Source of the DNA: a bacterium
GTDB lineage: Bacteria; Zhuqueibacterota; Zhuqueibacteria; Zhuqueibacterales; Geothermadaptataceae
Reading direction: 5' to 3'
NCBI GenBank assembly: GCA_024275575.1
Contig: JAJRYV010000105.1
Coordinates: forward strand, 1-64,000
Length of the DNA: 64,000 bases
The notes beneath the pieces were generated by a model. That model was not told the origin of the DNA. It made no database searches and saw only the letters and a list, made by a program, of their open reading frames with translations. Positions 1-64,000 of the stretch are shown here, piece by piece (the stretch's first letter is position 1; each line of letters starts with the position of its first letter). The translations under genes were made by a program, and so were the position numbers.

Positions 1-37
1 AAAAACAACTCCCATCAAAATCCGTCCCCTGTTCAAA

Positions 38-256
38 TCAATAACCCATGATTTGTCTGCCCGGCAAAGTATTCAATTGAGGGCCGTGAATTATCCATTG
101 CAAAGCACCTAAACCCACCGCCGCCGGCGTCTGGTTATGGCAGTTGTTTAAAACGACGGTGCACTGTGCCGGCTGATTCGTTTTCAGCATCAAATACAGA
201 ATCCTCTCCTGAAAATCTTTGGCGCCTCCGGGCACATGATGAATGGAAGACGCCAC
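38..256 (-). CDS. Small hypothetical ORF at window edge
   Basis: A 72-codon frame with a GTG start lies 21 bp downstream of the lipoprotein gene on the same strand. I do not recognise the product. It has no signal peptide or membrane segment, and contains two cysteines and a Gly/Ala-rich middle. No clear ribosome binding site precedes the GTG. It may be a real short last gene of the surface operon, the relic of a longer one, or chance. Confidence 0.25.
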   Translation of the reverse strand: MASSIHHVPGGAKDFQERILYLMLKTNQPAQCTVVLNNCHNQTPAAVGLGALQWIIHGPQLNTLPGRQIMGY

Positions 257-277
257 ACATGACGATGAGCGCGATGA

Positions 278-1036
278 TCACTTGGTAAAGCGGTTGACAT
301 TTTCCCAGGTTGACAGGAGTTTTTGGGCCGGCCGGCCAATCTCTTTTTTGAGAAAATCGTTGGTAAACTTTACAGCGCCGAAATTCTCAGTAAAATAGTA
401 GTGTGCTTCGCCGACAGAGGAAAATAAGGTGTCGCCGGTCGTTTCATTGATGATATGCGTTTGCATGTCGGTCCAGTGTGCATCGAGCACTTCAACAGCA
501 CGTCTTGCAGCGGGAATAAAAGTTGTTGTCCAACCGGCGAACTTAGCATTGCCCTTGTGAATGTAATGGATTTTTTGCGGTTCGCCCTTTTGCGTCCGTG
601 CTTCAAAAGTCGTATCCACAGAAAGAGACCATGTTGAATTGACACCGTCATCCATTTTCAGCATGGTTTGCCAGTATGAAATTTCCACCGGTTTGATAGT
701 CATCAGCCCGTAGGGGACAACACGAAACCCGATATTTTCGCTGTTGCGTTGGTAGAGCGTGCCATCATCGTCGGTATAAAATGACGTGCGTTTGTTCTGT
801 GAAATATAAACAAATCCCGGATGGCCGTTGATCGTATCTTTTTTCACAACCTGCCGGGTAAAGTTGTAAATATTACTCACCAAATCTTTATTGGTATCGG
901 TGACATAACCCCGGAAATAAAATATCTCATCCACCATGGGCGGCAACATGGAGATTTCAGGCATCGGCGGTTTCTTTTCACAGGCGATAAAAGCGAGGCC
1001 CATACATAGCATAAAAATATAAACACATTGTTTCAT
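278..1036 (-). CDS. Hypothetical lipoprotein
   Basis: A 252-residue predicted lipoprotein. The N-terminus is a short hydrophobic segment ending in a lipobox (AFIAC, Cys19), so the mature protein is probably lipid-anchored in the envelope. The rest is beta-rich and soluble, with no motif I can name. A GGGAG ribosome site sits upstream of the ATG. It starts 24 bp after the GWxTD gene and is likely the distal gene of the same transcription unit, which points to a surface role. Its function is unknown. Confidence 0.75.
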   Translation of the reverse strand: MKQCVYIFMLCMGLAFIACEKKPPMPEISMLPPMVDEIFYFRGYVTDTNKDLVSNIYNFTRQVVKKDTINGHPGFVYISQNKRTSFYTDDDGTLYQRNSENIGFRVVPYGLMTIKPVEISYWQTMLKMDDGVNSTWSLSVDTTFEARTQKGEPQKIHYIHKGNAKFAGWTTTFIPAARRAVEVLDAHWTDMQTHIINETTGDTLFSSVGEAHYYFTENFGAVKFTNDFLKKEIGRPAQKLLSTWENVNRFTK

Positions 1037-1060
1037 TACTTTAAAGACTCCCGGTATTTA

Positions 1061-2530
1061 TTAATTCTGAAAAGGATTGGTTGTATAATTGGATTGTGGT
1101 CCTTTCGTGATGAGACGCTGCCAGTCTGGTTCCTGCAGCTCGCCGATAAGCGATGAGTGGATTTGTTCATATTTTTTAAATCCGGTACGATCGGAAAAAA
1201 CGAAGATGACCCCACCCTGCCCCTGAATACTACTGTAGGTCCATATTTCATAGGGAATGGTTTGTACTGAATTGGGAAAACGTTCGACCTCGTAGGGAGG
1301 CCCGAATAAAATATAAACCCGGCCACGATCACTTTTCCAGCCATCTTTGAAAACCGATTTAAATTTTACATTCGCTTCGTTGATACGTTTAAGATAAATA
1401 TAGCGATAGACAGAACCGATTATATTTTGTTTCGCAGCCGCAGTCACCCAGATTTCCTTGATATAATCGGCTTTCGCTTTTGCGATGGTCAGTTTTTTAT
1501 AAAACTGCTTTTGCGGTTTATCAATAAGATAAACCATCTGTTTAAATTCATTGTCGAGTTCCTTCTCGCCCTGACGGTAGAGATCGATGAAAGATTTGTC
1601 ACCGACATCAGAAAAAGTGAACTGATCCTTCTTTTCGAAGGGAATCGAAGGATTGTAAATGAATATGGTCTTTTTACTTTTCATAATGATTTTTTCATCG
1701 ATATCAGCGATACCGTAGATCATCGAATAGGTCCCGGACGGCAGTTTTGAGATGATTTTCGTGCCCATTTCGATTGCCATTTCAGTGGTTTTCCTTTTGG
1801 TGCGGAAGGCTTTTCCGGTGCCTTCAACTTCGTTGCCGTTGCTGTTCTCGATTCTGCAGACAACTTTATATTTATCACCCGTGAGCCGTTGTGAAATATT
1901 GTACGCTTCAAAATAAAAATAAACGATCGGTGAAGACTCACCGAAAACGGCAGCAGGATTGGGTATTATTTCATAGCCATTTCTCGTAAAAATCGGATTG
2001 CTTTGTTCGTCTGCCCGGCCGATTTTTGATGAAAAAATGATATCGCTCAGGCACATTTCATCATCGCGCATCGCAGGTATTTCAACGGTCACCTCGGCGC
2101 TGTCAATTTGTGCCATCGGTCCGGTTGTGCGGGTATAGAGCTTGATATGATATTTGCCGGCATCGCCGACCATGTATCGCAGGGCATCGACAACAGAATT
2201 TTGCGATTTTGCCAGCGACGAGTCATCGACCGATTTGGCAACCTTCCATGCTTTAGTCGCCCAAACGGAATCACCATGAGTGATCACCAGATTAAAAACA
2301 ATTTCAGCGCCGGCGCTGTTGTTTTTCGTTTGCAAATCAGCGAAAACAGCATCGGCGATGGAGTAATAAATCTCCAGATAATGGCCTTTTTCCACGGCTT
2401 TAAAATGCGCAGCATCGAGATTGGCACGCAAGGAAACTTGTGAAAAGAGATTATTTGAGCATAAAATAAAAACGAGAGACAGCAACAAAAGTGGCAATCT
2501 TTTCTTTTTAAAAAATGAATAGCAGGTCAT
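1061..2530 (-). CDS. GWxTD domain-containing protein
   Basis: A 489-residue exported protein. Residues about 10-31 form a signal peptide ending near LFSQ. The C-terminal third carries the GWxTD-type signature as GWKSD at residues 397-401, followed by RGRVYILFGPP and a later YEIWTY segment. This family is confined to FCB-group and related phyla, and its biochemical role is undescribed. The N-terminal part is beta-rich and resembles no enzyme I know. The gene sits between a PorV-like barrel gene and a lipoprotein gene, which suggests a periplasmic or outer-membrane accessory role in the surface cluster. The fourth motif residue is Ser rather than the family's usual Thr, a conservative change. 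Confidence 0.85.
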   Translation of the reverse strand: MTCYSFFKKKRLPLLLLSLVFILCSNNLFSQVSLRANLDAAHFKAVEKGHYLEIYYSIADAVFADLQTKNNSAGAEIVFNLVITHGDSVWATKAWKVAKSVDDSSLAKSQNSVVDALRYMVGDAGKYHIKLYTRTTGPMAQIDSAEVTVEIPAMRDDEMCLSDIIFSSKIGRADEQSNPIFTRNGYEIIPNPAAVFGESSPIVYFYFEAYNISQRLTGDKYKVVCRIENSNGNEVEGTGKAFRTKRKTTEMAIEMGTKIISKLPSGTYSMIYGIADIDEKIIMKSKKTIFIYNPSIPFEKKDQFTFSDVGDKSFIDLYRQGEKELDNEFKQMVYLIDKPQKQFYKKLTIAKAKADYIKEIWVTAAAKQNIIGSVYRYIYLKRINEANVKFKSVFKDGWKSDRGRVYILFGPPYEVERFPNSVQTIPYEIWTYSSIQGQGGVIFVFSDRTGFKKYEQIHSSLIGELQEPDWQRLITKGPQSNYTTNPFQN

Positions 2531-2640
2531 TTTTGTGCCTTTTACTTTAAAGTAATGGATTGAAAATCGTTTAAAATTTAGTCTTTAAACTACATACTCA
2601 TAGACTGTGCTCAAAAAGTTTTCCAAGCTGATAAACCTGG

Positions 2641-2760
2641 AAGAAATTCCTACCATGACTTAGCTCTTGTTGCCCGGCGAGGGCACCTTTTCGGCAGGTT
2701 CAATCGCTTCGTTCCCTGTTAAGGAATTGTCTTTACCGAACAGAGACCTCGAAGATTAGG
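2641..2760 (-). ncRNA. Candidate structured RNA or leader upstream of GWxTD gene
   Basis: Read on the minus strand, this stretch forms several nested hairpins. An 8-bp stem pairs 2739-2746 with 2713-2720, a perfect TGCCC/GGGCA stem spans 2671-2685, and an ACCT/AGGT stem spans 2685-2699. A GGAA-TTTC-TTCC hairpin follows the string AAGTCATGGTA. It lies within the 396-bp gap before the GWxTD gene and after the terminator of the upstream barrel gene. No known riboswitch core was recognised. It could be a leader, a small RNA or incidental structure. Confidence 0.3.
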
Positions 2761-2870
2761 TAAGTAAGGGACATTTTTATCAATTGTCAATTCATTTATA
2801 CTATGCTATTCACTTTTCCCCAAAAGACAGAGACTGAAGCGGATTGTTCAATTGACTTTAATTTCTTATA

Positions 2871-2900
2871 AAAAAAAAGCCCCGAATAATCGGGGCTTTT
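2871..2900 (-). terminator. Rho-independent terminator after PorV-like gene
   Basis: A perfect 8-bp stem (AGCCCCGA / TCGGGGCT, 2878-2885 and 2890-2897) with a 4-base loop is followed on the minus strand by a run of T. It lies 27 bp past the stop of the PorV-like gene, so GWxTD transcription probably needs its own promoter. Confidence 0.9.
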
Positions 2901-2926
2901 GAGACTAACACATCTCCATCCTCAGA

Positions 2927-3973
2927 TTAAAATCCAAAGATCAGACTGAAAACATTGTTTGAATCGAAGAATTCAACCTGACGAAAGGCATAGTCTAAGC
3001 GAACATCGACGTTGTTGATGTTATACTGCAGACCACCGCCAAGAGTCAAGCCGTAGTTGTAAGCATTGTTATCGTTAAGATCGGTTGCATCGGGTGAAAG
3101 TGAATAACCGGCTCTCAGGAATGCTTTATTATCGAAGGAATATTCAACACCGAATTTAGCAATATCAGCGAGAAAGCTTTGATCCTGATACATGCTGGAG
3201 AAATCAACTGAACTTTTCTCATCGATTTTCATCGTATAGTTCAGGCCGATTTCGAAGGATGTTGGTAATTCATCCGCCTGTGTAACGATTTCCGTTGGCG
3301 AGGTCGAACGGTCGCCATCAAGCAAATCAGTCTGACGAATGAGGCCGCTGCCGCCGAAGCGCATACTCTGGCCAACATTTTTCACTGCAATGCCAAGGCT
3401 CAAGCCGTCAATTTGACCGACGCCGCGATATTGCACACCAAAATCGAATGCCATACCAGAGGCTTTTACACGGTCCATCGTTTCAGAAACGACGTTTGCG
3501 GTTGCACCAACATAAACACGATCGCTCAAAGCTTTCGAGAAGGTCATACCGATTGTCAGAAATTGCGGGCTAAAGGTTGCGCCGGTGCCATCAGGGTTGT
3601 CAACGGTGGTGATGTTGACTTCGCCAAGGTTAAGCGATTTGACAGCAAACGCAAGCGAACCAAAGCCTTCGAAATTAACACTGGCAGCGGCATAAGTTAC
3701 GTCGATATCAGCGATATAGCTCATTTGTGAAAACATACCATACGCAGTTTTATCGGAAGATGCTAAACCAGCCGGATTGTAGTAGACAGCGTCGATTCCA
3801 CTTACGACAGCAAGCGGAGCGCCACCCATCCCGATATACCGGGCACCGACAGGGATCAACAATTCCGAAGCAGCGTTGGTACCTGTTCGAGCTTCCTGGG
3901 CAAACCCGTTTACGCTCACCAAAAGCAGGAGCGCAACCAAGATGACCATGAATCTATTTAAAGAGTGCTTCAT
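2927..3973 (-). CDS. PorV/PorQ family outer-membrane barrel protein (UPF0164)
   Basis: A 348-residue protein with a signal peptide (cleavage near GFAQ, about residue 25) followed by the family's N-terminal pattern: VGARYIGMGGA, then DAVYYNPAGLA. The remainder is alternating beta strands ending in an aromatic residue (SLIFGF), as in outer-membrane barrels. In Bacteroidetes, PorV shuttles type IX secretion cargo to the attachment complex and PorQ/PorV relatives bind secreted substrates. The neighbour encodes a large protein with a sorting-type C-terminus, so a cargo-handling role is plausible here. An AGGAG ribosome site supports the start. No T9SS core genes are in the window. Confidence 0.88.
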   Translation of the reverse strand: MKHSLNRFMVILVALLLLVSVNGFAQEARTGTNAASELLIPVGARYIGMGGAPLAVVSGIDAVYYNPAGLASSDKTAYGMFSQMSYIADIDVTYAAASVNFEGFGSLAFAVKSLNLGEVNITTVDNPDGTGATFSPQFLTIGMTFSKALSDRVYVGATANVVSETMDRVKASGMAFDFGVQYRGVGQIDGLSLGIAVKNVGQSMRFGGSGLIRQTDLLDGDRSTSPTEIVTQADELPTSFEIGLNYTMKIDEKSSVDFSSMYQDQSFLADIAKFGVEYSFDNKAFLRAGYSLSPDATDLNDNNAYNYGLTLGGGLQYNINNVDVRLDYAFRQVEFFDSNNVFSLIFGF

Positions 3974-4063
3974 AGTTTTTGACTCCTAATAATTGACCAT
4001 TACTTAATTGTTTTATGTCGCTTGGCCGGTCATACAAAAATGAGACCGCCAAACAGGTATCCA

Positions 4064-7000
4064 TTAATAGCTGTCGAGGAATTGCTGTTCCATAACAACG
4101 GCAACTTTTAATATCCTGCTGCCCATGTTCGGCACTTCGACGCTAACGAGATACATTCCACTGGCGATTGGCAAGCCGGATTCGTTATTCAGATCCCAGG
4201 CCAGGAATTGTGAATCATCGTTTTTCTCGAACGTGCGTACAAGCACACCTGCGAGATTGAAGATACGTAATGTGCATTGAGCCGGTAAATGACTGAATGT
4301 CACACTGCGCTGGAAACGATTCTGTTCAAATTCGTGCAGGCCGTAATATGGATTCGGGAATGCAGTAATGAGATCCATATCAGCTTTTGCAGCATCAACT
4401 GTGGTCGTCGGATTCAAACCGGCAGTTGAGAATGTGAACACATCAGAAGCTGTATTTGGTTTGGTTGAGAAAATACGGATCACACTGCCGGATGCTGGAG
4501 GTAAACCGTTTTGGTCGAAATCACAGACGAGCAGACGACCGATAACTTCGTTACTGGTATGGTCTGCAGTCACGCCACCGTTAGCTTCGATATCACTTGC
4601 ATAATCAGCGTATGTTTCTCCATCAGCAGGGTTGTACCAATAGATCCGGTCAAATGCCGGATAACCAAAAGCACCATCAGGACCGTGATCCGGGGTATAG
4701 GCGCCAGAAGTCCCGCCGCCTTCGTACATAATCGGAATCATTTGATAATCATCACTGGCATCGTCTGGTGTGCCCATACCGATATTCCAGAGTTCGAATG
4801 GAACCGCGCCGGTAACGCCGGAAGTGAAAGCCCACCAGCCGTAACCGCCGGCTTCGGTAAAACGCAGTTCAAAATCCCACGGTACGAGCGCAGCAAAATT
4901 GGTACGCATACCGGAGATATCGGATGTTGTTGTGCTGATAAAATAGCGATCAGAAAAACCGCCGGCATTCAAACTGTGCCACACATTATTACCGCCGAAT
5001 GGCGCACCGTTGCCGTCAAACAGGTCTTCAGTCAAAGGACCGGCTTCGTTGGCAACTTCGATAAATGCCGGGCCGCCGTTGGCCATGCGGGCATAATCAC
5101 TCGGGGCACCAAAGACTTTAACCATGATACCATCGACGATGAGATAGGCATCATCACCGGTTTGGTTGGTCTGGCCGGTCAATACAGCCGCGCCGGTTGT
5201 GGTATTGGTCAGGTCCCAAACATCCTGTGTTTCATAAACCGGATGCTCAGGATCAGTCATATCCACTGAAACCGTATCAACGCGGAAAGTCACTTTGTAG
5301 TCATTTCCGGTTACTTTGGTCGGGTCGATAACGGTCACTTCGATGAAGCCATCGCTCTGACCTTCATGTGTAGCGCCTTCAACCATATCGCCGATTGCAG
5401 CCTGCAGACGACCGCCCGGTTTGGTTGTTTGTGGAACAACAGTAATGATTGACAACGGGCTTTCCAGAGTTTTGACCACTTCACTACCATTGTAGTTATA
5501 GGCGGAAATACCGAAGTAATAAACCTGGCCATTAAGCAGGGGTTTGTCCCGAATCAGGTCTTTTGTAAAAACCTGACTGTGGATGATGCCGCTGTTGGAA
5601 CCAAACTGAACCGGCAGTTCAAGCACGAGACCGGAGGTTTCATCAAAAGCATCCTGAGAAATAACCGTAGCTTCGTTGATCAGGTCATAAGTTGCGAGAC
5701 GTATGCCTTGCGACTGGCTGGCGCCGGCGGAAGGCAACTGATAAATATTATAACCTTCGAACTGGTAACCTTTGTTTTTATGTGTTTCTGTTGTTGTTAC
5801 ACCAATGGGATTGTCGCCCCAGTTCAACAGAATCTTGCCGTCCAGCGCCGTACCGGTTACTTTCGGTGCAGGTGGTGGTTTCGGCAGGTCAAACAGGTTA
5901 TCAAAGGCAAACTGAGCAGATTTATCATAGAATTTCAAAGCAGCAACTGAAGAGAGACGATCGGAACCGAGTGCACCCATTACAGCAACAACCACTTCCT
6001 GGGTATCGGTCACGGCCATTTGGAAAGGACCGGAAACCAGCAGAATACGACGGTCGCCGGGGTTCTCATCAATCCAGTTGTTTGCTGAAGGTGTACCACC
6101 GAGGTCTTCGCCGGGAACGCGGAACATGGTGACTTCACCTGAGTATTTATTGGTCCATGGTTCAGCAGGGGATTCGGGGCGCGGGCGGAAACCGCGCAGC
6201 AGGTTCCACCATTGCAATGTGCCGTTATAGTTACCACCGCGCTCGGGGTCGCTATCTTCGCCACCGGCTGCAAAGAAGGCAAAACTGGTCATGGGCAGGT
6301 TTCTCCAGCCCGGACGTTCTTTGAGACCGAAAATAGCAACGCCTTCAGGGTCTTCAACCAGCGGGCCGGCGAAGAAGTCATAACCGCTCGCAGGCGGTGC
6401 CAGACCGGCTTTTGAATAAGTCGCATCAGTTGAGCTGGAATTATAAGCAAAACCGAGACTCAAAGTTGTATCGCAACCGGCGTAGTCATCACCGAAAGAA
6501 CCGAGATCAGGATCAGACCACTGGCAAAAATACATGGAATCGATAGTTGCATTAATCGGCGTCGTATCCGTTCCTTTATAAATAACACGGAAATTTTTGA
6601 AGATGATGTTACCCATAGCGTCGGAACGCGCATAGGCCCACATCAACGCCTGCATTTCCATACCGATGGCGGGCGAACCGTAGAGTGTTTGAACAGCGCC
6701 GGCATCGAGGTCATTGGCAACGAGCCATGCAACCATATCGGCATCGGCAATACCCGGTTCATCTGCGTGTTTTGCTGCATCGAATTCTTCGCCGACGCCG
6801 GGACGGGTTTTGGGTTTTTCAAGACCGTCTTCAGGATCGATCCAGAAGCCCGGGGTGTAAACACCATCGCCATCGACATCATAGAATGGCGCGCCTTTTC
6901 CGGCAGGCCAGTCGATCCAGTCCTGTCTGTATAATTTGCGCAGTGCTTCAATTTCTCCATCAGTAATCGAAGATGCGCTGACCTGAAAAAACTCGGCAGC

Positions 7001-7486
7001 GTCTTGCCGCAGGTTGGCCGTTGGATAATCCCGGCGAATCCGCCAGACACGGTCAACATCTAAATCAGTCTGTTCTTCAGCGACGCCGGGGCTGAGAATA
7101 GCGCCGGGAACCGTACCACTACTATAAGTCTGGCCGCCAACGCGTAATGCCGGTGTGCCGCCATCATTGACAATACCACCCCAAACCATACCGTCGGCAT
7201 AAATAACGGCGGTATTCGGGTTGGAACCACGAGGATAATACAATCCGGAATCACCACGGGGATCGATAGCAGATATACCATCTGAATAGATCCACATCGC
7301 AACTTGTCCAACATTAACAAGTGTTCTGTTTGTCCGAGGTTTATTGTCATCCTGCAGGACCACATTGCCTCTCGAACGTTTATCAAGAGTAACCTTTCCA
7401 TCGGCTTCTGCACCAAATGCGATTCCGCTCAGCAGAAACGTGCACACAGCCGTTGTTAGAAAGATTTTACTTAAAGTTCTCTTCAT
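4064..7486 (-). CDS. Large secreted protein with C-terminal sorting (T9SS/FlgD-like) domain
   Basis: An 1140-residue protein with a signal peptide (residues 1-25, ending GIAFG). A fibronectin-like strand segment near residues 535-570 contains ILLNWGDNP. The C-terminal 90 residues match the FlgD-Ig/type-IX sorting style: FPNPYYG, then LRIFNLAGVLVRTF, WDLNNESGLPIASGMYLV and a final basic/hydrophobic strand. The central part has many Asp/Gly loops and no enzyme motif I recognise. It sits between the TonB receptor and the PorV-like barrel genes, each with its own GGGAG/AGGAG site. It is likely surface-exposed cargo of that cluster. Its exact function is unknown. Confidence 0.85.
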   Translation of the reverse strand: MKRTLSKIFLTTAVCTFLLSGIAFGAEADGKVTLDKRSRGNVVLQDDNKPRTNRTLVNVGQVAMWIYSDGISAIDPRGDSGLYYPRGSNPNTAVIYADGMVWGGIVNDGGTPALRVGGQTYSSGTVPGAILSPGVAEEQTDLDVDRVWRIRRDYPTANLRQDAAEFFQVSASSITDGEIEALRKLYRQDWIDWPAGKGAPFYDVDGDGVYTPGFWIDPEDGLEKPKTRPGVGEEFDAAKHADEPGIADADMVAWLVANDLDAGAVQTLYGSPAIGMEMQALMWAYARSDAMGNIIFKNFRVIYKGTDTTPINATIDSMYFCQWSDPDLGSFGDDYAGCDTTLSLGFAYNSSSTDATYSKAGLAPPASGYDFFAGPLVEDPEGVAIFGLKERPGWRNLPMTSFAFFAAGGEDSDPERGGNYNGTLQWWNLLRGFRPRPESPAEPWTNKYSGEVTMFRVPGEDLGGTPSANNWIDENPGDRRILLVSGPFQMAVTDTQEVVVAVMGALGSDRLSSVAALKFYDKSAQFAFDNLFDLPKPPPAPKVTGTALDGKILLNWGDNPIGVTTTETHKNKGYQFEGYNIYQLPSAGASQSQGIRLATYDLINEATVISQDAFDETSGLVLELPVQFGSNSGIIHSQVFTKDLIRDKPLLNGQVYYFGISAYNYNGSEVVKTLESPLSIITVVPQTTKPGGRLQAAIGDMVEGATHEGQSDGFIEVTVIDPTKVTGNDYKVTFRVDTVSVDMTDPEHPVYETQDVWDLTNTTTGAAVLTGQTNQTGDDAYLIVDGIMVKVFGAPSDYARMANGGPAFIEVANEAGPLTEDLFDGNGAPFGGNNVWHSLNAGGFSDRYFISTTTSDISGMRTNFAALVPWDFELRFTEAGGYGWWAFTSGVTGAVPFELWNIGMGTPDDASDDYQMIPIMYEGGGTSGAYTPDHGPDGAFGYPAFDRIYWYNPADGETYADYASDIEANGGVTADHTSNEVIGRLLVCDFDQNGLPPASGSVIRIFSTKPNTASDVFTFSTAGLNPTTTVDAAKADMDLITAFPNPYYGLHEFEQNRFQRSVTFSHLPAQCTLRIFNLAGVLVRTFEKNDDSQFLAWDLNNESGLPIASGMYLVSVEVPNMGSRILKVAVVMEQQFLDSY

Positions 7487-7558
7487 TATGATTTAGCTCC
7501 CAATTGTTAGGATTGACTAAATTTGAGAATTTATACGAATAGTTTGAATTCTTCTGAA

Positions 7559-10500
7559 TTAATACTGCAGTCTGATACCAACACGGATAAGACGCGGCAA
7601 ACCGAGCAGATAATTGCCGGTATCGCGTGAGTAGTTCGTCCCGTTTCCATTGAGGTTCAATGCATTATGCATGGCTACAAATGCATCACCGCCATTGGCT
7701 GATACAACTGGAGCGCTCAATTCGGAATTGACGAGGAAACCGTCGTCATAGGGGTTACCCGTACGGTTATAAACATTGATCACGTTTTTACGGTTGGTCA
7801 GGTTTTGCACATAAACATAGAAATTGGCGCCAATATTACCAAAATCGATGGTTTTATCGATGCGCAAGTCCATCTGGAAATTCCACGGTGTCAGAGAGGC
7901 ATTGACATCTTCAAGCGGGCGGCGTGAACGTGGGTCGGAAATCTGACCGGCCATGGAGGCCCCTTGCTGACCAAAATCGCCATCAGACAAAGTGTATGGG
8001 TGGCCGCTGTTAAATGTCGCCAGCAGGTTAATACCCAGGTTTTCCAGTATAGCACCGCCATCACCCTTGCCAAAACGGTAATCGAGGTTGGCAGAACCGC
8101 GCTGCGGCTGTTCAAAATCCAGAGGTTGGATAACCGTCGGAATTTCCTGGCCCAGCTCAATACCGGAAATAGCGCTGTTATTCACCGAACCGGTTCCTTT
8201 GGCGCTCTGGAAAGTATAGTTCAACTGGCCGGCGAGACGGGCAGTGCGACGCATGGTCACCGCCAGTTCGATACCTTTGGTCGTGGCAAAGTCGCCATTG
8301 ACGAGCAGGTTATAATCGCTTGCAGAAGAAAGAGCCTCCGTTACAATGCGGGAAACCTGAATTTGATCCGTGATATTTTTGTAGAAATAGGTGATGTCAA
8401 ACGCAGCGGCTTCGGAGAACTGCTGGCTGAAACCAATTTCATACTGAATGGTTTTCTGCGGATCGAGGCCAACACCTATAGGGCTCTGGAACGAGGTACC
8501 ACCGGTGAAGATCGCATCATACCACGCATCATTCGCATAAAGTTGATCGAGACGAGGCGCCTGGACGAACTTGCCATACTGCATGTGGAATACTGTGCGA
8601 TCGGAAACCGGAAAAGCCAAACCAAGACGTGGACTCAGCTCAACACTCGGGTCTTTTTTGGTAGTTTTTCCCAAACCGCGGTTATCGCGATCCCAATCTG
8701 GATTGGAAAGATTGGGAATATTAAAGTCATCATTATCATAGACGTCGAGACGCAGACCAGCGTTGATAACGAGGTCTGAGAGTTCGAATTTATCCTGTAT
8801 ATAAGCAGAATAACGTTTCGGATGACGTGGCCCGTTAACACCGTCTTCTTCAGTTTCATTACCAAAGAGATCATATCCATAAGAAGTACGCATGCGCAGA
8901 GCAACACGGAATGCTGCAACAGCTGCAGGGTCACCATTATAAGCATCGCGGAAATCATCGGGATTCAGGCGCGCGTTCTGCAACATCGTGTAGGTCCCTA
9001 CAGAGTAGCGACGTATGGTATTCAGTTCGGCATTACCACCGAGTTTGATTTCATGATCTTTGAGCTGAGTTGTCAGCGCAAAACTACCGCCATAATATCC
9101 ACGTTTATCTTTATAATAACCGAATGGAGAACCCGGCGCATCAAAAGTAAAACCATGAATATTAAAGGAGTTGCCGATGGGAGAAGTGGTCGGGTTAAAG
9201 TAACGTGAGAACGTTACACCGCGTTCGGCATTGGCAATACTGTCCCAACGTGTCCAGTAGTTGTGTTTGTCATTAGCGAAAAGCGGATCATAATTAACAT
9301 TGCGCTTATCAAAATAGTTCAAATTGGCTTCCCAGAAAGTCGTCGGATTAACCAAGTGGGTGAACTTCAAATTGAGAAGTGCGGTTGATTGATCATACAG
9401 TCCCTGACGATTGAGATTGAAAATACGAAAGGGCACATTTGTCGAGTTATTGCCCTGATTTTGGCGGTAAGTAAAAGCACCACCAAGACGGACGATAAAA
9501 GGACTGGCGTCATAAACCAGGGTACCGTTTCCAGTCCAGCGTTCGCTGCGCATGGCTTCGATATTGCCGTCAGGCGTGCGGAGCCCCTGGTTCTGAATCA
9601 TTTTCTGAAAATTGAGACGATCTTCAGTATTCCCAACATTGTCGATGGTGATGGGGAAATTATTCTCATCGATGTAGGTATCGGAATGAGTAATATTGAA
9701 CCCGTCCCAGAAACGCTGCTGACGATCGCGGCGGAATTCATTTTCGCCGGCGACAAAGAAACGCAATTTGTTGCCAAAACCCGGAACAGGACCACTGGCA
9801 GTCAGCACATAATCGCTGTAGCCATAAGAGTAAGTACCGAGGAACTGTTCGCCGGTATCGGCAAAGTTATCGGTTTCCGCCTGTACTGAAAAATGAAATT
9901 TTTCGGAGCCGCTCTTCAGTGTCTGACGAACGATACCCGAGTTTGCACCACCGAATTCAGCAGTGTAACCACCAGCTTCAACCTGAATTTCTTCAAGTGC
10001 TTCCGGAATAACCGAAATCGCATCACGGCCGTCGACTTCGTCACGCGTGTTGGCGCCTTCAAGGAAATAACCAACTTCATCGCGGCGACCGCCACGGATG
10101 TAAATATCGCCATCCTGTTTGACAACGCCAGGCTGCAGTGCGATATAATTGGAAACACCGCGAACCGGAATCTTTTCGATCTGCTCGGCTGTCTGAATAC
10201 GAACAGCGCTGGTCGCGTTCTTTTCAATCAAAGGACGCTCAGCCACGATGGTGACCTCAGATCCCTCCAGGGCCTCTGTGGGTAATTCAAAATTGACTTC
10301 TTTTGTCAGACCAGCATTGACAACAACACCTGTTATTGTTACGTCACGGTAACCAATAAAGGAGCCTTTAATACTGAACGTACCTGCAGGAACATTAAGG
10401 ATGATAAATCCACCGTTTACGTCGGTCGCTGAACCCAGAGTGGTTCCAACGATAGTGACGTTTGCTCCTGGCAAGGCGTCGCCGGACTCTTTATCGACTA

Positions 10501-10591
10501 CCACACCTCTTAACTTCCCTGTTGTTTGGGCAAGCAACAATACAGGGAGCAGCAATGCTAACAAGAGGATTACCAGTGAATAACGCTTCAT
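7559..10591 (-). CDS. TonB-dependent receptor with carboxypeptidase-regulatory-like domain
   Basis: A 1010-residue outer-membrane receptor. It has a signal peptide (1-22), then a CarboxypepD_reg-like beta sandwich (about 25-105, starting GKLRGVVVDKESGDALPGANV). A plug domain (about 115-230) carries IYIRGGRRDEVGYFLEGAN, and a long C-terminal barrel ends in an aromatic-rich strand (GIRLQY). This architecture is typical of SusC-like and Oar-like receptors in FCB bacteria, which import large ligands or interact with secreted proteins. The ligand cannot be read from sequence. The gene is preceded by a DUF4397 lipoprotein and followed by a secreted giant and a PorV-like barrel, so it probably works in a surface complex with them. 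Confidence 0.92.
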   Translation of the reverse strand: MKRYSLVILLLALLLPVLLLAQTTGKLRGVVVDKESGDALPGANVTIVGTTLGSATDVNGGFIILNVPAGTFSIKGSFIGYRDVTITGVVVNAGLTKEVNFELPTEALEGSEVTIVAERPLIEKNATSAVRIQTAEQIEKIPVRGVSNYIALQPGVVKQDGDIYIRGGRRDEVGYFLEGANTRDEVDGRDAISVIPEALEEIQVEAGGYTAEFGGANSGIVRQTLKSGSEKFHFSVQAETDNFADTGEQFLGTYSYGYSDYVLTASGPVPGFGNKLRFFVAGENEFRRDRQQRFWDGFNITHSDTYIDENNFPITIDNVGNTEDRLNFQKMIQNQGLRTPDGNIEAMRSERWTGNGTLVYDASPFIVRLGGAFTYRQNQGNNSTNVPFRIFNLNRQGLYDQSTALLNLKFTHLVNPTTFWEANLNYFDKRNVNYDPLFANDKHNYWTRWDSIANAERGVTFSRYFNPTTSPIGNSFNIHGFTFDAPGSPFGYYKDKRGYYGGSFALTTQLKDHEIKLGGNAELNTIRRYSVGTYTMLQNARLNPDDFRDAYNGDPAAVAAFRVALRMRTSYGYDLFGNETEEDGVNGPRHPKRYSAYIQDKFELSDLVINAGLRLDVYDNDDFNIPNLSNPDWDRDNRGLGKTTKKDPSVELSPRLGLAFPVSDRTVFHMQYGKFVQAPRLDQLYANDAWYDAIFTGGTSFQSPIGVGLDPQKTIQYEIGFSQQFSEAAAFDITYFYKNITDQIQVSRIVTEALSSASDYNLLVNGDFATTKGIELAVTMRRTARLAGQLNYTFQSAKGTGSVNNSAISGIELGQEIPTVIQPLDFEQPQRGSANLDYRFGKGDGGAILENLGINLLATFNSGHPYTLSDGDFGQQGASMAGQISDPRSRRPLEDVNASLTPWNFQMDLRIDKTIDFGNIGANFYVYVQNLTNRKNVINVYNRTGNPYDDGFLVNSELSAPVVSANGGDAFVAMHNALNLNGNGTNYSRDTGNYLLGLPRLIRVGIRLQY

Positions 10592-10651
10592 AAGGTTTTC
10601 TCCTAAAAACGTTTATTTTCTTGAGTTTAGTTACTTCAGAAATGGACCAAA

Positions 10652-11374
10652 TTAATCATCAGCGAGTGTGATTCCGGAAACGGCGCCGGCCGTGCCCCAA
10701 ACCACTGCTGTGTAACGTTTTGCTGCTAAGGACCCTGTCGCAAAGGAAGTCAGGGTATCACCTGCGGCATCCGTGACATAAACGGTGTAACTGGCCATGT
10801 CGACAAATTTATAACCATCGAATTTCTGCGATTCGACGTCGGAGGCGAAATCAACTTCCGTGCTGTCATTCATCCACAGTGTTACATTGACAGGAAGCTC
10901 TGCATTGATCGCATTGACGATCCGAAAACGCGGTGCATCTTCCAACGTCTTGGTTCCATCCTCAGCGACAACTTCTTTTTTGGAAACAGGAGAATCGAAA
11001 ATCCTTCTTTCATTGACCTTTACAAATTGACGCGTCGTTTTTTCGCCAATCGTGATTTCCGGCATCAGAAAAACAGAGCCTCTCCAGTCGGTTTCCATAC
11101 TGACAATAATGCTATCGCCAGTAATCGTTACAATCCTTGAACCTGCGTTATAGGATCTGTAAGCAAGTGCACTACCCGGGCCAGCCAGGGTACCAATATT
11201 TGCACCATCAACACTTACGGCACTACCATCTAAATCCGCAGCAGCATTCACAAAACGAAATTCTGCCTTGAATTCTGGTGGCGTAGGTCCGGTCGAGGGC
11301 ACATCGGCACACCCAACAAGCAATGCAGCCAACATCAAACTGACGAAAACTGCAGTTGTTGTTTTCCAACTCAT
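10652..11374 (-). CDS. DUF4397 domain lipoprotein
   Basis: A 240-residue lipoprotein with a lipobox LLVGC (Cys22). The mature part carries the DUF4397 pattern, beginning FRFVNAAADLDGSAVSVDG and followed by a second related strand set after FRIVNAINAELPVNVTLW. DUF4397 proteins are envelope beta-sandwich proteins without known enzymatic activity. A strong AAGGAGG site precedes the ATG. It is the first gene of the surface cluster, 60 bp upstream of the TonB receptor, so it could act as a surface-lipoprotein partner of that receptor. Confidence 0.85.
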   Translation of the reverse strand: MSWKTTTAVFVSLMLAALLVGCADVPSTGPTPPEFKAEFRFVNAAADLDGSAVSVDGANIGTLAGPGSALAYRSYNAGSRIVTITGDSIIVSMETDWRGSVFLMPEITIGEKTTRQFVKVNERRIFDSPVSKKEVVAEDGTKTLEDAPRFRIVNAINAELPVNVTLWMNDSTEVDFASDVESQKFDGYKFVDMASYTVYVTDAAGDTLTSFATGSLAAKRYTAVVWGTAGAVSGITLADD

Positions 11375-11785
11375 CTACTCGCCTCCTTAAATAAGTTAAT
11401 AGGATTAATTGATTTGGATGATCTCAACGGTCAGCGGGTGAGGGAAGAATTTGGCGCTTCCACGCATACTTTTTTGCACCGGTTTTTCCACCACTGCGCC
11501 GTGGGAAAATTAACAGCAGCTCTTCAGCAAACCCCATGCCAGTGAATATCATAAAAATCATTACTCTAATTTAATTATTTTACCCTTTATCTTTAAAGAA
11601 CTTACGTTAATTTCTCCGTATTTATTATTATGCAAATTTTTGGGAATTTATAAATTGTGCAAATTTGTTCACTTGTCGGGTGAAAAAATTTGCATAGGAA
11701 GTTTGGATACGTAGTTAGGTTACATCTCTCCGGCGAGATCACAGTTGCAACAGGAGAGGGAAAGCCGGCAAGGCATGAGAAGAAT
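11375..11785. other. Intergenic region with likely promoter of the surface cluster
   Basis: This 411-bp stretch has no credible ORF. It is AT-rich around 11550-11700 and contains a long inverted repeat plus a 15-bp direct repeat, GAATTTATAAATTGT, at 11644-11658 and again at 11782-11796, where it overlaps the end of the NtrC-type gene. It must carry the promoter for the DUF4397-TonB receptor genes. I saw no convincing sigma-54 promoter. Confidence 0.5.
11630..11695. repeat. 12-bp perfect inverted repeat, possible operator
   Basis: The arms ATGCAAATTTTT (11630-11641) and AAAAATTTGCAT (11684-11695) are exact reverse complements, with 42 bp between them. A third GCAAATTT copy lies in the spacer near 11659. 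Such an arrangement upstream of the surface cluster could be a binding site for a dimeric regulator. It lacks a T-run, so a terminator is unlikely. Confidence 0.4.
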
Positions 11786-13150
11786 TTATAAATTGTACTT
11801 GCTGATTTTATACCGCATATTGCGCACACTGATATCAAGATTTTTCGCGGCCTCGGATTTATTGCCGCCGGCTTTGCGAATGGCATCTTCGAGAATAAGC
11901 TGCTCAGCCCGCTCAATTTTTTCCCGGAAAGTCGGGCCCGCGTTTAAAACGATGTCCAGGCCGGCCACCGCATGCGATTTCGGGATTTTGACGAAAACCG
12001 GCAGATGTTCCGGCAAAACCATATCCCCATCGCCAAGCACGATGGCATTTTCCATGGCATTCTCGAGTTCGCGAACATTGCCCGGCCAATGGTATTCCAG
12101 ACAAATATTCATCACATCTTCATGGATTGACAGCGGGCCGCGTTTGTTCGATGCCGCGTATTTTCGAATAAAGTGATCGACCAGCAGCGGAATATCTTCC
12201 TTGCGTTCACGCAAGGGTGGCAGCAGCACCGGAATGACGTTGAGCCGGTAGTACAAATCTTCACGAAAGCGTCCATCTTCCAGCGCTGCTTCCAGGTCAC
12301 GGTTGGTTGCCGCGATCACCCGCGTATTCACCGGAATCGGCCTGGTGCCGCCGAGGCGGGAAATTTCCCGCTCCTGCAAAACACGCAGCAATTTAGTTTG
12401 CACTGCACCGGATATTTCGCCGATCTCATCGAGAAAGATCGTGCCGTTATCTGAAAGCTCAAAACGACCAATCTTGCGGCCGGCCGCCCCGGTGAAGGCG
12501 CCTTTTTCATAGCCAAACAGCTCGCTCTCGAGCAACGACTCCGGAAAGCTGGCGCAGCTCACTTCGATAAGGCTGTTTTTCGCACGCGGGCTGTTATAGT
12601 GAATAGCGCGAGCAACCAGCTCCTTGCCGGTGCCGCTTTCACCACGAATTAATATCGTCGAATCGCTTCTGGCGACTTTGACGATCGCATGAAAAACATC
12701 CTGCATCACCTGACTGCTGCCGATGATATTTTCAAAGCGGTAAACCCCCTGCAAACGGTGTTTTAGTTCTTCATTTTCACGCTCGAGTTCAAAATCGGCA
12801 ACCGCTTTTTTCAGGATGACGAAAAGCTCATCGAGATCGAGGGGTTTGGTCAGATATTCATAAACCCCCACTTTCATCGCTTCCACAGCATCTTTCACCG
12901 AATTAAATGCTGTCATGATGATCGTCTTCATTTGCGGGGCATGGATTTTTGTTTTTTCGTAGAGCGCCATGCCGCTCATATCGGGCATGCGAAGATCGGT
13001 GAGCAGAATATCGAACTGGCGGCGATACAAGACATTCAACGCCTCTTCCCCGCTCTCGGCGCCAACCGCTTCAAATCCTTCCTGCCGCAGAATTTCAACA
13101 AGCCCGGTCAGTGTGTTGCGGTCATCTTCAGCAATGAGAACCCGAATCAT
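11786..13150 (-). CDS. Sigma-54-dependent response regulator (NtrC family)
   Basis: A 454-residue transcription activator with three domains. The receiver (1-115) has acidic residues 9-10, phospho-acceptor Asp52 and Lys102. The AAA+ domain (about 140-370) has Walker A GESGTGKE at 170-177, the sigma-54 contact loop GAFTGA at 217-222, and Walker B TIFLDE near 237-242. The C-terminal Fis-type helix-turn-helix is about 410-454 (NKSEAAKNLDISVRNMRYK). Phosphorylation should drive ATP-dependent opening of sigma-54 promoters. No histidine kinase is adjacent. The gene follows serA by 84 bp. The TAA stop sits exactly where the family ends, showing that TAA is a normal stop here. Confidence 0.95.
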   Translation of the reverse strand: MIRVLIAEDDRNTLTGLVEILRQEGFEAVGAESGEEALNVLYRRQFDILLTDLRMPDMSGMALYEKTKIHAPQMKTIIMTAFNSVKDAVEAMKVGVYEYLTKPLDLDELFVILKKAVADFELERENEELKHRLQGVYRFENIIGSSQVMQDVFHAIVKVARSDSTILIRGESGTGKELVARAIHYNSPRAKNSLIEVSCASFPESLLESELFGYEKGAFTGAAGRKIGRFELSDNGTIFLDEIGEISGAVQTKLLRVLQEREISRLGGTRPIPVNTRVIAATNRDLEAALEDGRFREDLYYRLNVIPVLLPPLRERKEDIPLLVDHFIRKYAASNKRGPLSIHEDVMNICLEYHWPGNVRELENAMENAIVLGDGDMVLPEHLPVFVKIPKSHAVAGLDIVLNAGPTFREKIERAEQLILEDAIRKAGGNKSEAAKNLDISVRNMRYKISKYNL

Positions 13151-13234
13151 AATTCACCCATTTATTTTTCGTTGCAGCGGATTTCTTTAAATCCATTGGT
13201 TGGTGGTTTTATTGAAGTATCATCGCGGTAAAAC

Positions 13235-14203
13235 TCACCCATCGGCAAGGTCGCATAAATTGACGATGGAATTCCCGGTCTTGCGCAACAGATAATCAGC
13301 GATAACCGTCACCACTTCGGAAGCGACTTTTTCCTGTGCTTCAAAACTGGAAGCGCCAAGGTGCGGAACGTGTAAAACACCCTTCTTGTGCAAAAGTGGA
13401 TAATCTGCTGCCGGAGGCTCCGATGGATAAACATCAAGGGCGACGCCGGCGATTTTACCGGCATCCAGCGCTTCTGCGACCGCAGCGGCATCCAGCAGAC
13501 TACCACGTGCAGCATTGATTAATCGCACGCCGTCTTTCATCCGTGCCAGCGTAGCAGCATTGATGATGTTGCTGGTCTCCGCCGTCGCCGGCAGATGCAA
13601 CGAAATAAAATCAGCTGCGGCCCAAATGGCCTCAAGTCCCGCTTGTTTTACTCCGGTTTTTTGAAATTCGGTCTCAGAGAGATAGGGATCATAGGCCAGC
13701 ACTTGCATGCCGAATGCTTGTGCACGCAGTGCGACCTCTCGGCCGATGCGGCCTAAACCGAGCAGGCCCAGCGTTTTGCCATAAAGTTCAACGCCGCGAA
13801 ACAGTTTGCGATTCCACTCGCCTGCTTCGAGCGAGGCAGACCCGCCGGCAATATGCCGCGCCAGTGCGAGCATCAGAGCGAAAGTCAGTTCGGCCGTGGC
13901 GATGGTATTGGCGCCGGGCGTATTGGCAACGGCAATATGCTTCGCCGTTGCCAATGCCACATCGATATTGTCGATGCCGACGCCGCCGCGCACGATGATT
14001 TTTAAATTGCCGGGATTTTCAAGTACCGGCGCCGTTATTTTCGTGGCGCTGCGGATGGCTACGGCATCAAATTCTCCGATTTTTTGTGCCAGTTCAGCTT
14101 CGGGCAATGTTTTGCTTTCCTCAGCAGCAAAACCCAGCGCGCACAATTTCGCTATCGCCTCCGGCGAAATATTATCTGTAACCAATACTTTGAAATCAGC
14201 CAT
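13235..14203 (-). CDS. serA: D-3-phosphoglycerate dehydrogenase-like 2-hydroxyacid dehydrogenase
   Basis: A 322-residue NAD-dependent D-2-hydroxyacid dehydrogenase. The nucleotide motif GLGRIG is at 149-154, and the catalytic set is Arg233 (AARGS), Glu262 (SEPP) and His281 (VPHLGASS). It lacks the C-terminal ACT domain of long SerA forms. I chose the start at MADFKVLV because an AAGGGAG site precedes it; the frame is open upstream but reads into the aminotransferase gene. It lies 10 bp after a class V aminotransferase. This dehydrogenase-plus-transaminase pair is how many bacteria convert 3-phosphoglycerate towards serine, so a serine biosynthesis role is likely. A glyoxylate/hydroxypyruvate reductase is the alternative. 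Confidence 0.85.
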   Translation of the reverse strand: MADFKVLVTDNISPEAIAKLCALGFAAEESKTLPEAELAQKIGEFDAVAIRSATKITAPVLENPGNLKIIVRGGVGIDNIDVALATAKHIAVANTPGANTIATAELTFALMLALARHIAGGSASLEAGEWNRKLFRGVELYGKTLGLLGLGRIGREVALRAQAFGMQVLAYDPYLSETEFQKTGVKQAGLEAIWAAADFISLHLPATAETSNIINAATLARMKDGVRLINAARGSLLDAAAVAEALDAGKIAGVALDVYPSEPPAADYPLLHKKGVLHVPHLGASSFEAQEKVASEVVTVIADYLLRKTGNSIVNLCDLADG

Positions 14204-14213
14204 TTTATCTCCC

Positions 14214-15365
14214 TTATAACTGGTTTGCCGTGATTTCCATGTAAGCTTTTTGCACGTTGTGCACAGCGATTCCGGGTTCCATCGGCCAGCCGAGATCACG
14301 AAAGGCCAGTTCCATCGCAGCAGTGAAAGCCATCATATCCATATGATCATAATAGCCCATATGCGCCACACGGAAAATCTTGCCTTTGAGATGATCTTGC
14401 CCACCGGCCACGGTCACGTTGTAATTGTCGCGCAGAATTTTGACGAATTTCTGTCCATCGATGCCATCAGGAATTTTCATCGCGGTCAGCGCATGGCTGG
14501 GCTGCTGGGAAAAGACCTGCAAGCCAGCCGCCGTTAAACCCTGGCGCATCGCCAGGGAAAGCGCAGCGTATTTTTTCCAGTGATATTCATGCCCTTTGCC
14601 GAGAAACATTTTCAAAGCCGTGTTCAAACCGATGAGTAACGTCGTCGCCGGGGTATATGGCGTCGTTTCGTTGCGCAGTGTTTTCCGCGCTTTTTGGAAA
14701 TCAAAATAGTATTTGGGCAAACCACTGCTTTATGCGCGCTGCCAGGCACGTTCGCTGACGGCAACAAAAGCCAGACCCGGCGGCACCATGGCGCCTTTCT
14801 GCGAGCCGGCAACAACGACATCGACATCCCAGTCATCCATAAAAAAAGGTAGGACTCCGACCGAGGTAACGCCGTCGACGATCGTGATGGCATCGCTATT
14901 TTCGCGCACAACTTTTGTAATGCCCTGCACATCGAAAGCGGTTCCGGTGGAGGTTTCGCTATGCGTGAATAGTACCGCTTTGCAGTCCGTGTGTTTAACC
15001 AGCAGATTTTTAACATCATCAGCGCCGGCAGCCTGGCCCCACTGGACATTGAGCGGCGCTACTTCGAGACCGTAGGCTTTGGAAATTTCGCCCCAGCGCT
15101 GCCCGAATTTGCCCGCCTCGACAGTGATGACTTTATCACCGCGGCTGAGAAAATTGGATACTGCGCCTTCCATGCCGCCGGTGCCGGAGCTGGTTAAAGT
15201 GAGCACATCATTTTTGGTTTTAAAAAATAATTGCAGCAATCTCGAGGTGTCGGCAAAAAAATGTTTGAATTCCGGACTGCGATGGTGTTTCATCGGTTCG
15301 GCCATAGCTTTGACAACTTCATCGGATATTTGTGTGGGACCGGGGGTAAATAATCGTGGTCGCAT
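14214..15365 (-). pseudogene. Class V aminotransferase (serine/alanine-glyoxylate type), interrupted by in-frame TAA
   Basis: The conceptual product is a 383-codon PLP-dependent aminotransferase starting MRPRLFTPGPTQIS. The PLP-binding Lys is residue 190 (GSQKG), with Asp164 in the cofactor pocket (VDGVTS). The reading frame is interrupted at codon 212 by TAA (14730-14732) between WQRA and SSGLPKYYFDF. It then continues in the same frame, with family-like sequence, to the normal end. No indel is needed, so this is one nonsense substitution (from AAA, GAA, CAA or Tyr) or a sequence error. A TTG codon at 14718-14720 could only restart a C-terminal half. It starts one base past the engB stop and precedes serA, so it probably serves serine metabolism when intact. 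Confidence 0.85.
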
Positions 15366-15366
15366 G

Positions 15367-15954
15367 TTATAACTCCAAAATATTAGATAGACTCTGCCAT
15401 AATTCTTTCTTCCCCTGCCCGTTGGCAGAAGAGGTAAACAGGGGACCGTGAACCGGTAATTTTTCAATATGCTGCACGATGCGGCGCTGCGCCTCATTGA
15501 ACTGTTTGCGGTTGAGTTTATCCACTTTCGTTGCCACCACGAGACAGGGGATTTCAATTTCGGCGAGCCAGGCGATCAATTCGAGGTCGGATCGTGCCGG
15601 CCCGTGGCGCGAATCGATGAGGCTGACAACGCCACGCAGTTGCTGCGAGCTGATCATGTAAGCTTCGATGAGTTTGCGCCAGCGCGCTTTTTCGGCTTTC
15701 GGAACTTTTGCAAAACCATATCCCGGCAAGTCGACCATGTAGAATGCATCATTGACGCAAATATAATTGAGCAACTGGGTTTTACCGGGTGTATTGCTGA
15801 TTCTCGCAAGATTTTTTCGCGTTAGCAAGCTGTTGATCAAACTGGATTTGCCGACATTCGAACGACCGGCAAAAGCAATTTCCGGCAGTTTGATTTTTGG
15901 CAGTTGATCGATCGTCGAGAAACTGCCGATAAATTTTGATTCTTTGATCTTCAC
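15367..15954 (-). CDS. engB: Ribosome biogenesis GTPase EngB (YihA/YsxC)
   Basis: A 195-residue TRAFAC GTPase needed for 50S subunit assembly. G1 is GRSNVGKSS (about residues 30-38), the switch region has NTPGKTQ, G3 is DLPGYG, and G4 is TKVDK. Length and motif order are standard. It starts 6 bp after lon and ends one base before the aminotransferase ATG, so the three are translationally close. The lon-engB order mirrors lonA-ysxC of Bacillus. Confidence 0.96.
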   Translation of the reverse strand: MKIKESKFIGSFSTIDQLPKIKLPEIAFAGRSNVGKSSLINSLLTRKNLARISNTPGKTQLLNYICVNDAFYMVDLPGYGFAKVPKAEKARWRKLIEAYMISSQQLRGVVSLIDSRHGPARSDLELIAWLAEIEIPCLVVATKVDKLNRKQFNEAQRRIVQHIEKLPVHGPLFTSSANGQGKKELWQSLSNILEL

Positions 15955-15960
15955 CAGTCT

Positions 15961-18306
15961 TTAATCCATCAATGCGTATTGCAGCACTTCGTCCATGTGG
16001 GCAACACGCGTTATTTTTATGCCTTTTTTCAGCTCCGGCGGCAATTCCGTGATCTCGTTTTCATTTTCCTGTGGAACCAGCACCCGCTCAACATCGAAGC
16101 GTTGGGCGGCGATAATTTTTTCGTTGAGACCGCCGATTGCCAGCACTTTGCCGCGCAGGGTAATTTCGCCGGTCATGGCAATTTTCCGGTTGACTTTCCG
16201 ACCGGTGAGCGCCGAAACCACAGCCACCGCGATAGTGATACCTGCCGAAGGCCCATCTTTGGGAATCGCACCCTCGGGAAAATGGATGTGGATATCGCTG
16301 TCTTTCCAGAATTTCTGGGTGATATGCAACTCATCCACCCGGCTGCGGATAAAACTGAGCGCTGCTTTCGCCGATTCCTGCATGACCTCGCCCAGTTTAC
16401 CGGTGAGAATAAAGCCACCTTTACCGGGAACGATATTCACCTCGATTTCGAGTATGTCGCCGCCATAGGGCGTCCATGCCAGCCCGGTTGCCTCACCGAT
16501 GGTTGGCTGATCGAAGCGTTTGTGGTAATGGTATTTTTTTAATCCCACATATTTTTGAATGCCGGCCGCCGTCACCTTGTATGATTTATTATTGCGGCTG
16601 TTGGTCGCAATTTCTCTCGCAATTTTGCGGCAGACGGCACTGAGGTTGCGCTCCAGCTCGCGCACCCCGGCTTCACGGGTATAATCATGAATGATTTTTG
16701 TGATTGCCGATTTGGCAAAGGTAACCTTTTTCTTGTCCAAACCATGAGCTTTTAAAACTTTCGGCAGCAAAAAACCCTCAGCGATCGCCATTTTCTCAAA
16801 TTCGAGATAACCCGGTAGTTCGATAATTTCCATCCGGTCCTGCAAAGGCTGCGGAATGTGTCCACGTACATTGGCGGTGGTGATGAACATCACGTTGGAA
16901 AGATCATAATCGACCTCGAGATAATGATCGTTGAAGGCGCGGTTCTGTTCCGGATCGAGCACCTCCAGCAGCGCCGAGGCCGGATCACCACGGAAATCCT
17001 GGCTCATTTTGTCGATTTCATCGAGCAAAAAGACCGGGTTGATCGATTTGGCTTTTTTCATCGACTGAATGATGCGCCCGGGCATCGAACCGATGTAAGT
17101 CCGGCGGTGGCCGCGAATTTCCGCTTCATCGCGCACGCCGCCCAGGGAAATACGAACAAAGTTACGCCCCATGGCGCGGGCGATGGACTTGCCGAGGGAA
17201 GTTTTTCCCACCCCCGGCGGGCCGACAAAACAAAGGATCGGCCCTTTTAGTTTTTTCACCAGCTTCAAAACCGCCAGGTGCTCGACAATGCGTTCTTTCG
17301 GTTTTTTTAAACCGTAATGATCTTCATCGAGCATGCGTATTGCCTGCGGCAATTCCAGCCGGTCGCGCGTTTTTTTATGCCACGGCACCGCGGTCATCCA
17401 GTCGAGATAATTACGGATGACCGAAGATTCCGGCGAAATGGGCGGTGAAGATTTCAGTTTGATCAATTCTTCCAACGCTTTGTCTTTCGCCTCTTTCGAC
17501 ATGCGTGCCTGGTTGATTTTCTCCTCGATTTTGCTCAAATCACTATCCATACCGTGTTCATCACCGAGTTCTTCCTTGATGACGCGCATCTGTTCCTGCA
17601 AATAAAACTTCTTCTGCGACCATTGGATATTATCACGCACCTTGTCGTCGATGGAATGTTCGAGTTTGAGAATTTCACATTCCGAATTGAGCAGATCGAG
17701 CAGTAGTTGCAACTGCCTTTGCAGGCCTGTTTCCTGCAGGATGTTTTGCTTCGTTTGCACATCACGGTGAATATAACAGGAGATATAATGCGCCGCCCGC
17801 GACGGCGAAACGATGCCTTCCAATGAAAGCAGAATTTCATCGGGCAATTTCGGGTGCAGTTGTACATATTCTTTAAATGAAGCCACGGTTTTACGCGTGA
17901 GCGCGAGAATGGCCGGTGTTTCCTTATCGATATCTTCGATAAAATCGAGCTTCACCTCGAGATGATCACTAATCGGCAAAAACCGGGTGATTTTTGCCCG
18001 TACCAACCCTTCGATCAGGACTTTCATCAAACCGTTGGGCAATTTGAGCACCTGAATGATCCGTGCAACGACGCCGACCCGATAGAGATCGTCTTTCAGC
18101 GGTTCCTCGGTTTGTACGTCCTTTTGTGCCGTAAGGAAAATGAATTTATCGAGCAGCATAGCTTCCTGTACCGCACGCAGGCTCGGTTCGCGCCCGACGA
18201 GCAGTGGGAATATCATATAAGGAAAAACCACAACCTCCTTCAACGGCAAAACCGGCAGGCGGCTATTGATGACAAATTCTTCCTTATTACGAACGACCGT
18301 TTCCAT
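15961..18306 (-). CDS. lon: ATP-dependent protease Lon (La)
   Basis: A 781-residue cytosolic AAA+ protease that degrades damaged and regulatory proteins. The N-terminal substrate domain begins LPVLPLKEVVVFP. The ATPase has Walker A GPPGVGKTS and Walker B FLLDEIDK. The protease domain has catalytic Ser687 (PKDGPSAG) and Lys730 (GLNEKI). The frame is open 30 codons further upstream, but MET VVRNKEE at 18306 matches the usual Lon N-terminus and has a nearby GGA-rich site. It is downstream of clpX with a terminator-like hairpin between, and directly upstream of engB. Confidence 0.97.
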   Translation of the reverse strand: METVVRNKEEFVINSRLPVLPLKEVVVFPYMIFPLLVGREPSLRAVQEAMLLDKFIFLTAQKDVQTEEPLKDDLYRVGVVARIIQVLKLPNGLMKVLIEGLVRAKITRFLPISDHLEVKLDFIEDIDKETPAILALTRKTVASFKEYVQLHPKLPDEILLSLEGIVSPSRAAHYISCYIHRDVQTKQNILQETGLQRQLQLLLDLLNSECEILKLEHSIDDKVRDNIQWSQKKFYLQEQMRVIKEELGDEHGMDSDLSKIEEKINQARMSKEAKDKALEELIKLKSSPPISPESSVIRNYLDWMTAVPWHKKTRDRLELPQAIRMLDEDHYGLKKPKERIVEHLAVLKLVKKLKGPILCFVGPPGVGKTSLGKSIARAMGRNFVRISLGGVRDEAEIRGHRRTYIGSMPGRIIQSMKKAKSINPVFLLDEIDKMSQDFRGDPASALLEVLDPEQNRAFNDHYLEVDYDLSNVMFITTANVRGHIPQPLQDRMEIIELPGYLEFEKMAIAEGFLLPKVLKAHGLDKKKVTFAKSAITKIIHDYTREAGVRELERNLSAVCRKIAREIATNSRNNKSYKVTAAGIQKYVGLKKYHYHKRFDQPTIGEATGLAWTPYGGDILEIEVNIVPGKGGFILTGKLGEVMQESAKAALSFIRSRVDELHITQKFWKDSDIHIHFPEGAIPKDGPSAGITIAVAVVSALTGRKVNRKIAMTGEITLRGKVLAIGGLNEKIIAAQRFDVERVLVPQENENEITELPPELKKGIKITRVAHMDEVLQYALMD

Positions 18307-18558
18307 ATTTTTCCATTTTAAATAAGATATTGTGAACCCGAACAATGGTTCATTTGATATTTTACAGTGGTTAATTTTGTGCAGCGACAGGATCACCGCA
18401 CAGATGCAAATGTGCTTTTTATTTGTTGAGTTTTAAATCCGGTGTGAAAAAATCTGAGATCCCATGGTTCACGTATTTGCGGTCTGCTGAGCTGTTGTCG
18501 GCGTGTATGTATCGGAAAATATGCCGCTACCGGATGCCGGGTAATATGTTAAATAATT
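18307..18558. other. Intergenic region upstream of lon
   Basis: About 250 bp between the clpX terminator and lon. It has no credible gene. It should hold the lon promoter; I saw no heat-shock inverted repeat that I could identify. Confidence 0.4.
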
Positions 18559-18590
18559 CAAAAAAAAACCGGCGAATCGGGCATCCGGGC
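18559..18590 (-). terminator. Probable terminator after clpX
   Basis: On the minus strand, CCGGAT and ATTCGCCGG form an imperfect stem with a short loop, followed by nine T. It lies just past the clpX stop, separating tig-clpP-clpX from lon. Confidence 0.65.
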
Positions 18591-18597
18591 TGTGTGA

Positions 18598-19842
18598 TCA
18601 GGCAGATTTTTTGAGTTCTTTTCTTTTGTAAACCGGCTTTTTGCCGCCCAGCACAACCTGCTTGGTAATCAGGCAAGATTCGAGCTCCGGCTCCGAAGGC
18701 ACGTTGTACATGATATCCATCATGATGCCTTCGAGAACGGATCGCAGCGCTCGGGCACCGGTACCAAATTTGACCGCTTTCTGTACGATAGCATCGAGTG
18801 CGGCATCCTCGAATTTCAACTTGACGCCATCCAGTTCCAGCAGCCTGATGAACTGCTTTGTCAGTGCGTTGCGCGGTGCCAACAGGATTTTTTTCAAGGC
18901 TTTTTCATCAAGTTTTTCCAGCGTTGCAGCAACCGGCATACGTCCGATGAGTTCGGGAATCAGGCCGTAATGCATCAAATCTGCCGGTTCGACGCGGGCA
19001 AACGTATTTTTCCCGTCATCTTTTTTCGTCCCGTCATCATTGGCAAAACCAAAAAGTTTTTTATTGGTACGCTCGGCGATGACCTCATCCAGCCCGACAA
19101 ACGCACCGCCGCAAATAAATAGAATATTCCTGGTATTGATGTTGATGAGGTTCTGCTCGGGATGTTTGCGCCCACCTTTGGGCGGTACGGATGCCGATGT
19201 CCCCTCAAGCAATTTCAGCAGTGCCTGCTGTACGCCCTCGCCGGAAACATCACGCGTGATGCTGGGATTGCCGTCTTTGCGGGCGATTTTATCCAGTTCA
19301 TCGATGTAAATAATCCCCTGCTCCGCCCGCTCGACGTCGTAATCAGCCGCCTGCAGCAGACGGACGATGATATTCTCCACATCCTCGCCAACATAACCGG
19401 CTTCCGTCAGTGTCGTGGCGTCGGCAATGGTGAACGGTACCTGTAAAAATCGCGCCAGGGTTTGTGCCAGCAGGGTTTTTCCCGTGCCCGTCGGGCCGAT
19501 GAGCAAAATATTGCTCTTTTCCAGCTCAACATCGCCGAAGCTGTTGTCGAGATTCACTCTTTTGTAATGGTTGTAAACAGCGACGGCAAGTGCTTTTTTG
19601 GCGTCGTCCTGCCCAATGACATAATTGTCGAGCTCGGCTTTGATTTCACCCGGTACGGGAATCTTGTCCAAACATGGCGTGGTCCGCCGCTTTTTGTCCT
19701 CACGGATGATATCGCTGGCGTTTTTCACGCATTCATTGCAGATATAAACATCCGGCCCGGTGACAATACAATCTACCTGTTTGGAGTTTTTACCGCAAAA
19801 ACTGCAGATAAACAAGCGTTCTCTTTTATTTCCGTCTGCCAT
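18598..19842 (-). CDS. clpX: ATP-dependent Clp protease ATP-binding subunit ClpX
   Basis: A 414-residue AAA+ unfoldase that feeds substrates to ClpP. The N-terminal zinc-binding domain has Cys13, Cys16, Cys35 and Cys38. Walker A is GPTGTGKT (117-124), the pore loop is GYVGED, and a later RKHPEQ matches the RKH loop. The ClpP-docking loop appears as LFGF instead of the common IGF. It starts 17 bp after clpP, forming the classic tig-clpP-clpX operon. Confidence 0.97.
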
Positions 19843-19859
19843 AGATTTTCTTTTTAATA

Positions 19860-20444
19860 TTAAGGATGTTGTTCCAAAACCTCATCGACGATGCCGTATT
19901 CTTTGGCTTCCATTGCCGACATAAAAAAGTTGCGGTCGGTATCACTGACGATCTGCTCTACCGGCTTCCCGGTATGCATAGCCAAAATCTTATTCAAGCG
20001 TTCACGCAGTTTGAGAATTTCTTTCGCCTGAATTTCGATGTCGCTGGCCTGCCCCTGGGCGCCACCCAGCGGTTGGTGAATCATCACGCGGGAATGCGGC
20101 AGAGCAAAGCGTTTACCTTTTGTCCCGGCAGCAAGAAGCACTGCGCTCATGCTCGCCGACTGGCCGATGCAGTAGGTCGTGATATCCGGCTTTACATATT
20201 GCATAGTATCATAAATCGCCAGCCCTGCGGAAATATACCCCCCCGGCGAGTTGATATACATGGCGATTTCTTTATCCGGGTCTTCCGCGGCCAAAAATAA
20301 AAGCTGGGCAATAATCAGGCTGGCAACTGTATCATCAACAGCGCTGCCGAGGAAAATAATTCTTTCTTTCAGCAGGCGGGAAAAAATATCATAGGCGCGT
20401 TCACCGCGTCCTGTTTGTTCAACAACATATGGCATGAATCCCAT
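19860..20444 (-). CDS. clpP: ATP-dependent Clp protease proteolytic subunit ClpP
   Basis: A 194-residue serine protease that forms the barrel degrading ClpX-delivered proteins. Nucleophile Ser98 (GQSASMS) and His123 (MIHQP) are present. At the position of the third triad residue, where most ClpP have Asp in a TDRDxF context, this protein reads TDRNFF, giving Asn172. The fold and length are otherwise standard (SPGGY, GLVD-like GIVDEV end). It lies between tig and clpX, with 18-83 bp gaps. Confidence 0.96.
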
Positions 20445-20527
20445 TTTCGCTCCTCGAAATTTGGTGGATACTGAGGTTAATTTTTCTTTTCGAGATCTTT
20501 TCGGCTAATTTTTTTCTCTTTAATCTT

Positions 20528-21775
20528 CTATTTTTCAGAGATGAAATCAAGAATTTTCTTTTCAAAAACATCGGCGTGGATATCTTCCAACTGTTTTGGT
20601 GTTTTTTTCATCTGTTTCCACATGAGACCACCATCGAGACCATGGTCATCAGCATATTCCCGAACAAATTTTTCCAGGTCTTTTTCCTCAACTTTAATAT
20701 CGAACATCTCGGCGATTTTCTCGCGAATAAGACGCCATTTCAAATTAAAAATTGCACCGTCCCGATATTGTTCCCTAATAAACTTTTCGTCAATCTCGTT
20801 TTCTTTACCTTCCGGCTGACGCGACCGGATATCCTTAATGATCGCCGAAAGATAAAAATCGACCATGCCCTGCGGCAAATCAAAAGCATTTTCAGCAATC
20901 AATTTTCCAATCATCTTTTGATGGAAAATTTTATCCAGTTCACGTTGTGCATTCTTTTTAATACGTTTTTCGAGCTCACTTTTCAGCGATTCAAGATTTT
21001 CATAATCACCAGCATCTTTTGCGAGTTCATCGTCAATATCAGGCAGAATCTGCGATTGGACCTCATTGACTTTAACTTCGTATTTTACCTGTGCAGCTTC
21101 TCGCTCCTCTATTGGCGGCTGAGTGATGGTAATCACTCGGGAATCGCCGGCTTGCACATCGAGAAGTTGCTGCCCGACATCCGTCAACTTGCCATTTTCA
21201 TCCTTGAGGCTAAAAAACTGGTTTTCCAGCTTTTTACCGATTAGCGGCACACCTGAGGGATCCAGCTCCTGCAAATCAGCAGAGATAAAATGATCGGCAC
21301 TTGCTTTGCCTTCCACTGTTTCCCATGTGCTGTGTTCCTTGCGGATTTTTTCCAGCGCATCCTTAACATCATCATCCGAGGTCTGATAAACTTCGCGATC
21401 GATTTTCAAATTTTCATAGTTCTTTAGTTCAAATTCGGGTTCCACTTCAACTTCATAATCAACCGTCAGGTCTCCGCCGGGCTGATAATCCATATCTTTG
21501 ATGGTCGCCGGTGCAGCAAGCGTGAGTTCTCCTTCTTTTGCTGCGCGTTGAAATAGAACAGGCAGCAGCTTTTCGATTGTTTCCGCTTCGAGATGTGTGC
21601 CGTACATTTTCTTTACCATCGATAATGGTACTTTGCCCTTGCGAAAACCCTCGAGTTTCATTTTTTTTCGGGCAGTTTTCAGCGTTTTTTCAATTTCAGG
21701 CAACAGTTCAGCCTGGGGAACCTTTATTTCAACCTCACGCACACAGTGTTCTTTGGGTATGATCTGAACTTCCAA
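20528..21775 (-). CDS. tig: Trigger factor, ribosome-associated chaperone
   Basis: A 415-residue ribosome-bound chaperone. The ribosome-binding loop GFRKGKVP is near residues 43-50. The middle FKBP-like prolyl isomerase region (about 150-245) is divergent, with few classic FKBP residues. The C-terminal helical arms (about 260-415) are typical. It heads the tig-clpP-clpX operon, and its start is 116 bp from the tRNA-Leu gene, so a promoter lies between them. Confidence 0.95.
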   Translation of the reverse strand: MEVQIIPKEHCVREVEIKVPQAELLPEIEKTLKTARKKMKLEGFRKGKVPLSMVKKMYGTHLEAETIEKLLPVLFQRAAKEGELTLAAPATIKDMDYQPGGDLTVDYEVEVEPEFELKNYENLKIDREVYQTSDDDVKDALEKIRKEHSTWETVEGKASADHFISADLQELDPSGVPLIGKKLENQFFSLKDENGKLTDVGQQLLDVQAGDSRVITITQPPIEEREAAQVKYEVKVNEVQSQILPDIDDELAKDAGDYENLESLKSELEKRIKKNAQRELDKIFHQKMIGKLIAENAFDLPQGMVDFYLSAIIKDIRSRQPEGKENEIDEKFIREQYRDGAIFNLKWRLIREKIAEMFDIKVEEKDLEKFVREYADDHGLDGGLMWKQMKKTPKQLEDIHADVFEKKILDFISEK

Positions 21776-21890
21776 AACAACTCCTATGTTAAAAATTAAA
21801 TTCTGTTTCAGAGCGCCATTGAATATAACAAAAACGGGCAGTCAATGCCCGTAATAAATTCTAAAATGGCCATAAAAATAATGTAACATG

Positions 21891-21972
21891 TGCGAGAGGG
21901 GGGACTCGAACCCCCAAGCCCGAAGGCACTAGATCCTAAATCTAGCGCGTATGCCAATTTCGCCACTCTCGC
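21891..21972 (-). tRNA. tRNA-Leu (anticodon UAG)
   Basis: An 82-nt tRNA on the minus strand. The acceptor arms GCGAGAG and CTCTCGC pair perfectly. The anticodon loop TTTAGGA gives anticodon UAG (936-938 of 21,xxx on plus reads CTA), decoding CUN leucine codons. A T arm with TTCGAGTC is present, and a long variable arm fits a class II tRNA. The CCA tail is not encoded. Confidence 0.96.
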
Positions 21973-22200
21973 AAAAGAACACAAAGTATAGATAAAATAG
22001 CGATGAAAGTCAATAGTATTTTCCCCGGGTAAAAGCCGATTTCCACTACATTTTAAAGCTTGTAATTTTATGTTTACAAATTATTTAATCAGGATTGACT
22101 GCACCTGTCCAGGGATGCTCGTCAGGGGTTTAAGCATCATGCGCACCTGTCTGGGAAGTCCCGATATCATGGAATAGCGGGAATTTACAAATGGACAAAA

Positions 22201-22227
22201 AAAGGCCCCGCACTGAACGGGGCCTTT
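22201..22227 (-). terminator. Rho-independent terminator
   Basis: A perfect 10-bp stem AAAGGCCCCG / CGGGGCCTTT with a 7-base loop is followed on the minus strand by TTTTGT. It lies 37 bp past the stop of the exported hypothetical protein gene. Confidence 0.92.
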
Positions 22228-22263
22228 CCACATCACTTAATTATTCCAGAAAATTTTATTTGC

Positions 22264-22827
22264 CTACTCACCACCTGCTGAAGCGAGAGGCTGTTCTGTC
22301 CCGCGGTCCTCATAATGAACAAACAAGGGTGCGTCAATATCAAACCAGCCGGGTAGCAAAAATACAGCCTGGTGGGTATCGCCATTTTTCATCAGACCAC
22401 CGAATGCTTCATTTTCATTCAGGCGAATGACGACGTCTTCAAGCTGCAGGCTATCGGCATGCCATGATCTGCCGTTTTGGATAAATTCGATATTCTGCGG
22501 GGCAAAATTGATCGAGGTATTCGGTGCGGTCGATACAGAAAAAGTTAACGGCACAACCTGATGGCCAACCATTTTAACCACTCGCTTGCTGAAAGAAGAT
22601 TTGTGGGCGATCAGCATCGTCAGTTTCAGAGATTTGTTCATCTCATCGCGCACGATATATGCGGAGACACCGTCTTTTTTAACCAGCCGGCCTTTGGATT
22701 TCGTATGGCCGGCCTGCGCCAAAACCGGCACGCTGCAAGATAAAACGAGAACGGCAGTGAGAATTGATTTGATATTCAAATTATTATTCAGGTTAAAAAA
22801 CTTCGAAAACAATTTAGATTTTTTCAT
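22264..22827 (-). CDS. Exported hypothetical protein
   Basis: A 187-residue protein with a signal peptide: a basic start MKKSKLFSKFF, a hydrophobic core ILTAVLVLSCSVPV, then cleavage near LAQAG. The mature part is probably beta-rich and has no motif I can name. The start at 22827 is preceded by a strong GGAGGTG site, although the frame stays open 26 codons further. It stands alone with its own terminator. Confidence 0.75.
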   Translation of the reverse strand: MKKSKLFSKFFNLNNNLNIKSILTAVLVLSCSVPVLAQAGHTKSKGRLVKKDGVSAYIVRDEMNKSLKLTMLIAHKSSFSKRVVKMVGHQVVPLTFSVSTAPNTSINFAPQNIEFIQNGRSWHADSLQLEDVVIRLNENEAFGGLMKNGDTHQAVFLLPGWFDIDAPLFVHYEDRGTEQPLASAGGE

Positions 22828-23136
22828 AGCACACCTCCATAAAGTTTGTGCAAAGCTGATAGCGCTTTGAAAATCTATATCCTGCTTCTTCAAATAACAT
22901 GCCAAAAAAATGTTACGCTTAGTAAATCATTTTACTGATTAATAATCAAAAAGTTACAAAGAAAAATAACGAATTTTAATATCGAAATATTGTGTTCGCG
23001 ACGCACACTGTCTCACATCGGACATCAAGCCTGTATTAACGGTGTGGTCTCCTGCCTGCAGGAATACAGACAGGTTTTAATTCGAAGGTGTTCAGAGTAA
23101 ATCCCGAATCTTTCCCCGGGAAAAAGAATGCGGATT
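22828..23136. other. Intergenic region
   Basis: About 310 bp between two minus-strand genes. It is AT-rich near 22900-23000, probably the promoter side of the exported protein gene, with no credible ORF. Confidence 0.3.
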
Positions 23137-23520
23137 TTAAGTAAAAGTATTGATCAGGCGTTGCAGATCGTTCGTATAGCGGCGGTAGGTTTTATGCGGT
23201 GGGACAACAGCGGCAAGCACGACATTCTGTCCAAAAGCCGGGAAAAAACGAAAAATTATCTTGCGATAATTCTCCCCTTCCATGAAGACCTCTTTCAAGC
23301 GTTCGATTTTTCCCAACGTATTAGCCAGGCGCTGGACGTCATTCAAAACCAGCGAAATCTCTGCAAGCCGCTCTTCATCGAGAGAATTCTCAACATGGGC
23401 GCGGGCAAGATAAAGCCCCTCCTCCGAGAACAGATAAACCGCTTCATAATGACCATCTCGGACGATGGCTTTCATTCGGGTTTCTATTTCCGCCTGCGGC
23501 GCGATTTTATCGCTAATCAT
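23137..23520 (-). CDS. Roadblock/LC7-like small protein
   Basis: A 127-residue protein with the alpha-beta pattern of roadblock/LC7 (MglB-like) proteins: an N-terminal helix, then YEAVYLFSEEGLYLARA and a central strand set ending VVLAAVVPP. I place the start at the internal ATG (23520), which has a GAGG site at the right spacing, rather than seven codons upstream inside the GTPase gene. It follows the MglA-type GTPase by 7 bp. Roadblock proteins bind such GTPases as activating or scaffold partners, so this is probably one partner. Confidence 0.7.
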   Translation of the reverse strand: MISDKIAPQAEIETRMKAIVRDGHYEAVYLFSEEGLYLARAHVENSLDEERLAEISLVLNDVQRLANTLGKIERLKEVFMEGENYRKIIFRFFPAFGQNVVLAAVVPPHKTYRRYTNDLQRLINTFT

Positions 23521-23527
23521 GTTTGCC

Positions 23528-24112
23528 TCAAATGGTTTCATGTACGTTGGCGACCGTATTTTGAATCGCCATTTTCAGTGTTTCCAACACACCTTTGCCT
23601 TTGGAGGCCACAGCGGTCAGTGTTGGCACGTTGAGAAAATTCAACTTCTCTTTCAAATCGGCAATGGAGTCCGGGGTCGCCAGGTCTTCCTTGTTGAGCT
23701 GCAAAACCCAGGGGAAAGTATCCAGACTGTGACCATTTCTGATTAAATTCTGTTCGAGATCGAGCAGTGAATCGAGGTTGTCAGTGCTGCGATCCTGCTG
23801 TGAATCGGCGACGAAAACGACGCCATCAACACCGCGCAAAATAATGCGCCGGCTTTCTCTGTAATAAATCTGCCCAGGAATTGTATAAAGGTTGAATTTC
23901 GGGCGCAAACCTTTTATTTTACCGAATTCGACTTGTAAAAAATCAAAATAGAGTGTGCGTTCCTCACGTGTTTTCAGCGTCACCAGATCACCCCGACAAG
24001 CGGGATTAATCTGTGAATAGATATATTCCAGATTCGTCGTTTTGCCGCTCAGCCCCGGGCCGTAATAGACAACTTTCAGATTGAGTTCTTTTTGCGCCCA
24101 ATTAATAAACAC
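23528..24112 (-). CDS. mglA: MglA-type small Ras-like GTPase
   Basis: A 194-residue GTPase of the bacterial MglA group, which controls polarity and motility in Myxococcus. G1 is GPGLSGKTTN, followed by LYFDFLQVEFG and the characteristic TIPGQ in place of DTAGQ, and G4 is LNKED. It uses a GTG start (MFINWAQ). It is flanked on both sides by roadblock-like genes in the same orientation. No gliding or pilus genes are in the window, so the cellular output is unknown. Confidence 0.9.
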   Translation of the reverse strand: MFINWAQKELNLKVVYYGPGLSGKTTNLEYIYSQINPACRGDLVTLKTREERTLYFDFLQVEFGKIKGLRPKFNLYTIPGQIYYRESRRIILRGVDGVVFVADSQQDRSTDNLDSLLDLEQNLIRNGHSLDTFPWVLQLNKEDLATPDSIADLKEKLNFLNVPTLTAVASKGKGVLETLKMAIQNTVANVHETI

Positions 24113-24159
24113 CGTATTCGCCCCGCTGCGCTGCCAACTGGATAAATCGCAAAATCCTG

Positions 24160-24672
24160 CTACTCCTTTTTAAAAGAAGCGTCGAAAGCATTGCCCAGCA
24201 AATCAGAGAACTCGCTATCAAAAATGCGTTCCGAGGCTTTTTCCTGTTTTCTTGCTTTGTTCAAAATTTCGGTGAGCTGTTTAACGGCGCGATTGGCATA
24301 TATTCGCAGCATGCCGAGAGCAATCGATTTGCTGATGGCAATCGTCAGCAAATAATCATAACCCACATTGCAAAGATAGATATTGTAGCGCTCCCCTTCG
24401 AGAAAAAGAAAACGAAAACCGTCTTTTTCACCGAGCAGGCGTGCCATTTCCGCAGTGGCGGCAAAATTGGCGGCGGCCAGCGTCGAAAGCGAGGGAATGT
24501 TGATGGAACGCTGATTGCCGGCGCTGGTGATGGGTATGCCGCTGGTCTCACAAAAAATGGCCAGTTCAGCACGAATCGACACCTCCAGATCTTTGAGCAC
24601 AACGGAAATCTCGTTAAACATCTCCGTTGAAAGCATGATTTGATTTGTCGGTAAATTCTCTTTATTGACCAT
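24160..24672 (-). CDS. Roadblock/LC7 domain protein
   Basis: A 170-residue protein. Residues about 10-120 follow the roadblock/LC7 fold, with IFCETSGIPITSAGN and LAAANFAATAEMARLLG. A C-terminal helical tail (about 125-170) is rich in charge. A GAGGAGG site precedes the chosen ATG. It is the first gene of the set, 47 bp before the MglA-type GTPase, and the likely MglB-like partner. Confidence 0.8.
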   Translation of the reverse strand: MVNKENLPTNQIMLSTEMFNEISVVLKDLEVSIRAELAIFCETSGIPITSAGNQRSINIPSLSTLAAANFAATAEMARLLGEKDGFRFLFLEGERYNIYLCNVGYDYLLTIAISKSIALGMLRIYANRAVKQLTEILNKARKQEKASERIFDSEFSDLLGNAFDASFKKE

Positions 24673-24737
24673 GATTTGCCTCCTCAAATTTGTGAGAAAC
24701 AGTTTTGGGCAAAAATTGAGGCGTCAATCGTTTTCGA

Positions 24738-25466
24738 CTATTGACCACTGGATAACCTTTCCGCGAGATAGGCAGGTAAGCCTCTTTCGATTATTTTTTT
24801 CTGCGTCTTGCTCATATCGTAGCGCACGCGCTGTAAATCAAATCTATACACCTCGCTGTTAAAAATCGCGTAAGCAGCCCGCGGATCGAGATCACGCGGC
24901 TGCCCGACGCTGCCGATGTTGATAATATATTGTTTGTCCTGATCCAGCTCAAGATTATTCTCACGTTTGATCACGACTTTATTGTCATTATTTCTTTCAA
25001 GAATGATTGGCACATGTGAATGACCGACAAAGCAACAGACCCCCTGAATATAAGTAAAATTATCCGCAGCATCATCGATAGACAGAATATAATTCCACGT
25101 TTCGGGGCGTGCAGGGGAAGCGTGAACGATAGTAAAGTTTTCGATTTTTTCAATCAGCGGCAGGCTATGCAGGTATTCGGTGGAGGTTTTGCTGAGTTGT
25201 ACTTTTGTCCATTCGACGGATTTTTTGGCGTATTGATTAAAAAAACGAGTATCGATCAAACCGAGAAGCGCATGGTCATGGTTGCCGGCGAGGCTGAATT
25301 TGCAATGCTTGCGCACCAGTTCAACGCATTTCTCCGGATCGGGGCCGTAACCGACGATATCACCGAGACAGATAATCTCATCCACTTTTGCTTTTTGCAG
25401 CTCGTCAAAAACAGCTTCCAATGCTTCGAGATTGGCATGTATGTCCGATATAACTCCATAACGCAT
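24738..25466 (-). CDS. Metallophosphoesterase (YfcE/MJ0936-like)
   Basis: A 242-residue calcineurin-like phosphoesterase. The metal ligands appear in order: SDIHAN, GDIVGYGPDP, GNHDHA, and GHSHVP, followed by NIGSVGQPRD. This matches the small phosphodiesterase group often active on model phosphodiesters or cyclic nucleotides; the natural substrate is unknown. The start MRYGVISD matches the family, and the 41 codons of open frame upstream do not. It lies 65 bp upstream of the roadblock-MglA set on the same strand, so cotranscription is possible. Confidence 0.88.
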   Translation of the reverse strand: MRYGVISDIHANLEALEAVFDELQKAKVDEIICLGDIVGYGPDPEKCVELVRKHCKFSLAGNHDHALLGLIDTRFFNQYAKKSVEWTKVQLSKTSTEYLHSLPLIEKIENFTIVHASPARPETWNYILSIDDAADNFTYIQGVCCFVGHSHVPIILERNNDNKVVIKRENNLELDQDKQYIINIGSVGQPRDLDPRAAYAIFNSEVYRFDLQRVRYDMSKTQKKIIERGLPAYLAERLSSGQ

Positions 25467-25816
25467 TATCTGCAGTACCTTTGCCTTTGTTTTTTTCGAA
25501 AAATCCTTTTCCCGAAGCAGCCTATTGTCTGTTGAAATCCACAGAACCGGCGAAATGCGGATGGCCAAACGCAATGCTGTAATCGGCATGAATTCAGATT
25601 GAGACGAGGCGAAAATTTCACGTCTGCAATTGCCGGCCTAAATTATTCTCTTTTCATGAGAAAAAAAACAAAAAAATTCTGCCCGAAAATTTTTCCCACT
25701 CTATCCTGAATTGTACAGTTGCCATAGAGACAAGGAGAGTACAGAGCTAAAAACATAGGGACAGTTTTTTAAAAACAAGAGCAGGCCATTATTAAATCGA
25801 TGGCTATGCCTTTCTT
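25467..25816. other. Intergenic region
   Basis: About 350 bp with an AT-rich centre (25640-25700) and no credible gene. It probably holds the promoter for the phosphoesterase and the end of the MFS transcript. Confidence 0.3.
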
Positions 25817-27103
25817 TCAATCCATTTCGGCAATTTTCAGGCCTTCCTGTACATCGACGCGGGTAAGCAGCAATCCTCCGATGATAAAGAAAACAAGCAA
25901 CGCGGCAACGCCGGCCCGCTGGGTGCCAAAAACAAGGGTTAATTTTCCCAACAGCAGAGGGCCGAGAAAAGCCGTCGCTTTGCCGGAAAAGGCAAAAAAT
26001 CCAAAAAATTCCGAATCCTTTTTTGCCGGGACAAAACGAGCCATCAGCGAATGCGTTGCCGACTGGTTAGGACCGGAAAAAATTCCCACCAAAATTCCAG
26101 CTGCCCAAAACCAGAGTTTGTCCGGTGCGACAACCGCCATGATGATGGCAAATGATAGCATGATATTGCTCAACTGAATCGTCCTTTTTGCGCCAACCCT
26201 GTCATCGACATAACCAAAGATAAATGCGCCGAGGCCGGCCATCACATTGAGCACGATGCCGAAACCGATGATTTCATCAAAGGTGAAATGAAAGGTGCCT
26301 GCGGCATAAACGCCGCCAAAGGCAAAAATCGTAATCAGGCCATCATTATAAAAAAGCCGCGCGACCAGCAAGCGCACAATTTGCCGGTATTTTTTTACTT
26401 CACGAAACGTGGCCGCAATCTGTGCAAAAGATTCCGCGATCAGGGCGCGTGGCTTTTCTGCCCCGGCATAAGGCACTTCTTTAAGCCAGAAAACCACCGG
26501 CAACGAAAAAACCAGATACCAGCCCGCCACTAAAATATTGGTAACACGAATATTTTTCCCAAGCTCGTTGCTCACACCCCAAAACGGTGCATCTGTCGGC
26601 AGTACAAACCCCAGAGCGATAAACAAGGCCAACAACCCACCTAAATATCCTACAGCCCAGCCATAGCCGGAAATACGGCCGATTTTTTCTGCCGGCGCGA
26701 TATCCGGCAGAAAAGCATTATTAAAAACGATGCCCATCTCAAACGCAACATTAGCGATGATGAACCAGGCGATCGCTTTGATCGGCTCCCCCGGCAAAAC
26801 CGTGTAAAGGATAAAAGTTGCAGAGATGGATATGGCCGTCCAGATCAGTAGCATTTTTTTGCGATATCCCCCTCTGTCGGCGATAGCGCCGAAAACAGGA
26901 GAACAAATGGCGATGAGAATCGCGGAAATACTGATACCGTTAGACCAGATCGAGGTGCCGGTGATTTCATTTTCGGCGATCTTTGAGACAAAATAGGCTG
27001 AGTAGATAAATGAAACGACCAGGGTGGTGAATGACGAGTTTGCAAAATCGTACATCGCCCAGGCAAAAATAGCCTTGCGATTTTCAGCTCCAAATTTTTT
27101 CAT
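25817..27103 (-). CDS. MFS transporter, UMF1/Atg22-like family
   Basis: A 428-residue inner-membrane protein with about 12 hydrophobic segments. The N-terminus KAIFAWAMYDFANSSFTT is diagnostic for the UMF1 family (vacuole effluxer Atg22-like), and a basic loop (DRGGYRKK) follows the second segment pair. Bacterial members are uncharacterised but are thought to export small solutes such as amino acids. It is transcribed alone, 125 bp from priA. Confidence 0.9.
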   Translation of the reverse strand: MKKFGAENRKAIFAWAMYDFANSSFTTLVVSFIYSAYFVSKIAENEITGTSIWSNGISISAILIAICSPVFGAIADRGGYRKKMLLIWTAISISATFILYTVLPGEPIKAIAWFIIANVAFEMGIVFNNAFLPDIAPAEKIGRISGYGWAVGYLGGLLALFIALGFVLPTDAPFWGVSNELGKNIRVTNILVAGWYLVFSLPVVFWLKEVPYAGAEKPRALIAESFAQIAATFREVKKYRQIVRLLVARLFYNDGLITIFAFGGVYAAGTFHFTFDEIIGFGIVLNVMAGLGAFIFGYVDDRVGAKRTIQLSNIMLSFAIIMAVVAPDKLWFWAAGILVGIFSGPNQSATHSLMARFVPAKKDSEFFGFFAFSGKATAFLGPLLLGKLTLVFGTQRAGVAALLVFFIIGGLLLTRVDVQEGLKIAEMD

Positions 27104-27228
27104 CCGCGCTCCGGTTCTGATTTTTTCACCGTTCTATTTTCCAATGCAACCGTAAGAGTAGTTGTATATAATGCACTATTTTTCAGAGAGTTGCAAGGAA
27201 CAAATTGCTCGTAGTGCGTAGACCTCGC

Positions 27229-29676
27229 TCATAAAATGAGCACCGGATCGATATCGATTCGGATTTTAACACCGCTCAAATCGCTGCCATCGGCGAATTC
27301 CTGCATGCAATCTTCGATATAGCGGCGGGCATTTTGCGCTCCGGGATCACGTTGTTTATCGCTTTTGATCACGAGTTGAAAGCGGTATCGTTCTTTCAAG
27401 CGGGAAAGTGCGGCCGGCGCCGGGCCGACAATTTTAAAATCAGCTTTTTTCCCGGCTAACAGAAATGCAAATTTTCGCGCGGCCTGCAAGGTCCGTTTTT
27501 CATCTTTATCGCTAAAGTGCAGCAATACCAGCCGGCTTGCGGGTGGATAACCCAGTGCTTTGCGCTCGTGGATTTCGGTTTTGGCAAAATTTAAAAAATC
27601 ATGCTTGCAGGCATATTGAATGCTCATATGCTGCGGCGACAATGTCTGGATGATGACTTCGCCCTGTCCATTTTTGCGCCCGGCGCGACCGGCCACCTGG
27701 GTCAGCAATTGGAAAGTGCGTTCCGTTGCACGGAAATCCGGCAGAAAAAGGCCGGTATCAGCTGAAATGACACCGACCAGGGTTACTTTTTCAAAGTCGA
27801 GCCCTTTGGCGATCATTTGTGTGCCGAGTAAAATATCGTATCGAAAATTGCCGAAATCGTTGAGAATTTTATCGTGGGCATGTTTGCGTCGCGTCGTATC
27901 CATATCCATGCGCACGATACGTGCGGCCGGAAAATGCTGTTGCAGGAAGGACTGCACCTGTTGCGTGCCGATACCGCGCTGCAAAATAATTGTGGAATTG
28001 CAGCCGCTGCATTGTTGCGGCAGTTGGCCGGCAAAATTGCAATAGTGACAGCGCATGATATTGCCCTGCTTGTGAAAACTCAGGCTGATATTGCAATTGG
28101 GGCACATCGTCACCTCGCCGCAGCGGCCGCACTGCACGATCGTCGCATAACCCCGGCGATTCTGCAACAAGATGATTTGCTCCTTATGTTGCAATTTTTC
28201 GCCGATTTTCTGCATCAATTTACTGGAAAGGACCAATTCGCCTTTTTCCCTTCCCGCAATTCTTTCGCGCGCCATATCGACAATGCTCACCCGCGGCAGC
28301 GGAATATCGGCAATTCTTTTCTTCAGCTCGATTAAAGTATATTTCCCTGTTTTGGCGTTAAAATAAGATTCCAGCGACGGGGTCGCCGAACCGAGCACCA
28401 CAACAGCATTTTCAAGTTTTCCGCGCACAACGGCAAGATCACGGCCATGGTAGCGTGGTGAATTATCGCTCTGTTTGTAGCTGCCCTCCTGCTCCTCATC
28501 GACGACGATCAGGCCAAGATTTTGCACCGGAGCGAGAACGGCCGAACGCGGGCCAACGACGACTTTACATTTGCCCTGTCGCAGACGCGTCCAGGCGGCG
28601 TATCGCTCACTTTTTGACATGCGACTGTGAATGACGCTGACATTATTTTGAAATTCACTGCGAAAGCGGAACACCGTCTGCGGCGTCAACGCAATTTCGG
28701 GAACGAGAACGATCGCCCCTTTGTCCATTTCCAAAGCTCGTCGCAGCACTTCGATATAGACCTGGGTTTTGCCGCTGCCGGTGACGCCGAGCAATAGAAA
28801 TGTTGCATTTTCATCAGCCAGTACCGGTTTGCTAATGGCGGTAACCGCCTTTTCCTGTTCTGCATTGAGCACCAGCCGGGAAGCCCGCGGGACTTGCAGT
28901 TCGCCGTAATAATCACGCAAGACGTTCCGGTCGAAAATTTCGACGAGCTGTTTTTTTTCCAGCGCCCGCGCCGTTTGTGAAGAGCATTCGGCCAGCTCGC
29001 ACAAGCGGCTGAGTTTTTCGAGGCCGCCTGCTTTGTCCAACGCCCGCAACATCAGCGCCTGACGTGGACTGCGCTTCGATAGGCCCTCGAACTCTGCTGC
29101 AGCCGGTTTGTGGGTTATTTTAATAAATTTGATTTTTCGCTCATAGTTTTGTCGCCCGACAATTTCCTGGTGCAAATTGACAAATCCTTCATCAACCAGT
29201 TTGGAGAGATTGTAATAAAACCCTCGGCTACCGACCAGCTTTTTCAAATGATCCAGCCGTAGTGATTCGTGTTGAGCAATGGTTGTGACGATTTTTCGTT
29301 GTAAAATCGACGAACCGGCGGCAGGCAAGTCCTTGCTCGTTTTTGCATACGTCTTCGCTTGCAGCATTAAACCGGCGGGTAAAAAAGCACGAATTGCCTC
29401 ACCCAGGCTACATAAATAATAATCAGCCATCCAGCGGGCGAGTTCGAGCAATTCCCTGGAAATCACCGGTTCAGAATCAAACGCATCGAGGATAGGGCGA
29501 ATTTTGGTATCCGCCGGAGCGGGAACCTGCGTTTCGATGATAAATCCGGTTAGAACACGGTGGCCAAAGGGCGCCAGAACACGGCAGCCAACTTGTGCCG
29601 AATCCTGCAATTCCTGCGGTATAGCGTAAGTAAACCGCTGATTTTTCGGAATGGGAAAAACGACATTAATGAGCAT
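27229..29676 (-). CDS. priA: Primosomal protein N' (PriA helicase)
   Basis: An 815-residue replication-restart helicase. The N-terminal DNA-binding domain begins INVVFPIPKNQRFTY. The helicase core has Walker A GVTGSGKTQ and VDEEQEGSYKQ. Paired zinc sites fall in CGRCGE, CPNC, CHYC and CSGC. The C-terminus is conserved. Length and motif order are standard. Confidence 0.96.
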   Translation of the reverse strand: MLINVVFPIPKNQRFTYAIPQELQDSAQVGCRVLAPFGHRVLTGFIIETQVPAPADTKIRPILDAFDSEPVISRELLELARWMADYYLCSLGEAIRAFLPAGLMLQAKTYAKTSKDLPAAGSSILQRKIVTTIAQHESLRLDHLKKLVGSRGFYYNLSKLVDEGFVNLHQEIVGRQNYERKIKFIKITHKPAAAEFEGLSKRSPRQALMLRALDKAGGLEKLSRLCELAECSSQTARALEKKQLVEIFDRNVLRDYYGELQVPRASRLVLNAEQEKAVTAISKPVLADENATFLLLGVTGSGKTQVYIEVLRRALEMDKGAIVLVPEIALTPQTVFRFRSEFQNNVSVIHSRMSKSERYAAWTRLRQGKCKVVVGPRSAVLAPVQNLGLIVVDEEQEGSYKQSDNSPRYHGRDLAVVRGKLENAVVVLGSATPSLESYFNAKTGKYTLIELKKRIADIPLPRVSIVDMARERIAGREKGELVLSSKLMQKIGEKLQHKEQIILLQNRRGYATIVQCGRCGEVTMCPNCNISLSFHKQGNIMRCHYCNFAGQLPQQCSGCNSTIILQRGIGTQQVQSFLQQHFPAARIVRMDMDTTRRKHAHDKILNDFGNFRYDILLGTQMIAKGLDFEKVTLVGVISADTGLFLPDFRATERTFQLLTQVAGRAGRKNGQGEVIIQTLSPQHMSIQYACKHDFLNFAKTEIHERKALGYPPASRLVLLHFSDKDEKRTLQAARKFAFLLAGKKADFKIVGPAPAALSRLKERYRFQLVIKSDKQRDPGAQNARRYIEDCMQEFADGSDLSGVKIRIDIDPVLIL

Positions 29677-29767
29677 AGCAAGTTTAATTTAGCGGAAGCG
29701 CAAAAGGGGTTGAGTTGAATTAACGCAATTAGTTGGAATTTTTGCAGAAAAGCAAGATCAAAATAAA

Positions 29768-29790
29768 AAGGCCTTCTGAATGAAGGCCTT
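29768..29790 (-). terminator. Rho-independent terminator after sigma factor gene
   Basis: A perfect 9-bp stem AAGGCCTTC / GAAGGCCTT with a 5-base loop is followed on the minus strand by TTTTATTTT, 10 bp past the sigma gene stop. Confidence 0.92.
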
Positions 29791-29799
29791 AAATATCTT

Positions 29800-30657
29800 T
29801 TAGCCGAGATATTTGCGCAGCGGTTCCAGGCGCGAGCGGTGACGCAGCCGGCGCAGCGCCTTTTCCTTGATCTGCCGCACCCGTTCCCGGGTTAACTTGA
29901 AATGCTCACCGATCTCTTCCAGCGTCAATGGCCGGTCGCCATCGAGGCCGAAATACAAGCGGATGATTTCCGCTTCCCGTGGTTTTAAAGTCGAAAGCAC
30001 CTTTTCAACTTCAACCTGTAACGATTCGATCATCAGCGTATCATCCGGCGGAGCATAGCGATCGCTTTCCAGCACATCGAGCAGGCTGTTACCGTCTTCT
30101 TCTTTAAAAGGCTCATCGAGAGAGAGGTGACGTGCTGAGGTTTTCAACACGTCAGCGACTTCAAACTCGGTCATTTCCATCTGATCGGCGACCTCTTCCA
30201 TGCTGGGTTCACGGCCATATTTTTTCTCCAACTTTTCCAATGCACGGCCGACTTTGTTGATGGCGCCGACGCGGTTCAGTGGCAAGCGGACAACACGGGA
30301 TTGCTCGGCGAGTGCCTGCAGAATAGACTGCCGAATCCACCAGACGGCGTAAGATATAAACTTGAAGCCGCGGGTCTCATCAAAGCGCTGTGCTGCTTTA
30401 ATCAGACCGAGATTGCCTTCGCTGATCAAATCCTGCAAAGGCAGGCCCTGCCCCTGATATTCTTTCGCCACACTGATGACAAAGCGCAAGTTTGCTTTAA
30501 CCAGCAAGTCGAGAGCGTTGGAATCATTTTTTCTGATTCGGCAAGCAAGTTCAACCTCCTGCTCCGGAGCAAGAGGAGAATAGCCGCCGATTTCTTCAAG
30601 GTACTTCTCGATAGATTGTCTTGTGCGAGTTTCATTTACTTTCGGTTTTTTCGCCAT
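29800..30657 (-). CDS. rpoD: Primary-type sigma-70 factor (short RpoD)
   Basis: A 285-residue sigma factor without the long N-terminal region 1.1. It has region 1.2 ([15 protein letters not shown]) and region 2 ([20 protein letters not shown], then [16 protein letters not shown], which reads the -10 element). Region 3 is followed by region 4 ([23 protein letters not shown], contacting -35). The size matches the short housekeeping RpoD of Bacteroidetes and relatives. It is transcribed alone with its own terminator. An RpoS-like alternative is less likely because all primary-sigma blocks are intact. Confidence 0.93.
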
Positions 30658-31176
30658 TAGTTCTCTCAAATATTGGTCTTAATTCATTCTTTCCTGGAAA
30701 ATTTGTCAATAGCTTGTCGCAGGGGGCAAAATAATTGCGGGAAAAAGTTTAATTCAGTTAATATATATACGCAATTTTTTGAATGTATGCGGAGACGTTC
30801 TGCCTGATAATGCAGAACGAAGATCAATCGGGTTAAGCAATTCCAATGAAGTTTTATTGCACCGGTTTTCAAGAAACACCCAGGTTTAGAGGCCGTTCTG
30901 ATGATCTATATTTTGAAACTTCAACATCCCAGCGGTGCGCACTAAACACTTGAGATTTAGACTGTGCAGGTGCAGGAAAGATTTCACAGATGAAGGACGC
31001 GTTGTATCATTTTCCTGTAAATATTTCAAACCAGACAAAGCAGTGTTAAATATAAATATTTCATCTCAGGATGTCAAGAATTAAAAAATGCATACTGTTT
31101 AAATTAAGTCATATTTCCGCTGAATGCAGAATAAGATCCGCCCGTTTTCCGTTTTTTTGAGGATACAGCATTCCCT
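30658..31176. other. Intergenic region upstream of rpoD
   Basis: About 520 bp without a credible gene. It is strongly AT-rich at 30750-30790 and 31030-31110. It must hold the rpoD promoter and the end of the histidine kinase transcript; no clear terminator stem was seen. Confidence 0.35.
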
Positions 31177-32964
31177 CTACTGCATCAGAGGGATGTAAAC
31201 CGAAATGGCCGTGCCCTTTCCCGCTTCGCTCTCAACCCTGATCAACCCGCCATGCTCCTCGATAATTTGCTGCGCCACCGGCAGCCCCAGACCGGTTCCA
31301 CTCGCTTTGGTCGAGTAATAAAAATCAAAAATATGTTTTACGATTTTTACCGGAATGCCTTTGCCGGTATCGCGAAAAACTATTTTCGCCACATTGGGCC
31401 GGTCATGGTCGGATAGCCGCGTTCTCCCACACTCGATGGTCAGTTTGCCGCCACCGGGCATCGCCTGGGCTGCGTTGATCATAATATTTAAAAAAACCTG
31501 CTTCAATTTATTGCTGTCGACAAAGACGACGATGTCTTCCTCGGCAAATGTGCGCGAAGTACGAATGCCCTGCCGCAATAATATGGGTTGCTGTGATTTG
31601 ATGATTTCATCGATCAAATTAGTCAAATTACATTCACTTTGCTCCAATTTTGGCGGTTTGGCAATCATTAAAAAATTGCTAACAAGTTCATCTACCCTTT
31701 TTATTTCACTGACGACAACATTATGGTAATGATCCATTTTTTCAGTATCAGCCTTGTTTTTATTATACCCGCGACGGAGAATTTGCATATTGATTACCAT
31801 CGAGTTTAGCGGATTACGAATCTCATGCGACAGCACGGAAGCCAGCTTGCCCAGCGTTTCCAGACGTTCTGTGCGTTTGAGCTGATTTTGAATGGTGCGT
31901 AATTTTGCCGACATTTTATTGATATGCACCGCCAGTTGGGAAATCTCATCTTTGCCGAGCGGTTCAATTCGATAGAACAAATCACCACTGGATATTTTTG
32001 TAATACCGGTCACGAGCCGGTCGATTGGCCGTAAAAAATTTCGCGTATATAAAAAAGCCACAAGCGTTGCTGCCGCCAGCCCGACGAGCATGAGCATGAG
32101 CACCTGATATTGCATGCGTTTCGCCGGTGCAAACGCCTCGCTGGTGGGTTGCTGTAAAACGATACCCCAGTGCATCGAAGAAATAGGCGCGTAAGCCATG
32201 ATCATTTCGACACCTTCCGGTGTTTTATGCAAAAGGCTGGAGCTGTTCCCGGCACGAACATCCTTGATGATCACTTCATCCTGCAAACTGGCGGCAGCGA
32301 GCACCTTGGTACGATCGGTGTGCGCCAGATATTGCCCGTCTCCTTTGAAAATAAAAGCCTCACCCTGCTCACCCAGCACCTTGTTTTCATTAAAACTATC
32401 GACAAGCGTCCAGAGCTCGCGCAGATCGACTTCGGCGCACAGGGCACCGACTATCTGATCAAAACGATCAGTGATGATTTCACCAAGGTCCATGATCAGC
32501 AGATTTTCTTCGGAAAGATAGACCTCTGAAGCGTAGGAGCCCTGCTGTTTGATCGGATTAAATTTAGATTTCGGGAAAATCTCTGAATCACTATAGAGGC
32601 CGGTTGAACTGAGGATTTCACCGTCGGCCGAGGTTACCACCAGGCTGCGGAACACGGGATATTTCAAGTAAACGTCCCCGAGCAGCAAGTTTTTGCCAAT
32701 CTTGCTCATCTCGAAAAAGTCGGGATTTTCAACGATAATGCGCAAAATATCGCGAATGCTTTCGAGACGCTGTTCAACCTGTTTTGAGGCGCGATTTGCA
32801 ATTTCGAGATTGCGGTGCTTAATCGTCTCCTCGATGGAACGTTTTGCCGCCTGCGACAGGATATGTCCGGTCAGGAAAAGTGGAATGACCACAAGAAATA
32901 TATGGGAAACCAGAAGGCGGGTGAGCAAATTGTGCGGAAATTTTCGGTTTTTTTTTTGCGCCAT
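31177..32964 (-). CDS. Membrane sensor histidine kinase (dCACHE-HAMP-HisKA-HATPase)
   Basis: A 595-residue sensor kinase. TM1 is about 15-37, followed by a roughly 245-residue periplasmic region with double-CACHE features (SLVVTSADGEILSS, ALCAEVDLRELW, GEAFIFKGDGQYLAHT). TM2 is about 286-307, then HAMP. The phospho-acceptor His is near residue 380 (SHEIRNPLNS), and the ATP domain has the N box (NIMINAAQAM) and G boxes (DTGKGIP, GTGLGL). It begins a few bases after a solute-binding protein gene, so that protein may present the ligand. There is no cognate response regulator next door; the NtrC-type regulator elsewhere in the window is one candidate. Confidence 0.93.
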   Translation of the reverse strand: MAQKKNRKFPHNLLTRLLVSHIFLVVIPLFLTGHILSQAAKRSIEETIKHRNLEIANRASKQVEQRLESIRDILRIIVENPDFFEMSKIGKNLLLGDVYLKYPVFRSLVVTSADGEILSSTGLYSDSEIFPKSKFNPIKQQGSYASEVYLSEENLLIMDLGEIITDRFDQIVGALCAEVDLRELWTLVDSFNENKVLGEQGEAFIFKGDGQYLAHTDRTKVLAAASLQDEVIIKDVRAGNSSSLLHKTPEGVEMIMAYAPISSMHWGIVLQQPTSEAFAPAKRMQYQVLMLMLVGLAAATLVAFLYTRNFLRPIDRLVTGITKISSGDLFYRIEPLGKDEISQLAVHINKMSAKLRTIQNQLKRTERLETLGKLASVLSHEIRNPLNSMVINMQILRRGYNKNKADTEKMDHYHNVVVSEIKRVDELVSNFLMIAKPPKLEQSECNLTNLIDEIIKSQQPILLRQGIRTSRTFAEEDIVVFVDSNKLKQVFLNIMINAAQAMPGGGKLTIECGRTRLSDHDRPNVAKIVFRDTGKGIPVKIVKHIFDFYYSTKASGTGLGLPVAQQIIEEHGGLIRVESEAGKGTAISVYIPLMQ

Positions 32965-32970
32965 CACTTG

Positions 32971-34239
32971 CTATTTTTTCCTGCCGATTTGCCACTGATC
33001 AAGCGGTTTCAGACTGCCATCGTAATAATTTGCCAATTGCTCCGTATTAAAGAGATGATAAAGATACCAGCGAAAACTCAAATAGGTCGCGATACATTTC
33101 TGATTGGTGATGACCTGTAACCGGTCGATGGCGGGCTTGCGTGCGTTTTTCGGTATGCGCAGAACCCGTTTATAGGTACGATTGAAATTGGCGTTCCTAA
33201 ACTTGATAAAGCTTGTTTCAGGATTGACAAAAAAATCGTAAAGCGCAAAATGAGTTTCTTCAAAATGATGATGCCAGAGCACGGCGTCAAAATTACCGGA
33301 TTGTGTATTATCGTTCAACTCAACCATGGTTTGCGGCACGAGAATCACTTCCATGCCGCGCAGGTTTAAATCACGTCTGATTTTGGTGGCCAGGGTCTGC
33401 TCGAGTTGTACACCTTTTTGAAAAGCCAGGCGAAAAGTCAGCTTGCGGCCGTTTTTCTCAAAGATTTCATCGGTATTGAGGCGCCAGCCGTCATTTTTCA
33501 GAATCAGCACGGCACGTCGCGGAGAATAATTATATTGCTCAATCCCTTCGCCGGCAGGATAATATTCGTTATCCGGTTCGTACGGGCTGCCTTTGGCTAC
33601 CTCCCCCTGGTTTTGCAAAATTTTTTCTTCGATTTCATTTTTTTTGATGGAAAAAGAAATCGCCTGGCGCACCACTGTGTTTTTCAAAACCGGGTGATTT
33701 AAGTTATACAAAATCATATCGACGGTATTGTGCGGCAGGCGGATGGGAATCGGCTGCATCCCATGTAAATCAGGCAAATATTTATCGACGACTTTACGCG
33801 ACCGGAAAACGGTGTAATCCACTTTACCCAGCAACAAAGCACGCAATAAATCAGAGTCGCTTTCGAAGAAACGGTAAAAAACCACATCGACGCCGGAGAA
33901 TGAATTGTGCGGCACTTTTTTCAGCTGCACACCCAGCCAATCTGAAGAATACTCGGCAACTTCAAAAGGCACATTGCCGGTTTTGTTGCTGAGAATCGTA
34001 AATGTCCCCTGACTTAAATTTATCGTAATATTGCGCGGATCATATTCCCCTTTCAGCAAACCAATCGTCAGGGTGCTCCTGGCAGAATAACTATCGGGAA
34101 AACGCTGATAGGTTAGATTCTGCGCTGCCACGGGATAAACCGCAGCACCGCCCAAAACCAACGCCAGCAGAAATTTGCAGCGCTCATAATTATAGCGGCT
34201 TAAATGAAAGCGAATCAATTTTGTTTGATTAAATTGCAT
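32971..34239 (-). CDS. Periplasmic solute-binding protein, family 5 (peptide-type), no permease nearby
   Basis: A 422-residue exported protein resembling extracellular solute-binding proteins of ABC peptide/nickel systems: FFESDSDLLRALLLGKVDYT, NLNHPVLKNTVVRQAISFSI, SPRRAVLILKNDGW. It has a cleavable signal peptide (cleavage near VAAQ, about residue 40) and no lipobox. It is shorter than usual peptide-binding proteins (over 500). No ABC permease or ATPase flanks it. It lies between threonine aldolase (11 bp) and the sensor kinase (a few bp) in one unit, so it more likely delivers a ligand to that kinase than feeds a transporter. Both start choices (TTG at 34245, ATG at 34239) lack a strong ribosome site. 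Confidence 0.85.
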   Translation of the reverse strand: MQFNQTKLIRFHLSRYNYERCKFLLALVLGGAAVYPVAAQNLTYQRFPDSYSARSTLTIGLLKGEYDPRNITINLSQGTFTILSNKTGNVPFEVAEYSSDWLGVQLKKVPHNSFSGVDVVFYRFFESDSDLLRALLLGKVDYTVFRSRKVVDKYLPDLHGMQPIPIRLPHNTVDMILYNLNHPVLKNTVVRQAISFSIKKNEIEEKILQNQGEVAKGSPYEPDNEYYPAGEGIEQYNYSPRRAVLILKNDGWRLNTDEIFEKNGRKLTFRLAFQKGVQLEQTLATKIRRDLNLRGMEVILVPQTMVELNDNTQSGNFDAVLWHHHFEETHFALYDFFVNPETSFIKFRNANFNRTYKRVLRIPKNARKPAIDRLQVITNQKCIATYLSFRWYLYHLFNTEQLANYYDGSLKPLDQWQIGRKK

Positions 34240-34250
34240 GCCCAATCGAT

Positions 34251-35276
34251 CTACGCTTGAACTAATTTGACGATGATTTGTGCCGCCTGAATGACCTCGC
34301 TCCGCGTGACGTCAAGGTGAGTGACAGCGCGAATACTGCGCGGCCCCATAGCATGCACCAGAACTCCTTTTTCCTGCAGTTGCACAGCAATTTTACTCGC
34401 TTCAAAATCCCCCGGCAAATGAAACATGATGATATTTGTCATCACACTTTCCGTATTGAGGGAAATTGCCGAGGATTCGGCGAGAATTTCGGCGAAAGCT
34501 TTCGCTTTTGCATGGTCTTCCGACAGTCGGGGGAAATTATGATCGATGGCATAAATCGCTGCAGCTGCGAGATAGCCAACTTGCCGCATAGCGCCACCGA
34601 ATTGTTTGCGACAACGCAGGGCCTCGGTTATAAATTCCTGTGAACCGGCGATTATGGAACCGACCGGTGCACCGAGGCCTTTTGAAAAACACATTGAAAG
34701 CGAATCAAAAAAACGGGAAAAGACATCGAGGGCGATTCTCGAGGCAGCACCGGCATTCCACAGGCGGGCGCCATCGAGATGCATTTTGAGGGCGTTGTCG
34801 TTCGCGAATCGGGCAATTTGTTCGATAGTTTCGAGAGGCAGGATAGTGCCGCCGGCGAGATTGTGCGTATTCTCCAACGCGATCACCGTCGTCCGCGGGT
34901 AATAATGCGCCCCCGGGCGGACTGCTGCTTCAATTTGCTCCACAGTGATCAGCCCCGCTTGCCCCGGCAAGCGCTGCACCTGTATGCCCGATAACTTGGC
35001 CAGCGCACCGCTCTCAAAATGGAAGATATGCGCATCAGCCTCACAAATCACCTCGTCACCCGGCTGGGTCAACACGTTGAGACAAATTTGATTCGCCATG
35101 GTGCCGCTCGGTACGAAGAGCGCAGCTTCTTTGCCCAGCATCTTCGCCACTTTTTTCTGCAATTCCTGCACCGTCGGGTCTTCACCGTAGACATCATCCC
35201 CGACTTCCGCTTGCATCATGGCGGTCAACATTGCTTTTGAGGGTTTTGTGACAGTATCACTCCGCAAATCAATCAT
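34251..35276 (-). CDS. ltaE: Low-specificity L-threonine aldolase
   Basis: A 341-residue PLP enzyme cleaving L-threonine/allo-threonine to glycine and acetaldehyde. It starts [13 protein letters not shown], the standard N-terminus. [22 protein letters not shown] and the PLP lysine motif [14 protein letters not shown] are all present. The open frame extends 50 codons upstream but is not family-like. It is the first gene of a unit with the solute-binding protein and kinase, perhaps only by chance. Confidence 0.94.
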
Positions 35277-35684
35277 GATATTCTTATATTTTAAGGTGCT
35301 AATTCTGATCACATTAAAATTGTGCTGTCGGCAATTGCAAACTGGCCGAAAAAAAACGATGACCCGCTTTGCCGGGATGAAAATACTCCAGCTAATTATT
35401 TTAATGTTTTCAATAACATAATGCAACTAAAAACTACATTAACATTATTTCTATAAGATACTTTCCGTTTTTCACAAAACTTGCGGTTTTAATCCTTACA
35501 GCTCATTTTGAATAATTTTTTTTGAACGTTTCGTTCTGATTGTATTCTTTTACGTGTCCGCTAAAATTAATACAGTTTTAGATGAAAAATATAGTATCAT
35601 TGTGAATAAAATCGAATTTTCTTCCGTTCCATAGACAAAGCATATTACTCCGGAGCCATTTTCATTCGATCAGGAAAACTAACG
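35277..35684. other. Divergent promoter region
   Basis: About 400 bp of AT-rich sequence between divergently transcribed ltaE and the subtilase gene. No credible ORF was seen. It should hold promoters for both. Confidence 0.45.
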
Positions 35685-38600
35685 ATGACCCTATTCAGGA
35701 ACCTGTCCCGGCAAAAATTATGGTTATTATTGCTCTTTCCATCATTTTATGCCCTTTTTTTCAATCCTGCCCCTGTGCTGTCATTTTCCAAGGGCAAAAT
35801 GATGAGTTTAAAAAAACAGAAAAAACCACAGCGACGTCCGGGGATCGTGCCTGGCGTGATCATAGTCAAGCTAAAAAATTCGTCGGCGCTGGCCAAAGCA
35901 GCCGGGCCGGCGGGTCTGCCATCAATTGCAGAAAAAATTGCGGCCGGCGGAATCACGGACATCATTCCGCTTGCTCCCCAGGCCATGCGCTCCAGCAGCG
36001 GCATGCTTAAAAATATATTCTATTTCAAATTTCCCAAATCCGAAGACCCGCAAAAAATGGCAACCCGCTTTGCCCATGATCCCCATGTCGAATATGCCGA
36101 ACCCAAACGTATCCATTACATCACCGCGACGCCGAACGACGATCTCTATTTCAGGCAAACATATGCCGGGGCTATCGCCATCGAGGCGGCGTGGGATATC
36201 ACCAAAGGCGAACAGGGAGATGTCGTCATCGCCATCGTCGACGGCGGCACGGATTGGGAGCACGTCGACCTCAAAGACAACATCTGGGCCAATCCCGGCG
36301 AAATTGCTGGCAACGGTATTGACGATGACAATAACGGTTATATCGACGATGTTCGCGGCTGGAATTTTAACAACAACTCCAACGACCCCACCGGCCCGGC
36401 CGCACAGCCGACAAACCAAAACCACGGCACACACACTGCGGGCATTGCGGTAGCGCGGGCGAACAACGGCGCCGGCGTTGCCGGTATGAGCTGGAATAGC
36501 AAACTCATGCCTGTTTGCACCGCTGCAATCGGCGAGGATGGTTCCATCGGATTTGGTTTTGAGGGTATCTTGTATGCGGTAGAAAACGGCGCTGACATCG
36601 TCAACTGCAGCTGGGGTAGTGCCGGTTCACCTTCGCAGTTCGAGCAGGACGTCATCGATTTTGCGACAATGAACGGCACCCTCATCGTTGCGGCGGCCGG
36701 GAACGAGAATTCGAATAACGACCTCATCCCCTTTTATCCGGCCCAGTATAATCACGTCCTTTCCGTCGGCGGGACAAGTGACAAAGATGACAAGGTTACC
36801 AGCTCCAATTACGGTCTTACTGTTGATGTATTCGCCCCCGGCCTGGCTGTTTACAGCACCATGCACGGCAACAATTACGGCTCAAACACTGGCACTTCCA
36901 TGGCTTCTCCGGTGGTTGCCGGCATAGCGGCGCTGGTCAAAACAAAAAATCCGCAAATGACGCCGGCACAAATTGAAGAGCAAATCCGCCAGTCTGCCGA
37001 TTGGGTATCATTCACCAATCAGAACGCACGCAATACGCTGGCAAAAGGCCGCATCAATGCTTATAAAGCCTTGACCGCCACCGGCCTCAAAGCTGTGCGC
37101 CTCACCAATCTGACTTTTCAGGACTCCGGCGGCAACGGCGTGATCAACGAGGGTGAAACAATCGACCTGCTGCTCGAATTTACCAGCATTCTCGGCCCCG
37201 CAGATAACGTAACAATCAAACTGCAAACAAATAACCTTGAGGTGCAAATCGTTGAGAATGAAAAGACGATTGCAGCAATTGCCAAAGGCGAGACTGTGAC
37301 GCTGCCTTTTACATTTCACATCGCCAACGGCACCGCCGATAATACCAGCCTGCTTTTCTATGTTCACACAACTGCTGATAATTATGCGGATTATGAAATT
37401 ATTCGCTTTAAAATCCGGCCGCCGGTCTTTAAAAACCATGATAACGGGATATTGCAGGTTTCCATCACTTCCTGCGGCAATATCGGCTTCACCGGATATG
37501 CCGATGAAAACGACATCAACGGGTTTTCTTTTCTCGACAACGGGACGGGTTTTGTTTTTAAAGGCCGCAACACGCTCTACGAAGCCGGTTTGCTGGTGGG
37601 TGTATCGCAAACGCAAATTTCCAACTCGGTCCGCCCCGTCAATCAAAATCGTTTTTATGAATTTACTACGGCTGATGATTCCAGCCTGACTATCAAAAAT
37701 GCAAGCGGATATTCGACCGAACACGGGACTGTCGCTATTTTCGACTCCCTGGCGCCCAATCCCATCGGATTAAAAATCGTGCAGGACTCTTATATTTATC
37801 ATGATGAACCGTACACTGATTTTCTCATCATCAAATACACGATCACCAACCAGAACAGCACGCCTTTGCACAATCTTTTTGCCGGTATTTTTATCGATTG
37901 GGATATTAATGAAACAGCGGTCGATTTCGCTCGTTTTCTGGCTGATCAAAATTTGGGCTGGGTACAAAATACGCTGGACGCCCCCACTGTGCTTTCCGGA
38001 ACGATGCTGCTGAACCCGGAAGTTGGTTTCGGCTTTCGTGCGATAAACAACAATGAAATAAATGACGCCTTCACAGATTTGGAAAAATGGACTATGCTCA
38101 GCTCCGGCGTGCAAACTGAGAGCTTGAACAACATGGATGTATCGACGCTGCTTTCCGCCGGGCCGCTCGATTTCGCAGCCGGGGAATCGAAAGAGGTCGC
38201 ATTCGCTCTCGTTGCCGGTGAATCGCTCATCGATTTAAGGATCAACGCGGCGGCGGCAAAATCTCTCTGGGAAAACAATCTTATTCCGGCATCCGACAAG
38301 CGCGCGCCATTGACGACAACTTCCATTTTTCTCAACCCGGTCAACAGCAAATATGCCAACATCACGGTCATCTCCGATAAGTCTTTGTTGGAACCGCCGC
38401 TGGTTAAGCTGATATCTCACACAGACACACTGCAAATTGCCATGACGCCGATTTCCAAAACCAAAACAGAATTTGCCGGCAACCATGAATTTGGCACTAC
38501 AGGGATTCACCAACTCGAGACTTCGGTTAAACCACGCTTCGGCAGCGATACCACCGCCACCCGCGAATTCACATTGGCCGCTTTTTCGCCGGGAAAATCA

Positions 38601-39224
38601 ACGACCATCACCAGCCTTGATTCGGACCTGCTGTTTATACCTGCAGCGGGTCTTGAGCATGAAAGCTATATTTTATCTGAAGTTTTCACCGAGAAAGATC
38701 AACGCGTACTCAGCTTCCAGCCACGATTAGTTTTGCAAGAGAAAGCCTTGCTGACCGTACAAATCGATCCCGGGAAATTTCCACAAACGGCAAAAGTAGT
38801 CATTCTGCAGGAAGCCGGCAGCGGGTGGAAGAAATTGCCGACAGAGATTGATCGCGAAAACAGCAGCGCCGCGGCCGCTGTCACACAGTTGGGAAAATTT
38901 ATGCTGGGAGTCGATACTGCCGCGGATGTCGCTGAAAAATTTCCTGACAGTTTTATCCTTGAACAAAACTATCCCAATCCGTTCAATCCACAAACACGCA
39001 TCGGCTACAGCCTGCCCAAAACGACAGCCGTCAGCATTATTATCTACAACGCAATCGGGCAGCGCGTATCGACATTGATAAATCAAACTCAGACTGCAGG
39101 ACGATATATTGTGCAGTGGGACGGCACAAATGAGCGAGGGCAACATGTGCCAAGCGGACTCTTTTTTTATCAATTGAAAACGCCGGGAACAAAACTTGTC
39201 AGGAAAATGCTGCTGCTGCGATAA
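35685..39224 (+). CDS. Secreted subtilisin-like serine protease with C-terminal sorting domain
   Basis: A 1179-residue S8 protease. A signal-like segment (10-33) is followed by a propeptide-like region (about 50-145). The catalytic domain has Asp186 (IVDGGTD), His247 (NHGTH), oxyanion Asn340 (AAGNE) and Ser405 (GTSMASPV), so it should be active. Beta-sandwich regions follow (about 440-1080). The last 90 residues are a FlgD-Ig/T9SS-type sorting domain: NYPNPFNPQTRI, VSIIIYNAIGQRV, VPSGLFFYQL, then a basic C-terminus. It probably acts on external protein at or beyond the cell surface. It is transcribed alone and ends at a bidirectional terminator. Confidence 0.93.
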   Translation: MTLFRNLSRQKLWLLLLFPSFYALFFNPAPVLSFSKGKMMSLKKQKKPQRRPGIVPGVIIVKLKNSSALAKAAGPAGLPSIAEKIAAGGITDIIPLAPQAMRSSSGMLKNIFYFKFPKSEDPQKMATRFAHDPHVEYAEPKRIHYITATPNDDLYFRQTYAGAIAIEAAWDITKGEQGDVVIAIVDGGTDWEHVDLKDNIWANPGEIAGNGIDDDNNGYIDDVRGWNFNNNSNDPTGPAAQPTNQNHGTHTAGIAVARANNGAGVAGMSWNSKLMPVCTAAIGEDGSIGFGFEGILYAVENGADIVNCSWGSAGSPSQFEQDVIDFATMNGTLIVAAAGNENSNNDLIPFYPAQYNHVLSVGGTSDKDDKVTSSNYGLTVDVFAPGLAVYSTMHGNNYGSNTGTSMASPVVAGIAALVKTKNPQMTPAQIEEQIRQSADWVSFTNQNARNTLAKGRINAYKALTATGLKAVRLTNLTFQDSGGNGVINEGETIDLLLEFTSILGPADNVTIKLQTNNLEVQIVENEKTIAAIAKGETVTLPFTFHIANGTADNTSLLFYVHTTADNYADYEIIRFKIRPPVFKNHDNGILQVSITSCGNIGFTGYADENDINGFSFLDNGTGFVFKGRNTLYEAGLLVGVSQTQISNSVRPVNQNRFYEFTTADDSSLTIKNASGYSTEHGTVAIFDSLAPNPIGLKIVQDSYIYHDEPYTDFLIIKYTITNQNSTPLHNLFAGIFIDWDINETAVDFARFLADQNLGWVQNTLDAPTVLSGTMLLNPEVGFGFRAINNNEINDAFTDLEKWTMLSSGVQTESLNNMDVSTLLSAGPLDFAAGESKEVAFALVAGESLIDLRINAAAAKSLWENNLIPASDKRAPLTTTSIFLNPVNSKYANITVISDKSLLEPPLVKLISHTDTLQIAMTPISKTKTEFAGNHEFGTTGIHQLETSVKPRFGSDTTATREFTLAAFSPGKSTTITSLDSDLLFIPAAGLEHESYILSEVFTEKDQRVLSFQPRLVLQEKALLTVQIDPGKFPQTAKVVILQEAGSGWKKLPTEIDRENSSAAAAVTQLGKFMLGVDTAADVAEKFPDSFILEQNYPNPFNPQTRIGYSLPKTTAVSIIIYNAIGQRVSTLINQTQTAGRYIVQWDGTNERGQHVPSGLFFYQLKTPGTKLVRKMLLLR

Positions 39225-39231
39225 GGATACA

Positions 39232-39291
39232 GTAAACCTGGCAGGTTTACAAGCTGTAAAAATCGCCCGGTCTGAAAATCCAGGCGATTTT
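39232..39291. terminator. Two hairpins between convergent genes
   Basis: The first hairpin is GTAAACCT-GGC-AGGTTTAC (39232-39250). The second has a 9-bp stem AAAATCGCC / GGCGATTTT (39259-39267 and 39283-39291) flanked by A and T runs, suitable for termination from both sides. They lie between the subtilase (plus) and the VWA lipoprotein (minus). Confidence 0.75.
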
Positions 39292-39327
39292 GGGACTGTA
39301 TGCGTGGAGGGTTGGGGGCAGTCTTAC

Positions 39328-40086
39328 TCAATCGACACGCATGGCGCGCACACCGAAATCGACATTATCATTCACCCAGGCGAAAAACTTGTCCTGCCGG
39401 GCAAATCCGGTGTCGGGCAGAAATATTTTCGGGTCTTTCCAGGTGATCATCACCTCGTCATCCTGCGTCCAGATTTTCACCCGCTTGCGTTTCACTTTCG
39501 TTTGCCAGTTCTGACCCACGACAGCATTGGTGTAGAGCACACGCACCGTCACGTTGCGCGACAGTTTTTCCAGCGGTTTGAGATCGAGACTGCGGAAATC
39601 GGTTTTGCCGTCTTTTTTAACGTCGGGAATACCATCGCTGATCATCACCACGGAAATCGGTCGCAGGACGAGATTGCGTTTTTTCACCGTTAGCGCAACC
39701 TGCTGAAAAAAGGCGTTGTAATCAGTGAACGGGTTGAGCTTGTTTTTGGGGAAAATCTGCACCAGTTTGGTTTTAATTTCCTCGATAGACTTATTTTGAA
39801 AAGTCTGGATCGGAAAAAACGTTTTCGGTTCATCCGCTTTGGCGCCGCCGATTGATCCCACAAAAAGTACCCGCGGCACTTCCAGACCGCCATAGCCGTT
39901 CAGGTGGGAATAAATATAAGTGGCGAGAAACGAGATTGCATCATCGAAATGTTGGCCGCGCACAAAAGAACCGCTGATATCGACACCGATAAAAAGCGAC
40001 AGACGCGGTTTTTTATTTTCAGCACTACAGCCGTTCAAAAACACCAGACTTAACAAAACAACCAGTATATATTTTATAGTTTTCAT
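39328..40086 (-). CDS. VWA-domain-like lipoprotein
   Basis: A 252-residue predicted lipoprotein with lipobox FLNGC (Cys20). The mature part starts with a strand and the metal-site motif DISGS (Asp36), followed further on by FTDYNAFFQQV and VVMISDGIPD, the arrangement of a von Willebrand factor A fold that binds a divalent ion. It is likely membrane-anchored in the envelope and mediates protein contacts. The gene follows the 425-residue membrane protein by about 150 bp on the same strand. I do not know a family function. Confidence 0.78.
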   Translation of the reverse strand: MKTIKYILVVLLSLVFLNGCSAENKKPRLSLFIGVDISGSFVRGQHFDDAISFLATYIYSHLNGYGGLEVPRVLFVGSIGGAKADEPKTFFPIQTFQNKSIEEIKTKLVQIFPKNKLNPFTDYNAFFQQVALTVKKRNLVLRPISVVMISDGIPDVKKDGKTDFRSLDLKPLEKLSRNVTVRVLYTNAVVGQNWQTKVKRKRVKIWTQDDEVMITWKDPKIFLPDTGFARQDKFFAWVNDNVDFGVRAMRVD

Positions 40087-40144
40087 TTATAAAAGCTCCA
40101 ATCAAGTTGGGAATTCAATTTCATATTTTTGTTGGAAAGTTATA

Positions 40145-40177
40145 GGTCGAAGGTTGCAAGTCGAAGGTCACAGGTCG
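40145..40177. repeat. Short imperfect tandem repeat
   Basis: Three imperfect copies of a unit like AGGTCGAAGGT / AAGTCGAAGGT / AGGTCGTA lie in the gap between the VWA and membrane protein genes. It looks like a local slippage repeat. Confidence 0.5.
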
Positions 40178-40233
40178 TAAATTTCCGGAACGTCAAACGT
40201 GTAACTTTCAATCTGTAACATGTAACCTTCCCC

Positions 40234-41511
40234 CTACTTCGCCGCTTTCGGGTTGATCACCCCCATGGCCCTGGGATGCTGTTTGTCGCGCATGCGTGCA
40301 TTTTCCCGCGCAGGCTGCAAATTGGCGTGGCCGAGGCTTTTCAGCAGGGTCGTCGAATCGGTAATATCCTGGAACGTTTTAAAAGGTACACTGAACAAAT
40401 GCCTGCCAATAAGCAACAAGGTGCAGAAATTGATGCCCACAGCGATAACCTGCAACGGTGGCAGCATGAAAGAAGCCAGCAATTCCTCACCCTTCTTCTG
40501 AAACCAGGCCATGTCATTTTTAATGTGGTGCAGCAAATTTGAAGTCGAACGCAGCGATTTTGGCTGCGCTGCCGTATCCCGCTGCTGCAACTGCATGCCC
40601 TTTCCTTTGATAATCGTTAAAATTGTCGGCGTGCCGTGGGAGGCGAAAAGGAACCACGACAGGCTGCGAATGCCGAACCACGCAAATGCGGCGATGCTCA
40701 GCGTGCCGGCGATGCCTAGCTCAAAATTTTCCGAATGCTGTGCCATCCACGGAACGAGTGAATCGACGAATTCACGGTAGAGAAAGACCACTTCGACGAG
40801 CATGACGATGATTTCGATGCAGCCGATACCGATGATCGAGCCGATATCTTTAGCGCGTACGGCATCCATGAAACTGGCCAGAACCGCATAGCTGCCGAGC
40901 ACGATAAAAAACAGGAAGACGAACAGGGGAACACGAATGAACGTCTCGGAAATAGTTTCGCCGGTGATGTTGGCAAAAGTATCCATGACCAGCGGCGAGG
41001 TCACATAGGTAAAAATCGTCGTTTCCAGGATGCACCACAACAGCGTCAGCGAAATGGCGAGCCAGGGAATGTTTGTGGTCATCAGCCCGTTGCCGATGTT
41101 ACCCATCACGCGGAACGGCATGAAAAGAATTTCCTGGATAATCGTCCAGACACCGACGATGAGAATTTTGACCAGCTCCACCGCTGCAATAAAAAGATGA
41201 AAGACGAAAATGAAAAAACCGCCCCAGAAAGCCACGACGGATTTGCCAAAATCCCACCAGGTAATAAAAAGCGCAGTGATGAATTCCTGGCGATTTTGAC
41301 GAATGATGACCGAGACTAGGCTGGCGATAGTCATCCAGCAGCCCAGGATGAAAACCAGAACCGGCAATAATAGAAAAAATCGTTTTGCCGCAAGCAGCCA
41401 ATTGGGGTCTGTGGCGCCCCAGGCAAAGACCAGAAATGGCCCTTGCAGGTAAAGGGGAAAAGTCAATACTTTTATGACCATTCCAAGGACATCAAAATTT
41501 TGTGTTTGCAT
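40234..41511 (-). CDS. Polytopic membrane protein of unknown function
   Basis: A 425-residue integral membrane protein with roughly six to eight hydrophobic segments between residues 10 and 300, and a C-terminal cytosolic part (about 310-425) with basic stretches. The start at MQTQNFDV has an AAGGAGAG site; the frame is open 22 codons further. I do not recognise the family. It precedes the VWA lipoprotein gene on the same strand, so the two may form an envelope complex. Confidence 0.75.
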   Translation of the reverse strand: MQTQNFDVLGMVIKVLTFPLYLQGPFLVFAWGATDPNWLLAAKRFFLLLPVLVFILGCWMTIASLVSVIIRQNRQEFITALFITWWDFGKSVVAFWGGFFIFVFHLFIAAVELVKILIVGVWTIIQEILFMPFRVMGNIGNGLMTTNIPWLAISLTLLWCILETTIFTYVTSPLVMDTFANITGETISETFIRVPLFVFLFFIVLGSYAVLASFMDAVRAKDIGSIIGIGCIEIIVMLVEVVFLYREFVDSLVPWMAQHSENFELGIAGTLSIAAFAWFGIRSLSWFLFASHGTPTILTIIKGKGMQLQQRDTAAQPKSLRSTSNLLHHIKNDMAWFQKKGEELLASFMLPPLQVIAVGINFCTLLLIGRHLFSVPFKTFQDITDSTTLLKSLGHANLQPARENARMRDKQHPRAMGVINPKAAK

Positions 41512-41824
41512 GGGTATCTCTCCTTGCTTTTGCCGATGCCGCCCGCCCGGATTTGTATACAAAATCGAATGATGCACCCGGTATAAAATCGATAAACATC
41601 GCGCATGTAAGAATTGCCTTGTTTACAGATGCGGCAGCATTAAAGTCAATTTGCGTACCAGAGTTTGATTTCAGGGAGAGTTGATCGCTGCAGGCAGGGT
41701 TTGAAAAATTATGTGTGCAGATTGATTGTTATTATCGTGTAATTTTTACACCACAATTAAGAAGTTACACAGGACTGATGACAATTGTTCAGCATGTATC
41801 AAATACAGAATGACCGATCAGTTG
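41512..41824. other. Intergenic region
   Basis: About 310 bp between two minus-strand genes, AT-rich at 41700-41770, without a credible ORF. It is probably the promoter of the membrane protein gene. Confidence 0.3.
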
Positions 41825-42802
41825 CTATTTCCCTTTTCCTTCGGGTAAGATCACCGGGCGGTTTTTTCGCCGTGGCGAAGTGTAATAGAGTTCACCGGTA
41901 AATTGTTTTGCCGCAATCTTTCCTTCGGTCAACATGCGCGTCACGTTGTCTTCAACTATTTCTGCGGAAAGATGCAGGCTGGCAATGAGTTCGTCTTTGG
42001 TTACCGGTCGTCGCATGATCAGGTCGTAGATGCGATTGCCGTGCTTCTCTTGTTTTTCAGAACCCGCTTTCGCCTTAAAATTAGCGACGATCTCGGCTCT
42101 GGCGCCAAAATACTGCTGAATTTCCCGCAGCTCGGCCTCGCTGAGTGGCAGAGCATTGCTTTCAGCCGGCGGGCGAACGATGGTGTTCAACTGCACCACT
42201 TCGGCATTTATTTTCTTCACCGTCTGCGCCAGCAATTGAACTTCCTCCGGCGAATCGTTGATACCTTTAACAAAGAGAATTTCCAGCCAGACAGGGCCCT
42301 TGTATTCTTCACTGAAAGTGATAATTCCATCGACAATTTTATCGACATTCAGGCGGCCGTGAGGGCGGTCGACTTTTTTAAAGGCCTGTTGCGAAACAGC
42401 GTCGAGCGAGGGCACGACCAGGTTGGCATCATAAAGCATTTCGCGCACTTCCGGCAGGTAGAGCAATGTGCCGTTGGTGAGCACTGCTACCGGAATATCG
42501 GTCATCGCTTTGATACGGCGAATCATCTCCCCCATAGCGGTATTGAGCGTCGGTTCGCCGGAGCCGGAAAAAGTGATATAATCGATGCGGCTGGTCGTAG
42601 CGATCACCCGGCGTACTTCTTCGACGATGACATCTGCCGGAATATATTCCTTCATCGTCATCGTTTCGCGGGTCGAACGCCCCAGCTCGCAATAGACACA
42701 ATTTAAATTGCAGGTTTTCATCGGGATGATATCGACCCCGAGGCTATAACCCAGTCGCCGCGAAGGCACCGGGCCAAACGTATATTTTAAGTTTTGCATC
42801 AT
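41825..42802 (-). CDS. Radical SAM protein with C-terminal winged-helix-like domain
   Basis: A 325-residue radical SAM enzyme. The Fe-S cysteines are Cys31, Cys35 and Cys38 (CNLNCVYC). GSGEPTLN binds SAM, and the N-terminus FGPVPSRRLGYSLGVD is characteristic of a widely distributed but uncharacterised radical SAM family (COG0731-like). Residues about 255-325 look like a winged-helix domain (RPVTKDELIASLHLSAEIVEDNVTR broken over two helices). The substrate is unknown. It is transcribed alone. Confidence 0.9.
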   Translation of the reverse strand: MMQNLKYTFGPVPSRRLGYSLGVDIIPMKTCNLNCVYCELGRSTRETMTMKEYIPADVIVEEVRRVIATTSRIDYITFSGSGEPTLNTAMGEMIRRIKAMTDIPVAVLTNGTLLYLPEVREMLYDANLVVPSLDAVSQQAFKKVDRPHGRLNVDKIVDGIITFSEEYKGPVWLEILFVKGINDSPEEVQLLAQTVKKINAEVVQLNTIVRPPAESNALPLSEAELREIQQYFGARAEIVANFKAKAGSEKQEKHGNRIYDLIMRRPVTKDELIASLHLSAEIVEDNVTRMLTEGKIAAKQFTGELYYTSPRRKNRPVILPEGKGK

Positions 42803-43229
42803 GATTACACTCTTGAGAAAATCTTATCGGTTGAAAAAAAGCAACGATGAAACAATGTCGGTTGAATTGAATATAAATTTCACAATGATTGCAGCAATTT
42901 TTAAACAAACATGCACCGACGCATGTTCCCGGCCGCTGTTCAGGCCATATTCGATCCGCTGCCAATGATACAAATCTTTCTGCTAATAGGCAAAATTTAA
43001 ATCGGTAAATTGATGCTTTCGGCCGTTGTGAAATACATTGCTAAATATTTTGGGGATCTGGAAAGGCAATTGCAGGGATGAGCTTGTATCTCGTTCAGCG
43101 TGCGCCAGAGAAGCATTACCTGAGCATAAACAGCTAGGGATAGACAGATACATGCGATTATATGCAAATGTAATTTTAAAACAGCGCTTGTTGCAACTAA
43201 AACAGGGCGGGTCACACAGCCCGAGCACA
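42803..43229. other. Intergenic region
   Basis: About 430 bp without a credible gene. It contains a perfect short hairpin AACATGC-ACCGAC-GCATGTT (42908-42927) without a T-run, possibly an operator or the end of the chemoreceptor transcript. Confidence 0.35.
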
Positions 43230-45518
43230 TTAAACGATCGTCACAGCGGCGGGCTCGCCATCTATGCTGTTAGATATCTGCCCGACCGGTCTGTTTTCCG
43301 TTCCAAGAGTAAACTCACTGAGCTGTGCCTGCAGTTCCTGCATCAGGTTCGATAAATCGTTAATCGAAGAAGCTATCCCTTTGGTGCCGCTTTCCTGGTC
43401 TCTCGTTACGGTGTTGATGGAGTCGATCAACTTCGACAAAGATGAGCTGGTACTGGACTGCTCGGCGCTGGCGCTGGCAACCTGGGTAATACTTTCGATT
43501 ACCTCCTGGGAATTGGCGATAATCGTGTCGAGGGAACGCCCCGCATCATCCACCAGTTTTTTCCCTTCTTCGACATTTTGCGTCGCTTCGGCCATCGCTT
43601 TGACCGATTTGCGGGTTTCCGTCTGAATCTGTTTGATCATCGTCGCGATTTCTTTTGTCGCACTGGTTGTCCGTTCGGCAAGCTTGCGCACTTCATCGGC
43701 GACAACGGCAAAACCCCGGCCCTGTTCACCGGCGCGCGCCGCTTCAATCGCGGCGTTGAGAGCGAGCAAATTGGTCTGGTCGGCAATTTCATTAATCACG
43801 CTGACAATCTCACCGATCTGATCGCTGCTTTTGCCCAATTACTGTACGACGCTGGAAGTATGGTTGACGACCTCGGTGATTTTATTCATCCCCTTGATGG
43901 TTTCAATAACGATTTCTCCCCCCTCCCGTGCTTTATCGCCGGAAGTGCCGGCAGCCATGGCGGCAGCCGAAGCGTTTTTGGCGTTCTCATCCGATGTGAG
44001 CGACATCTCTTCAACAGCGCTGGCCGCTTCCATCGCCTGGTTTAATTGCCGGATTGCGCCATCGTTGATTTGTTGCGTTTGCGATGAGACACTGTCGTTG
44101 AGCCGCGCGGTTTTCAGAACTGTTTGCTGCACTTGCAGAAGCATTGTTTTTATCCGGGCGACAGACCGGTTAAAACCGTCAAAAAGCTTACCGATCGCAT
44201 CGTCATTTTTACGTGTAATGTTTAATGTGAGATCGCCATTGGCAAATTTTTCCATCTCATTTAACAGGAACTCGACGTTTTGCGTCAAATCCCGTTGCTG
44301 TTTTATGGAAATTTCCTGAGCCTTTTTCGCTTTTTGTGCCGCATCGCTGGCGGCCTGGTTCTGTTTTTCCGCCTCATCCATCGATGATGATATCGCTTCG
44401 ACCATGAGGTTGAAAGCTTCACCCAATTGGCCGATTTCATCTTCAACATTAAGCTGCACTGAAACCGTGTTATCACCAGCAGTCACTTTCTTTGCCGCAT
44501 TTTTCAGCTCAACTATCGGCCTGCTGATAAAAACGGCGATGACGAAGGTCAGAGCAAACAAAATGCAGATTCCTACACCAGCCAGAATAATGGAAGTGAA
44601 TAGCAATGATTTTACATCGGCGAGAACATTATCTTCGGGGATAAAATTGAGCAATATCAGATTTGTTTCAAACTCCAGCCCGGAATGATTATCAAAGGCG
44701 CGGGCAGAGGTGAAAACTGCCGCCCCGTTCAGCGAAAAACCGACAATTGAACCAAAATCGTTTTCCCCAACCCAGTCTTTTATTTCACTTGATTTTAAAA
44801 AATCACGGTTAAGAGATTCATTGCCGGCCTGGGCCAGGCAATCCCATGTTTTAGAATTGACCAGGGAAACAGAGGCATCGACGAACCCATTGTCTTTCAG
44901 CGTTACGTAATTGCTCATGATCTCATTCTGGATCAGCCGCCAGTCGAGCACAGCCAAAAAAGCGCCGTTCACTTCTTCAGTAGTCGCATGGGAAGGAAAG
45001 GCAAAAACAGCAGCGCTGGCAAAGTCCAGGTTCAACATGGAAATCAATGATTTCCCAGAATAGAAAAAACTGTGCGGCATTTGCTCAAAAGCTGATTGCG
45101 GCACTTCGATTCTCGCCCCCTTTAAGTCTGTATCCAGGTCTTTATTAAAAGAAGAAAGCAGCACTTTCCCGGATTTATCGACCAGCAGCAGCGCAATGAA
45201 GCCGGAATCGCTGTGCGCCATTTTAGTGATAGTTTGTTCCAGCTCACCGAGCGTTTCGAATTCGATGGACAGGCCATAAACATCTTCTTCCGTCCAGTTG
45301 CGGAATTGATTAAATTTTTGTTCCAGAATTCTGTTGATGCTGGAATTTGCCTGCCTTTTGATGAGGGCTAATGTGGCTTCCGAATAAGTAATTGCATTTT
45401 TTTTACCGGAAGAGTAACTCACCATGACAATTAACAGGAGCAAAATGACAGCTGGAACAACTGATATCATAATTTTATATTGCAATTTCGCTTTTTTCCA
45501 CAGGGGCAGAATCATCAT
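43230..45518 (-). pseudogene. Methyl-accepting chemotaxis protein interrupted by in-frame TAA
   Basis: The conceptual product is 762 codons. A GAGGAGAG site precedes the ATG ATG start. TM1 is about 17-35, and a periplasmic sensor region runs to about 300. TM2 is about 310-335, followed by a HAMP and a second HAMP-like helix, then the cytoplasmic coiled coil. The frame is broken by TAA (43839-43841, codon 560) between SSVVQ and LGKSSDQIG, and continues in the same frame through the hairpin tip ([16 protein letters not shown]) to the end. The N-terminal product alone would lack the tip that contacts CheA/CheW, so it could not signal. It lies downstream of a solute-binding protein gene. No che genes are in the window. 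Confidence 0.85.
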
Positions 45519-45723
45519 CGGATCTCTCCTCGGAGACATTCTTTCATCATATTTCGTGTTCAGCATGGCCGTTCTTCGATTCAGGCGAGAATTTACATGA
45601 TGGCCATGGTCACAGGAACCGTTTTATAATCATTCCGTTCAGGTTTCCCCCGGGCGGACGCCGCTTTAATTTTCCTTCAGAAACATTGAAAACGGCGTCG
45701 ACACTCTTTTTACCGGGTACAGG

Positions 45724-46998
45724 TTATTCCGAAGCTGAGCTGCGCAACGGCTCCAGTTCAGGAGCTTTTCCGGCTGCCTTGCGCGCTGCCACCCACTCAT
45801 CCTTCGTGATGAATACCGCATCACCGGCTTTGGCGCTTAATATTTCGAAATAATCCAGCTTGTATTTGTCTTTCAAAACCTCATTTGCAGACTTACATTT
45901 AACAGCATACACTGTCTGCACCGACTGGTGATCAAAATTCCGCCAGAACTGATCATCTTTGAGCAAGCTGTACTTATGCCCTTCCAGCGCTTTGATAACC
46001 TGATTGGTGGCAAAAGAACCGGCGCGCTCGACAGCGGCTTTGTATTCATAAAGAATCGTATAGGCGCTGGCGCCTGAGGTACTGGGATAACGGTTATATT
46101 TTGTTGCAAATGTTTCAACGAATTTCTGACCACGCTTATAACCATATTTATAAGGCACCTGCCAGGTCCACGGCAATGCGCCGATCACACCTTCCATCAC
46201 TTTGGCGCCTCCTGACGCTGCCATACCCAGGGTCAAATTAGGAACGATGATTTGCATGTTTTGCTTCAGCCCCATGGAAGTGGCAATGCGGATCGCTGTG
46301 GACATATCCTTACCGAAGAGTACCAGCACCAGCACGTCCGGTTTAATAATTTTTGCCAGACTCAACGCCTTTTTAAAATCACCCTCGCTTGCGCCGGGGA
46401 AGGGAGTTATCATGCCTTTATGTGCCTTTTTATCCTCGGTTCCGGAGAATTTTCGTACCGCAGCTTCGGTGGTCCAACCCCAGGTATAATCAGCCGTGAT
46501 ATAATAATATTTTTTACCGCTGTAATTTTCCTTGAGATAGGAGGCAATGCCTTTGGCGCCCGCCCAGGCATCGTAGCATTCACGAAAAGTCGTACGATGC
46601 CCATCTTTACCCGTCGTCGCAGTGGAGTAGGTCAACGTCCCAAAAAACGGAATATTCTTCTCATAAGCGACATGGCCTGTGGCAACGGCGACACTGCTCG
46701 CCGAACCACCGAAAATCATACTCACACCTTCGGTGTCGATGAGTTCAGCAGCATTCTTTTTTGCCAGACTGGCCTTTGATTTCGAATCTCTTTTCACCAA
46801 TTCGATTTTCTTGCCGAGAATACCACCCGCCGCATTAATTTCTTCCACTGCAAGTTGCGCTGCCCGCAACTGATCCAGTCCCTGGACTGAATACGGGCCT
46901 GTTTCCGGATAATTCAAACCGATTTTAACGGTTTGCTGCGCCTGGGCAAAGCCAACAATCACACATATCGCCAGACCGATGCAGAGTACTTTTTTCAT
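45724..46998 (-). CDS. Type 1 periplasmic binding protein (branched-chain amino acid/amide type), no permease nearby
   Basis: A 424-residue exported protein with a signal peptide (cleavage near AQAQ, residue 21). It then has the LivJ/UrtA-like pattern: VKIGLNYPETGPYSVQG, AAQLAVEEINAAGGILGKKIEL and IFGGSASSVAVATG. The ligand is likely a small amino acid or amide, but cannot be assigned. No ABC membrane or ATPase subunits flank it. The next gene, 200 bp on, is a chemoreceptor, which suggests ligand delivery for chemotaxis. Confidence 0.9.
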   Translation of the reverse strand: MKKVLCIGLAICVIVGFAQAQQTVKIGLNYPETGPYSVQGLDQLRAAQLAVEEINAAGGILGKKIELVKRDSKSKASLAKKNAAELIDTEGVSMIFGGSASSVAVATGHVAYEKNIPFFGTLTYSTATTGKDGHRTTFRECYDAWAGAKGIASYLKENYSGKKYYYITADYTWGWTTEAAVRKFSGTEDKKAHKGMITPFPGASEGDFKKALSLAKIIKPDVLVLVLFGKDMSTAIRIATSMGLKQNMQIIVPNLTLGMAASGGAKVMEGVIGALPWTWQVPYKYGYKRGQKFVETFATKYNRYPSTSGASAYTILYEYKAAVERAGSFATNQVIKALEGHKYSLLKDDQFWRNFDHQSVQTVYAVKCKSANEVLKDKYKLDYFEILSAKAGDAVFITKDEWVAARKAAGKAPELEPLRSSASE

Positions 46999-47412
46999 CG
47001 TTCATCCTTATCCTTATATAATGATGAGAGTTTGAATATCGCTAAATGCCATCGAAATTTAGCAACGAATTCATGAGTTTTATCATCGTTGAACATCGAC
47101 CGGCAGAAAAAAAACTTGAAACACCGGTATGCCGTTAAATCTGAGTTCTCGCACGGTCACGCCCGGAATTAAGCAAAAAGCCGTTGATCTCCCTTTATTA
47201 TTCATCAAAAAATTAATTATTAAAAATAAGCCTTGCTTATAATTTAATTTCCAATTTCATGACAGTATTGTTCCGCACGAGACGAAAGACAATTTTTAGT
47301 GGAACTTTTGACAATTCCATGACAATTAACAGTAGTCTCTTTTGTATCCTTGTGATGTCAAGTTTTGAAGCACTTTTTTTTCCAGTTGTCCCAATCAAAC
47401 ATGGAGGAAATT
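46999..47412. other. Divergent promoter region
   Basis: About 410 bp between divergent genes. A TTGACA hexamer is at 47308-47313 on the plus strand, but no good -10 hexamer follows at standard spacing. Repeated TCATGACA/CCATGACA units occur near 47260-47325. No credible ORF. Confidence 0.4.
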
Positions 47413-48354
47413 ATGAAATCGTGTAAAATGATCATTTTTGGAATTCTTTTTTTAACCACTGTGCTTAGCGCGCAAAAACGAATTGCCATCGCACCGATAC
47501 ATGCTATAGGACTGGACGAAAGCGCCATCGTCACAACCGAAATGTTGCTGAAAATGGATTTGGAAAACCTGTCTGATGCACAAATTATCCAGATCGCCCC
47601 TGACGCCGAAGTACCGTGCTACGAAGAAAGCTGTGCGCTGGAACTCGGCAAAAATGCCGCTGCAGATGAGGTTGTGCTCTGTCGCCTCAGCCGTCTGGGT
47701 GAGAAAATCATCGTGCAATATATTCACCTCGATGTAAAATCCGGAAAAACGATACTGGCGGATAACACAATATCCTACTCCGTTGAAGACTTGGACACAG
47801 TGATTAAGCGGGTTGCCATGAGTATCGTTCGCAGCGAGCCCCTGGCAAAAACAGCGCAGGTTGGTACAATTACCGAAGTCGAAAATCAAAAGCCGCTGCG
47901 TCGTGCCGCCCATAAAACCAGCGGGTTCTCTTTTGGCTATCTTTATCCGCAGAATGGTTACGATAACATCGATGATTCATTCGCCATCGATTTCCGCGCC
48001 GGTTACGATATCGAAAAATGGTCCGTGGGCATGCAGTTCGCCAGCAGAAAAGGATTCGCCACAAATATCTACACCCAATATCTGCTAACGCAAACCGATA
48101 TCTGCCCTTATATCGGCGGAGCATTCGGCTTTCACTGGGTTTCCCATGAAAATGCCTTTGGTTACTGGGACGAGCAGGCGAATGAGTGGCTTGAGGACAA
48201 TCGTGAAAATGATGGCTTTGAAATCGCGCTGACCAGTGGCATACGCCTGTTTCGCACTTATAATTTCCAGATCATGATCAATCTCGATTATACGATCACT
48301 TTTAACGATTATAACGATAAAGCTTTCGTTTTCACGCTCGGGCTTTTGCGCTGA
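47413..48354 (+). CDS. Exported hypothetical protein, possible outer-membrane barrel C-terminus
   Basis: A 313-residue protein with a signal peptide (residues 1-20, ending LSAQ). Residues 22-150 form an alpha/beta region (RIAIAPIHAIGLD, CALELGKNAAADEVV, VIKRVAMSIV) reminiscent of TolB/CsgG-type N-terminal domains that sense or assemble in the periplasm. Residues about 180-313 look like alternating amphipathic strands ending in an aromatic/hydrophobic strand, so possibly a small barrel. A GGAGGAAATT site supports the start at 47413. I do not recognise a named family. Confidence 0.72.
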   Translation: MKSCKMIIFGILFLTTVLSAQKRIAIAPIHAIGLDESAIVTTEMLLKMDLENLSDAQIIQIAPDAEVPCYEESCALELGKNAAADEVVLCRLSRLGEKIIVQYIHLDVKSGKTILADNTISYSVEDLDTVIKRVAMSIVRSEPLAKTAQVGTITEVENQKPLRRAAHKTSGFSFGYLYPQNGYDNIDDSFAIDFRAGYDIEKWSVGMQFASRKGFATNIYTQYLLTQTDICPYIGGAFGFHWVSHENAFGYWDEQANEWLEDNRENDGFEIALTSGIRLFRTYNFQIMINLDYTITFNDYNDKAFVFTLGLLR

Positions 48355-48494
48355 TGCTGATGCCCGGGCCGGACTTTAATCCCTGACCGGGTCCAAAAAA
48401 GAAATTATTTATTTCATTTGTAAATAAACAAAATTGTTGATATATAACTTGCCTGAAATTATTTACCGTGGAACAAAAAAAATATAGATAATCA

Positions 48495-49409
48495 ATGCAT
48501 CGATTTGCACCGCTTTTCGTCATTCTCGCTGCCGCACTCTGGGGGCTTGATGGTATCATTTTACGGCCGGCCTTGCATGGATTGCCGGTCGCACTCGTCG
48601 TCTTTCTCGAAACCACCTGTGTCAGCCTTCTGCTCACACCGTTTTTGTATAAAAAACTCAAAACCCTTAAAACTTTGCAGCCGATTGATTTTCTCGCCTT
48701 TTTTGGTGTGGCCGCCATCGGCGGCGTTACCGGCACCCTGGCGATTACCAAAGCTTTGTTTTATGTGGATTTCATCAATCTCTCCATCGTCGTGCTCATC
48801 CAGAAATTGCAGCCGGTTTTTGCCATTTTTCTCGCCGCAGTTTTATTGCGCGAGAAACTTTCGCCGCGTTTTATTTTCTGGGCATCCCTGGCGATAGCCG
48901 GCGCCTATCTGATGACGTTCGGTCTGAACCTGCCCAATCTCCATTCCGGTGATAAAGTGACCGAGGCGGCAGTTTATGCGTTGATCGCAGCCGCTTCGTT
49001 TGGCTGTTCCACCGTTTTCAGCAAACGTGCGTTGAAAAACGTGCCCTTTGAATTCGCCACCTATTTTCGCTTCATCATCGCCAGCGTGATCTCATTTCTG
49101 CTCGTCCTGTTTCTCGGATTGCTGCCGCAAGTGCCGGCAGTTTCCGCATCGCAGTGGAGTGTTCTGCTCACCATCGTTTTGCTCGTTGGCGGGCCGGCCG
49201 TTTTTCTCTATTATTTTGGTCTCAAACGTATCAGGGCCTCCGTCGCTACGATCTGTGAACTGGCTTTTCCGCTCACCGCGGTCATCCTGGAATATTTTGT
49301 CCGTGATAAAGTTCTCGAACGGGTTCAGTGGCTTGGCGTGGTAATTCTGCTGTTAAGCATTTTGCGCGTCACCAGTTTGCAGCATAAAAACGGGCAAGCA
49401 GGAGGATAA
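48495..49409 (+). CDS. EamA/DMT superfamily transporter
   Basis: A 304-residue inner-membrane protein with about ten hydrophobic segments in two EamA repeats (about 5-140 and 155-295). ITKALFYVDFINLSIVVLI and GGPAVFLYYFGLKRI are typical drug/metabolite transporter segments. The substrate is unknown. Its stop is one base before an HTH protein start, so the two are cotranslated. Confidence 0.88.
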   Translation: MHRFAPLFVILAAALWGLDGIILRPALHGLPVALVVFLETTCVSLLLTPFLYKKLKTLKTLQPIDFLAFFGVAAIGGVTGTLAITKALFYVDFINLSIVVLIQKLQPVFAIFLAAVLLREKLSPRFIFWASLAIAGAYLMTFGLNLPNLHSGDKVTEAAVYALIAAASFGCSTVFSKRALKNVPFEFATYFRFIIASVISFLLVLFLGLLPQVPAVSASQWSVLLTIVLLVGGPAVFLYYFGLKRIRASVATICELAFPLTAVILEYFVRDKVLERVQWLGVVILLLSILRVTSLQHKNGQAGG

Positions 49410-49410
49410 C

Positions 49411-49650
49411 ATGGCGGATAAAAAAGAAGACCGTTATAAAATGACCGAATTTATTCAGGAAGAAATCGGCGCGCTTTTACGGGCAACGCGGGAAGATCAG
49501 GGGATCACGACCGAAAAAGCCGCTCAAATGATGGATGTATCGGTGGAGGAAATCGTCAAAATCGAGAAAAACATCGGTGTGGTATCCATCGGCCTGCTGC
49601 AGCGTTATGCCGAGGTTCTGGGGAAAAAAATCCAGCTCAAATTTTTTTGA
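49411..49650 (+). CDS. Small XRE-type helix-turn-helix protein
   Basis: A 79-residue protein made largely of an XRE/Cro-type HTH: LLRATREDQGITTEKAAQMM is the first part, with the recognition helix about 48-65. It is translationally coupled to the transporter (one-base gap). It could regulate that unit. A strong GGAGG lies inside the end of the preceding gene. Confidence 0.75.
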   Translation: MADKKEDRYKMTEFIQEEIGALLRATREDQGITTEKAAQMMDVSVEEIVKIEKNIGVVSIGLLQRYAEVLGKKIQLKFF

Positions 49651-49706
49651 GCCCGCCGTTTTTCCCCAACCCGCTTGCACAAAATATTTAACGGCTTCGA
49701 GAGGTT

Positions 49707-50006
49707 TTATACAGGCAAAGTAATCGACGGGTTCTCTGCATCTTTTTTGTAAAGCAGAATAGTTTTCCCCAGATATTGCACGACCGCGGCACCTGTTTCT
49801 TCTGCAAGCTCGGCGCCCGCTTTCTTACGGTCGTCGAGGAAGCCATCCTGCAGGCGAACTTTAATCAATTCCGCAGCAGTGAGCCCCTCAACCGCCGCTT
49901 CCACAACCGTTTTGCTCACACCATTCTGGCCGATAAAAAGCGTTGCTTTCAGGCCATTGCCCAAGCTGCGAAGATATCGTTTTTGTTTTCCTGTCAAATC
50001 TGACAT
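49707..50006 (-). CDS. yhbY: CRS1-YhbY domain RNA-binding protein
   Basis: A 99-residue protein of the YhbY family, which associates with pre-50S ribosomes. It begins LTGKQKRYLRSLGNGLKATLFIGQNG, here quoted in two parts across residues 4-29, and contains the family's basic loop and a C-terminal LGKTILLYK strand. An AAGGAAAA site fits the internal start at 50006; the long open frame upstream (to 50279) is not family-like. It faces the HTH gene convergently. Confidence 0.9.
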   Translation of the reverse strand: MSDLTGKQKRYLRSLGNGLKATLFIGQNGVSKTVVEAAVEGLTAAELIKVRLQDGFLDDRKKAGAELAEETGAAVVQYLGKTILLYKKDAENPSITLPV

Positions 50007-50648
50007 GCTATTTTCCTTTTTAAAAAATCCATCTGTTTCAAATGAAAAAAATCGACGGCAAAGATAGAGGCTTTGTTCATTCAATTCAAGAATTATTTTA
50101 CCGGTAAAGGTGAAAAGCAGCATTTGTGCGACATTGCCTGTACTTTGAAAGATTAACAAACAGAGAAAAATCCTGTCGGTGAATATAGTTTTTGCAGTGC
50201 TCCTTCCTGTTGATAATAAAAAGCTTGGATTGCCGGCCAGGGTTATAGCGCTAGCTTTTTGCCAAAAGCAAATAGCCAAAAGCCAACTGTTTTTTTAAAA
50301 TGTCAGGCAGCTTTCAGGCCGAGCCTGCAGCGATGCGGGTAGGGTGTTTAACAGTCACCTTTTTTCCTATGCAACTGTAAGATTTTTATTGATTTTTCTT
50401 GTTTTATTTTCCATATTTGTAAACCCTGTTTTCAGATGATTAAAGCTATTTAAAAAATTAAAACGATATTGCGCACCCGTTTTAAAATGACCTGAAAAAC
50501 AGACGACGCCCCCGGCAATGAAATGAATCAGGACAGTTCTGCAAAGGAATTAAGCGACCAGATGCATAAATGGGCTTAAGGGAAGTCATGGTACCTGAAA
50601 TTCTTTCCTTGTTAATCGCCAAAATCTAAATCCTACCAGGGAAATCAT
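50007..50648. other. Long intergenic region before the beta-propeller gene
   Basis: About 640 bp with no credible ORF. It holds a near-duplicate GCCAAAAGC repeat at 50261-50285, a CAGGC-CGA-GCCTG hairpin near 50326-50338, and, 60 bp before the gene, a stretch (about 50582-50620) containing AAGTCATGGTA and GAAATTCTTTCC. That stretch resembles the candidate leader upstream of the GWxTD gene. It probably carries promoter and leader for the plus-strand surface genes. Confidence 0.4.
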
Positions 50649-53540
50649 ATGCAAAAAGGATTTTTTGAAACCCCGCAGCTTATAAAAAACGCCCGTAAGG
50701 GTGCAGCTTTGGCCATGTTGTTTTTTATAGCGCAAGGCCTCGTTTTGGGGCAGAATCCGGAATGGCAGGACGGCAATCCACTTTTTACCCGGATTGATTC
50801 CAGCCGCTCAGTCGTTGTCGACAGCACCATCAGATTGAGCAGCATCAATACGACTGACACCAACTCGGAAACCATGGTGCAAATTCTCCAGGGTGGTTTG
50901 GGCCATATCGACACCGTTAATCTCGGCGCCGTACAGAATCCGCTCGATTTCAACAAAGTGCCCATTCCCAACACCGATATTTTTCTGGTGACGGACGCCT
51001 TTTCACGCAAAGTTTACACCATCAACTCCGTGACCAAAAAAGTCGTCAGCACCTTTGGTTCCGATTTTGTTGACGATCCTGATTATCTACTCGCGCCGGT
51101 AAAAGCCCGCGCCTTCGACGGCAGCCCGGCAAACACTTTCGACGGCATGCTGGTGACCGATGGCGGCAACGACAAAGTGTTAATGTTTAACTATGTTGAC
51201 GGTTCTCTTGTCTGGACCTTTGAGCAGGGTTTAAATGAACCTGCAGCAGCCATCACGATCATCGACAGTTCCCGGGTCATCATTTGCGACAAAGGCAATT
51301 CACGCATCATTTTTCTCTCTCTGCAAGCTGATTCGGCCGTATTTTTCAAATCAGGCGGTGAAGCGATACTCGCTGAACCTGTCGATGTCGAATACCGGCC
51401 AGGGGAACTCCTGGTGACCGACAAGGCCCGGCATGTGGTTTATATTTTGGATGAAAATGATTTTAGCGTGAAGCAACAATTTGGCGAAGATAATGTCCCC
51501 AGCATTGATGTCACCCACCTGCGGGAACCTGTCGATGCCCAATTTCTCAACAACGGCAATGTATTGATCGCCGACGCCGGCAATAACCGTGTCATTGAAG
51601 TAAACATGGCGCAGCAGCAGATCGTTTGGGAATTTACCCCGCGGGTAAATAAAATGTTCTCGGCGACACGCCTTGATAATGATGAAATGCTGGTCATCAG
51701 CGACCGCGATGTGCTGGTGCTGGGCTACAAAACCCGCAATTATATTTTAGGGAAAGAGCGCGGTCTCGGCCGTGCTGTAAATTTCGATTCACTCACGTTT
51801 AACGCCGTCATCGAAGACGGCACCAATTTGCGTTTTCAAATACGTACGGCGACAATTTTAGCCGATTTGGAGGCTGCCGAGTGGATTGGACCAATCGGGC
51901 CGGATTCATGGTATGAAAATAATTATCTTATCAATCCGCTGCATGATGGCGACCGTTTTTATCAGGTACGGGCGGAATTGCAAACGGATAATCCCTTGCG
52001 CACTGTACGGCTCAACAGCCTCAATTTGCACTATCATTATTTTGACACCGAAAATGTTGGCCGGGCACTTACAACGGTCATCGCAGACACGACGGCGAGC
52101 TCGATCACCAACTGGCAAAAAATCAGCGGTACCACGATCCTGCCACCCAACCCGGCTGACCGCGATGAAATCAGCCTGGTGATCAATGTCATCGATGCTG
52201 ATACCGGTGACCGCGTACACAGCTTTTCAGTCAGCGATCAGGAGAGCAGTTTTGAAAACGTGCTGACCAATATCTCGGCACTGGCAACAGTAAATCGTAT
52301 CCGTCTCGAGGCGCTTTTCAATACCAACAACACCTCTGTTTCCCCCATCCTCGAGGATTGGGCAGTAGACTGGGAAAGTGTCGAATCTTCGCCATCGACG
52401 ATCAAGTTTGTCGACAGTCAAAATGTCCGCGATGTGGAGGTTGTTCGTCTTAAATCCGATACCGACAACGGCGAACCCAACGCCATTTTTGTTTCCCTCA
52501 CCGATGCCAATTTAGGCCGGCGAAACATTGCAAAATTTAAAGTAGAGTTGCACGCGCTGCAAAGCGGTGATACGGATTCGCTGGAACTGAACCGTCTGGG
52601 TGGCTCACCCGAATATTTTTCGGTCTCCGGCATACCGGGATTTATCCGTCAGGCAATCGGTACCAATAACGGAGTGATGGAATTACACGACCGCGATATC
52701 CTGATCGTGCGCTACACCGACCCGGTCGATCCCTCGGACATTTCAGCCGATTCAATACTTGTCGTCGAGCGCACCCGGGCTGTCTTGACCGTTGAAACCC
52801 AGACCGGGCCGGTAACGGAAAACCAGAAAATTCGTACAATCGATTCTCTTTATTTGCATATCACCAACGAAAATGATCACGATCTATCACCGGCGCGGGA
52901 CAGTATTTTTGCCGAAATAATCGATGCGCGAACGAATGACCTGGAAACGATCACACTATTCGAAGTGCCGAATACAAGTGGCGGTACGGTTTATTCAACG
53001 GGTGAATTTTATAGTTTGCAGGGGATTAACATCGTCACGGGGCAAGCGGCGCGAAGAGAGAACGGCCGTCTCGAAACCTTGGCCGGCAATCAGTTCGTCG
53101 CCCAATATCTCGATCTCGATACCGCTATTGTTTTTCTCGACATGATCGGTACACCGGTCGGCGGGGAGCCTGTTGAAGGACCCGGAGCGATCAATTTGAA
53201 ATTCGCCCCGAATCCTTATAAAGTGAGCTCCGGCGAGACTATGCGCATGCGCATCGAAGCCTATACCGGCAGCCTGAGTCTGCATAAAATAGAAATTTAT
53301 AACCTCGCAGGCGAACCCGTACGAGTCATCAACGCCGGTGATCTAAATCTCGATCGCGGCCCCAACATCAGCAAGGAAACCCGCTCAACCACCCAGGGAC
53401 GGTGGTGGGATTTTACCAACGACAGCGGAGTTCAGGTTGGCAGCGGCACCTATTTCGCCCGGCTTGTGGGTTCATTCACCGATGAACTCGGACAGACCGA
53501 ACGAGTGACATTCCTCAGAAAATTCGTGATTGTGCGCTAA
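50649..53540 (+). CDS. Secreted beta-propeller (NHL-like) protein with FlgD-like C-terminus
   Basis: A 963-residue exported protein. The signal segment is about residues 18-35. Residues about 90-370 contain repeats of the NHL/beta-propeller type (MLVTDGGNDKVLMFNY, VIICDKGNSRIIFL, LLVTDKARHVVYIL, NVLIADAGNNRVIEV). Mid-protein is beta-sandwich-rich. The last 110 residues (FAPNPYKVSSGE, KIEIYNLAGEPVRVI, VGSGTYFARLVG) resemble a FlgD-Ig/sorting domain. It precedes the barrel-OmpA-AMIN fusion by 20 bp on the same strand, so the two proteins are probably made together and act at the outer membrane. The ligand is unknown. Confidence 0.85.
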   Translation: MQKGFFETPQLIKNARKGAALAMLFFIAQGLVLGQNPEWQDGNPLFTRIDSSRSVVVDSTIRLSSINTTDTNSETMVQILQGGLGHIDTVNLGAVQNPLDFNKVPIPNTDIFLVTDAFSRKVYTINSVTKKVVSTFGSDFVDDPDYLLAPVKARAFDGSPANTFDGMLVTDGGNDKVLMFNYVDGSLVWTFEQGLNEPAAAITIIDSSRVIICDKGNSRIIFLSLQADSAVFFKSGGEAILAEPVDVEYRPGELLVTDKARHVVYILDENDFSVKQQFGEDNVPSIDVTHLREPVDAQFLNNGNVLIADAGNNRVIEVNMAQQQIVWEFTPRVNKMFSATRLDNDEMLVISDRDVLVLGYKTRNYILGKERGLGRAVNFDSLTFNAVIEDGTNLRFQIRTATILADLEAAEWIGPIGPDSWYENNYLINPLHDGDRFYQVRAELQTDNPLRTVRLNSLNLHYHYFDTENVGRALTTVIADTTASSITNWQKISGTTILPPNPADRDEISLVINVIDADTGDRVHSFSVSDQESSFENVLTNISALATVNRIRLEALFNTNNTSVSPILEDWAVDWESVESSPSTIKFVDSQNVRDVEVVRLKSDTDNGEPNAIFVSLTDANLGRRNIAKFKVELHALQSGDTDSLELNRLGGSPEYFSVSGIPGFIRQAIGTNNGVMELHDRDILIVRYTDPVDPSDISADSILVVERTRAVLTVETQTGPVTENQKIRTIDSLYLHITNENDHDLSPARDSIFAEIIDARTNDLETITLFEVPNTSGGTVYSTGEFYSLQGINIVTGQAARRENGRLETLAGNQFVAQYLDLDTAIVFLDMIGTPVGGEPVEGPGAINLKFAPNPYKVSSGETMRMRIEAYTGSLSLHKIEIYNLAGEPVRVINAGDLNLDRGPNISKETRSTTQGRWWDFTNDSGVQVGSGTYFARLVGSFTDELGQTERVTFLRKFVIVR

Positions 53541-53560
53541 ATGACCAGCAAAGGATTATC

Positions 53561-55486
53561 ATGAACTGGAAAGAAAACGATATTTACAGATATAAAAATT
53601 GGCTGATAAATGGCCGCGTTCTGCTCTTCCTTTGCGGCCTGCTCTTTTTTCTGCAGGAAACTGCCAGCGCACAGGTGCCTTTTTTACGCATTAGCCCCAA
53701 TGCGCGCCAGGTGGGCATGGGCGAAGCTTTTACCGGCATGGCCAATGATTATAATCTGTTGCGTTACAACGTCGGCGGACTCGGTCTCTTGCGCAAAGCC
53801 AAGCTGGCCACCAATTTCCACAACTGGATCGGCGATACACGCCAGGGTGATTTTGAATTTTCGATCCCTTTGTTCTGGGGTGTTGGCGCTTTTGGTGTGA
53901 CCTATTTCAGCCATGGGGATCTCCAGGATTTAAATGCTGATTTTGAAAAACTGGCGACGACGACATCATCGAACGACATTATGCTTTCGTTCGGTTACGG
54001 CATGGAAACCAACGTGTTTAATCGCAAACTCTCGTTCGGCGCCGGCAGCAAACTGATCCGTCAGGACCTCGCCGGTGAATCAGCAAGCGCCATCGGCGTC
54101 GATGTCGGTGCTATTTATCAGCTCAAATACCTGTCTTTCGGCGCTACATTGCAGAATTTTACCGTCACCAAACTCAAGTTTATCGAACGGGCAGAATTAT
54201 TGCCGGAAACCATTCGCGGCGGCATCGGCATTCGCCTTCCTTTCGGCAAAAAATACCGCTGGAACATCGCCGCAGATATTGCCAAAGTGAGGGCGGAAAA
54301 AGATTTGCGCTATTACACCGGTACGGAAATCGATTTCGGCAAAACCCTGAAAGTACGCGCCGGTTATAAATGGCACGATTTTGAAGCCTCGCGCTGGGCT
54401 GCCGGTTTCGGCCTGAAAATGCCGATGGAATGGCTTTCCAACGCCAGCACGGAAATCGATTATGCCTTTTCACCGTTAGATAATTTTGACCAATTCGCGC
54501 ACCGGTTTTCAGTGACATTTACTTTCAACAACCTGACGCCACGACGTATCCCTATCGATTCCGGAAGGTTGACCTTGCTCGAGCGGCAACTGGCCGATGA
54601 ACTGGTAGCGATCCAGGATGCACGCCAGCGGGCGGAAGATTCCGAAGAACGGACACGGGCACTGGAAGACGAGATGAAAAAGCGCCTGGAATACATCAAA
54701 CAAATCGCGTTGACCTCGCAGGGGAAAATTGAAATCAGCGCTGACAGCAGCACCGCAGACGGAAAATACAGCCAGATACACATGTCCCTGCGCATCAATT
54801 TTGACTTCGATAGTGCGGAAATTCAACCGGCACAATCGAGCACGATGGAAAAAGTTGCAGATATTCTTAACACTTATCCCAATTCAAAAGTCTGGATCTC
54901 CGGGCATACGGACAATGTCGGTTCGGCTTTTTATAATATGGGTCTATCGATGCGACGCATGGGTTCCGTTCAGTCATACCTCACTGATCACGGCGTCAAC
55001 GGCAGCCGCTTTTTTATGCCGGTGCCCTACGGTGAAGACCGGCCGGTGGCGACTAATGCCACAGCGGCAGGTCGTGAACGCAACCGCCGGGTGGATTTTA
55101 CCATTTTTGCCTTTGAAAAGACACCGGCTATCCCCGACGGCTCGCTGGTGCGCAATGTGGAAGCTTTTAACGATTCCACTTTCGCGATTATCTGCAACGG
55201 CAAAGTACCGTTTGAAACGGATGAATACCGGAACCCGCCCCGCCTGTCAATCGATTTACCGGGAATTTACTACCTGCGCAATATGGCAACGAATGATACT
55301 TTCGAAATCAACAGAGGCGTGGTCAAACGCGCCCGTATCGCTTATCACGAGGAAGGATTTACGCGTGTCGTATTTGACCTTATCAAAGCAACACCATACA
55401 GTGCACGCCAGGTGGACGAAGCGGTGATTGTCAGTTTCGGGCGATCTGGCGGGACGCAACCCTCCGGGATAACCGAGAAAAATTAA
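53561..55486 (+). CDS. PorV-like barrel fused to OmpA and AMIN domains
   Basis: A 641-residue protein with three recognisable parts. After a signal segment (about 15-38), residues 40-330 have the PorV/UPF0164 pattern (LRISPNARQVGMGEAFTG, then strand repeats). A coiled coil rich in Glu/Arg follows (about 340-385). Residues about 410-525 are an OmpA C-terminal domain with the peptidoglycan-binding signature (SGHTDNVG, GRERNRRVDF). Residues about 540-635 resemble an AMIN domain (FEINRGVVKRARIAYHEEG), which binds envelope polymers or amidases. Such a chain would tether a substrate-handling barrel to peptidoglycan. It is 20 bp after the propeller gene. Confidence 0.85.
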   Translation: MNWKENDIYRYKNWLINGRVLLFLCGLLFFLQETASAQVPFLRISPNARQVGMGEAFTGMANDYNLLRYNVGGLGLLRKAKLATNFHNWIGDTRQGDFEFSIPLFWGVGAFGVTYFSHGDLQDLNADFEKLATTTSSNDIMLSFGYGMETNVFNRKLSFGAGSKLIRQDLAGESASAIGVDVGAIYQLKYLSFGATLQNFTVTKLKFIERAELLPETIRGGIGIRLPFGKKYRWNIAADIAKVRAEKDLRYYTGTEIDFGKTLKVRAGYKWHDFEASRWAAGFGLKMPMEWLSNASTEIDYAFSPLDNFDQFAHRFSVTFTFNNLTPRRIPIDSGRLTLLERQLADELVAIQDARQRAEDSEERTRALEDEMKKRLEYIKQIALTSQGKIEISADSSTADGKYSQIHMSLRINFDFDSAEIQPAQSSTMEKVADILNTYPNSKVWISGHTDNVGSAFYNMGLSMRRMGSVQSYLTDHGVNGSRFFMPVPYGEDRPVATNATAAGRERNRRVDFTIFAFEKTPAIPDGSLVRNVEAFNDSTFAIICNGKVPFETDEYRNPPRLSIDLPGIYYLRNMATNDTFEINRGVVKRARIAYHEEGFTRVVFDLIKATPYSARQVDEAVIVSFGRSGGTQPSGITEKN

Positions 55487-55491
55487 GCGAT

Positions 55492-55517
55492 AAAAGCCGG
55501 CGGGAGCTGGCTTTTTT
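55492..55517 (+). terminator. Terminator after barrel-OmpA-AMIN gene
   Basis: AAAAGCC (55492-55498) pairs with GGCTTTT (55509-55515), followed by more T, a few bases past the stop. Confidence 0.8.
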
Positions 55518-55563
55518 AAATTCCGTTGAACTGCGAGCAGCAAAGGCTGCATTTATGCAGATA

Positions 55564-55593
55564 GATATTGGGGTAAAAAGTTACCCCAATATC
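55564..55593. terminator. Strong inverted repeat overlapping the arginase stop
   Basis: A perfect 13-bp inverted repeat GATATTGGGGTAA / TTACCCCAATATC (55564-55576 and 55581-55593) has a 4-base loop. The downstream arm includes the arginase stop codon. It lies between convergent genes, and transcription termination or mRNA 3' protection is likely, though the flanking T-run is weak. Confidence 0.65.
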
Positions 55594-56489
55594 CTTTTTC
55601 CCATAGCGCTTAGAACAAGATTCGCCGCTACTTTAGCCGTAGTATTTCTCACATCAAGAATGGGATTAACCTCGACCATTTCCAGTGAAACCATATTGCC
55701 GCAACGGGCGATGGCTTCCATGATGATATGCGCTTCCCGTAATGTCAACCCCCCTTCAACCGGCGTGCCGACACCCGGCGCTGCAACCGGATCGAGGGCA
55801 TCGATATCAAAACTGAGATGAAATCCGGCGGTACCGGCAGAAGCGTACCCGATAGCTTCGAGTATGACCTCATGCATGCCACGACGATCGATTTCCGCCA
55901 TCGAAAATACAGTGATACCGGATTCTTTGATATGCTCGCGTTCGCTGGCGTCGAGATCGCGAACGCCGACAAGAACAGCATTTTCAGCTTTGATTTTATT
56001 GAAATTACCGCCGATTCCGGTGAGCTCCGGTGCACCTTCACCCAACAACACGGCGAAAGGCATGCCGTGAATGTTGCCCGATGGTGTGGTTTTTTCACTG
56101 TTCATGTCGCCGTGTGCGTCGATCCAGATCAAACCAATATCCTGATTTTGTCGCTGATAAAACGCGGCTGTCCCGCTGAACGTGCCGATTGCGACGGCAT
56201 GATCACCACCGAGCACGAGCGGAAAATTTTGCCGCCGGTGAATTTCACCGACCACTGTCGCGAGTTGTGAATTGATCGCGGTGATTTCCGGCAGGTATTT
56301 TAATTTGGGATTGTCGAATTTCAGTACTTCCGGTATTTCCACCTGCAAATCACCACGATCGACAAGGTGCGTTCCCAACTCACACAAATTTTTTACCAGA
56401 CCGGCGATGCGAATAGCCGCCGGCCCCATATCCACGCCGCGGTGGTCAGCGCCGAGGTCGAGTGGTACACCGATCAGTTCTATGTTCAT
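55581..56489 (-). CDS. rocF: Arginase
   Basis: A 302-residue manganese enzyme of the arginase group, hydrolysing L-arginine to ornithine and urea. GGDHAVAIG, WIDAHGDMN, SFDIDALDP and EVNPILD are all present, and the first segment MNIELIGVPLDLGADHRG is family-typical. Agmatinase-type alternatives are less likely because of the HGMPFAVLLG segment. It is transcribed alone. Confidence 0.93.
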   Translation of the reverse strand: MNIELIGVPLDLGADHRGVDMGPAAIRIAGLVKNLCELGTHLVDRGDLQVEIPEVLKFDNPKLKYLPEITAINSQLATVVGEIHRRQNFPLVLGGDHAVAIGTFSGTAAFYQRQNQDIGLIWIDAHGDMNSEKTTPSGNIHGMPFAVLLGEGAPELTGIGGNFNKIKAENAVLVGVRDLDASEREHIKESGITVFSMAEIDRRGMHEVILEAIGYASAGTAGFHLSFDIDALDPVAAPGVGTPVEGGLTLREAHIIMEAIARCGNMVSLEMVEVNPILDVRNTTAKVAANLVLSAMGKRILG

Positions 56490-56730
56490 TTTTACCTCAA
56501 TTCATTTTTATCTTCGCAGCAATTGCGGTTTGATGCTCGTCGGAGATTTAAGCTCAATATACCTATTCACCAGGGAACCCCCACCGGAATGAACGGCGGG
56601 ATTCTACGATTGACAAAACAAACTCACCCGGCGGACAGGGTCATATCGTTAGTCCGCGGAATATATATTCTCTTTAATTCTAATGCCAGCAGAAAAAAAC
56701 GGAATAACAGGAAAAAGGTAATCACAATCC

Positions 56731-56895
56731 ATGAATGCACAGCCCAACCCATACGATAAACTAGGCAGGCTTACCACGGCCATTCAATTGCTCCCGGCGC
56801 CAGACCTATCTGAAATGACCGACCAGGGAAAACCATACGTTCAATATACCATTTTTGTTAGAAATTCAGACTGGGCTGAACCGATGAAACAATAA
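56731..56895 (+). CDS. Possible small protein
   Basis: A 54-codon ORF (MNAQPNPYDKLGR at the start, ending NSDWAEPMKQ) ends 36 bp before the beta-helix lipoprotein start in the same orientation. It has no signal or membrane segment. The ribosome site is poor (AGG about 15 bases upstream). Composition looks protein-like, but with no homologue in mind it stays tentative. The rest of the 56490-56930 gap shows no other feature. Confidence 0.3.
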   Translation: MNAQPNPYDKLGRLTTAIQLLPAPDLSEMTDQGKPYVQYTIFVRNSDWAEPMKQ

Positions 56896-56930
56896 CAACA
56901 AAGGCATTTCAACAAAAACAAGGAGGTTTT

Positions 56931-57932
56931 ATGAAACGCTTTACAATTGTATTCCCGGTTTTCATAATTGCCGGTTTTGTTGCCTGTCAAAAACAAAATC
57001 CACTTCCCCCTGCGGAAGAGCAACAGGTTTCTGTGGAGGTAGTGTATCAGTTGCCGATAAAAATGCAGGCCAAAATGGATGAGTTTTATAGCAAAAAACT
57101 GGTGCAGGCTGAAAAGTACAAAAAAATGGCATTGCACAAAACGAACAAAACGAGAGGCATTGCCGCCAAGCTTTCTGTGCCCAGTACTACATATCCCACG
57201 ATTCAATCAGCCGTTGACGCAGCTTTCCCCGGTGATAAAATCGAAGTTGCTGCCGGCATTTATAGCGAAAATGTATTTATTACAACACCCGGCATTCGGC
57301 TCACCGCTCAAAACGCCGGGCTGACACAGATTTACGGCGGCATCCATATCTGGCACACTTCCCGAGTACAGGTACAAGGTTTTGCCGTCATCAATGGTGG
57401 GCCATATGGTTCGGGAATCGATATCTGGAATGCCGACCGGGTACGGGTTTCGCATAATACGGTTCATGGCGCATTCTACGGCATCTGGCTTGGCGTCGCT
57501 GAAAATTGTGTCGTCAAAAATAATTTGCAACTGGATAATAACACTGTTGGATACTACAGCACGGCAGCGCACAATAACCTCATCAAAGGCAACCGAATGC
57601 GCTGGAATGACTGGGATGGCGTGTTGACTTTCCATAGCCACGGTAATAGCTTCAAAACCAATATTTGTGATGACAACAACCACAGTGGTTTTGTCATCAT
57701 CGCGGGTGATTATAACACCGGTGATAACAATAGTTGTACGGCCAATGCCTGGGATGGATTCGTGCTCGCCGATAAAGCCAATAATAACTATTTTTCCAAA
57801 TGTGCAGCATACGACCAGGGCTGTGGCGTTTATATGAGCGCCGAAACCCACGATAATACGTTCCGCAAATTTGTCGCAATCGGCAATGACGCCGTTGTTT
57901 GTGATAACGGCGAAGGCAATTATGTCGACTAA
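56931..57932 (+). CDS. Right-handed beta-helix lipoprotein
   Basis: A 333-residue predicted lipoprotein: lipobox GFVAC (Cys19). Residues about 85-330 form a parallel beta-helix with regular turns (PTIQSAVDAAFPGDKIEVAAGIYSE is the typical pectate-lyase/NosD-like first coil, split here over the first two rungs). Each later rung ends in an Asn/Asp-rich turn. No catalytic Asp/Arg trio for a lyase was recognised, so a binding or structural role is likely. An ACAAGGAGG site supports the start. Confidence 0.85.
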   Translation: MKRFTIVFPVFIIAGFVACQKQNPLPPAEEQQVSVEVVYQLPIKMQAKMDEFYSKKLVQAEKYKKMALHKTNKTRGIAAKLSVPSTTYPTIQSAVDAAFPGDKIEVAAGIYSENVFITTPGIRLTAQNAGLTQIYGGIHIWHTSRVQVQGFAVINGGPYGSGIDIWNADRVRVSHNTVHGAFYGIWLGVAENCVVKNNLQLDNNTVGYYSTAAHNNLIKGNRMRWNDWDGVLTFHSHGNSFKTNICDDNNHSGFVIIAGDYNTGDNNSCTANAWDGFVLADKANNNYFSKCAAYDQGCGVYMSAETHDNTFRKFVAIGNDAVVCDNGEGNYVD

Positions 57933-58025
57933 TTTACCTGATGGACTCTTAAAGCAGCGGTGGATGAAAACTCACCCTGTTACAACATTGCCAAATACTT
58001 AAAATGTATAATACAAAAGGCGATA

Positions 58026-58145
58026 CTCAGGACAGGATTTAGCTCAATCGGGCCGCCTGCCAGGGATGGCAGGTCAAAACATAAAAGCGCTCGCTGAGGC
58101 TAGGACAGGATTCTATCCTGGCCCTGGAAGGATACCGGGGTATCT
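58026..58145. other. Structured intergenic element
   Basis: Part of the 537-bp gap before the GH2-like gene. Its stems are: CTCAG (58026-58030) with CTGAG near 58094, CCTGCCA / TGGCAGG (58056-58073), AGGAT / ATCCT near 58107-58118, and GATAC / GTATC near 58131-58145. GGACAGGATT occurs twice (58030-58039 and 58103-58112). It could be a leader RNA, a dispersed repeat or a relic; the strand is undetermined. The rest of the gap shows no ORF of note. Confidence 0.4.
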
Positions 58146-58153
58146 GAATTTGT

Positions 58154-58187
58154 AAAAGCCCTGTGGAGTTAGGCACACGGGGCTTTT
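58154..58187. terminator. Terminator hairpin
   Basis: AAAAGCCC (58154-58161) pairs with GGGCTTTT (58180-58187), extended by TGTG/CACA with a small bulge. The plus-strand tail is GCTTCTC, only partly T-rich. It closes the structured element upstream of the GH2-like gene. Confidence 0.7.
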
Positions 58188-58469
58188 GCTTCTCGTCAAG
58201 TTACTCTGTTTTTGCGGGAAGAGAATCCAAATCCTGCTCCTCTTTGAAAAATACTGTTTGACTCTGTTTTTAAGGACATTCTTTCAAAAAATCTTTCCCC
58301 ATATCATCCTGTTATCAGGTATGAATCCTCATACATATCATGCAATGAAATCCTTTCGGATCCGCACCGGCGGATTGAATCTCCAGGGCCGGGGAGTCAA
58401 GCTTTAATCAAAACAGGGACGTTGGATAAGATAATTATTTAACTCAATCTGTTTTTGGTAGAAGCAACG

Positions 58470-60188
58470 ATGACGAATACACGCCTGGCTCTGGTTTTCC
58501 TTACCGGCATCATCCTCAGCTATTATTCCGTTACTGATTGGCATCCGGCCGACGCTGGTTTACTGACGAAATGGTCACAATATATCAACCCTGAAAATGT
58601 CCACAATGCCTATCCCCGGCCGCAATTCGAACGCAGCCGATGGAAAAATTTAAACGGGACCTGGCAATTCGATTTTGCCGCCAATTTGGAAAATCCGCCA
58701 ATTGCCAAAGACCTGAGTCGCCGCATTCTTATTCCCTTCCCCATAGAATCAAATCTTTCCGGGGTGATGGAATCGCAACCCTGTATGTGGTATCGTCAAA
58801 CATTCAAGCTGCCCGCCGACTGGCAGCAATCACGAATTTTATTGCATTTTGACCGCATCATCGGTACAGCCACCGTATATTTGAACGGCGTTCAACATTT
58901 CACTTTTGATAACTGTGAAACACGCTTGACGGCTGAAATTACGAAATATCTGAAAGCGGGAGAAAATGAACTCCTAATCGGGGTAAAAGCGGATCGTTGC
59001 ACCTTCTCCGGTACCATCATCGATGCCTTTGCCGGCCATGGCATTGTGCAAACAGTGTGGCTTGAACCCGTGCCGGATACCTATTTGCGCAGCGTCGATT
59101 ACACGACAAGCGTCAAAGACAGCAGTGTTAGCATTGAAATTGAAACATCCGCAGCAGCTCCGGCAAGTTTTGTTGAAGCTGCCATTTTTGACGCCGATAC
59201 ACTTGTAGCTGTTATGCTGGGGCGTGCCGGTGAGCCGATGAATTTGAAACTTTCCGGCCTTAAACTCTGGAGTCCGGAAAATCCACAGCTCTATTCGGTC
59301 AATCTCAAGTTAATTGGCAACGGCGCAGTTATCGATTCGGCGAACAGTTATATCGGCATTAAAGATTATCGTATTCTATTGGCAAATACATCAAACCCAC
59401 AGCCTTATCTTAATGGGGAAAAATTTTTCCAAATCGGCATCGTGCATCACGGCTTTTGGCCCGACGGCAAAATCACCGCACCCTCGGATCAGGCAATACG
59501 CACTGATATTGAAAATATAAAAAAAATGGGGTTTAACCTCATCATCAACAACGGTTGCATGCCTTCGGACCGCTGGATGTACTGGTGTGATAAAACCGGT
59601 GTGCTGGTCTGGCAAAACATGCCGCAAAACTATGCGAATTTTTCCGCTGCCGAACACGAACGCGTTAAAAATTGTTTGGCGGAGTATCGTTCTCACGCGA
59701 GCTTTGCCTCTCTCATCGTCAGCAACCTGCCGCGCCAGAAAACCGGCATGCAATTCGCACCAACTTCTATTCGCTATTGCCTGAAAAAGCGACAATGGAA
59801 CGAGCTTAAAGTGCAATACATCCAGCCCGAATCGCTGATTTTTGAACTCGAAGGTGATCACTACAAATATTCATCCCTCGGCGCCGTCGATGGTGTCGGG
59901 AAAATTATCACCTCCGTTCGCGATACCTATCCGGTCGATTTGTTTCCGGCACAGAAGATATCTTCTGCAGCGATCGAGTTCAATACCAAGGAATACCACC
60001 GCAAGCTGGCGCTGGCGCGCAGACAGGCACAAAAAGAAACGATTTCAACGCTGATTTATCCACAATTTACCGATCTGCCGGGGAGTAATTTTGGTTTGCA
60101 AACGGATGATCGTCGACAGCTTAAGGTGGATTTGAAAAAGATGCGAAAAATCAACAAAAGCCTGGACAACTCCATGAATGGACTGTAA
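58470..60188 (+). CDS. Glycoside hydrolase family 2-like protein, probably inactive
   Basis: A 572-residue exported or membrane-anchored protein (hydrophobic segment about 5-22). It has a GH2 sugar-binding domain (about 50-200: FERSRWKNLNGTWQFDF, PFPIESNLSGVM, MWYRQTFKLP), an Ig-like sandwich, then a barrel segment (IKKMGFNLIINNGCMPSDRWMY, in two parts). The GH2 acid/base region, normally Asn-Glu, reads SNLP here, with Leu420 in place of Glu. The upstream Arg/His pair of the usual VRMH-type motif is also gone. The C-terminal Glu in IEFN could be the former nucleophile. It may bind rather than cleave sugar. Confidence 0.82.
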   Translation: MTNTRLALVFLTGIILSYYSVTDWHPADAGLLTKWSQYINPENVHNAYPRPQFERSRWKNLNGTWQFDFAANLENPPIAKDLSRRILIPFPIESNLSGVMESQPCMWYRQTFKLPADWQQSRILLHFDRIIGTATVYLNGVQHFTFDNCETRLTAEITKYLKAGENELLIGVKADRCTFSGTIIDAFAGHGIVQTVWLEPVPDTYLRSVDYTTSVKDSSVSIEIETSAAAPASFVEAAIFDADTLVAVMLGRAGEPMNLKLSGLKLWSPENPQLYSVNLKLIGNGAVIDSANSYIGIKDYRILLANTSNPQPYLNGEKFFQIGIVHHGFWPDGKITAPSDQAIRTDIENIKKMGFNLIINNGCMPSDRWMYWCDKTGVLVWQNMPQNYANFSAAEHERVKNCLAEYRSHASFASLIVSNLPRQKTGMQFAPTSIRYCLKKRQWNELKVQYIQPESLIFELEGDHYKYSSLGAVDGVGKIITSVRDTYPVDLFPAQKISSAAIEFNTKEYHRKLALARRQAQKETISTLIYPQFTDLPGSNFGLQTDDRRQLKVDLKKMRKINKSLDNSMNGL

Positions 60189-60311
60189 ATTTATCTTCTT
60201 CACCAAATTCAAGGTAAATCACCGCTTTTGTAAAGACCATTGAGCAACAGTTATCGAACCTGATTAATGATCGTTGCAGAAATATCTGCGAAACGATCTT
60301 CGGTGCATTAA

Positions 60312-60645
60312 TTATCGCATCAGACTCATTTTCTTCACCGCGGTAAAGACCTTTCCTCCTGCCGATCGCACTCCCAGGCGATAAATATACACACCGCTGG
60401 CGACAACCCTGCCGCTCATATCAGTACCGTTCCACTGTGCCCGGTGAAACCCTGCATCGGCATCCCGATCGTGCAGAACAGCCACTTGCCGGCCAATGCG
60501 GTCACCCGGGCATTGTCATCGCTGATTATCTGCACCACCACTGCAGAAAGAGCCGGTAACAAGCCGGTAGCACTGCGCCTCAACTGTTTGCAGTGTACAG
60601 ATGCTTATGTCTAAACTCAGCAGGAATGCGCTTGTTTTTTTTCAT
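60312..60645 (-). pseudogene. Relic of a secreted protein gene (start plus sorting-domain end)
   Basis: An AAGGAGG site and ATG at 60645 begin MKKNKRIPAEFRHK and stop after 21 codons. At the other end, a frame from about 60480 to the TAA at 60312-60314 reads GRQVAVLHDRDADAGFHRA, then NGTDMSGRVVASGVYIYRL and VKKMSLMR. This is a clear C-terminal FlgD/T9SS-type domain. Upstream the match needs a frame change. The body of the gene is missing, so this is a large-deletion relic. Confidence 0.7.
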
Positions 60646-61239
60646 CGCCGCCTCCTTATTTTTCTGTATGGTTGCCTGATTCAAACCGGGCCTTTTTTTT
60701 CTGCAAGTCTTCGATCAAACCAAAATCTTTTTTGCCGCTAATTTGAAATCAAACTGTTTGTCCCTTTAAAGCGGAGAACGAGGTAGGCGAGAATAACTTT
60801 TTCGCCATGTGGGAAAGTATGGGTTAAACCGATTGGCCGGTTGTCGCCATCTTCATCAAGGTCAACCGGAGGGCCTTGGCCGATAGGATAACACAATAAA
60901 CTCGTTCCCCGTCTCCAGACTGGGAACGCAGGGAGTGCGTCGGTTCCTGAGTCTATCGAAGGGCTTGCCGCCAGTGACAGAATGTCGGCGATACAACTGC
61001 AGACAGAGCTTTGTAACGCGCATGAACTGCACTGATTGGAGTGCTCTGGCTTCGCTATTGCAGGCAGAACCTGCGAGCTGTGGGTTCCCGGGCTGGAGCC
61101 AAGTGAACCAGCGTTAATTTTTTCCCCCGGGAGGACAGCTGCTTCCATTCCCCTTGATTTTCGAAAATGGATTGGTCATATTTTAACATTCGAAATTTTC
61201 CGGGGGATATTTCTTGCCCAAAACCAGCGGATATACGCG
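60646..61239. other. Decayed intergenic zone
   Basis: About 590 bp without an intact gene. A minus-strand frame (about 60740-60870) reads plausibly (VDLDEDGDNRPIG, FPHGEKVILAYLVLRF) but joins nothing I recognise, and may be a relic. Confidence 0.4.
60903..60928. repeat. REP-like palindrome
   Basis: CGTTCCC (60903-60909) pairs with GGGAACG (60922-60928), with an inner GTCT-CC-AGAC stem and one mismatched pair. Hairpins with GTTCCC/GGGAAC ends occur as dispersed repeats in many bacteria, often mobilised by RAYT-type transposases. Only one copy was seen here. Confidence 0.6.
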
Positions 61240-61814
61240 ATGACTACAGAGATAAAAAACAAAAAGGGAGCCGCGGGGGACGACAGGCTAATCACAGCCT
61301 ACAAGGGGGGAGAAAAACACGCTTTTACTGTCCTGTTCGAAAAATACTGGATTTATATTTAAAGAGTTTTCATCCTGAAGGGTTTGCAATCTCAGGACGC
61401 CGAAGACTTCACCCAGGATATTTTTATAAAACTCACCGACTCCCTCTGCAATTTTGAAGGAAGAAGCACTTTTAAAACCTACCTCGACCGTATCATTAAA
61501 AACAAACTTATCGATTATTACCGTGGTCGTAAAAAGTTTATGCCCCTGGAAGAAAAAATTTTTGAGAACCCTCAGATCGATCCGAAAGATGGAAAATCGA
61601 AAGCGCTCTTTTCAAAAATGAAATCATAAAGACCTGCCTGAAAAAAATCACCAATCCTCGCTGCCGCATCGTTCTTTCGCTCTGGCTCGATAGCTATAAA
61701 TTCAGGCAAATTTCCACAATCCTGTCACAGCCGGAAGGCACGGTCAACTCGTTGTATTCCCGCGGCCGCAGTTTGCTAAAAAAATGTGTGCAATCGCATT
61801 ATCGTTTCGCGTGA
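61240..61814 (+). pseudogene. Broken ECF-type sigma factor gene
   Basis: The frame begins MTTEIKNKKG and covers region 2 (AFTVLFEKYW, then DAEDFTQDIFIKLTD and IIKNKLIDYYR). TAA at 61360-61362 (codon 41) interrupts after WIYI; the frame continues intact to about 61600. There a one-base change of frame is needed to reach region 4 (KFRQISTILSQPEGTVNSLY, then SRGRSLLKKC) and a TGA at 61812-61814. Two lesions of different type make decay more likely than a single reading error. No anti-sigma gene is adjacent. Confidence 0.75.
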
Positions 61815-62015
61815 TTTGAATTGGAGATTAACTTTTTAACCTGATCTATTCATAAACTTTATTGTTTGCACCCGGAGTGCATTGCCTTTATGCAATGCAT
61901 GAATAATGCAGGTTGAGTTGAAAACCAAAACGCGTAATTTCCTGGTTTCATAAAAAACAATCCTTTCGCACCTTGTCTGACACACAATGCTGTTTCATTT
62001 TCCAACGGGGATTCT

Positions 62016-62168
62016 ATGGAAGCAACGACCACTTTTTTCGCCCTTGTCGCGCTGCGAAAGCTCGCCGATGCGTTCATCGAACCCGGAAAGATGCTGCACC
62101 CGGCGGTGGATTGGCAGGCAGTCCAATCGGTGACATATCAGTTTGCTAAAAAGATACTTGATTTTTAA
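62016..62168 (+). CDS. Possible 50-residue ORF or C-terminal relic
   Basis: A 50-codon frame (MEATTTFFALVALRKLADAF at the start, ending QFAKKILDF) lies between the broken sigma gene and the MarR gene. Its helix-like sequence reads more like protein than chance, perhaps the end of a lost gene. No ribosome site was found. The gap around it (61815-62218) shows nothing else. Confidence 0.25.
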   Translation: MEATTTFFALVALRKLADAFIEPGKMLHPAVDWQAVQSVTYQFAKKILDF

Positions 62169-62218
62169 GGTTGCATTACCTATTATTGCTACAACAACTA
62201 AATAGTGGCGGAACAAAA

Positions 62219-62689
62219 ATGTTCGATCAAGAAAAAAAAATCGGTTATATGATTACCAAAACGGCTTTAAAGATCAAAGCCGGGCTGAATCAACTTTTAA
62301 AAGCGGGCGGAATTGATATCACCGCCGACCAGTTTGAACTCCTGATGATACTGAGAGAGAAAGAAGGTTTATCGCAAACAGAAATGGCAATGCTTACTTC
62401 AAAAGATAAAACAAATATAACACGAATTTTGGATATACTGGAAAAAAAACAACTGATCGAACGCAGAAAGAACGATTATGACCGACGTACTTATAATATT
62501 TTTTTAACCAAAAAAGGAAAACAACATCGCTCCTCTTTACAACAGGTATTGCAAAGAGGAAACCAACGCCTTGCTGAAGGGCTGACCAATGAAGATATAA
62601 ATGAATTTACGCGAATCATTAAAATTATAAATAAAAACCTTGGTATGGATATCACTAACGATAATTTTTCTCAAATAAAAAAGGAATAA
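62219..62689 (+). CDS. MarR family transcriptional regulator
   Basis: A 156-residue winged-helix regulator: an N-terminal helix, then DITADQFELLMILREKEG, the recognition helix segment MLTSKDKTNITRILDILE, and the wing RRKNDYDRRTY. The start MFDQEKK is the internal ATG at 62219; the ribosome site is weak. It lies 62 bp upstream of a TolC-family gene on the same strand, a common arrangement in which MarR represses an efflux operon. Confidence 0.92.
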   Translation: MFDQEKKIGYMITKTALKIKAGLNQLLKAGGIDITADQFELLMILREKEGLSQTEMAMLTSKDKTNITRILDILEKKQLIERRKNDYDRRTYNIFLTKKGKQHRSSLQQVLQRGNQRLAEGLTNEDINEFTRIIKIINKNLGMDITNDNFSQIKKE

Positions 62690-62751
62690 AATTTTTTATC
62701 TAAATAGTTGCTATAGCAAAAGTCGATAAAACAACAGAAAGCGATGTTTGC

Positions 62752-64000
62752 ATGAAAAAGACAATATTATTAATCATAATCTGTGTATTTCCGGTTTATA
62801 GTGCTCAGGCACAGGAAAATTCGCCAAAGGACTATCTTGCAATGGATGAGGCCATCTCGCGGGCATTGGAGAAAAACCATCAAATTCAATCGTCGCGCTA
62901 TGCCGTTCGCAAAACAAAATGGGATAAACGCCAGGCCTGGGCGCAATTACTACCCACAGTACGGTTAAATTCCCGCTATAGCTGGATCGATGACAGCACG
63001 TATGCGCTGCGGGATTTCAGTCGTTATTTCAATAATTCCAATTCGCCGTTTCAGGTTCCGCAAACCGTTTTCCAGGAATCGTACGCTTCATCGCTTGATG
63101 TGACTATGCCCGTATTTAATGCCGGTATTTTCAACGGTATTGCCATAGCGGAGGCGAACAGCGAGTTGCAGAGATTAGTGCAAAAATCTGTACGAAACAA
63201 GACCGTTTTCCAGGTGATTCACACTTACCTGAGCGTTTTGAAAAATAATGAAGTTCTTCACCTGCAAGAGCAGTACCTGGAATTATCCAGGCTCAATTAT
63301 GAAAAAGCGCAACGGCTTTACAACGCCGGGCGCTATTCGCAGACCGAAGCGTTACGCTGGAAAATGGATTATCAGCAACAAAAAAGCATTGTGGCGAGCA
63401 GCAAGTCCAACTTACGCAACTCGAAAACCCTGCTTATTCGTTTGACAAATTTATCTTTTGAACACGATTGCCTTTTTGATAGCCGGATTCCGCCAAATCT
63501 GTTATCAGAAAGCAAAAAAATGGAAAACCTGACTGAGCGGGAAATTCTTCAAACTTTTAGAATGAAAGATCAGGATTTGATTAAGAGGAACCCCGCTCTT
63601 TCCGCAAATCAAAGCAGCGTTAGATTTAAAAAACTGCAATACCGTCAGTCCCTAACATCCCATCTGCCAACGGTCTCGATGAGTTATTCTTACGGCTGGA
63701 GAGAAAATAGCACCTTTGAGCTGGATGATTATTCACCACAGACTTTTATGATAAACCTGAGTCTGCCACTCTTTTCCGGGTTTCAGGACTTTACAAAAAA
63801 TAAATCGACCCATTACCAGTTTAAACAGCAGCAGGAGGAGTTTTTGGATCAATTGCAAAACACGCGTTATCTGCTTGCGGAAACAGCCAATAAAATGATC
63901 AATTTGAAAACGCAATTGAACCATTCAAAAACGAATGTGCAATACAGCAAACGCAATTATCAGATTGTGAAACAGCAAAAGGAAAAGGGATTGATCTCAA
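62752..64000 (+). CDS. TolC-family outer-membrane efflux protein (partial, runs off window)
   Basis: An open frame of 416 codons to the window end with no stop. The signal peptide is at residues 1-20 (VYSAQAQ). Two repeats typical of TolC/OEP follow: YLAMDEAISRALEKNHQIQ with LYNAGRYSQTEALRWK, then a second half beginning RNPALSANQSSVRFKKL and LINLSLPLFSGFQD-like strands. It would form the trimeric channel for a tripartite exporter. The MarR gene upstream and, presumably, HlyD/RND genes beyond the window complete the operon. Confidence 0.92.
   Translation, partial: MKKTILLIIICVFPVYSAQAQENSPKDYLAMDEAISRALEKNHQIQSSRYAVRKTKWDKRQAWAQLLPTVRLNSRYSWIDDSTYALRDFSRYFNNSNSPFQVPQTVFQESYASSLDVTMPVFNAGIFNGIAIAEANSELQRLVQKSVRNKTVFQVIHTYLSVLKNNEVLHLQEQYLELSRLNYEKAQRLYNAGRYSQTEALRWKMDYQQQKSIVASSKSNLRNSKTLLIRLTNLSFEHDCLFDSRIPPNLLSESKKMENLTEREILQTFRMKDQDLIKRNPALSANQSSVRFKKLQYRQSLTSHLPTVSMSYSYGWRENSTFELDDYSPQTFMINLSLPLFSGFQDFTKNKSTHYQFKQQQEEFLDQLQNTRYLLAETANKMINLKTQLNHSKTNVQYSKRNYQIVKQQKEKGLIS

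Follow-up and report, generated by a model that had tools for sequence, protein, structure and literature searches.

The window analysed here, a 64,000-nucleotide stretch of a Calditrichota contig, carries two adjacent genes on its forward strand (+), which also holds all features below unless noted. The first (50649..53540) encodes a 963-residue secreted protein with an NHL-type β-propeller, and the second (53561..55486) encodes a 641-residue multidomain protein, hereafter the fusion, whose ATG start codon lies 20 bases beyond the end of the propeller gene. A Shine-Dalgarno-like AAAGGA (53550..53555) can be read five bases ahead of this ATG. Downstream of the pair, a pattern scan picks out a terminator-like hairpin followed by a T-run (55564..55593), a weak call given that shuffled sequences are about equally rich in such sites. 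The first-pass annotation had read the 641-residue chain as a PorV-like barrel, a charged coiled coil, an OmpA domain and a C-terminal AMIN domain, and profile searches together with an alignment of 25 full-length homologues confirm both the reading frame and its domain order.

The fusion begins with a signal-peptide-like segment (residues 1–38, 53561..53674), in which a hydrophobic core is followed by ASA-Q, and continues into a PorV/PorQ-family outer-membrane barrel (residues 39–324, 53675..54532). The barrel, placed at residues 40–330 in the first-pass annotation, matches the NCBIfam PorV family model NF033709 with 131.9 bits over residues 37–322, above the curated cut-off of 90, and a profile built from the 25 fusion homologues matches the solved T9SS PorV structure (6h3i, chain F; E = 2.4e-8). 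Pfam UPF0164 matches 13 of the 25 homologues, the window’s own fusion not being among them. A charged helical linker (residues ~334–385, 54560..54715), retained in the homologues and corresponding to the coiled coil, leads into the OmpA domain, a probable peptidoglycan anchor (residues 405–518, 54773..55114), which matches PF00691 with 75.6 bits over residues 414–509 and is matched in all 25 homologues. The HTDN and RRVDF residues noticed at the outset overlap its conserved ligand-motif residues: G448, H449, T450, N459, L462, S463, R466, N508, R509, R510 and V511 are invariant in 25/25, and D451 is an aspartate in 23 and a cysteine in two. These two (L030 and L024) come from one family and carry GHTC in place of GHTD. 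With a mean pairwise identity of 63%, compared to 50% for the barrel, the OmpA domain is the best-conserved part of the fusion. The AMIN domain (residues 543–626, 55187..55438) matches PF11741 over residues 545–619 with 24.6 bits, above the gathering score of 20.5, and is matched in 25/25 homologues at E ≤ 0.01 (best E 7e-11). The genome yielded no other AMIN domain, and in searches of 82 genomes the AMIN tail turned up solely as part of the fusion, never as a protein lacking the barrel. Because AMIN domains have protein-positioning roles in other systems, this one need not bind the cell wall. The one close relative returned by a contig scan, and the nearest with a name, is ‘Calditrichaeota bacterium isolate CLD2 2’, whose fusion is 81% identical. 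AlphaFold models from two-sequence alignments, with a mean pLDDT of 32 for the fusion and 34 for the propeller protein, were left unused.

Membership of the broad PorV/PorQ family does not extend to any of its characterized branches. The fusion scores 51.6 bits against T9SS PorV (NF033710, equivalog cut-off 250), 61.9 bits against T9SS PorQ (NF033711, equivalog cut-off 220), and 30.3 and 18.3 bits against the two PorP/SprF models (TIGR03519, cut-off 90.55; PF11751, cut-off 22.3). The PorE model NF052230 is matched with 57.1 bits by the OmpA part alone (residues 412–500), far from its full-length cut-off of 600. We therefore do not regard the fusion as an ortholog of PorV, PorQ, PorP or PorE, each of these scores lying below its cut-off.

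The upstream protein has a signal-peptide-like start and a propeller region at residues ~85–370 (50901..51758) with NHL/PQQ matches; NHL is present in 26/26 propeller homologues, and their profile matches NHL and Pizza propeller structures in the PDB. Its identification as a secreted propeller 20 bp upstream of the fusion was thus correct, while the description of its end as FlgD-like has to be replaced. FlgD_ig stays below its cut-off (15.4 bits), and an HMM trained on 40 T9SS C-terminal domains (CTDs) of the same genome, all canonical and of type A, hits every one of the 26 aligned propeller-homologue tails (E 3e-9 to 3e-3). In hhalign, these tails align to the CTD profile over nearly the whole domain with a probability of 98.3% (E 1.5e-14), whereas another region of the same proteins, used as a control, reaches 0.3%. 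The CTD part of the NCBIfam PorU model is also weakly matched by nine of ten propeller-homologue tails. The general CTD model TIGR04183 is not reached at its cut-off by the window’s protein, and the best homologue falls just short of it (22.6 versus 23). From these profile comparisons, the end of the propeller protein (residues 846–963, 53184..53537) is a divergent T9SS sorting domain, type-A-like with longer loops and homologous to type A CTDs. What the first-pass annotation missed is the secretion system itself: the propeller ends in a sorting domain, and proteins of this kind are carried by the family of which the barrel is a member. The propeller protein is not a PorZ ortholog: PorZ matches the propeller domain of no homologue, and the CTDs of two of them weakly. 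Outside the cell, the propeller might serve in adhesion or ligand capture, which is a guess.

Several T9SS markers are present in the host genome. In Bacteroidota, SprA hands cargo to a barrel shuttle via the cargo’s CTD, and SprA_N is matched in 79 of the 82 Calditrichota genomes that we surveyed, the host genome included. The genome also encodes PorU (840 bits, cut-off 420), TIGR04183 gives 131 CTD matches, and core PorV is encoded by a separate gene, C15 (NF033710, 263.3 bits, cut-off 250). Two models for GldM/PorM found nothing in the host genome, the first of them being silent in every control genome as well. The Caldithrix abyssi genome paper reports that Bacteroidetes-type gliding machinery is absent (PMC5317091).

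Of the three outcomes that the first-pass annotation had named in advance as refuting its proposal, none arose: the barrel match is strong, AMIN exceeds its curated cut-off and, in the survey, fusion and propeller gene stay together. The fusion occurs in 46 of the 82 genomes, in one copy each, spread over 11 families that all belong to the window’s class; two of these genomes show the match as two pieces lying in one frame. The propeller gene occurs in 44 genomes, each of which has the fusion, and match coordinates place the two genes side by side on the same strand in 43. Contig breaks account for the three fusion genomes without an adjoining propeller match: G039 has its better propeller match on another contig, while a propeller gene’s end lies directly upstream of the fusion (L014), in G078 the contig stops shortly before the fusion, and from G068 (67% complete) just the last part of the fusion was recovered. 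The p-value for this co-occurrence was computed without phylogenetic correction. Distances in the two protein trees are correlated (r = 0.84), a value that vertical inheritance alone would also give. Across 22 neighbourhoods of 14–20 kb, no unit other than the pair is always retained, and in about half of the genomes its surroundings are quite different. In about half of the genomes, the pair sits within a conserved gene run that includes a butyrate-kinase-like gene (L138, L139, L141, L144–L146, L149, L150, L153–L155), a run that is absent around the pair elsewhere. One pair, from a genome of another order (G025; L137, 5010–10195), groups with the window’s family in both gene trees (support 0.999 and 1.0), and the seven other genomes of G025’s family have no pair. 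Joint horizontal transfer of both genes is a possible reading of this placement; differential loss or assembly contamination may account for it instead.

The arrangement recurs within the host genome, which has 27 matches to the PorV family model. We inspected the gene directly upstream of the 20 stronger loci, the focal fusion included, and found that it ends in a CTD by the HMM at 16 of the 20 (15 of 19 without the focal pair), with a few of these tail scores weak (poorest E 0.008). Among other ORF tails in the same stretches, a control drawn from these neighbourhoods rather than from a random sample of the genome, 7 of ~120 carry a CTD, so that the association is strong even with the focal pair left out (Fisher p ~1e-11). 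The four barrels without an upstream CTD gene are core PorV (C15), a PorQ-like (C46) and a PorV2-like (C62) barrel, and C78. Several paired barrels carry extra C-terminal domains, namely CARDB and OmpA (C110), DUF11/CARDB and OmpA (C18), TPR (C52) or SH3 (C12). The first-pass annotation took barrel, OmpA and AMIN to be normally separate proteins. The joining of barrel and OmpA is not unique to the focal fusion: three more PorV-family barrels of this genome match OmpA, while the addition of AMIN is unique to the focal family in the phylum genomes searched. The four OmpA-bearing barrels, focal fusion included, form one clade (0.957) near core PorV (0.871), which suggests that the barrel-OmpA architecture probably arose once and then diversified, with AMIN joining it in the focal lineage.

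Starting from the observed domains, the pairing, the CTD homology and the T9SS markers of the genome, we propose that the fusion and the propeller protein form a dedicated T9SS cargo-and-anchor unit for static display of the propeller, a reading that we consider probable. The propeller protein would be exported by Sec and then pass the outer membrane through SprA by means of its C-terminal CTD, whereupon it would be taken over by the PorV-family barrel encoded beside it through CTD–barrel binding. On the periplasmic side, the OmpA domain, reinforced by AMIN, would bind peptidoglycan; the propeller would therefore be held in place on the cell surface, and the fusion, unlike core PorV, would neither diffuse freely nor recycle at the PorU sortase. 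One chain would thereby perform the work proposed in Bacteroidota for PorP/SprF, the barrel shuttle, together with PorE, the OmpA wall anchor. The first-pass annotation had pictured a device anchored in the wall that handles or displays the propeller protein; all of the genomic evidence is in line with this picture, as are published T9SS models (PMC9143113, PMC12618676), and we infer the binding, the peptidoglycan attachment and the display. Against the dedicated-shuttle reading, the propeller CTD is divergent and, in the window’s protein, under the TIGR04183 cut-off. The principle of cognate shuttles was established with PorP/SprF and type B CTDs rather than with PorV-type barrels, and in Bacteroidota barrels of the latter type handle all type A cargo (PMC5562754, PMC10994853).

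The closest parallels are the PorP–PorE–PG1035 system of Porphyromonas gingivalis, in which PorP binds both PG1035 and the OmpA-domain protein PorE (PMC9143113), and the operons of Flavobacterium johnsoniae that encode SprF-like barrels, PorE-like proteins and type B clients (PMC9143113, PMC12618676). PorP/SprF-like shuttles are specialised, their genes often lie with those of their type B clients, and they contribute to setting the client’s destination (PMC12618676); for PorE-linked clients, those with a PorE homologue in the operon, a static position on the wall is proposed (PMC9143113, PMC12618676). These systems share with the pair the joint encoding of a barrel shuttle, an OmpA wall anchor and a CTD client, as well as the proposed static display, and the fusion and propeller genes are likewise kept together as a putative cognate shuttle and client. 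In the Calditrichota pair, by contrast, shuttle and anchor are one chain with AMIN added, the barrel is of the PorV/PorQ family and the client CTD is type-A-like. PorE itself, whose OmpA domain has been co-crystallised with a fragment of peptidoglycan (PMC7192894), resembles the fusion in its OmpA domain as wall anchor of a T9SS barrel; the fusion differs from it in having no TPR and no periplasmic propeller and in not being a separate lipoprotein, the anchor being covalently part of the barrel chain. PorV (6h3i) is homologous to the fusion’s barrel and acts in Bacteroidota as the general, recycling shuttle for type A CTDs (PMC5562754, PMC10994853), whereas the fusion falls below the PorV equivalog cut-off, has periplasmic domains and is encoded with a probable cognate client.

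The strongest competing explanation likens the pair to PorQ and PorZ, with the propeller as a surface component of a sortase/attachment complex held on a PorQ-like barrel, such that the pair would serve all cargo instead of displaying a single client. PorQ anchors PorZ, which consists of β-propellers and a CTD, on the P. gingivalis surface (PMC5562754), so that the gross anatomy of propeller plus CTD on a PorV/PorQ-family barrel is the same; moreover, the fusion barrel scores higher with PorQ than with PorV, and the fusion is single copy and class-wide. The PorQ score is nevertheless far under its cut-off, a better PorQ candidate exists elsewhere in the genome (C46, 168.9 bits), the propeller is of the NHL rather than the PorZ type, and the pair is absent from 36 phylum genomes even though SprA is nearly universal in the phylum. 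We accordingly judge this explanation unlikely, if the best of the rivals. The pair also differs from PorQ and PorZ in the wall-binding domains fused to its barrel. Slightly less likely still is that the fusion is an OmpA-like envelope stabiliser, tethering the outer membrane to peptidoglycan through a barrel derived from PorV; the propeller gene would then simply share its regulation. The superior conservation of the OmpA domain and the single copy of the fusion would suit such a role, yet the propeller gene never occurs without the fusion and adjoins it even in unrelated surroundings, its product carries the CTD signal that PorV-type barrels read, and the same layout is found in 15 paralogous pairs that include barrels without wall domains. 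That the fusion is an ordinary recycling shuttle that brings its client to PorU for removal of the CTD, with OmpA and AMIN merely placing it, for example at the division site, is improbable: P. gingivalis PorV does recycle once cargo has passed to the sortase (PMC5562754), PorU is encoded in the host genome and AMIN has positioning roles elsewhere, but one dedicated barrel per client with a fused wall anchor suits a static complex better, and PorE-linked clients are static in F. johnsoniae (PMC12618676).

Each module of the fusion was already known, as was the principle of a cognate shuttle plus wall anchor. What is new, as far as we found in a survey of Calditrichota genomes, is the single-chain fusion, the pairing of a PorV-type barrel with a type-A-like client, the addition of AMIN, the broad conservation within one Calditrichota class and, beyond the pair, the larger group of one-client PorV paralogues; a literature search with most subscription journals outside its reach returned no paper on a PorV–OmpA fusion or on T9SS in Calditrichota. 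The Bacteroidota model of a PorP-type shuttle with a PorE-type anchor rests on pull-downs and operons, and the fusion of shuttle and wall anchor beside a probable cargo gene across 11 families provides independent evolutionary evidence for it, extending the model to PorV-type barrels and to Calditrichota. With just two genes, the pair is also a compact system for probing static anchoring, the specificity of CTDs and what AMIN does. More tentatively, and with less than even confidence, we suggest that the PorV family in Calditrichota diverged into a core shuttle that recycles and some fifteen one-client carriers, some of them permanently fused to wall-binding domains, such that type-A-like cargo would be displayed on wall-nailed barrels and not by sortase transfer, with the PorV–OmpA–AMIN/NHL-propeller pair as the class-wide conserved member.

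Some further loci of the host genome vary this layout. The window itself contains a second pair of CTD gene and PorV-family gene on the reverse strand (2927–7486, −), in which a 1140-residue CTD protein is followed by a plain 348-residue PorV-family barrel. The genes for the barrels with extra C-terminal domains (C52, C110, C18 and C12; L072, L073, L074 and L078) are each preceded by a CTD gene. C75 (L071:4679–8644), a large relative of the focal fusion that lies downstream of a CTD gene, encodes 1322 residues comprising a PorV-family barrel, an OmpA domain just below the cut-off and a Reg_prop propeller with weak resemblance to PorZ (24 bits). The PorV-family protein C39 (L080:3063–4307) itself ends in a match to the CTD profile (FlgD_ig 21 bits; CTD HMM E 1e-4), and its gene is preceded by a CTD gene. 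Finally, the PorV-family gene C116 (L085:3867–4856), beside a CTD gene, contains one in-frame TAG and is possibly a pseudogene or an assembly error.
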